From assembly GCA_027008345.1 (NCBI GenBank), contig JALTBU010000056.1:1-34888 (forward strand): a stretch of 34,888 bases of DNA, given 5' to 3'. Made by a program: the position numbers and the translations under genes. Source of the stretch: Nautiliaceae bacterium (lineage in GTDB: Bacteria > Campylobacterota > Campylobacteria > Campylobacterales > Nautiliaceae). Positions 1 to 34,888 of the stretch are shown piece after piece. The notes beneath the pieces were generated by a model. It was given only the letters and a program-made list of their open reading frames with translations. It did not search any database and was not told where the DNA came from. Within the stretch, counting starts at the first letter, position 1, and every line of letters begins with the position of its first letter.

Positions 1-556
1 AATCAAACGGTTGAATCCTGTTTACCGCTTTTTGGGTTGCTTCATTAAAATCCTGTACTCCAAAACTAATTCTGTTTACTCCATATTTTTTCATAACATC
101 CATATGCTCTTTGCTGAAATATCTTGGATCAATTTCTACACTTATTTCAGCATCTTCTTCAAAATTTTTAAAATATGAATAAATCAAAGAATAAATCTCT
201 TCAAGTTCTTCTGGATTAAAAAATGTAGGAGTTCCACCTCCAAAATGAAGCTGTCTGAGCGTTCTATTCGTATCAAGATATTTACTTAAAGTTTTAAGCT
301 CTTTTTTTAGATATTCGATATATTTTGTTCTTTTATCTGCTTTGCTTGTATATACAACATTACATCCGCAAAAATAACATGCGCTTTTGCAAAAAGGAAG
401 ATGAAAATAAAGGCTCAAAGGTTTAGTTGAATTTTGTAAAAAAGGTATTATATCCTCAGGAGTTAAATCTTTAAATTCCACTGCTGTCGGATATGAAGTA
501 TATCTTGGTGCATGTCTTGAAAATTTACTTAATTTTTTAAAATCTATTTTTTCCAT
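1..556 (-). CDS. hemN: Oxygen-independent coproporphyrinogen III oxidase, radical SAM (HemN), 3' end off the window edge
   Basis: Not in the ORF track. Reverse translation from ATG at 554-556: MEKIDFKKLSKFSRHAPRYTSYPTAVEF...LYFHLPFCKSACYFCGCNVVYT...LHFGGGTPTFLNPEEL...EIDPRYF...RISFGVQDFN; has the CxxxCxxC radical-SAM motif and HemN hallmarks. Confidence 0.93.
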   Translation of the reverse strand, partial: MEKIDFKKLSKFSRHAPRYTSYPTAVEFKDLTPEDIIPFLQNSTKPLSLYFHLPFCKSACYFCGCNVVYTSKADKRTKYIEYLKKELKTLSKYLDTNRTLRQLHFGGGTPTFFNPEELEEIYSLIYSYFKNFEEDAEISVEIDPRYFSKEHMDVMKKYGVNRISFGVQDFNEATQKAVNRIQPFD

Positions 557-564
557 ATCGTTTC

Positions 565-1440
565 CTATTTAAATTCTCTTGCAAATTCTCTACCTGCCGT
601 TTGCCATTCATCAAAAGCCACTACCATCTCTTTTTTAACAAGCTTATCATCTTTAAGTAAGGCAGCTTTAATTTTAATCGAATCATCAACCATAATTTTT
701 GCATTAACTCCAACAGGTGCATGACATCCAAGATTAAGTTCATCTACAAAATCTCTTTCAATTGTAACTTCTACTTGGGTTCTTAAATCATTAAGAGGTT
801 TTACAGCATTAATTACTGCTTCATCATTTATAGTCTCTATCCCCAATGCACCCTGCCCCATTGCAGGAATAATAATATCGGTATCAATAACTTCATAATA
901 TTTTACTTCTTTTAACAGATTAAGTCTTTTAACTCCTGCATGTGCTAAAATAATTGCATCATATTTACCATCTTTTAGTTTTCTGATTCTTGTATCGACA
1001 TTTCCTCTTAAATCTGTAATCACCAAATCTTCTCTAAATGCTTTAAGCTGCATTGCTCTTCTTATTGAGCTCGTTCCTACAACGGCATTATGAGGAAGTT
1101 CTGCCAGAGTTTCAAATGTTTCAGACAAAAATATATCTTCAACTGCTTCTCTTGTTGGAATAGCAGCAAGTGTAAAATGGTCTTTATCATAAACTGTTGG
1201 AAAATCTTTAAGCGAATGAACTGCAATTTGAGCTTCGCCTTTTAAAAGAGCTTCCTCTACCTCTTTAATAAAAAGTCCTTTCCCGCCAATTTCGGCAAGA
1301 GGTTTATCAAGAATTTTATCACCTGTTGTAGTTACAATTTTAAGTTCAATCTCATGACCCAAATTTTCAAGTCTTTTTTTAACCCATTCAGCCTGCCATA
1401 ATGCAAGTTTACTCCCACGTGTTGCGATTGTCAGTTTCAT
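565..1440 (-). CDS. hemC: Porphobilinogen deaminase (hydroxymethylbilane synthase)
   Basis: MKLTIATRGSKLALWQAEWVKKRLE..., GGKGLFIKEVEEALL, VGTSSIRRAMQL, cofactor Cys in LGCHAPVGV. Confidence 0.97.
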   Translation of the reverse strand: MKLTIATRGSKLALWQAEWVKKRLENLGHEIELKIVTTTGDKILDKPLAEIGGKGLFIKEVEEALLKGEAQIAVHSLKDFPTVYDKDHFTLAAIPTREAVEDIFLSETFETLAELPHNAVVGTSSIRRAMQLKAFREDLVITDLRGNVDTRIRKLKDGKYDAIILAHAGVKRLNLLKEVKYYEVIDTDIIIPAMGQGALGIETINDEAVINAVKPLNDLRTQVEVTIERDFVDELNLGCHAPVGVNAKIMVDDSIKIKAALLKDDKLVKKEMVVAFDEWQTAGREFAREFK

Positions 1441-1471
1441 TTAATCCCTTTTTTATTTTTATTATATCAAA

Positions 1472-2449
1472 CTATAAAAGTTTTGCAGCGTCTTTGCTGT
1501 GATAGCTTATAATCATATCAGCGCCTGCTCTTTTAAATGAAGTTAAAATCTCCATCATTAAAGATTCATAATTCATCCATCCGTTCATACTTGCAGCTTT
1601 TACCATAGAATATTCACCGCTTACATTATAAACACAAAGTGGTTTTAGAGTGTTTTCTTTAATAGTTTTTATAATATCCATAAATGCAAGGGCAGGTTTC
1701 ACCATAAGTATATCAGCACCCTCTGCTTCATCAATCAAACTCTCAAGCAAAGCTTCTCTTGAATTTGCTATATCCATCTGATATGTTTTTCTGTCTTTTG
1801 GAAGATATTCGTTTGCCACAGGGGCACTCTCAGCCGCATCTCTAAACGGTCCGTAAAATGCAGAAGCAAATTTTGTAGAATAACTCATAACAGGAATATG
1901 GGAAAATCCGTTCGAATCAAGTGCGTTTCTTAATGTTTCAATAATATTATCCATCATACCGCTTGGCGCAATCATATCTGCTCCGGCCTGAGCGTGAATT
2001 AAAGCCTGTTTTGCACTGATTTCAAGTGTGGCTTCATTATCTACAGTTTTCAAATGAGGATTTATAATTCCACAATGACCGTGTTCTGTAAATTCGCAAA
2101 AACAAAGATCGGTAATAATTGCTATTTTATCTCCAAACGCCTCTTTTGCCGCTCTTACACTTCTGGCAATTAATCCTTCTTCACTTAATGCGTCGCTTCC
2201 GCATGAGTCTTTAAGTTTTGGAATACCAAAAAGAATAACGGCTTTTATACCAAGTTCTATACACTCAGCAATTTCATCCAAAAACTCTTTTTCACCAAAT
2301 TGATAAATTCCAGGCATTGATTTAATTTCATTTTTGCCTTTAAGACCTTCTTTTATAAATACAGGCATAATTAAATCATTTTTTGTAACATAATTTTCCC
2401 TTACCAAATCCCTAATATTTGAATTTAGTCTAAGTCTTCTTAAATTCAT
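1472..2449 (-). CDS. hemB: Delta-aminolevulinic acid dehydratase (porphobilinogen synthase)
   Basis: RRLRLNSNIRDLVRE, ITDLCFCEFTEHGHCGI, MVKPALAFMDII, YNVSGEYSM. Confidence 0.97.
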   Translation of the reverse strand: MNLRRLRLNSNIRDLVRENYVTKNDLIMPVFIKEGLKGKNEIKSMPGIYQFGEKEFLDEIAECIELGIKAVILFGIPKLKDSCGSDALSEEGLIARSVRAAKEAFGDKIAIITDLCFCEFTEHGHCGIINPHLKTVDNEATLEISAKQALIHAQAGADMIAPSGMMDNIIETLRNALDSNGFSHIPVMSYSTKFASAFYGPFRDAAESAPVANEYLPKDRKTYQMDIANSREALLESLIDEAEGADILMVKPALAFMDIIKTIKENTLKPLCVYNVSGEYSMVKAASMNGWMNYESLMMEILTSFKRAGADMIISYHSKDAAKLL

Positions 2450-2450
2450 T

Positions 2451-3476
2451 TTATCTCCTTGTAATTTCCTTACACAAATCTACAAAATATTTTGCATTTT
2501 CAACTGGCACATCTGGCAAAATTCCATGACCGAGATTAAATATATGTCTGTGACCTTTCATAGTTTCTGCTATTTGTATAACTGCCTCTTTTGTAGCGTC
2601 TTTGCTGTAAAGCCTGGTTGGTTCCATATTTCCTTGAAGTGTATAATTATCTTTGAATATATTTAATGCATACTCCATAGGTGTATTCCAATCAACTCCG
2701 ACAACATCAAATTCACCGTCCATCCCGTCCATATATAGACCAACACCTTTTGAGAATAAAATAACAGGAACATCTGAATGTTTTTGTTTAATACTTCTTG
2801 CAATTTCTCTCATATAATTCCATGAAAATTCAAAAAATTTATCTCTTTCAAGTGCTCCTCCCCAACTGTCAAACACCATCACAGCATCAGCACCTGATTC
2901 GATTTGTTTAAGGAGATATTTTGTAGTCTGATTTGTTACTTTTTCAAGTAATTTATGAAGTAGCTTTGGTTGAGTATAAACCATTTTTTTAATTTTTGCG
3001 TATTGTTTAGAACCTCTTCCTTCAACCATATATGTAGAAACTGTCCAAGGAGAACCGCTAAAACCTATTAATGCCTTTTCTTTTGGCAAATCTTTTTTTA
3101 TAAGTTTAATAGCTTCATATACATAAGAAATTTTTTCATAAGCATTCTCATCAAGAGATACAATATCATTTTCATTTGAAATAGTTTTATCAAAAATTGG
3201 ACCAACACCTTTTTCAAATCTAAGTGGAAGTCCCATCTCCATTGGAAGATTTAGAATATCACTAAAAAGTATGGCAGCATCCACATCAAGTCTTCTAACC
3301 GGTTGAAGTGTAATTTCAGCAGCAATTTCAGGATTTTTAGTCATATCAAGAAAATTACCTACTTTTTTTCTTATTTCCATATATTCAGGCAGATATCTTC
3401 CAGCCTGTCTCATCATCCATACAGGAGTATAAGGAGTCTCTTTACCAAAACATGCATCAATAAAAATCTTTCCCAT
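2451..3476 (-). CDS. hemE: Uroporphyrinogen decarboxylase
   Basis: [59 protein letters not shown]. Confidence 0.97.
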
Positions 3477-3501
3477 TTTTTATCCTTTATTTTCCATTTT
3501 A

Positions 3502-3533
3502 CTCATCCACTCATCCACTCATTCACTCATCTA
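3502..3533. repeat. Short tandem repeat, 4 x 8 bp (CTCATCCA CTCATCCA CTCATTCA CTCATCTA) in the hemA-hemE intergenic spacer
   Basis: Direct reading of the + strand; the last unit contains the hemA stop codon (TAG on the minus strand, 3531-3533). Confidence 0.9.
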
Positions 3534-4790
3534 CTTAAAAATTCCCTTCTCCATATGATATTCACATTTATTCATATCCATTTTAAGTTCATTTTCACCA
3601 AAAAGTCTTCTAATTACTGAAACAAATATATCAACCTCAGCGCTGTCTGACATTTTTCTAAGAGTCATATTAGGATGATGCAAAAATCTTTTAAAAGCAT
3701 TATGAAGGATTTTTTCTACTTCATCTTCCATTTCAGCCGGTATATAATGTTTTTTTACTGCATTTTTCAGTGCTCTTTTAGAACATTCATGTGCTTTATC
3801 CTGTAAAAATTTAATTACAGGTTCAATTGAAACAGATTGAAGATATTTTTCAAATTCTTTTACACATTTTTTTATAACTTCTTCTGCCACTTGAACTTCT
3901 TTTTGTCTTTTTTCAAGATTTTTTTCACTAATCTCTTTTAAATCATCAACTTTTATAACTTTTATATCATTACAAGAAGGTATTTCAATATCGCTTGGAA
4001 TTGCCAAATCAAACCATAATCTTTTAAAATTTTTAGGTTTTATATTTTCATTTTTAATAACACAAAAAGGTGCTGATGTTGCAGAAAAAAGAAGTCTGTA
4101 ATTGTTAATTAATTTTGGAAGTGAATCCATTGAATGAACATCAATATTTACTTCATCACCAAGTTCTTCTTTAAGCGCAAATGCATTTTCAATAGTTCTA
4201 TTTACAAGAATAATATTAACGCCTTCTTTAATTAAATTTTTACATACAATCCTTGCAGTATCTCCAACACCAACTACTACTGCACTATAACCGCTTAAAT
4301 CTCCAAGTTCTTCTTTTGCCTGTCTTACAGCAATACTTGCAACACTTACAGGCTCAGATGAAATTTGAGTCTGATTTCGAATTTTTTTAGCACATTTAAA
4401 AGAAAAATGTATCAGTCTTGTTAAATCCTGAGAAATAAAATGCTTTTCATAGCTTTCTATAAAAGCTTCTTTTAACTGTCCAGTTATTTGAGTTTCACCG
4501 ACCACCATAGAATCAAGAGATGCAGCAACTTTAAAAATATGCTCTACCGCATCCATTCCTTCATAAATTTCAGCTTTTAAAAACTCTTTTGGAGACACAA
4601 CCTTATGAAAAACTTTGTCATAAAGTTCATTAATGTCTCTTTTTTTATCAAAAATAACTTCAATCCTATTGCATGTCTGAAGATACATAACTTCTTTAAA
4701 ATCTTCAAAATCTTCTAATTTAAGCTGAGACAATTTACTTCTTAATGTAACATCTGAATTTCTATAATTAAAACTTATTATAAAATACAT
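3531..4790 (-). CDS. hemA: Glutamyl-tRNA reductase
   Basis: MYLQTCNRIEVIF, ASLDSMVVGETQITGQLKEA, VVVGVGDTARIVCKNL, SATSAP. Confidence 0.96.
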   Translation of the reverse strand: MYFIISFNYRNSDVTLRSKLSQLKLEDFEDFKEVMYLQTCNRIEVIFDKKRDINELYDKVFHKVVSPKEFLKAEIYEGMDAVEHIFKVAASLDSMVVGETQITGQLKEAFIESYEKHFISQDLTRLIHFSFKCAKKIRNQTQISSEPVSVASIAVRQAKEELGDLSGYSAVVVGVGDTARIVCKNLIKEGVNIILVNRTIENAFALKEELGDEVNIDVHSMDSLPKLINNYRLLFSATSAPFCVIKNENIKPKNFKRLWFDLAIPSDIEIPSCNDIKVIKVDDLKEISEKNLEKRQKEVQVAEEVIKKCVKEFEKYLQSVSIEPVIKFLQDKAHECSKRALKNAVKKHYIPAEMEDEVEKILHNAFKRFLHHPNMTLRKMSDSAEVDIFVSVIRRLFGENELKMDMNKCEYHMEKGIFK

Positions 4791-4792
4791 TA

Positions 4793-5263
4793 TTAAACCT
4801 TTTTGATAAACTCCGTTTTGATATATATATTTTTTGCCAAAATATGACCAGGAGTATCACCAAGGCGTATATTTTTAAAAACTTCACCTCTTTTTATTGT
4901 ACTTCCGCCTTTTACATTCAAATCTTTTATAATCATTACATTATCACCGTTTTGCAAAACATTTCCATATGCGTCTTTTTTGATTTCAACTTCTGTATTT
5001 GCCCAAGACTCTTCATCAGGTTCAAGATACATCATATCCAGTAAATCACCTCTTCCAAGCTCTTTTAAAAGTCTGTAAGTCAAAACTTTTACAGCGCTTT
5101 TTTCACTCCACATTGAATCATTTAAACATTGAAAATGATTTTCATCTAAATTACCGCTTTGAATTTGTTTTATACACTCTTCACATAAATTTACATATTC
5201 CTCTTTTGGCTCAACTTTAAAAGGTTTTACATTTTTATCACTGCCGCATAATTCACAATTCAT
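4793..5263 (-). CDS. PhnA-domain protein with N-terminal Cys-rich zinc-ribbon-like segment
   Basis: CELCGSDKNVKPF...NLCEECIKQ; C-terminal DAYGNVLQNGDNVMIIKDLNVKGGSTIKRGEVFKNIRLGD...TEFIKKV is PhnA-like. Confidence 0.8.
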   Translation of the reverse strand: MNCELCGSDKNVKPFKVEPKEEYVNLCEECIKQIQSGNLDENHFQCLNDSMWSEKSAVKVLTYRLLKELGRGDLLDMMYLEPDEESWANTEVEIKKDAYGNVLQNGDNVMIIKDLNVKGGSTIKRGEVFKNIRLGDTPGHILAKNIYIKTEFIKKV

Positions 5264-5275
5264 TATTTTCTCCTT

Positions 5276-7792
5276 TTATTTTTTAAATTCCGGATGATAA
5301 TCATTATTTTGATTATTATCTTTAAATTCAACAGGTTTGCTTACCTTTTGCAAAATACCCATAACAAGAGTTACAACGGCTACCGCAAACCATGCACCCA
5401 TACCAGCAAATAAAACTACAACCCACCAGTATCCTTCTGCCACTCCCTGACCGTAACTGTGAAGACCTTGTGCTATATAGAAATTTACTCCAAAATATGT
5501 CATCAAAATAAAAAAGAAACTTAAAAATGCAAGAAGTGAAAATATAAATTCTCCTCTCATTTTAGGAATCATTTTGGTATGTATTACAAGCGCATAAACT
5601 ACCATACTTATTAAACTCCAAGTCTCTTTCGGGTCCCATGACCAGTATCTACCCCAGCTCTCATTCGCCCATACACCACCAAGGAATGTTCCAATACTAA
5701 GAAGTGCAAGACCTATATAAAGCGCAATATAGATAATATTATTGAGCTGTTTTATCTGTAAATCCAAATCTCTTTTTAAATATTTTTTTATTCCAAATAA
5801 AATTATATTCAAAAATCCGAGCATACCGCCGACCGCTAAAAATCCGTAACTAGATGTAATAACGGCAACATGCACTAAAAGCCAATAAGATTTGAGTACC
5901 GGAACAAGATTTGTAATCTGAGGATCGATATTATTTAGATGAGCAACCATCATAAACATACCGGCCACAAAAAAACCTGCTCCAAATGCAAGCATTGAAC
6001 GTCTGAAAAATATAAGCGATGCAAATGCTGCACCCCAAGCAATAAATATAATTGACTCATATGCATCTGACCAAGGAGCATGACCAGCTACATACCATCT
6101 TAAAAGCATATTACCTGTATGAAGTAAAAAAGCAATCCATCCAAGTGTTACTATAACAAATTCAGTTTTTTTAAATCTTTTTAATTTAAGAATTTCAATA
6201 AATCCTAAAATAATTGCAATTAAACCAAGAGTAGAATAAAACCCTATAAGTTTTGGAAAAATTTGAAGTCTATTATATGTAACCTCCCATTTTATTCTGC
6301 TTTTGCTTGGTAGAATATCTCCGCTATATGTTTTTTGCAATTCATAAATTTTTTCTCTCGCTTCTTTTACTTTCTGAGCATTATATGTTTTCACACCGTC
6401 GACTAAATTTTTAAAAAGATTAAAATAGAAATTTGCATCCATAGGACTCATAAGTCCCATTTTTACAGCCTGATCAAGCTCAGGCAGAGAAAACCATTTA
6501 TAATTCATTTTTTTAGCTTTTGGTGTTGGAAAAAGATGAAAAATAGAAGCGGTATAAATGGTAAAAGCAACATATACCCTTTCATTTAGTTTTAAAAACT
6601 CTCTTTGAATCTGAGTTCTGTCTTTATCAGGTGTTCTCATTGCTTTATCAATCTCTTTTTGGAATCTAAGATTCCCTTTTTCATCAAAAAAAGCATTATA
6701 AGGTGCATATTTCCCTTTAATCCCAAGCATTCTTCGAATTGCAGGATGTCCTACATAAATTAAAGGCAATTTTTGAAATTCATTTGGATATGCCACCATA
6801 CCTGCAACAACTTGATTATAATTCATTCCTAAAATTTTTGCTTTTTTACTCATTTTATGAACAACATCCAGATCAAGCGTATCCATAGGTTCTATTCTAC
6901 CTCTTTGCTGTACAAGTGTTAATGCCCATTCGTTTGAAGCTTTTAAAGATTTTTTTGCATACTCATTTAAATCAAAAGCATGAAGATTATATGAAGTTGC
7001 TAAAAGTAAAACAATTCCAAAAAGTCCGCTTTTTTTAAGTTTTTTGACAGTAAGCATAAATCTTGATTTTTTATAAAGCATACTCCAAAAGAATCCTATT
7101 GCCATAAGAATATATCCAAAATATGTGATATACATCCCCGGGTCGTGATTTACTGATAAAATACTGCCTTGTGCGTCCATATCATAACTTGCCTGATAGA
7201 ATCTATATCCTCTGTAAACCAAAATATGATTCATATAAATATGGTATTTAAATGTTTTATTATGTTCTTTATCAATTACAGTGATATAACTGTCATAACT
7301 GCTTGGCTGCATACTTCCTGGATATTTATGAAGAACAAATTTATCAAGTCTAACTGTAAATCCGAGTTTTTTTGGATAAACATCGGCAGGGTTACTTTTT
7401 GTTCTTTCAACCATTATAAAATCTTTGCTTTCACCGTTTCTTAAATGCAACTGACCTTCATATCCGAAATATCTTGTTACAGCCGCTCCTATTAAAATAA
7501 CTATAACAGATAAATGAAGAACAAAAATAGGAAGTTTTTTATATGTCTTATATCTGAACATTACACCTATTAAATTAATTCCAAGAAGCCAGAGAATTGC
7601 TTCAAACCATTTAGTTTCATAAACATATTTCCATGCATCACTCATACTGAATGCGTGTTTTACACCTGATGAATCAACATAAAATCCAAGCGTAGCCCAC
7701 ATCATAGCCGCTATAAATATTAAAGATAAAACTACTGCGACTTCAAGCGAAAAGAAGAAATTATATAACTTTTTTAAAGATGCATTACTCAT
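5276..7792 (-). CDS. ccsBA: Fused cytochrome c biogenesis protein CcsBA (ResB-CcsA)
   Basis: 838 aa with ResB-like N-terminus (SLEVAVVLSLIFIAAMMWATLGFYVDS) and CcsA-like C-terminus with heme-handling WWD-type motif WGRYWSWDPKETWSLI; many TM segments. Confidence 0.92.
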   Translation of the reverse strand: MSNASLKKLYNFFFSLEVAVVLSLIFIAAMMWATLGFYVDSSGVKHAFSMSDAWKYVYETKWFEAILWLLGINLIGVMFRYKTYKKLPIFVLHLSVIVILIGAAVTRYFGYEGQLHLRNGESKDFIMVERTKSNPADVYPKKLGFTVRLDKFVLHKYPGSMQPSSYDSYITVIDKEHNKTFKYHIYMNHILVYRGYRFYQASYDMDAQGSILSVNHDPGMYITYFGYILMAIGFFWSMLYKKSRFMLTVKKLKKSGLFGIVLLLATSYNLHAFDLNEYAKKSLKASNEWALTLVQQRGRIEPMDTLDLDVVHKMSKKAKILGMNYNQVVAGMVAYPNEFQKLPLIYVGHPAIRRMLGIKGKYAPYNAFFDEKGNLRFQKEIDKAMRTPDKDRTQIQREFLKLNERVYVAFTIYTASIFHLFPTPKAKKMNYKWFSLPELDQAVKMGLMSPMDANFYFNLFKNLVDGVKTYNAQKVKEAREKIYELQKTYSGDILPSKSRIKWEVTYNRLQIFPKLIGFYSTLGLIAIILGFIEILKLKRFKKTEFVIVTLGWIAFLLHTGNMLLRWYVAGHAPWSDAYESIIFIAWGAAFASLIFFRRSMLAFGAGFFVAGMFMMVAHLNNIDPQITNLVPVLKSYWLLVHVAVITSSYGFLAVGGMLGFLNIILFGIKKYLKRDLDLQIKQLNNIIYIALYIGLALLSIGTFLGGVWANESWGRYWSWDPKETWSLISMVVYALVIHTKMIPKMRGEFIFSLLAFLSFFFILMTYFGVNFYIAQGLHSYGQGVAEGYWWVVVLFAGMGAWFAVAVVTLVMGILQKVSKPVEFKDNNQNNDYHPEFKK

Positions 7793-8211
7793 TTTTTACC
7801 TTTAAATCTTTGCTCAATTTCTTCTAAACCTTTTAAAAATATTTGCGGAGGTCTTGCACCATAAATTGCACTATAAAGCTCTCCGTTTGGTTTAATAAAA
7901 AGAATTGTCGGAGTTGAACCTGCAAAATAGTTTTGAACTTCTGTTGGGAGAGAATCTTCGTCGGCAAGATAAAATACCGGAACAAAGTGAGAATTAATAT
8001 AATTTGCAACTTTATCATTTGTATAAACATGCTGTGCCAAATATCTGCATGGAGGACAATGAGATAAAGAGACATCCACCATTATTAATTTATGCTCTTT
8101 TTTTGCAATTTGCTTTGCAGCATCATAACTGATAGACCAGTTAACTTTTCCACTCCAGTCAAATGCAAATGCAAATAATACACCCATAATAAGTAATAAA
8201 AGCTTTTTCAT
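7789..8211 (-). CDS. Periplasmic thioredoxin-fold protein
   Basis: Signal peptide MKKLLLLIMGVLFAFAFD; CPPC motif in MVDVSLSHCPPCRYLAQHVY; STPTILFIKPNGEL. 4-nt overlap with ccsBA suggests a role in cytochrome c maturation. Confidence 0.85.
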   Translation of the reverse strand: MKKLLLLIMGVLFAFAFDWSGKVNWSISYDAAKQIAKKEHKLIMVDVSLSHCPPCRYLAQHVYTNDKVANYINSHFVPVFYLADEDSLPTEVQNYFAGSTPTILFIKPNGELYSAIYGARPPQIFLKGLEEIEQRFKGKK

Positions 8212-8285
8212 TTTAAACCTTTTTTTTTGTATTTTAACATAAATTTAATATTAATATTACATAAATGAAGAAAAAAAGAAGAAAA

Positions 8286-8843
8286 TTATTTAGATAAAGC
8301 TTCTAAAAGATTAGGATGAGCAAAGTGTGTCATAGTTCTATCATTATGACATTTTACACAACTTACATCTTCTCCTGCATTTTTTGGTTCCCAATAATAT
8401 TTTTCATGAATTTGTTTAATATTTTCACTAAGTCCCACTGCTGTTTCAGGATCTTTGATGCCTTCATGGCAGCGAAGACATGCACTGTCATATACATAAT
8501 TATCCATTTCATTGAAATTTTCTTTAAAATCAACCATTTTCATAATTCCGACATGAGCTAAGAAATCTCTTGTACCACTTATACCTTTTGCAACCAAATA
8601 TCCAATTAATGAATTATGAGGTAAGTGACAATCGGTACAGTGATGAGCCGCAAACCCCTGAGGATTGTTTCCTCCATGGACACTGTATTTAAATGTTTCA
8701 CCCATTGGTTTCATTTCATGACAGTTCATACAAAATTCAGGCTGACCAGTTTTATCAACTGCAACAGCAGCAATATATGAAATACCAAGACCTATTATAA
8801 CACCACAAATTAGTGAACCCCATAAAACTTTTTTACTTGCCAT
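8286..8843 (-). CDS. haoC: NrfH/NapC-family tetraheme c-type cytochrome (HaoC-like quinol dehydrogenase)
   Basis: Four CxxCH motifs (CMNCH, CTDCH, CLRCH, CVKCH), single N-terminal TM anchor, VDKTGQPEFCMNCHEMKP. The HaoC assignment rests on the shared promoter architecture with hao and the HaoCA pairing known in Campylobacterota. Confidence 0.85.
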   Translation of the reverse strand: MASKKVLWGSLICGVIIGLGISYIAAVAVDKTGQPEFCMNCHEMKPMGETFKYSVHGGNNPQGFAAHHCTDCHLPHNSLIGYLVAKGISGTRDFLAHVGIMKMVDFKENFNEMDNYVYDSACLRCHEGIKDPETAVGLSENIKQIHEKYYWEPKNAGEDVSCVKCHNDRTMTHFAHPNLLEALSK

Positions 8844-8869
8844 ACATTTACCTTTAAATTTTTGATTTG

Positions 8870-8903
8870 ATTATAAATAAATAATGTGCTTAAAGAGTGC
8901 TTT
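8870..8903 (-). promoter_or_regulatory. Predicted activator-dependent promoter of haoC: two tandem 11-bp units plus -10 TATAAT
   Basis: Minus strand: AAAGCACTCTT TAAGCACATTA (8903-8882), N6, TATAAT (8875-8870). Same layout as the hao promoter. Confidence 0.6.
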
Positions 8904-10515
8904 TTTTATTCAAATCAATAATAAATACAGCTCCTTTTTTAGAGTTGTATGCATATAACTCACCATTAAAATGTTGATTTATAATTACTTTGCTCATATA
9001 AAGGCCTATTCCGGTACCCTGAGACTGAAATTTGGTTGTAAAATAAGGCTCAAATATTTTATCTTTAATTTCATTAGGTATACCGCCTGCATTATCTTCT
9101 ATTTCTATTTTTTTTCCATTTATTCTAATCCAGATTTTTCTATTTTTTATATCTCTTTCTTTAAGAACATCAATAGCATTATTTATAATATTCAAAATTA
9201 CCTGAGAAAATTCACTTCTATATCCTAAAACTGGCTCGGTTTTTAAAAATTTAAGTTCTACATCAACCCTGTTTTGTTTAAGCCTTCCTTCGATAAGTTT
9301 AAGTGCTTCTTCTATTATTTCTTTTGGACAAAATTCAACTTTTTTTGTATCTTTTTTAAAGAAATTGGTAAAATCATCTATTGTCTGTGTCATATACTGA
9401 ATCTGAGCGTTTGCCTGTGTTTTAAATTTTTCTATAAATTCAGGAGTTAGTCTGTTTTTTTCTGCTGCAAGTTCAAAATTTTGAATTAAAAGTGAAAGCC
9501 TTGTTAAAGGATGTCTCCACTGATGGGCAATATTTCCAAGCATTTCCCCAAGAGAAGCAAGTTTGCTCTGAGCAATTAACAGCTGTTCTTTTTCCTGCCT
9601 TTTTTCAATTTCTTCTTTTACCCTTTTATCAAGCTCTTTATAAAAAGAATAAAGTGGTTTTGAGAAAAACATACCAAGTGGAACTGCTAAAAATATCGAT
9701 AAAACAAGCATTATTATTGTTAAAGTTTTGGAAATTTGATTTGTTTTATTAATAAGTCTTTTATTTTGTATAAAAATCATCTTGATATTATTAGTTAATT
9801 TTTTTACATATATTTCATCAGTAACGAATCCTTCATCAGTCTGTAATATTTTCTTATTCAAAAAGTAATTAAAGATATCATTAAGATTTTTTTCATTGTA
9901 AATATCTGATGAAAGGATATTTCCTTTATTATCAACTATTATATAATGGTAAAAATTATTATTTTCAAACAAATTTTTAATTAAAGCTTTTACTTCAATA
10001 AATCCTGGGGATTTTTCAATTTTTACCGGGGCAAAAGCTGTAAATTCAATACCGTTTGCTTTAAATTTTTCTTTGAAAAACAAATCTTTATCAGTTTTAA
10101 TATCTCCTATTTTTAAAGATTTACCATTATTATGACAATAAATATTGTTTTGATTTTTTATACAAAAAATTAAATTTTTACCATAACTGTTGAAATAATT
10201 TATCTCTTTTAAATCGCTATTTGAATAAAGCATTGTTTTAAAAACTGATTTTAAAATATCATCATTTGGTACAAAAGTAGAATTAAATATATCATTTTTA
10301 GCAAGTGCAAGAGTGGTATTTTTGATAGTATTTTCTTTTGATTTGTAATTTTTATATATGTTTTCAGCAATTATTTTTATTTTATCTTCAAATTCCTGTG
10401 TTGCAAGTTTTGTAAAAAGGTAAATTGAAGTATAAGTGGTAATTACAATAATAACAAAAGCAAAAATCACAAAAGCAAAAGTCAAATCAAATTTAAAATC
10501 ACTTGAATTTTTCAA
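8890..10515 (-). CDS. Membrane sensor histidine kinase with a large extracytoplasmic domain
   Basis: Two TM segments flanking about 220 aa, then SLGEMLGNIAHQWRHPLTRLSLL (phosphoacceptor His), N box NIINNAIDVL, G1/G2 boxes IEIEDNAGGIP and TGIGLYMSK. Predicted TTG start overlaps the response-regulator 3' end. Confidence 0.93.
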   Translation of the reverse strand: MKNSSDFKFDLTFAFVIFAFVIIVITTYTSIYLFTKLATQEFEDKIKIIAENIYKNYKSKENTIKNTTLALAKNDIFNSTFVPNDDILKSVFKTMLYSNSDLKEINYFNSYGKNLIFCIKNQNNIYCHNNGKSLKIGDIKTDKDLFFKEKFKANGIEFTAFAPVKIEKSPGFIEVKALIKNLFENNNFYHYIIVDNKGNILSSDIYNEKNLNDIFNYFLNKKILQTDEGFVTDEIYVKKLTNNIKMIFIQNKRLINKTNQISKTLTIIMLVLSIFLAVPLGMFFSKPLYSFYKELDKRVKEEIEKRQEKEQLLIAQSKLASLGEMLGNIAHQWRHPLTRLSLLIQNFELAAEKNRLTPEFIEKFKTQANAQIQYMTQTIDDFTNFFKKDTKKVEFCPKEIIEEALKLIEGRLKQNRVDVELKFLKTEPVLGYRSEFSQVILNIINNAIDVLKERDIKNRKIWIRINGKKIEIEDNAGGIPNEIKDKIFEPYFTTKFQSQGTGIGLYMSKVIINQHFNGELYAYNSKKGAVFIIDLNKKSTL

Positions 10516-11149
10516 TTTTATATCCGATTCCTCTTATGTTTTTAATAAAATTCTCATTAAGTTTACTTCTTAGTTTTTTTACTTGCGTTCTTATTGTGTT
10601 ATTACATATATCTTTACCATCCCATACATAATCCCTAAGCCTTTCAAGCTCAACAACCTGACCAATGTTTTTTACCAGCATTTCAAGAAAATATTTTTCA
10701 TTTTGAGTTAAATCAACTTCTTCATCATTATAAAAAAGTTTTAATTTATCTAAATCAAATTTATAATTTTGGGTAATTTTAATTTCATTTGTATTTTTAA
10801 AGACAAGTCTTTTTATTCTAAGTTCAAGTTCTTTTAGCTCAAAAGGCTTTTTAATATAATCAGCAGCCCCAAGTTCAAATGCCTTTTCCACATGATCAAT
10901 ATCAGAATATGCCGTAATAAAAATAACCGGTACATTTTTTGCATAATTTTTTAGCTCATTATAAAGTTCATAACCGTTCATTTCCGGCATATTAATATCA
11001 AGTAGAAATATATCGTAATGATCAGGATAAACTTCTTCCAATGCTTTAAGTGGAGATGAATAATAATCAACTCTGTTATCTTTAAGTTCAAAATAATCTT
11101 TTATCGATTCTCCGATAAATTCGTCATCTTCAACTAAAAGTATTCTCAT
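10499..11149 (-). CDS. OmpR/PhoB-family response regulator
   Basis: Receiver domain MRILLVEDDEF...DIFLLDINMPEMNGYEL...IKKPF; winged-helix C-terminus TQNEKYFLEMLVKNIGQVVELERLRDYVW...NTIRTQVKKLRSKL...IRGIGYKIEKFK. Confidence 0.95.
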   Translation of the reverse strand: MRILLVEDDEFIGESIKDYFELKDNRVDYYSSPLKALEEVYPDHYDIFLLDINMPEMNGYELYNELKNYAKNVPVIFITAYSDIDHVEKAFELGAADYIKKPFELKELELRIKRLVFKNTNEIKITQNYKFDLDKLKLFYNDEEVDLTQNEKYFLEMLVKNIGQVVELERLRDYVWDGKDICNNTIRTQVKKLRSKLNENFIKNIRGIGYKIEKFK

Positions 11150-12002
11150 TTATAACCTTTATATTAGGATGAAATGCTTTAGTCGACAGTAAAACATTAC
11201 TTCCAATTTTTAAATTTTTTGCTTCATTTTGGGAAATAACACATTCAACTATACTATTTCCTATACTTATAACAGCTATATTAACAATATCAGCTTTTAT
11301 TATATCAATAACTTTACCTTTTACGGAAAATTTTTCACTTGTTTTTGAATTTATTAAAAGTTTTTTTGCATCACCATATTTTATCTGTTTACCATAACTT
11401 AATTCTAACATATTATCTGCAAGTTTATATATTTCATTAGAAGAATGACTGACCATTATTGTAGTCAAATTAAATTTTTTATGAAAAATATAAAGTTTTT
11501 CCTGTAAATCTTCTCTTCTTTTTTCATCAAGTGCTGAAAAAGGTTCATCTAAAAGCAAAATTTTCGGTCTTCTCATTAAAGCCCTGCAAAGTGCCACACG
11601 CTGTTTTTGTCCTCCGCTTAATGTATTTGGGAATCTATCTTTTAAATTTTCTATACCGCTTAGTTTTAAAAGATTTAAAGCAAAATCTCTGTCTTTATTC
11701 ACATATAAAAGATTTTGTAAAACATTCATATTTGGAAAAAGTGCAAAATCCTGAAAAACATATCCGATTTCTCTTTTTTGAGGAGGCAAAAACTTTTTAT
11801 CATCCATCCATATTTCATTTTCAACATTTATTATACCTTTTGCCTTTTCAAGACCTGCAATAATCCTAAGAAAAGTTGTCTTTCCGCTGCCACTCTCACC
11901 TGTAACTGCTAAAAATTCACCTTTTTTCAGTTTTAAACTTACATTTAATTCCATATTTTCAATAACACCGCTTATTTTTTTGCTTACATTAATATAAATC
12001 AT
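11130..12002 (-). CDS. modC: Molybdate ABC transporter ATP-binding protein with C-terminal TOBE region
   Basis: Walker A GESGSGKTT, signature TLSGGQKQRVALCRAL, Walker B ILLLDEPFSALD; TOBE-like C-terminus; next to modB and modA. Confidence 0.93.
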   Translation of the reverse strand: MIYINVSKKISGVIENMELNVSLKLKKGEFLAVTGESGSGKTTFLRIIAGLEKAKGIINVENEIWMDDKKFLPPQKREIGYVFQDFALFPNMNVLQNLLYVNKDRDFALNLLKLSGIENLKDRFPNTLSGGQKQRVALCRALMRRPKILLLDEPFSALDEKRREDLQEKLYIFHKKFNLTTIMVSHSSNEIYKLADNMLELSYGKQIKYGDAKKLLINSKTSEKFSVKGKVIDIIKADIVNIAVISIGNSIVECVISQNEAKNLKIGSNVLLSTKAFHPNIKVINENTFS

Positions 12003-12666
12003 ATTTTCTTCTTTGAGAATGGTTTATAAAATAAACAACAAAAAGCACCAAAAAGCTTATTATAAGTAATATTGCACTGTATATATGGGCTGAATGATAA
12101 TCAAGATTTTCCACATAATCATAAATTGCAACACTTGCAACTTCCGTTTTACCCGGAATTGAACCTCCAACCATCAAAACAACTCCAAATTCGCCTATGG
12201 TATGTGCGAATGTAATTACAATTGCGGTTAAAAGAGAAGGTTTAATGTTTGGTAAAATTACTTTAAAAAGTGTCATTAATCTACCTTTACCGCTTAAAAA
12301 AGAAGCCTCTATTATATTTTTATTAAGTGATTCAAATCCGCTTTGTATCGGCTGTATCATAAAAGGAAAAGAATATATTGCACTTGCTACTACAAGTCCT
12401 GGAAATGTAAAAACAAGTTTAACATTAAAAAGTCTATAAAAAAGCCCTCCTAAAAAAGAATCGGGTGATAAAAATACAAGCAGATAAAACCCAAGGACTG
12501 ACGGAGGCAGTACAATTGGCAAAGCTGTTATTGTTTCTAAAAAAGGTTTTATTTTTGATTTCGTAGATGAAAGAAACCATGCATAAGGAATCCCGACAAA
12601 AAGCAAAATAAATGTTACAATAAATGCAAGTTTAAATGATAAAATAAAAGGTGTTACATCAATCAT
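11989..12666 (-). CDS. modB: Molybdate ABC transporter permease
   Basis: LPIVLPPSVLGFYLLVFLSPDSFLGG; EASFLSGKGRLMTLFKVILPNIKPSLLTAIVITFAHTIGEFGVVLMVGGSIPGKTEVASVAIYD. Confidence 0.95.
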   Translation of the reverse strand: MIDVTPFILSFKLAFIVTFILLFVGIPYAWFLSSTKSKIKPFLETITALPIVLPPSVLGFYLLVFLSPDSFLGGLFYRLFNVKLVFTFPGLVVASAIYSFPFMIQPIQSGFESLNKNIIEASFLSGKGRLMTLFKVILPNIKPSLLTAIVITFAHTIGEFGVVLMVGGSIPGKTEVASVAIYDYVENLDYHSAHIYSAILLIISFLVLFVVYFINHSQRRKYDLY

Positions 12667-13024
12667 TTAAGACCTCTAAAACTGATATATCACTTGACTT
12701 GAAATATAAATATGCATCATTTACAAAATTAATATATTCTTTAAGCATTAAAACTTCTATTTCAAAATTTTTATATAAGCATATAATACTTGCTAAAATT
12801 TCACCTTTTATTATTTTTTGAATACTTACTTTAAGTCTGTTTTCATAATCAAATTTTTGTGAACTTAAAAATAACTTAGTAGGTTTAATATAAAGTTTTG
12901 CTTTTTCACCAATATCAATAGGAATATTTTTTTGTAAAATCAAAACTTTTGCATCATTAAAAATAAGTAAATTTATATTATCAAGACTTTTTATACCTTT
13001 AAGTTCTGAAATTATTATATTCAT
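12659..13024 (-). CDS. TOBE/Mop-like molybdenum-pterin-binding protein in the mod operon
   Basis: 121 aa between modA and modB with overlaps on both sides; AKLYIKPTKLFLS and LKVSIQKIIKGEILASIICLYKNFEIEVLM resemble Mop/TOBE folds. Same gene order as the Campylobacter mod cluster. Confidence 0.7.
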   Translation of the reverse strand: MNIIISELKGIKSLDNINLLIFNDAKVLILQKNIPIDIGEKAKLYIKPTKLFLSSQKFDYENRLKVSIQKIIKGEILASIICLYKNFEIEVLMLKEYINFVNDAYLYFKSSDISVLEVLND

Positions 13025-13734
13025 TGATATCCATATTTTTTAAAAATTTTTTTTGCATCTTTGCTTAATAAAAAATTATAAAATTTTTTAGCACTTTCTT
13101 TTTTTGAAATTAATAATACTCCCTGATTTATAGGCGGATATAAAGAAGAATCAATATCTGAATAATAAAATTTACCTAAATTTTTTATTTTATTTGAATA
13201 AATAATCGATTTACTTATAACACCCACATCAGCTCCGTTTTTTATATAAGAAAGAACTGCCGGTATAGTTTCTGCATAAACAAGTTTATCTTTAATTTTG
13301 TTATATATTTTTGTTTTTTTAAATGCTAAAATAGCACTGTGACCATAAGGTGTAGTATTAGGTTTTGATATTGCAATTGAATCATATTTTGTCAAATTTT
13401 TAATATTTACATTTTTGAATTTAAGAGAAATTATACCAAGAGTTCCTTTTGCATAAATTTCAGGAGCTTTAATTCCTATACCTTTATTATATAAATAATT
13501 AGGATATTTCATATTAGCTGAAAGAAACAAATCATAAGGGGCACCATTTAAAATTTGAGCAGTTAATTTTCCACTGCTTGAAGTAATAAATTTTACTTTT
13601 ATGTCAGGATATTTTTTATTAAATATTTTTACAATTTTTGGCATTACATATGTAAGATTTGCAGCAGTTGCAACATAAATTTGTGAAGCAAAAAGAAACA
13701 AAGAAGTTAATAAAAAAATAATTATTTTTCTCAT
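13021..13734 (-). CDS. modA: Molybdate-binding periplasmic protein
   Basis: Start corrected from the track's 13845 to ATG at 13732-13734 (MRKIIIFLLTSLFLFASQIYVATAANLTYVMP...), preceded by SD GGAGGAGA. The track's 37-aa extension lies in the riboswitch. SSSGKLTAQILNGAPYDLFLSAN is ModA-like. Confidence 0.93.
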   Translation of the reverse strand: MRKIIIFLLTSLFLFASQIYVATAANLTYVMPKIVKIFNKKYPDIKVKFITSSSGKLTAQILNGAPYDLFLSANMKYPNYLYNKGIGIKAPEIYAKGTLGIISLKFKNVNIKNLTKYDSIAISKPNTTPYGHSAILAFKKTKIYNKIKDKLVYAETIPAVLSYIKNGADVGVISKSIIYSNKIKNLGKFYYSDIDSSLYPPINQGVLLISKKESAKKFYNFLLSKDAKKIFKKYGYQ

Positions 13735-13736
13735 TC

Positions 13737-13881
13737 TCTCCTCCATAAGGTATTCCCGGGCGGAAATATCCTTATGAAGGAGGGTTTCTTTCCAGCCCGG
13801 GAGGCTTAATCTTTTCAGACTAAACCCTATCGGCCACAATTCCATAGCTAAGCCTTAGGAAAAGTGGCTCGAAACCCCTTT
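13737..13881 (-). ncRNA. Moco (molybdenum cofactor) riboswitch in the modA leader: aptamer about 13782-13880, expression platform about 13737-13780
   Basis: Transcript contains GGGGUUUCGAGCCACUUUUCCUAAGGCUUAGCUAUGGAAUUGUGGCCGAUAGGGUUUAGUCUGAAAAGAUUAAGCCUCCCGGGCUGGAAAGAAACCCU. The GCCUCCCG...CUGGAAAG and UGGCCG segments match the E. coli moaA Moco leader as I recall it. P1 GGGUUUC/GAAACCC and P2 AGGCUUA/UAAGCCU pair perfectly. Confidence 0.85.
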
Positions 13882-13887
13882 TTGAAA

Positions 13888-13916
13888 ATTGTATATCAAA
13901 TTTTTTTGAAAGTCAA
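13888..13916 (-). promoter_or_regulatory. Sigma-70-type promoter for the Moco riboswitch-modA transcript
   Basis: Minus strand: -35 TTGACT (13916-13911), 17-bp spacer, -10 TACAAT (13893-13888); expected start near 13881, just before the P1 stem. Confidence 0.75.
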
Positions 13917-13957
13917 ATTACTTTTATTTAAGTTTTACACTGACACTTTTTTACACA

Positions 13958-13979
13958 TATAGTGCCTTAATAGTGCCTT
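13958..13979 (-). promoter_or_regulatory. Tandem 11-bp repeat (AAGGCACTATT AAGGCACTATA), putative response-regulator site in the nap/mod divergent region
   Basis: Two contiguous 11-mers differing only at the last base; same GGCACT core as the haoC and hao promoter repeats. Confidence 0.6.
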
Positions 13980-14064
13980 GAATCTTAATTATAACTTAAA
14001 ATAAAGTAATATGAATGTAAAAAGGAGTATTATAATAATGTTAAAATTCCTAAAGGAGTGAATT

Positions 14065-16884
14065 ATGTCAATGAATAGAAGAGATTTTTTAAAAACAACA
14101 GCTGCTGTTGCAGCAGCGAGCGCAGCAGGATTATCAATCCCAGAAGATGCAAAAGCAGCATCTAACGAGGCACAAGAAGGCTGGCACTGGGATAAAGCTG
14201 TATGTAGATTTTGTGGTACCGGATGCGGAATTATGATTGCTACAAAAGGAAACAAAGTTGTTGCGGTTAAAGGTGACCCTGAAAATCCAGTTAACAGAGG
14301 TATTAACTGTATTAAAGGTTATTTTAACGCGAAAATTATGTATGGTGCTGACAGACTTACACAACCACTTTTAAGACTAAACGAAAATGGTGAATTTGAT
14401 AAACATGCTCCGTTTAGACCTGTAACTTGGAAAAGGGCATTTGATGAAATGGAAAAACAATTCAAAAAATATTACAATAAATATGGACCGACAGCCGTAG
14501 GTGTATTTGGTTCAGGACAATATACAATCCAAGAAGGTTACGCAGCATTAAAACTTGTAAAAGCTGGATGGAGAAGTAACAATATAGACCCAAATGCAAG
14601 ACACTGTATGGCAAGTGCGGTTGTAGGATTTTATCAAACATTCGGTATTGATGAGCCAAGTGGATGTTATGATGACATTGAACTTACTGATACAGTAATT
14701 ACCTGGGGTGCAAATATGGCTGAAATGCATCCGATTCTATGGTCAAGAGTAAGTGATGCTAAACTAAATAATCCTGATAAATATATGGTAGTAAACCTAT
14801 CAACTTACAGAAACAGATGTTCAAATCTTGCAGATATGGAAATTATTTTTAGACCAAATACCGACCTTGCTATATGGAATTACATCGCAAGAGAAATAGT
14901 TCATAGAAATGCTGTAAATTGGGATTTTGTGAAAAAACATACAGTATTTGCTACAGGATTTCCAGACATCGGTTATGGTATGAGAAATCCAAATAACCCT
15001 CATGTAACACCAAAAGAAAAAGACACTGTTGAAAAACAAGTTGCAAAAGTGGTAACAGAAGAAGAAGCTGTTGCACTTAGCCCAATTGGCAAATGGAAAG
15101 CCGGTGATGAAATGAAAATGACTCACGCAAATGGTAAAAAACCATTCTGGCATTGGGAAATCAGCTTTGAAGATTTCAAAAAAGGAGTTGAACCTTATAC
15201 ACTTGATTATGTTGCAAAAATCGCAAAAGGTGATAAAAACGAATCTCTTGAAAGTTTCAAAAGAAAACTTAAAAAATTAGCTGACTTATACTGTGATCCA
15301 AACAGAAAAATAGTATCTTTCTGGACAATGGGATTCAACCAACACGTAAGAGGAAGCTGGGTTAATGAACAATCATATATGGTTCATTTATTACTTGGTA
15401 AACAAGCAGAACCTGGTAATGGAGCGTTTTCTCTAACTGGTCAACCAAGTGCTTGTGGTACAGCAAGAGAAGTTGGAACATTTGCTCACAGACTCCCAGC
15501 AGACTTATTAGTAGCAAATCCTAAACACAGAAAAATTGCTGAAAAACTTTGGAAAGTACCACATGGAACAATCAATCCAAAAGTTGGATATCATTTCTTA
15601 AAAATGATGAGAGAAATTGAAGACGGAAATGTAAAATGGGTATGGGTTCAAGTAAATAACCCATGGCAAAATACAGCAAATGCAAATCACTGGCTAAAAG
15701 CTGCAAGAGAAATGGATAACTTTATAGTTGTTAGTGAATGTTATCCAGGTGTATCTGCAAGAGTAGCTGATCTTATTTTACCAATAGGTATGATTTATGA
15801 AAAATGGGGTGCATATGGAAATGCTGAGAGAAGAACACAACATTGGAGACAACAAGTTGTAGCTCCTGGTATTGCAATGCCTGACCTTTGGACAATTGCA
15901 GAATTTGCAAAAAGATTTAAATTAAAAGAAGTATGGCATGAATGGAAACTTCCGAATGGAACAGTTCTACCTGATGTATTAGAAGAAGCAAAAGCAATGG
16001 GATATAGCCCAGATGATACACTCTTTGATGTTCTATTTAACAGACCTGAATATAGAAAAAATTTCCCATGGCCAGATCCAATTGCAAAAGATGCAGGCGG
16101 CAGAATGCATCCAAATACTGAAGCTGAGGGTGATTTCAGAAATGTTGTAGGAAGCGATGGAAAAGTATTTAAAGGATACGGATTCTTTATCCAAAAAGCT
16201 TTATGGGAAGAATATAGAAAATTCGGTATTGGTCACGGACATGACTTAGCTGATTTTGATACATATCAAAAAGTTAGAGGTCTAAGATGGCCAGTTGTAA
16301 ACGGACATGAAACAAAATGGAGATTTAATGTTGATTATGACCCATATGCAAGAAAATATGCTAAACCTGGTGAAAAATTCGCATTTTATGGACCGCTTCT
16401 TAAAGCACTTAAAAAAGGTGATTTAAAAGGTCCTAAAACTCATAAAAAATATCCTTTGCCAAATAAAGCAAAAATTTTCTGGAGACCATTTATGGTGCAT
16501 CCTGAAGATCCTAAATATGACAACAAAGGTTACAATTTCTGGCTATGTACAGGAAGAGTTCTTGAACACTGGCATACAGGTACAATGACAATGAGGGTTC
16601 CAGAATTATATAGAGCAATGCCAGAAGCACTTTGTTATATGAATCCAGAAGATGCAAAAGAACTTGGACTTAACAGATTTGATTTAGTTGTAATCGAATC
16701 AAGAAGAGGAAAAGTTAAAGCAAGAATTGAAACAAGAGGAAGAAATAAACCTCCAAGAGGACTTGTAATGGTTCCATGGTTTGATGAAAAAATCTTAATT
16801 AATAAATGTACACTTGATGCAACTTGTCCATTAAGTAAAGAGACTGATTATAAAAAAGCAGCAGTTAAAATTTATAAAGCCTAA
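14065..16884 (+). CDS. napA: Periplasmic nitrate reductase catalytic subunit (molybdoprotein)
   Basis: Tat signal [22 protein letters not shown]; 4Fe-4S motif [41 protein letters not shown]; 939 aa; followed by napGHBFLD. Confidence 0.97.
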
Positions 16885-16893
16885 GGAAATAAT

Positions 16894-17709
16894 TTGGATA
16901 GAAGGACCTTTCTAAACAATCTGATTCAACTCTCAGCAGCGGCTACCGCTGCTGGTGCCGTTGTTGCAGGTTTTGCAGAAGAAAACAAAGACAAACCATT
17001 AACTCTAAGACCTCCGGGAGCTTTACCGGAGAAAGAATTCATTAAAACATGCATAAGATGCGGTTTATGCGTAGAAGCATGTAAAAACAGAGAAAATAAA
17101 ATGATTGTTAATGGAAAGGAAATTGATACACTTTTTTTAGCGGCACCTGGTGATAACGCACCAGTTGGTACACCATTTTTTATTCCAAGGACAGGACCTT
17201 GTTTTATGTGCGATGATATTCCTTGTATGTATGCCTGTCCCACAGGTGCCCTTACACCAAAAGAGTGCCAAAACGACAAAGGTGAAGTGGCAATTGATTA
17301 TGCAAAAATGGGAGTAGCCGCAATAGATCCGAGCAGTTGTATTGCATTTTGGGGATTACAATGTACAGCATGTTATAGGGCATGTCCTGAACTTGATAAA
17401 GCAATTACAATAGAATGGAAACAAAATAAAAGAACAGGCAAACACGCATATAGAATCCCTGTGGTGCATGAAGAATATTGCACTGGATGTGGAATGTGTG
17501 AAATGGCATGTGTAACTGAAAAACCGGCTATAAAAATATTTCCAAGAGAAGTATTTCTTGGAAAAGCTGGTGATAGGTATGTCAAAGGATGGGATAAAAA
17601 AGATCAGCAAAGAGTTAAAAAAGCAAGTACAAAAACAACCACAAAAACTCCTTGGAGTGAAAAAAATCCACTTCAAAATCTAAATCAGGGAGTAAATTGG
17701 AATGAATAA
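16894..17709 (+). CDS. napG: Ferredoxin-type protein NapG (TTG start)
   Basis: RR-type N-terminus MDRRTFLNNLIQLSAAATAAGAVVAG; four Cys clusters (CIRCGLCVEAC, CFMCDDIPCMYACP, CTACYRACP, CTGCGMCEMACV). Confidence 0.95.
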   Translation: MDRRTFLNNLIQLSAAATAAGAVVAGFAEENKDKPLTLRPPGALPEKEFIKTCIRCGLCVEACKNRENKMIVNGKEIDTLFLAAPGDNAPVGTPFFIPRTGPCFMCDDIPCMYACPTGALTPKECQNDKGEVAIDYAKMGVAAIDPSSCIAFWGLQCTACYRACPELDKAITIEWKQNKRTGKHAYRIPVVHEEYCTGCGMCEMACVTEKPAIKIFPREVFLGKAGDRYVKGWDKKDQQRVKKASTKTTTKTPWSEKNPLQNLNQGVNWNE

Positions 17710-18544
17710 AATATTTAAAAACAGATATCTCATCCTAAGACGTATTACTCAATTTACTATACTTTTTTTGTATTTTGCAGCGAATTACTGGGGTTGGAAA
17801 ATATTAATTGGAAATTTAAGTTTTTCAAAACTTTTTAACACAATTCCTTTAACAGACCCTTATGCATTTTTACAAATGCTATTTGCTGGAGCAGTATTAA
17901 GCTCTGACTTAATCATAGGTCTTGTTGTAGTTATTCTTTTTTATGGAATAATAGGCGGAAGAGCTTATTGCAGCTGGGTATGTCCTGTAAATCTAATTAC
18001 CGATTTAGCAGCGTGGGTTAGAAGAAAAACACACCATGAAAAAGATAATTTAGTAAGTGCAATGAAAATTAAAAAATTCCGATATGCATTTTTAATTGCA
18101 ATGCTTTTATTTTCAACAATTATAGGAGCAGCAGCCTATGAATTTATAAATCCTATCGGATTTTTTACAAGAGGTGTTGCTTTCACTCTTGGATTTTCAT
18201 GGGTATGGCTTTTAGTTATTTTTCTTTTTGATGCATTTGTACTCAAAAATGGTTGGTGCGGACATATATGCCCGGTTGGTGCAACATATGCACTTATAGG
18301 CTCAAAAAATATTATAAGGGTATTACATAATAAAGATAATTGTACAAATTGTGGTAACTGTTTTATGGTATGTCCTGAAAATCAGGTTTTAGCACCAGTT
18401 ATTACTAAAAAAAATGACTTTATACACGGTATAGAATGCACTAATTGCGGAAGGTGTATTGAAGTATGTGAAGACAATGCTTTAAAATTTTCATTAAGAA
18501 ATTTTATAAAAGGAGAAAAAAATGAAAAAAATAGCTCTAATTAG
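17702..18544 (+). CDS. napH: Ferredoxin-type membrane protein NapH
   Basis: Four or more TM segments; CSWVCPVNLITD and CGHICPVGATY CxxxCP motifs; two 4Fe-4S motifs CTNCGNCFMVCP and CTNCGRCIEVC. Confidence 0.95.
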   Translation: MNKIFKNRYLILRRITQFTILFLYFAANYWGWKILIGNLSFSKLFNTIPLTDPYAFLQMLFAGAVLSSDLIIGLVVVILFYGIIGGRAYCSWVCPVNLITDLAAWVRRKTHHEKDNLVSAMKIKKFRYAFLIAMLLFSTIIGAAAYEFINPIGFFTRGVAFTLGFSWVWLLVIFLFDAFVLKNGWCGHICPVGATYALIGSKNIIRVLHNKDNCTNCGNCFMVCPENQVLAPVITKKNDFIHGIECTNCGRCIEVCEDNALKFSLRNFIKGEKNEKNSSN

Positions 18545-19022
18545 TGCTGCTGCAGCACTTTTATTATTTACAGGATGTAATCAAAGTGCATCTACAAATA
18601 AAGTATCAAATAAAAAAGTAGAAGTTACAGGTATAAGAAAAGCAACTCTTGATAAAGGTTCACAAAATCTTCCAGTTGTAACCTATACTTCCCAAGCACC
18701 AATACCTGGAAAAGTTAAACCTTTCCAAAAATCATATGTTACTGCACCTCCTATGATTCCACATAGTATTGCTGGTATGACTCCAATTACTGTTAAAAAC
18801 AATATGTGTCTAAATTGCCATATGCCTCAAAATGCAAAAGCCCTTGGTGTAACACCTATGCCAAAAGACCATTTTGTTGATAATTTTGAAGGCGGCAAAC
18901 ATGTCCAAAGAGTTGCTGGAAGCAGATATTTCTGTACAACATGCCACGCACCTCAGGCAAATTTAAATCCAGTAGTTGAAAACAAGTTTGAATCAATGAA
19001 AGCAAATGCAGGGCTTAAATGA
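18522..19022 (+). CDS. napB: Diheme cytochrome c subunit NapB, predicted lipoprotein
   Basis: Two CxxCH (CLNCH, CTTCH); PPMIPHSIAGMTPITVKNNMCLNCHMP is NapB-like; N-terminus MKKIALISAAAALLLFTGC carries a lipobox. Confidence 0.92.
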   Translation: MKKIALISAAAALLLFTGCNQSASTNKVSNKKVEVTGIRKATLDKGSQNLPVVTYTSQAPIPGKVKPFQKSYVTAPPMIPHSIAGMTPITVKNNMCLNCHMPQNAKALGVTPMPKDHFVDNFEGGKHVQRVAGSRYFCTTCHAPQANLNPVVENKFESMKANAGLK

Positions 19023-19495
19023 TTGATAAACAAAAAAGAAATCTTTTCAGGAGAGCTTCCTCTCCTTTTAAATCTTTTATATATCCTCCGTATTTTGAAA
19101 AAAAAGAAGATTTTTTAAAATGTATTGAATGCGAAAATAAAGAATGCATAAATGCTTGTCCTGAAAAAATAATTGAAATTGAAAATGAAATTCCGATAAT
19201 TAAATTTGGGATAAACGGATGCACTTTTTGCAATGAATGTGCAACCGCTTGTCCCAATCAAGTGCTTGATATAAAATTTAAAAAAGAAAAACTCAATGCA
19301 GAATTTATAATAAATCCTAAAAACTGTCTTTCTTGGAATCAAACTATGTGTTTTTCATGTCAAGATATATGTCAAGAAAATGCTATAATATATAAAGGGA
19401 TGTTTAATCCTGTAATTGATCTGGATAAATGCACTTCGTGCGGATTTTGTATAAGTGTATGTCCTACTTTCGCAATTGATGTTAAAATAATATAA
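19019..19495 (+). CDS. napF: Ferredoxin-type protein NapF
   Basis: 158 aa, multiple Fe-S cluster motifs (CIECENKECINACP, CTFCNECATACP, CTSCGFCISVCP); between napB and napL. Confidence 0.9.
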   Translation: MIDKQKRNLFRRASSPFKSFIYPPYFEKKEDFLKCIECENKECINACPEKIIEIENEIPIIKFGINGCTFCNECATACPNQVLDIKFKKEKLNAEFIINPKNCLSWNQTMCFSCQDICQENAIIYKGMFNPVIDLDKCTSCGFCISVCPTFAIDVKII

Positions 19496-19505
19496 AGGTA
19501 ATCAA

Positions 19506-20465
19506 ATGAAAAAAATAATTTTAATTCTAATAAGTATAGTATTTTCTTTTGCAATTACTATATTAAAACCATATAAATTTTATAGATACGATTATTATAT
19601 TTCAAAAATTGCTTTTAATAAAAAATTACTGGTTGTAGGCCTAGAAAACGGAACAATCCTTATTAATAATTTTAAAACAAATAAAAATTTAGACAAAATA
19701 ATCTTGCCAAAAATTCATGATTTTATGGGAGATTTAATTGCTATGCCAATTTATTCAATAGATATATCTCCTGATGGAAACAATATTTTTATATTAGCAC
19801 AAGGCGAAGATGCAAAAAGAGAAATGTATATTTATAATTTAAAAAATAAAAAGCTTACACATATTTATGAAACAAAAGATACTCTTATGAAAGCAAGATA
19901 TATTAATAATAATCATATTTTTATCGCCCTTTTAAGTGATGAAGTAGAACTTTTTAATTTAAAACAAAAAAAATTTCTTTACAGAACACAAGTTGGGAAT
20001 TATGTTTTCTCAACATATGCAATAAATGAAAATAAAACAAAAGCTGTCATAGGTGATGAAAGTGGCAGTATTAAAATTGTAGATATTAAAACAGGGAAAA
20101 AATTAGCAAAAATAGAAGGATTTAACAAAGATAAAACCATTTCACTCGATTTTGTGAAAAACTATATTATAAATGGTAGCAGTGATAAAAGAGTTGCAAT
20201 ATATGATGTTATTAATAAAAATGAAGTTTTAACCTTAACTGCAAATTTTTTACCTTATGCAAGTGCAATAAGTCCTGATTTAAAAACATTTGCAATTCAA
20301 TTTGATGAAAAAAACAATATAAAAGTATTCGATATGAATAAAAAACCTTTATTTTTACTTAAAGGTCATCAAATGCCTCTTATTGATATGAAATATATCA
20401 ATAAAAACACTATTATAAGTTATTCACCAAGTGAAATAATAATTTGGAAAATAAAAGGAGAATAA
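19506..20465 (+). CDS. napL: NapL, WD40-like beta-propeller periplasmic protein
   Basis: Signal peptide; repeats such as ISPDGNNIFILAQG, GDESGSIKIVDIKTGKKLAKIEG, GSSDKRVAIYDV; in the napL position of epsilonproteobacterial nap operons. Confidence 0.87.
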   Translation: MKKIILILISIVFSFAITILKPYKFYRYDYYISKIAFNKKLLVVGLENGTILINNFKTNKNLDKIILPKIHDFMGDLIAMPIYSIDISPDGNNIFILAQGEDAKREMYIYNLKNKKLTHIYETKDTLMKARYINNNHIFIALLSDEVELFNLKQKKFLYRTQVGNYVFSTYAINENKTKAVIGDESGSIKIVDIKTGKKLAKIEGFNKDKTISLDFVKNYIINGSSDKRVAIYDVINKNEVLTLTANFLPYASAISPDLKTFAIQFDEKNNIKVFDMNKKPLFLLKGHQMPLIDMKYINKNTIISYSPSEIIIWKIKGE

Positions 20466-20810
20466 ATGAATATATCAAGTATTATAGTTAAAACAAGACC
20501 TGAAAATTACGATGCAGTATGGTTAAATCTTAAAGAAAGTGAACTTTGCGAAGTGCATTTTGGTGATAAAGAAAAAGGTGTGATAATTATCACAATAGAA
20601 GGTGAATGTGTAGAAGAAGAGATTGAAAAATTAAGACAGATTGAAGAGATGCCTTTTATCATAAGTGCAGATATGCATATGAGTTACTGTGAAGAAGAAC
20701 TTGATAAAATGATGGAAGACATTGACGCAAATAAAACAATTAAAAAATTAAATGATGAAAAAAAAGCTGAAGAAATAGAATATTTTGGCTCTCTTAAAGG
20801 TAAATATTAA
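20466..20810 (+). CDS. napD: NapD chaperone
   Basis: MNISSIIVKTRPENYDAVWLNLKESELCEVHFGDKEKGVIIITIEG; size and position fit NapD. Confidence 0.88.
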   Translation: MNISSIIVKTRPENYDAVWLNLKESELCEVHFGDKEKGVIIITIEGECVEEEIEKLRQIEEMPFIISADMHMSYCEEELDKMMEDIDANKTIKKLNDEKKAEEIEYFGSLKGKY

Positions 20811-20832
20811 AAATTTTTTTCAAAATTCATTT

Positions 20833-20866
20833 TTGGCACTTTTGAGACACTGAAATTATATAGAAT
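20833..20866 (+). promoter_or_regulatory. Predicted activator-dependent promoter of hao: two tandem 11-bp units plus -10 TAGAAT
   Basis: TTGGCACTTTT GAGACACTGAA (20833-20854), N6, TAGAAT (20861-20866); aligns base for base in layout with the haoC promoter. Confidence 0.6.
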
Positions 20867-20896
20867 TTTAAAGAGATAGTCTCAAAAGGAGTGAAA

Positions 20897-22435
20897 ATGA
20901 AAAAAGCACTAACAGCAGGGCTAAGCGTTGCAGCACTTACAACTGTTGCATTTGCAGCAAACAGCTTAGACTCAAACCCAAATTACAAAAAACTTAAAAA
21001 CTTTCACCCAAAAGGTGTAAGTAACGACCAATGTTTAATGTGTCACAAAACTATGGATCCTGGAATTGTTGCAGATTGGCAACATTCTAAACATGCAAAA
21101 GCTGGTGTAGGTTGTGTTGAATGTCACGTTGTGCCAAAAGACTATCCGACTGCATTCAAAAACCATCCAATGCAAGGTGCTAACTGGACTGTTCAAATTG
21201 CAGTATCTTCTGTAACTTGTGCAAAATGTCACGCAAAAGAAGTTACTGAATATCTAAATTCAGGGCACGCAAGAGGTGGTGCTCAATGGCTTGCAGTAAA
21301 TGGTAGCAAACATGGATATTTAATGAGCAAACTTTCTTATTATTATGAAAGTTTAAAAGGTAAAAATCCATCTTTAAATGGTGTACCTGGTGCTAAAATG
21401 GCAAAAGGCATTAGAAAAGACGGTTCTGTATATTATGCAAATCAAAATAATCCAAAAATTGCTGATTTAAATGTAGCTAATATCTGTATCCAATGTCATG
21501 GTACTACTGTTAAACTTGATAAAAACGGTGTTCCTGATCCAAGAACATGGCCAAGTGATGGTATTGCTTCACTTTATCCAGATGGTGGTGTTGGAAATTG
21601 TTTAGCATGTCACAGCAGACATAAATTCAGCGCAGCTGAAGCAAGAAATCCAGCAAGCTGTGGAAACTGTCACTTAGGACCTGACCATCCAATGAAAGAA
21701 ATTTTCGAATCAAGTGTTCATGGTCATATCTATGATACAAATGAAAAAGATTATAACTTTGAAACAGGTGCACAAATCCCTGGAAAAACTCTAAGAGCAG
21801 CTACATGTTTTACATGTCATATGGCAGCAATTAATGGTCTTAAAGCTACTCACAACGTATCACTAAGACTTAAATGGAACCTATGGGCACCAGATAGTTT
21901 CTTAAGAACAGGCGGACATGAAACAGCTGGATGGGCTTTCTGGAAAGGTGGAGGAAAAATAATCGGCGGAAAAACTGTAATTAGAGGTAACGCTAAAGCT
22001 GGTAATCCAAATGGACCAGAAGCTGCAAGAGCAGATATGAAAAAAGTTTGTATGACTTGTCACCAAGCAACATTTACAAACAACTATTTCCAAAGAGTAG
22101 ATGCAGCAGTAACAATCTACAATCAATATAAAGCATTTGCAAACAAAATGATGAAAGATCTTAAATCTAAAGGTCTAATCAAAGCTGATGTGTGGAGCGA
22201 TCCATTCTTTAAATTATATTACTATCTATGGCATCATGAAGGAAGAAGATTCAGACATGGTGCAGCTATGGGAAGCCCGGATTATGCTCACTGGCATGGT
22301 GTTTTCCAAGTTATGCAAGATATCAGAGAAATGAACGATATCTATAACTACAGAATGAAAATGTACAAAAAATATGGAAACGCTAAAAAAGTTCTTGAAA
22401 ACGAACCACCAATGCCAGTTGTTACTCACGAATAA
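20897..22435 (+). CDS. hao: Octaheme hydroxylamine oxidoreductase-family cytochrome (epsilon-type Hao)
   Basis: Eight CxxCH motifs (CLMCH, CVECH, CAKCH, CIQCH, CLACH, CGNCH, CFTCH, CMTCH), signal peptide, C-terminal HGAAMGSPDYAHWHGVFQ. Start corrected from the track's GTG at 20891 to ATG 20897, because SD AAGGAG occupies 20886-20891. Confidence 0.93.
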   Translation: MKKALTAGLSVAALTTVAFAANSLDSNPNYKKLKNFHPKGVSNDQCLMCHKTMDPGIVADWQHSKHAKAGVGCVECHVVPKDYPTAFKNHPMQGANWTVQIAVSSVTCAKCHAKEVTEYLNSGHARGGAQWLAVNGSKHGYLMSKLSYYYESLKGKNPSLNGVPGAKMAKGIRKDGSVYYANQNNPKIADLNVANICIQCHGTTVKLDKNGVPDPRTWPSDGIASLYPDGGVGNCLACHSRHKFSAAEARNPASCGNCHLGPDHPMKEIFESSVHGHIYDTNEKDYNFETGAQIPGKTLRAATCFTCHMAAINGLKATHNVSLRLKWNLWAPDSFLRTGGHETAGWAFWKGGGKIIGGKTVIRGNAKAGNPNGPEAARADMKKVCMTCHQATFTNNYFQRVDAAVTIYNQYKAFANKMMKDLKSKGLIKADVWSDPFFKLYYYLWHHEGRRFRHGAAMGSPDYAHWHGVFQVMQDIREMNDIYNYRMKMYKKYGNAKKVLENEPPMPVVTHE

Positions 22436-22440
22436 CAAAT

Positions 22441-22458
22441 CTGCCCTTTTGGGCTTTT
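22441..22458 (+). terminator. Rho-independent terminator of hao
   Basis: GCCC TTTT GGGC followed by TTTTT just after the hao stop. Confidence 0.8.
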
Positions 22459-22503
22459 TCATTTTTTCTTCATATACTAGTGTCAGTCACTATAATTGAA
22501 TAA

Positions 22504-22530
22504 ATAAAAAAAGGGAAATTATTTTTTCCC
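22504..22530 (-). terminator. Rho-independent terminator of the small cytochrome gene, with its stop codon in the loop
   Basis: Minus strand: GGGAAA-AAATAA-TTTCCC-TTTTTTT; the TAA stop of the 22519-22755 gene lies in the loop. Confidence 0.75.
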
Positions 22531-22755
22531 ATATTTTTTTGCTGCGTCAGCAATATCTTTATCGCTTAAACTTTTAGCGATATTAACCATCATAGGGTTA
22601 CCTTTGCCTGCTTTAAATTCTTTCATTTTTGCTTCGATTTGTGCTGGTGTTAAAGTGTCAAGTTTTTTTGCCATTCCACCATTATGACACATTGCACAAT
22701 CTTGATATGCAAATGCCATTACGCCAAGTGCTGCTAATGCTAATAATTTTTTCAT
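22519..22755 (-). CDS. Small monoheme c-type cytochrome
   Basis: MKKLLALAALGVMAFAYQDCAMCHNGGMAKKLDTLTPAQIEAKMKEFKAGKGNPMMVNIAKSLSDKDIADAAKKYGKK; CAMCH and distal Met. Confidence 0.92.
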   Translation of the reverse strand: MKKLLALAALGVMAFAYQDCAMCHNGGMAKKLDTLTPAQIEAKMKEFKAGKGNPMMVNIAKSLSDKDIADAAKKYGKK

Positions 22756-22794
22756 TGTTTCTCCTTTTAAAATTTTAAGCTTAATTATATCATA

Positions 22795-23625
22795 TTATGT
22801 TCTAAACCTCATAGGAAGAGGAGCAAATTTAATTTTACATTTGTTTTTAAGTATTTTCCCATTTTTATTGATAATTATCTGATAATAACTATCTGCTCCC
22901 ATTTCATCAGTTGAATGTAAATTTAATATTATTGTATTATCATCAATTTTATAACTATCAATTTTTTCATCCATTCCTAAATCAAAAAATCTAATCCATC
23001 CTTTTGTAATATTGCTTACAAACGCATCTTCATTATTTCCTTTAACAGTCCCTATAATAAAAATATCATTTCCATCTTTAAAAACAAAATTTCCATTAAT
23101 CGGACGGGTTAATTTTATTTTTTTAAATAATTTTCCATTTTTATAGATTTCAATAAAGCTTTGACCATTATTAAAAACATCTATTAATACCAAAATATCA
23201 TTTTTCGTTATAAACATATCTTTTGGTAATGCATATTTTTTCTTTAAAACATCTTTTTTAACAAGTTTTCCATCTTGATTTAATATTAAAAGCTCAGGAA
23301 AATAAGTCTCTTCATTTACTCCTAATACATAAATCTTATTATTCACAATTGCTATTTTTTTAGTATCTAAGAAATAAGGAGTTGAGAACTTTTTAACTTC
23401 TTTGTAATTTTTATCCAAAAAAACTATATCAGTACCATTTGGCCCTGGAGTATAAAAAATATAATACTCTCCAAATTTAATAAGATTATTAGTTGTAATA
23501 TGATATTTTTTCATCAATATTTTATCAGTGTTTACTTCTTTTATTTTCTTGTCAAGATTTGCATTATTACCTGCGCATCCTCCTATTAATAAAACAATAC
23601 TTATACTTCCTAATATTTTTCTCAT
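22795..23625 (-). CDS. Predicted lipoprotein, beta-propeller-like, unknown function
   Basis: Start corrected to ATG 23623-23625 (MRKILGSISIVLLIGGCAGN, lipobox LIGGC). Repeating blades such as DKNYKEVKKF, NQDGKLVKKD, YKNGKLFKKI, NKNGKILKN. Confidence 0.7.
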   Translation of the reverse strand: MRKILGSISIVLLIGGCAGNNANLDKKIKEVNTDKILMKKYHITTNNLIKFGEYYIFYTPGPNGTDIVFLDKNYKEVKKFSTPYFLDTKKIAIVNNKIYVLGVNEETYFPELLILNQDGKLVKKDVLKKKYALPKDMFITKNDILVLIDVFNNGQSFIEIYKNGKLFKKIKLTRPINGNFVFKDGNDIFIIGTVKGNNEDAFVSNITKGWIRFFDLGMDEKIDSYKIDDNTIILNLHSTDEMGADSYYQIIINKNGKILKNKCKIKFAPLPMRFRT

Positions 23626-23626
23626 T

Positions 23627-23857
23627 TTAATCCCTTCCATAGATTTTTAAAATTTCTTTTATATCTTTTTTTGATAAACTTTTTGCAATATAACCCATTG
23701 TGTTTTTTTGATGTTTAAGCTCTTTCAAACGTTTTTTTATATAACTTTTTTTTAAACTATTTAAATTAATTTCTTTTCTTCCATTATGACATGATAGACA
23801 AAAAGTATAGTTTTTTGCCAAAATTAAAACCGGTATTAAAAATATTATTTTTTTCAT
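23627..23857 (-). CDS. Small monoheme c-type cytochrome, paralogue of 22519-22755
   Basis: MKKIIFLIPVLILAKNYTFCLSCHNGRKEINLNSLKKSYIKKRLKELKHQKNTMGYIAKSLSKKDIKEILKIYGRD; shares CxxCHNG, IAKSLS.KDI and KKYG/KIYG endings. Confidence 0.85.
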   Translation of the reverse strand: MKKIIFLIPVLILAKNYTFCLSCHNGRKEINLNSLKKSYIKKRLKELKHQKNTMGYIAKSLSKKDIKEILKIYGRD

Positions 23858-24549
23858 CTTAATCCTTTATAAAGCATAAAAAATCCTACTAATATAAGTA
23901 AAACCCCGCTAACTTTTTCAATTAATCCCATATATTTTTTCATTTTTTCAATTAACTTCAAACTCATTACAGTAAATAACGCCATTAATATAAAAGGAAG
24001 AGCAAGGCCAGATGTATATAAAAACATCATAAAGACACTTTTTGCCGGTTCAGTTGCAGCCATCCCGACTATTGTTCCAAATATAGGACCAATACAAGGA
24101 GTCCATCCAAGAGCAAATGAAACTCCTAAAAGAAAACTTCCTACATTTTGTAAATTAAGTCTTTTTTCATACTGTAAAAACTTAATTTTAAAAAATCCTC
24201 CGATATGAAGCCCAAAAATTATAATAATTATTGCAGCTACAATATTAAAAACTTTATTATGAAAAAAATTACCTATTAAATTTGCCATTGCGGCTCCTAG
24301 TAGGATAAATACCAGGGCAAAACCTAAAATAAACATAACTGAATTAATAAAAATTTTTAATTTTTCTTCTTTATTTAAACTCCTCTGCTGTAATTCAGAT
24401 GCGCTTATACCAGTAATATAAAAAAAATAAATCGGTACAAGAGGAAGTACACAGGGTGAAAGAAAAGATAAAATTCCTGCTATAAAGCTTACAATATAAG
24501 GCATTGAATCAAAATAATTAAAAAGAGAATAAACTAAATTATCAAACAT
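23854..24549 (-). CDS. ccdA: Cytochrome c biogenesis / thiol reductant transporter CcdA (DsbD-like)
   Basis: FIAGILSFLSPCVLPLVPIYFFYITG and GVSFALGWTPCIGPIFGTIVGMA, both conserved Cys; six TM segments. Confidence 0.94.
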   Translation of the reverse strand: MFDNLVYSLFNYFDSMPYIVSFIAGILSFLSPCVLPLVPIYFFYITGISASELQQRSLNKEEKLKIFINSVMFILGFALVFILLGAAMANLIGNFFHNKVFNIVAAIIIIIFGLHIGGFFKIKFLQYEKRLNLQNVGSFLLGVSFALGWTPCIGPIFGTIVGMAATEPAKSVFMMFLYTSGLALPFILMALFTVMSLKLIEKMKKYMGLIEKVSGVLLILVGFFMLYKGLR

Positions 24550-25777
24550 TACCTTCCTTTATTTTTTGAGCCAATTCATAAGAATTTTTTATACAGTCAT
24601 TAAAACTGACTCCCTTATAAGCATTTCCTGTAAGGATTATACCTTCTTTTTTCGCTTCTTCAAAAATCTGACCTATAAGTTTTTGATGTCCCAAAGAATA
24701 ATTGGGAATCGCTTTTTTATGAAGTTTAAGCCAGGTTATTTTAGGATTTTTAGCACCGGTTATTTTTTCTACATCTTTTTTCGCCAGCTTTATAATCTCT
24801 TCTTCATTTAAATCTTTTATTTCAGGATATCTGGCACCTCCAAGCATCACTCTTATTCCATTTCTGTTTGGAAAAATATATTTATCCATTAAAACACCGA
24901 GTGTTTTTTCTTTAATAGTAAGAATTCCAAATCCGATCGGTTTAATATCATCATAATCAAATCCTACTATTGCCACAGGATTATAGTCTATTTTTGAGAG
25001 AAGATTTGATAATTTATTATATTTTTGTAAAATTTTTGCCGCTTCAAAAGCAGGTGTGGCAATAATTATTTTATCAAAATCTTTAAGCTCACCAATATCT
25101 CTTATTTCTTTTTTTATGAATTTTGCATTTGTTTTTTCTTTTAGTTTATTTATAAATTCACTCATTCCATATTCAAATGAATGAAGCTCACCGCTTGGCT
25201 GACCGCCTCTTTTTAATTTTATCATACCTTTAAAAAGTGAACCGTATTCGCATTCTATTTTTTTAAGTTTAGGAAAAGCTGCATTCATAGAAGTTTTAGA
25301 AGGAGTTGATGCATATATTCCTGCAAGCATCGGTACCATCATTTTTTCAGTAAACTCTTTTCCAAGACGCCTAGTTGCAAATTCTTCAACACTTTCTTCC
25401 TTATCACAAACAGGTTTTATAAAAAATTCTTTTAAAATTCTTAATTTTCCCCAAAAACTCATAATATCACTTTTTAAAAAATCAAATGGTTTTACAGGAA
25501 TTTCGACTATTTTATTATCATAAATAAATCTTTTTTTGCTGTTTTCATTAGCTTTTATTGGTTTAATACCTATCTCCTCACATAATTCCATTGTTTTAGG
25601 TGAATTACTTAAAAAGCCGTTAACACCTTCTTCAAAAAGATAACTTTCAATTTTTTGAGTATAAGCTTTCCCACCCCATTTATCTTTTTCAAACACACTT
25701 ACATCAAAATCGTTTTGTAAATAGAAAGCTAGACTAAGACCGCTTATTCCTCCTCCTATAATGGCTAATTTTTGCAT
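24542..25777 (-). CDS. hemY: Protoporphyrinogen/coproporphyrinogen oxidase-like FAD flavoprotein (HemY family)
   Basis: MQKLAIIGGGISGLSLAFYL (FAD-binding GxGxxG), EEGVNGFLSNSP, RLGKEFTEKMMVPMLAGIYAS, GNAYKGVSFNDCIKNSYELA. Confidence 0.85.
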   Translation of the reverse strand: MQKLAIIGGGISGLSLAFYLQNDFDVSVFEKDKWGGKAYTQKIESYLFEEGVNGFLSNSPKTMELCEEIGIKPIKANENSKKRFIYDNKIVEIPVKPFDFLKSDIMSFWGKLRILKEFFIKPVCDKEESVEEFATRRLGKEFTEKMMVPMLAGIYASTPSKTSMNAAFPKLKKIECEYGSLFKGMIKLKRGGQPSGELHSFEYGMSEFINKLKEKTNAKFIKKEIRDIGELKDFDKIIIATPAFEAAKILQKYNKLSNLLSKIDYNPVAIVGFDYDDIKPIGFGILTIKEKTLGVLMDKYIFPNRNGIRVMLGGARYPEIKDLNEEEIIKLAKKDVEKITGAKNPKITWLKLHKKAIPNYSLGHQKLIGQIFEEAKKEGIILTGNAYKGVSFNDCIKNSYELAQKIKEGNV

Positions 25778-26580
25778 TGTTTTCTCCTATATATTAAAAC
25801 TATAAGACCTGTTATTATCATAAATGAGCTTAATATCTGTCCCATTGTAAATGGACCTATTATAAATCCAAGCTGAACATCAGGCTGGCGCCAAAATTCG
25901 CACAAAAATCTAAAAAATCCATAGGTCACAAGATAAAGACCTATAAGTTCCCCTATACATTTATAAAACTTTTTATAATAAAAATAGATAATTAAAAAAC
26001 TGACTATACCTTCAAAAAAGGCTTCATAAATTCCTATCGGATGCCTGAATGCCCCCTCGATATATACTCCCCAAGGCACATCTGTAACTCTTCCTACAAT
26101 CCTTCCGTTTAGAAAATTACCTATTCTTCCAAAAACATAAGCAAGAGGTACGGCAAGCGCTACTACATCCAATATTTTCCAAAAATTAACTTTTTTAAAA
26201 TAACAAAACAAAATTGTAGCAACGGCAAATCCTATAACCGCTCCATGGTAACTCATACCTGCAATTCCTACAAACTTACCGTTTATAAAAGGATTAAAAG
26301 CCTGCCATGGATGAAGAAGATAATATTTTTGATATCCCGGCATATAAAAAAGAACATACCCAAATCTTGCCCCAAGAATTACACCAATTTCAGCCCATAT
26401 AAAATATTCATCAATTGTTTTTTTATCAAATCCGAGTTTTTCACCAAATTTAACACCCAAATAATACCCGACAATCAATGCAGTAATATACATAAGGGCA
26501 TACCAGTGGACTTTAAAACCAAAAAAAGAAAAAGCTATAGGATTTATATGAGAGTAAATATGCTGCCAAAATTCAATCAA
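25765..26580 (-). CDS. lgt: Prolipoprotein diacylglyceryl transferase
   Basis: HWYALMYITALIVGYYLG, GMSYHGAVIGF, PLAYVFGRIGNFLNGRIVGRVTDVPWGV, HPIGIYEAFFEG. Confidence 0.96.
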   Translation of the reverse strand: MIEFWQHIYSHINPIAFSFFGFKVHWYALMYITALIVGYYLGVKFGEKLGFDKKTIDEYFIWAEIGVILGARFGYVLFYMPGYQKYYLLHPWQAFNPFINGKFVGIAGMSYHGAVIGFAVATILFCYFKKVNFWKILDVVALAVPLAYVFGRIGNFLNGRIVGRVTDVPWGVYIEGAFRHPIGIYEAFFEGIVSFLIIYFYYKKFYKCIGELIGLYLVTYGFFRFLCEFWRQPDVQLGFIIGPFTMGQILSSFMIITGLIVLIYRRKQCKN

Positions 26581-26609
26581 AATTTTTCCTTTTTAAAAAT
26601 AAAACTATC

Positions 26610-26630
26610 ATTCCTAATTCCTAATTCCTT
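26610..26630. repeat. Short tandem repeat, 3 x 7 bp (ATTCCTA ATTCCTA ATTCCTT), spanning the stop codon of the GlcF-like gene
   Basis: Direct reading; stop TAG (minus strand, 26621-26623) lies in the second unit; the adjoining minus strand is purine-rich to about 26652. Confidence 0.85.
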
Positions 26631-27913
26631 TTTCCTCTTCCCTCATCCCTAATTACTTCAGCTATAAGTTCAAGCGGATGTTTAAAAAGTTTATTATCAC
26701 CTACTTTATCAAGATGTTCTGTTATCTGCATTCTACATGCACTACATTCAGCACTTACATATTCCGCCTCTACTTTTTTTATCATTTCAGCTTTAATAAG
26801 CCCTTCTTTTTTAGCTAAATCAAATTTTTCACTTTGAATTGTAATTCCTCCGAATCCACAGCAGATGTTTGGATCTTCCATTTCATTAATGGTATAGTTT
26901 TTAGCTATAAGACTTCTTGGCTCTTTTCTTATATTAAATACCTTACCAAAATGACATGCATCGTGATAAGTTATTTTTTTATCGGTTTGTTTAATATTTT
27001 CAAGTCTTTTTTCAAGGTCTGTATATTTATAAAGCCATTCAGTGGTTCCAAAAATTTTGGATTTTACTCTTTTGTGCCTATCAAGCCATTCAGGCATATA
27101 ATGTTTTATATACTCTTCATAATCTTTTTTAAGCATAGCAGTACATGTGGCTTCCGGGACTAAAATGGCATCCACCTCATCTAAAAAACTCTCAAAATAT
27201 TCTATATTTCTTTTTATAAGTTCCTCAGTTGTTTTAAAATCCCCTGTAAAATATGCAGGTGCCCCACAACATGCCTGTTTTTTTGGAATAAATATATCAA
27301 TATTCAAAAATTTTAAAATATCAACCAGTGCGTCTCCTACTTCCGTATAATTATAATTTGCAAGACAGCCTATAAAAATAGCAACTTTTTTTTGTGGATT
27401 TTCAACTTTAATTCTTTCAGGATATTTTTTTAGAAAACTTTTTTTTCTAAATGCAGGAAGAAGTCTTCCTTTTTTAAGCATTGGAAGATTAAATCTGCTT
27501 CTGATTGATTTTTTTTCTTCTTCAATTTTAAATCCGCAAGTCTGAAAATAAAAACCAAGTTTACTAATTATATCATAAGCCCATCTGTGTTTCAGCATAA
27601 AGAAAAATGCCCTCTTCCACCATGCTATACCGTATTTTTCAGCAACCTTAGCCCTTGCATTTTCTATCATAAAATCAGTTGGAAGTGAATTTGGACATAT
27701 TTCAACACACTGATTGCATAAAAAACACGATTCGACTGTATTTTTTAAATTTTTATCAATTTCAATTTCACCCTCATCAACAGCTTTTAAAATATCCAAA
27801 AAACCTCTTGGAGATGTTGCTTCATCTGGATTTACTCTATGAATTGTACATCCGGGAATACATTTACCGCATTTAATACATAAATCACTTATTTCGCTGA
27901 ATTTAAACACCAT
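26621..27913 (-). CDS. GlcF/HdrD-like Fe-S oxidoreductase with two ferredoxin motifs and two CCG domains
   Basis: CIKCGKCIPGC...CFLCNQCVEICP; CCGAPAYFTGDF and CCGFGGITIQS CCG-domain motifs. Confidence 0.88.
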   Translation of the reverse strand: MVFKFSEISDLCIKCGKCIPGCTIHRVNPDEATSPRGFLDILKAVDEGEIEIDKNLKNTVESCFLCNQCVEICPNSLPTDFMIENARAKVAEKYGIAWWKRAFFFMLKHRWAYDIISKLGFYFQTCGFKIEEEKKSIRSRFNLPMLKKGRLLPAFRKKSFLKKYPERIKVENPQKKVAIFIGCLANYNYTEVGDALVDILKFLNIDIFIPKKQACCGAPAYFTGDFKTTEELIKRNIEYFESFLDEVDAILVPEATCTAMLKKDYEEYIKHYMPEWLDRHKRVKSKIFGTTEWLYKYTDLEKRLENIKQTDKKITYHDACHFGKVFNIRKEPRSLIAKNYTINEMEDPNICCGFGGITIQSEKFDLAKKEGLIKAEMIKKVEAEYVSAECSACRMQITEHLDKVGDNKLFKHPLELIAEVIRDEGRGKRN

Positions 27914-28056
27914 CGGCCTTTTTTATGTGGAATTTATCAAAATAAAATAAAAATGTAAAGTTAATATAAATTACAATACAACAATAAAAAATAAAAGCAT
28001 TATTAAACACATAAAACTTAATCTATCTATAAATGATATTTTTAATAATTAATCAA

Positions 28057-28866
28057 TTAATCTTTTTTTAATGTATTAAGTCTTTCTGCCTTACTTCCTA
28101 TTGAAGTTATCTGAATGCCAAAATTTCCGTCGACTATAACAACTTCACCTTCACCTATTTTTTTGTCTTCAATTAAAATATCAAGAGGTTCACTCGCAAG
28201 TTGATCAAGTTCAACCACACTTCCTATATCCATAGATATTACATCTTTTAAAAGCATAATTTTACTTCCGATTCTAACTCTTAGTTGAAGCTTTATATCC
28301 ATAAGCATTTCAAGATTTTTAACTTCTTCACTTATTACAGAAGAGACTGATGTATTCTCGCTTATATTCTCTTCACCTTGAAAAAGAGATAAAAAAACAT
28401 CATCAAATAAAACTGCACATACACCCGCTATATCTTTAACCTTACAGTTAAAATTTACAATATATGAATAAATTGAAAAATCTTCTTTTTGTGTGACAAA
28501 TTCTGCATCTATTATTTCGAATTTAAGATCAGGCATATCCGGCTGAGCTTCAAGAGTAGTACTTAAAGCGCCAAGAATATTTGAAACAATCTCTTTAATT
28601 GCATCTAAATCATCCGCATCTATTTCTTCTTTTGTCTCACCTTCACCTCCAAGCATTAAATCACAAACTGCACTTGAAAATGCTGGGGGAAGTAAAAAAC
28701 ACATTCTCCCTTTTGGAGTTACTTTGACCTCAACTTTTACAAAAGGAGGATTTGGCTCGCCTATTTCTTTGGATTGTGACAAAATATTGATTTCTGGTGA
28801 AAGCCCTATTAAACCTTCAACTGTCGATTTTATCTCACTTTGCAGTAAATTTATAAAATCATTCAC
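28057..28866 (-). CDS. fliY: Flagellar motor switch protein FliY (SpoA/FliN C-terminus)
   Basis: C-terminal MLMDIKLQLRVRIGSKIMLLKDVISMDIGSVVELDQLASEPLDILIEDKKIGEGEVVIVDGNFGIQITSI; downstream of fliM. Confidence 0.92.
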   Translation of the reverse strand: MNDFINLLQSEIKSTVEGLIGLSPEINILSQSKEIGEPNPPFVKVEVKVTPKGRMCFLLPPAFSSAVCDLMLGGEGETKEEIDADDLDAIKEIVSNILGALSTTLEAQPDMPDLKFEIIDAEFVTQKEDFSIYSYIVNFNCKVKDIAGVCAVLFDDVFLSLFQGEENISENTSVSSVISEEVKNLEMLMDIKLQLRVRIGSKIMLLKDVISMDIGSVVELDQLASEPLDILIEDKKIGEGEVVIVDGNFGIQITSIGSKAERLNTLKKD

Positions 28867-29929
28867 CTTCTTCTCCTGTTATCTGTTCAAGTTTTTGTTT
28901 TCTTTTTAGTTCCAAATATTCCAAAATTTCTTTAACTTCATCATGTTCAGTTTTGAGTTTTTCTTTTATTTTAATACATCTTCTATATCTTCTTACACCA
29001 AAATCAGCTATAAATTTTTCTCTCCCATCCACTTTTACAACCACTGTATCATTTGCAGGTCTGTCAAGTTTTATTATATCGCCTACTTCAAGCTCCATTA
29101 CTTCTTTCATATTAAGTTTGGCATACCCAAGTACAGCTTCAAGTTCTATTTTTGCACCCCTAAGCAAGGCTCTTAATTCTTTATTTCTTGATTTTCTACT
29201 ACTTGTTTCACTAAGCATCAAATCCCTGCTTGCAAGTTTTGGCAACAGAGATTCAATCGAAATAACAGGATAACATATATTCATCATACCGCTTGTCTGA
29301 CCGATTATTATCTCCATTACAACCATTATTACTATCTCATTTTGTGCAACAATTTGAACTACATTGGGACTTGATTCTTTTGCTTCTATAATAGGATAAA
29401 CTTCCATAATAGGAGACCAAACATCTTTCATATTTTGTGTAATTACTCTTAAAATCTGATCAAGAAGATTTAATTCAATATCTGTAAATTCCCTATTTGC
29501 ATCAAAAGGCACACCAGGACCACCTAAAAGCCTGTCAATCATTGGAAATACAATAGAAGGGTTTAATTCAATCACACCTTTTCCATCAAGGGGTTTAAAA
29601 GAAAAAACATTAAATGAAGTGGGACTTGGCAAGCTCATAAGAAATTCCCCATATGTCATCTGATCAACTGAGTGAAGCTGAATTTCAACAATACTTCTCA
29701 TAAGTGAAGATATATCGCTTGCGAGGTTTCTTGCCATTTTATCATGAAGTGCCCTTATACTTCTTAATTGCTCTTTACTTACTCTATTTGGTCTTTTGAA
29801 ATCATAAAGAGTAATTTGACGCTGTTCTAAAATATCCGGAGTTTTTTCAAGCTCATCCGGAGTTACCTCCTCATCTTCAACAACTTCTAAAAGAGCGTCA
29901 ATTTCCTCTTGTGATAAAATCTCAGCCAT
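28859..29929 (-). CDS. fliM: Flagellar motor switch protein FliM
   Basis: MAEILSQEEIDALLEVV; YDFKRPNRVSKEQLRSIRALHDKMARNLASDIS. Confidence 0.97.
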   Translation of the reverse strand: MAEILSQEEIDALLEVVEDEEVTPDELEKTPDILEQRQITLYDFKRPNRVSKEQLRSIRALHDKMARNLASDISSLMRSIVEIQLHSVDQMTYGEFLMSLPSPTSFNVFSFKPLDGKGVIELNPSIVFPMIDRLLGGPGVPFDANREFTDIELNLLDQILRVITQNMKDVWSPIMEVYPIIEAKESSPNVVQIVAQNEIVIMVVMEIIIGQTSGMMNICYPVISIESLLPKLASRDLMLSETSSRKSRNKELRALLRGAKIELEAVLGYAKLNMKEVMELEVGDIIKLDRPANDTVVVKVDGREKFIADFGVRRYRRCIKIKEKLKTEHDEVKEILEYLELKRKQKLEQITGEEGE

Positions 29930-30599
29930 TTAGTTCTTTCCTTATTTTTTTAATTACTTTTTTATGAATTTGAGAAACTCTACTTTCTGTAACTTCAAGT
30001 ATTTCTGCTATTTCTTTTAATGATAATTCTTCAAAATAATAAAGCTGTATTACCAGCTGTTCTTTTTCTGGCAAAGTTTTAAGAACTTTTTTAACAGACT
30101 CCAAAAGTTCTTCTTGTTCTATTTTTTTTTCAATATTTTCAAAATAATTAAGCTGATCTTCAATAGGCATTACACTGTATATCTCATTTGCAGTTCTTGC
30201 ACTTTTTATCTTTTCAATATCTACATTTAAAATTTCACTCAAATATTCATTACTTGGTTCATAATTATATCTGCATACATAATCCTCTATAATTTTATCA
30301 ATCTGTTTTACAAGTTTCCTGTCCCCTCTACTTAAAGTATCAAGTTTTCTTAAAAAATCAAGCATTGCCCCATATATACGTTTTTGGGCATAGCCCCAAA
30401 AATTATCATTTTGCTTGGGATCATATCTATAAGATAATTTAACAAGTTCTTCATACCCAATTGAGACAAGTTCATTAAAATCGACACTTTCAGGAAGCCT
30501 CTCTTTAAGTTTTGCTGCCATTGCCTTTACAGCTGGCATATAATCAGCTGCCAAATTTTTTTTATAAGTTTCAAGCTCCTTTACATAAGGATTACACAT
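29922..30599 (-). CDS. fliA: Flagellar sigma factor (sigma-28)
   Basis: GYEELVKLSYRYDPKQNDNFWGYAQKRIYGAMLDFLRKLDTLSR; LPEKEQLVIQLYYFEELSLKEIAEILEVTESRVSQIHKKVIKKIRKEL. Confidence 0.95.
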   Translation of the reverse strand: MCNPYVKELETYKKNLAADYMPAVKAMAAKLKERLPESVDFNELVSIGYEELVKLSYRYDPKQNDNFWGYAQKRIYGAMLDFLRKLDTLSRGDRKLVKQIDKIIEDYVCRYNYEPSNEYLSEILNVDIEKIKSARTANEIYSVMPIEDQLNYFENIEKKIEQEELLESVKKVLKTLPEKEQLVIQLYYFEELSLKEIAEILEVTESRVSQIHKKVIKKIRKELNG

Positions 30600-30933
30600 T
30601 CTTTTTCTTTCTTATGATTTCAAGTTCTTCTTCTTCTATTTTTTTTATAAAATCATAACTTTGAATAATAAAATCTTCACATTTTTCAAGCTCTTTTATC
30701 TGCACATCAAGTATTTCATCGACCTGATGTTTATTAAAAAATACAATCTGTTTGATATTTAAATATTTTATAAAAAATGAAACGCTTGCTAATGAAACAA
30801 CATAAAATAAAGTAGTAATTAAAAATGTGGCAAATAGAAAATCAAAAAAATCAAAATCCTTTAAAATTGAAAATATTATCCCAATAAAAAAACCGCTAAC
30901 ACTTGCAAAATATATAAAATTCTCTCCTCTCAT
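30592..30933 (-). CDS. Small membrane protein between flhG and fliA (positional equivalent of Campylobacter Cj0062c)
   Basis: 113 aa, two hydrophobic segments, overlaps fliA start; flhF-flhG-hyp-fliA-fliM-fliY order as in Campylobacter. Confidence 0.8.
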   Translation of the reverse strand: MRGENFIYFASVSGFFIGIIFSILKDFDFFDFLFATFLITTLFYVVSLASVSFFIKYLNIKQIVFFNKHQVDEILDVQIKELEKCEDFIIQSYDFIKKIEEEELEIIRKKKNV

Positions 30934-30942
30934 TTTCTACCT

Positions 30943-31806
30943 TTAAAAACCTGCAAAAATTTTTTTGAAAAAATCTTTAATACCGCTTTTATTTTCAAGC
31001 ACATTTCGTTCCGAAATTTTGGCAATTTTTTTTGCGATTGAAAACATCTGTTCTGATACAGCCGAATTAGGAAATTCTTTTACAAAAATCTGCCTTTTTA
31101 TCGATGATGTCGAAATTATTTTATTTTTTTGTATAAATCCAAGCATTTGAAGTCTGAAATCTCTTTTTATATTGTTTTTTGCAACATTAAAAATTGTTTT
31201 AAAAACATTTCTTGCCTCTTTTTCATTTGCGACTTCATTTAACAACATATAAATCAAATCTCTTTTTTCACTTATAACTTTTATCATTGCATAAGCATCT
31301 GTTATAGCAGCAGGTTCTGGTACAGTTACAACTAACACATCATCAGCCGCATCTAAAAAAACCTGAACTCTTTTATCGATTCCCGCACTTGTGTCGATTA
31401 TAAAAAAATCATAATCTTTTAAAAAATCAAGCTGAGTAAAAAAACTGTTTAAATTTCTCTCATCTGCATATTTTATAATATCTTCACCGCTTTCACCAGG
31501 TATTAAAGTAAAACCGTCTTCAATATCAATAGCCACATCTTTTAATTCACACTCACCTTTTAATACATTAAATATATTTTTTTTAGCATTAACCCTTAAA
31601 AGCACATCAAGATTAGCAAGACCGATATCTGCATCAAACAAAGCCACTTTAAATCCAAGTGAATGAAGGGCATAACCGAGATTAGCACTGATTGTAGATT
31701 TCCCAACCCCGCCTTTACCGCTTGTAATCGCAACTACCCTTGTGGGAAGTTCTTTTTTTACATCATTTTGAACTAAATCTTTTAGTTTATCGGCCTGCGT
31801 TTTCAA
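30943..31806 (-). CDS. flhG: Flagellar number regulator FlhG (MinD-like ATPase)
   Basis: [47 protein letters not shown]. Confidence 0.95.
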
Positions 31807-32999
31807 CTAAGCTCCTTTTCTAAAATACCTTTTAAAAGATATTCTGCATTTGCTTCCATTAAATCATCAGGAACTTCCTGACCAATAGAGTAATAACTGA
31901 CAGGTTTTTTAGTATCAAGAAGAAGAGAAAAAATATTGCCGTAATTTCTTGTCTCATCTAGTTTTGTAAATATCAGGGTATCAATAGGTAAAATTGAAAA
32001 ATTATTATAAATATCCGTTAAATCTTCATATTTGGTTATTGCCGAAAGTACGAGATTTATATTAATTTCAGCAAAAGTATTAATTTTTAAAAAACTGCTG
32101 AGTTTTTCTATTTTTTCTTTATCGTGTTGAGAACTACCAACAGTATCTATCAAAATATAATCATTATGTCTTAGTGCTTTTAATGCTTCTTCGAAATCAC
32201 TCGGATCAACAACCGTTTCAATAGGAAGTCTCATCATTTTTGCATAAGTCATAAGCTGTTCAACAGCCCCGATTCTGTATGTATCAAGTGTAATAATTCC
32301 GACTTTATGACGTGCACTCAGTTTATAAGCATACCTTGCGGCAAGTTTTGCTATGGTAGTGGTTTTCCCAACACCGGTAGGTCCTACAAACATCATAATT
32401 TTTTTATGAGGAGGTTTTATTTCCCTTTCTATTCTTACCGGTATCATTTTTTTAAGCAATGTATGAAAATATCTTTTTATTGCGGTTCTGTTTTTTCTCA
32501 TTTTAAGAGGCATATATTTAATAGTAAGTCTCATTATCTCATCAAGATGTTTTGAAGCAATACCACTTGCTTTTGCAAGAGCATATATTTCACTAAATTC
32601 AGGAGGTAATTCGAGTTCATTTTTATTTGTTATATCCCATACTGTTGCTTGAAGATATTTTAGGGTATCCGCAATTTTTGAAATCTCTTCTTTAAGAGCC
32701 ATAATTTCGTCATTGTTAACTGGTCTTAAACTATTAGTCACTTTCTTTTCATTTTTAGATAAAGAGCTTATTTCTTTTGCAGCAGTAGAAAGTTTTAAAA
32801 GTACTTCATCGTTTTTTTTAGGTTCAATTTTTTTTACATCTTCCTCGACGGCAACAACAATCTCATATAATCCGGGAGAACTGAGGGTTTTCCTTTTTAT
32901 TTCTTTACTTGAAACAATTACAACATCATCTCCAAGCTCGGTTTTAATTTTATTGAGTGCCTCTGTATATGTGGGTGCCGTAAATGTTTTAAGTTTCAA
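31803..32999 (-). CDS. flhF: Flagellar SRP-like GTPase FlhF
   Basis: [88 protein letters not shown]. Confidence 0.96.
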
Positions 33000-33504
33000 T
33001 TTTATCCTTTAAAGCAAGTGGTACCAAAACCGAATCCCTTTGTTTAAAATACGGATGCGGCAATATTAAACCGGGTCTATTGATTTTTATATTGTCATAA
33101 ATAATTATATCTAAATCCAGAGTCCTTGGAGCGTTTTTGAAACTTCTTTTTCTTCCAAATTTTTTTTCTGTATAAAGCAAAAACCTCAAAAGCTCATAAG
33201 GAGAAAAATTTGTATAAATAACCAAAATCGTATTATAAAAATAAGGCTGATTTAAATAACCAAAAGGAGGATTTTTATAAATTACCGATGTTTGTACAAT
33301 ATCTATTTTTGGATGTGAATTTAAAAAAGCATACAATTTTTTAAATCTTCTTGTACACTCTCCTAAATTACAGCCCACTCCTATTAAAGCCTTGTGTCTT
33401 TTCATTGATTTTTTTATTTTTGCAGGGAAAAAAACGGAAGAAAAAATTTCTTTATCATCTATTTTTATTTTTCTAAAACCTCTTTTTAATTGTAACTTTC
33501 CCAT
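32989..33504 (-). CDS. folK: 2-amino-4-hydroxy-6-hydroxymethyldihydropteridine pyrophosphokinase
   Basis: ALIGVGCNLGE...FGRKRSFKNAPRTLDLDIIIYD...LPHPYFKQRDSVLVPL; N-terminal extension of about 37 aa before the core. Confidence 0.93.
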   Translation of the reverse strand: MGKLQLKRGFRKIKIDDKEIFSSVFFPAKIKKSMKRHKALIGVGCNLGECTRRFKKLYAFLNSHPKIDIVQTSVIYKNPPFGYLNQPYFYNTILVIYTNFSPYELLRFLLYTEKKFGRKRSFKNAPRTLDLDIIIYDNIKINRPGLILPHPYFKQRDSVLVPLALKDKIET

Positions 33505-33669
33505 TTATTTCGGCATTCCTTTTCCTGTTATGTATCCATAAATTCTTCTTGTAATTCTTTTTAATATTGGAGTAAAATCTTTTTTTTCTATTGCTCTTTT
33601 TACTGCATTAAAATCACCCAAATATTTAGCCGTTTTATACAAAATTGTACGTATTTTACTTATACTCAT
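33505..33669 (-). CDS. Small basic protein of 54 aa, not in the ORF track
   Basis: Reverse translation ATG 33667-33669 to TAA 33505-33507: [54 protein letters not shown]. Overlaps the pepP stop (ATGA) and abuts folK; shaped like small basic proteins I recall from other Campylobacterota. Confidence 0.75.
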   Translation of the reverse strand: MSISKIRTILYKTAKYLGDFNAVKRAIEKKDFTPILKRITRRIYGYITGKGMPK

Positions 33670-34667
33670 AATATTTCCGCCTCCCCATTATAATTTATAG
33701 CAATCATATCTTCAATCCTGATACCGAATTTTCCAGGAATATAAATACCTGGCTCAATTGTAAAAACCATTCCTTCTTTAAGTCTTATTTCATTTCTTGA
33801 ATTTATAAAAGGCCATTCATGTATATCAAGACCGACTCCATGCCCAAGAGAATGAACAAAATATTTTCCATATCCCGCTTTTTCTATAATATTTCTTGCA
33901 ATTTTATCAAGCTCTTTTGCTTTTATTCCTACTTTTACAGCTTTTATAGCTTCTTCCTGGGCTTTTAAAACAACATCATATACTTTTTGTATTTCACGGG
34001 AAAATTTCTGATTTTTTGACATTGATATATTATTGCCTACATAAATGGTTCTTGTCCTGTCTGAACAGTATCTTTGATACTTAATACCAGCATCAAGCAA
34101 AAGCAAATCACCTTTTTTGAGTTTTTTTTCTGTCACAACCGCATGGGGTTTAGCAGCATTTTCATTTATTGCAACAATTGGTTCAAAACTAAGCTCCCTT
34201 CTACCTCTTTTTGTCAGCTTTTCTTTAAATCTAAAACTAAGCTCAAATTCATCAATCCCTTCTTCAATTACTTTTGCAAACTCATCAAAAGCTTTTGCAC
34301 CTTCTTTTACCGCTTCTTTTATAATTTCAAGCTCTTTTGGTGTTTTTATCATTCTTTTTTTAAAAGAAAAATTCTCTTCATTTTGAAGCGTTACAACTTT
34401 TTGAAGTTGTGTGTATGATTTATAACTCCAGTTATTCGGATCTATTTTAAGTTTTTTGACCTTATGTTTTAATATAAGCTCTTTTGCTTTTTTTATTAAA
34501 TCTTTTGCCTCAACAACTTCTGCATCTGCATTTTCTTTTGCGTCAAGGGTATAGCGTCCGTCTGTAATGACATATTTATACCCTTCAATAGCTAAAAAAA
34601 GAGCATTGTCACTGCTCCATCCGCACTCATAATAAATTTCATTTTCTTTATTTAAAATGTAATTCAT
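33666..34667 (-). CDS. pepP: Xaa-Pro aminopeptidase (M24 family)
   Basis: [64 protein letters not shown]. Confidence 0.93.
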
Positions 34668-34888
34668 TGTCTGTTTTGCCCCTGCTGTGCCTGTGCCATT
34701 TTAATCTGATTTAAAATCTCCATCATTGAAATAAGTCCTAAATGATAACTAAGAGGTCCAAAACCTGTAATAGTCCCAGCTACAACATCGCTTATCATTG
34801 ATTTATGTCTAAACTCTTCCCTTGCAGCAACATTGCTCATATGTACCTCAACCACAGGTTTTTTAATAGCAGTTATAGCATCTCTTAT
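34664..34888 (-). CDS. aroQ: Type II 3-dehydroquinate dehydratase, 5' end off the window edge
   Basis: [51 protein letters not shown] is the AroQ C-terminal half. Confidence 0.92.

Follow-up and report, generated by a model that had tools for sequence, protein, structure and literature searches.

How vent Nautiliaceae control reverse-HURM, the conversion of nitrate to ammonium via hydroxylamine, is a question raised by two promoters in the DNA analysed here, a window of 34,888 nucleotides from a Nautiliaceae bacterium (GenBank assembly GCA_027008345.1, contig JALTBU010000056.1); the literature that we searched assigns no regulator to this pathway. The first promoter precedes hao, the gene for an octahaem cytochrome (20897-22435, + strand; Pfam Multi-haem_cyto, 2.4e-20), which begins at ATG 20897 after AAAAGGAG; the listed open reading frame starts upstream of this codon, at GTG 20891. 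Two tandem 11-bp units, TTGGCACTTTT (20833-20843, +) and GAGACACTGAA (20844-20854, +), are followed here by the -10 hexamer TAGAAT (20861-20866, +), 10 nt past the second RCAC. The second promoter precedes haoC (cycB; 8286-8843, - strand), the gene for a tetrahaem cytochrome of the NapC/NrfH type (Pfam Cytochrom_NNT, 3.9e-23), and consists of the units AAAGCACTCTT (8903-8893, -) and TAAGCACATTA (8892-8882, -) and the -10 hexamer TATAAT (8870-8875, -). The first-pass annotation had presented both as pho-box-like with a 6-bp gap between the units and the -10, and the promoter sequences it gave agree with the window letter for letter. The borders drawn around the 11-mers are arbitrary, and what is constant is the 11-bp period together with the 10-nt distance that separates TANAAT from the second RCAC. 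The hao leader (20867-20890) also contains GAGA-N3-TCTC (GAGT..ACTC in genus g3), a weak element that may form a small hairpin at the 5' end and is missing from some genomes.

The box is a real feature of these promoters, as its layout is kept in every Nautiliaceae relative checked. For footprinting, hao, haoC, napA and the regulator gene described below were gathered from 21 genomes in five genera of the family. RCAC-N7-RCAC-N10-TANAAT is present at all 19 hao and all 20 haoC promoters, the haoC hexamer being TATAAT at exactly 10 nt in each of the 20, and the gap from the second RCAC is exactly 10 nt in 39/39. The consensus is GGCACTTTTGAGACACTT for hao and AAAGCACTTTTTAAGCAC for haoC, and the information content is 1.98 and 1.90 bits in the box columns, respectively, compared with 0.57 and 0.54 bits in the upstream flank. 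In two genomes (G017 and G018) hao lies at approximately 1.18-1.24 Mb and haoC at approximately 0.5 Mb, some 690 kb apart, with the box at both genes, and the motif is therefore not a by-product of local synteny. Nor does coding constraint explain it. The final codons of the upstream kinase gene (stop 8892-8890) do run into the first haoC unit, but G017, G018, G001 and G020 retain the motif although the upstream sequence around it does not encode the kinase there. In G002 a second, split copy of hao (C1:62510-65357) lies downstream of the intact gene, with GCACTCTAGAAGCAC upstream.

Specificity resides in the full layout rather than in its core. The window has three copies of RCAC-N7-RCAC where 0.70 would be expected; all lie in promoter regions of nitrogen metabolism, namely those of hao and haoC and the nap/mod intergenic region. 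Across the whole 1.5-Mb source genome, however, there are 26 matches versus 29 for a reversed control, so the bare core alone means little and was rejected as a genome-wide signal. The full layout has 38 exact matches in the 21 whole genomes, comprising 18 at hao, 18 at haoC, one at nap (G020) and one at a small gene (G016), whereas its reversed pattern has none in the same genomes. In the source genome and in G017 it occurs at hao and haoC only; it was absent from 248 kb of sequence around the loci, and dinucleotide shuffles of the upstream regions produced it in 0 of 5,700 and 0 of 6,000 trials. The first-pass annotation had staked its case on the motif being rarer in control sequence than at these promoters, which stands for the full layout, absent from shuffles and located at hao or haoC in 36 of 38 exact matches, and fails for the bare core, which does not exceed its genome-wide control.

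A looser scan for the box alone returned 131 matches versus 34 in controls. Relaxed matches also occur at other genes. At two loci (L133 and L134, in G008 and G013) a gene for a molybdopterin oxidoreductase with a TAT signal has the box GGCACTTTTTAAGCAC 60 bp upstream, with an inverted AGTGCC ahead of the box; the box is absent at the same gene in G010 and from the short upstream stretch available in G012. In both genomes of genus g3, G016 and G015 (L144 and L146), a box precedes a small gene that by eye resembles YbjQ/DUF74, and a relaxed match is found at a hemerythrin gene in G003. These three genes are possible additional regulon members, too narrowly distributed to claim. A single box-like match at L156 falls inside a coding frame and was discounted.

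The third site in the window, overlooked by the first-pass annotation, lies in the nap/mod intergenic region, where the box GGCACTATTAAGGCAC (about 13962-13977, - strand) is inverted relative to napA (14065-16884, +; Pfam Molybdopterin), the gene for periplasmic nitrate reductase and the first of a nap cluster that runs to 20810 and encodes NapB and NapD downstream of napA. The inverted box is found upstream of napA in 18 of 18 genomes from four genera, with both cores exact in 16 and TCAC as the second core (one mismatch) in two. The conserved element GTATTATAATAATG (14027-14040, +), the presumed -10 of the nap promoter, stands 50 nt past the box, and across the 18 genomes the box and the conserved [AGT]TATNAT are always separated by 49 or 50 nt. 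The distance to the napA start, in contrast, varies from 84 to 98 nt in these genomes, and that to the regulator gene in the opposite direction from 31 to more than 2,600 nt. Because its spacing is fixed relative to TATNAT and variable relative to the genes, the box is phased to the nap promoter rather than to the divergent gene. Relative to hao and haoC the spacing increases from 10 to about 51 nt, and the difference of 41 nt, approximately four helical turns, would leave the box on about the same side of the DNA. In G020 (genus g5) the nap box is in the forward orientation with the hao-like N10-TATAAT layout exact. The intergenic region that holds the inverted box also accommodates a Moco riboswitch in the modA leader (13886-13769, -; Rfam RF01055, 71.9 bits), which has its own TTGACT / TACAAT promoter. 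The napA gene of G016 (C1:334081-336871) reads in three pieces, reflecting a frameshift or a sequencing error.

A candidate for the binding protein is encoded close by. The response regulator at 10499-11149 (- strand) combines a receiver domain (Pfam Response_reg, 8.4e-29) with a C-terminal winged helix (Trans_reg_C, 1.7e-15) and so belongs to the OmpR/PhoB type, with NNTIRTQVKKLR as its recognition helix by alignment. Operators of this type are tandem direct repeats with a period of 10-11 bp, and the period is 11 in 39 of 39 hao and haoC promoters. The regulator gene adjoins haoC and/or nap in nearly all Nautiliaceae genomes; in G006, a genome that is 70% complete, haoC has its box and no orthologue of the regulator was found. 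The sensor histidine kinase (8890-10515, -; Pfam HATPase_c, 3.7e-17) has a periplasmic dCACHE domain. Whole-kinase fold searching retrieved mostly matches to the catalytic domain; the AF2 model of the sensor part folded alone (pLDDT 85) has a double CACHE fold, for which the best solved match is the extracellular domain of vpHK1S-Z8 (E 5.5e-10, TM 0.68), followed by H. pylori TlpA/TlpC. Two cysteines at about residues 118 and 127 of the kinase are invariant in the family and map to a predicted beta-hairpin of the sensor, where they may form a disulfide or a redox switch. On this sequence evidence the regulator is probably the protein that binds the box at hao, haoC and nap. We further judge it likely that the tandem 11-bp element is the operator through which this regulator, with the kinase as its partner, jointly induces nap, hao and haoC. 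The earlier proposal of a pho-box-like operator for an OmpR-type protein is thus favored by the footprint across the family, by the specificity in whole genomes and by the regulator gene nearby. A full-text search found no earlier description of the box or the regulator, most subscription journals being beyond its reach.

Comparison with characterized systems indicates which aspects of this arrangement are familiar. At pstS the pho box takes the place of the -35, with 10 nt between it and the -10, and all 39 hao and haoC promoters have the same PhoB-like class II layout relative to their predicted -10. The pho box is composed of two head-to-tail 11-nt direct repeats, and PhoB contacts sigma-70 (PMC4415409). 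The geometry of the E. coli pho box equals that of the hao/haoC box, and the pstS box CTGTCATAAAACTGTCAT (PMC3465305) overlays TTGGCACTTTTGAGACAC with matches to T, G, C and A in the first unit. Nevertheless, the regulator is not PhoB: it scores far below the cut-offs of the NCBIfam PhoB equivalog models (118/270 and 96/296 bits), its neighbours are nitrate genes and not pst/pho, the Nautiliaceae consensus is GCACTTTT and not CTGTCAT, and GGCACTTTTNNRRCAC occurs at hao, haoC and nap in place of CTGTCAT-N4-CTGTCAT beside pst/pho. TorR, PhoP and KdpE are also OmpR-family regulators with direct-repeat operators; they share the protein family and the direct-repeat principle with this regulator and differ in sequences, spacings and regulons. 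The lack of a good -35 had been read as a sign of activator dependence, but sigma-70 promoters of Campylobacterota normally have no -35 box, which makes the feature uninformative there and the argument weaker. In the C. jejuni RacR study, weight is placed on the region upstream of -16 (PMC4456614). RacR, of the RacR/RacS pair, is likewise OmpR-type, comes from the same phylum and works at low oxygen in the presence of nitrate or TMAO (PMC4456614); its known targets, however, are aspA, gltBD and ggt, with the ggt site approximately 80 bp upstream of the start. The regulator described here is probably not the widespread RacR, given its rarity in the class, with orthologues at E < 1e-52 in 12 of 249 genomes, eight of which are Nautiliaceae.

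Orthologues outside the family show the box at a different gene. In all four such loci with a cytochrome visible (L154, L155, L196 and L153/L287), the box precedes the cytochrome gene, whose product has 731-796 residues and 11-12 CXXCH motifs and is neither Hao nor Nap; an MccA-type sulfite reductase was rejected as the target, given the 11-12 CXXCH and no CX15CH. In G229 there are two perfect boxes, one facing the cytochrome and one with N10-TATAAT facing the regulator; the cytochrome-side box of G189 has one mismatch; in G073, where the cytochrome gene is read at its start only, a box with one mismatch is followed by N10 and TATGAT; and in a Campylobacteraceae MAG the box lies before a multihaem cytochrome gene beside the regulator orthologue. 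One locus with a regulator 68% identical (L195) has no box on its short contig. Hao outside Nautiliaceae is mostly Campylobacter-like (about 51-55% identity), and none of its loci (L157-L178) has a box, so possession of hao alone does not bring the box with it. The recognition helix C[DN]NT[IL]RTxxKK[LI]R is common to the Nautiliaceae regulators and the box-bearing orthologues outside the family. In a separate collection of 79 related regulator loci, a GGCAC box outside coding frames was present at 4 of 6 loci with the NT[IL]RT helix and 0 of 73 others (Fisher p = 1e-5), a test that partly repeats the footprint since at least four of the six are Nautiliaceae MAGs.

These correlations bear on whether the box, as a real operator, could be bound by another factor, either a paralogous OmpR-type protein or a nitrogen-oxide regulator of the Crp/Fnr type, for example NssR of Wolinella. 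Each genome has some ten to twenty response-regulator-like matches, and nitrate control in Wolinella and C. jejuni is exerted by a Crp/Fnr-type regulator. However, direct repeats with an 11-bp period suit dimers of the OmpR/PhoB type, Crp/Fnr proteins instead recognizing inverted repeats; the box type segregates with the helix of the 10499-11149 regulator type and not with paralogous response regulators; and the box adjoins orthologues of this regulator even where hao and nap are missing from the neighbourhood. We regard a different binder as unlikely for these reasons.

Expression data for N. profundicola are consistent with co-regulation of hao and haoC, as the first-pass annotation had predicted. 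By RT-qPCR, napA, haoA and cycB (haoC) were up 4.6-, 8.5- and 7.1-fold in nitrate- versus ammonium-grown cells, and addition of ammonium caused a significant drop in haoA and cycB only, with napA the least lowered (PMC3701875). The separation of haoA and cycB from napA is the grouping predicted by the two promoter layouts, although it does not fix the identity of the regulator. Expression of amtB and har also rose on nitrate (PMC3701875), and since the N. profundicola genome has no full-layout box elsewhere, at least one other regulator acts. Under the proposed mechanism the dCACHE kinase would sense a periplasmic signal, which could be nitrate, a nitrate-derived nitrogen oxide or a matching redox state; naming nitrate or its product is a guess from the regulon. 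The phosphorylated regulator would bind the two units head-to-tail, and at hao and haoC it would occupy the place of the -35, 10 nt from the -10, and recruit sigma-70 RNA polymerase in the manner of a PhoB-like class II activator. For nap, this dimer would bind the inverted box, which lies some four helical turns farther upstream, and nitrate reductase, Hao and HaoC, the quinol-oxidising partner of Hao, would be induced together.

The same binding could instead repress, with nitrate bringing relief, which we find more doubtful still than a different binder. A site over the -35 region can exclude polymerase, and RacR of C. jejuni acts as a repressor as well as an activator (PMC4456614). However, a 10-nt spacing that is that of the pho box and invariant in 39 promoters suggests contact with polymerase over simple blocking, and an inverted nap box approximately 50 nt upstream of the -10 is a poor position for a repressor. 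A sigma-54 promoter (-24 TTGGCAC, -12 TTGC) has a negligible chance of being correct, as TTGGCAC at hao equals the -24 consensus but the obligatory GG-N10-GC is found in 0 of 19 hao promoters, excluding it there, and in 2 of 20 haoC promoters, on which count it was rejected, while a perfect sigma-70 -10 stands at a fixed distance and the regulator is OmpR-type and not an AAA+ activator.

As the site of an activating OmpR-type regulator the box would be ordinary in kind, one more operator of that family. Its value lies in offering a candidate regulator, and thus a candidate switch, for nitrate ammonification, together with a precise operator, a core regulon of nap, hao and haoC, and a correlation between recognition helix and bases. 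That correlation extends to a sister system in Sulfurovum, Sulfurimonas, Sulfuricurvum and Hydrogenimonas, where the genes of many regulators whose helix reads N[IV]RVQ..N are followed by a kinase gene and then soxX (SoxX being assigned by eye from sequence and not by family search), and upstream of soxX lies an 11-bp tandem TTTACAC-N4-TTTACAC (often TTTACAT), 8-9 nt from a -10-like hexamer. A changed helix accompanies a changed box, GGCAC for hao-type and TTACAC for sox-type regulators. Whether this reflects a class-wide Campylobacterota subfamily of kinase and OmpR-type regulator beside periplasmic c-type cytochrome systems, in which operator and helix changed together and a single ancestral tandem box of 11-bp period came to serve three different respirations, we judge to be evenly balanced. 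If so, the three systems would be Hao/Nap in Nautiliaceae, the 11-12-haem cytochrome in Campylobacter-like organisms and SoxX in Sulfurimonas, Sulfurovum and Sulfuricurvum, with GGCAC paired to NT[IL]RT..KK and TTACAC to N[IV]RVQ..N. Loci with the sox-type box include L200, L206, L209, L218, L223, L243 and L245, from Sulfurovum, Sulfurimonas, Sulfuricurvum and relatives, and at L206 such a box also lies before a divergent DsrE-like gene.
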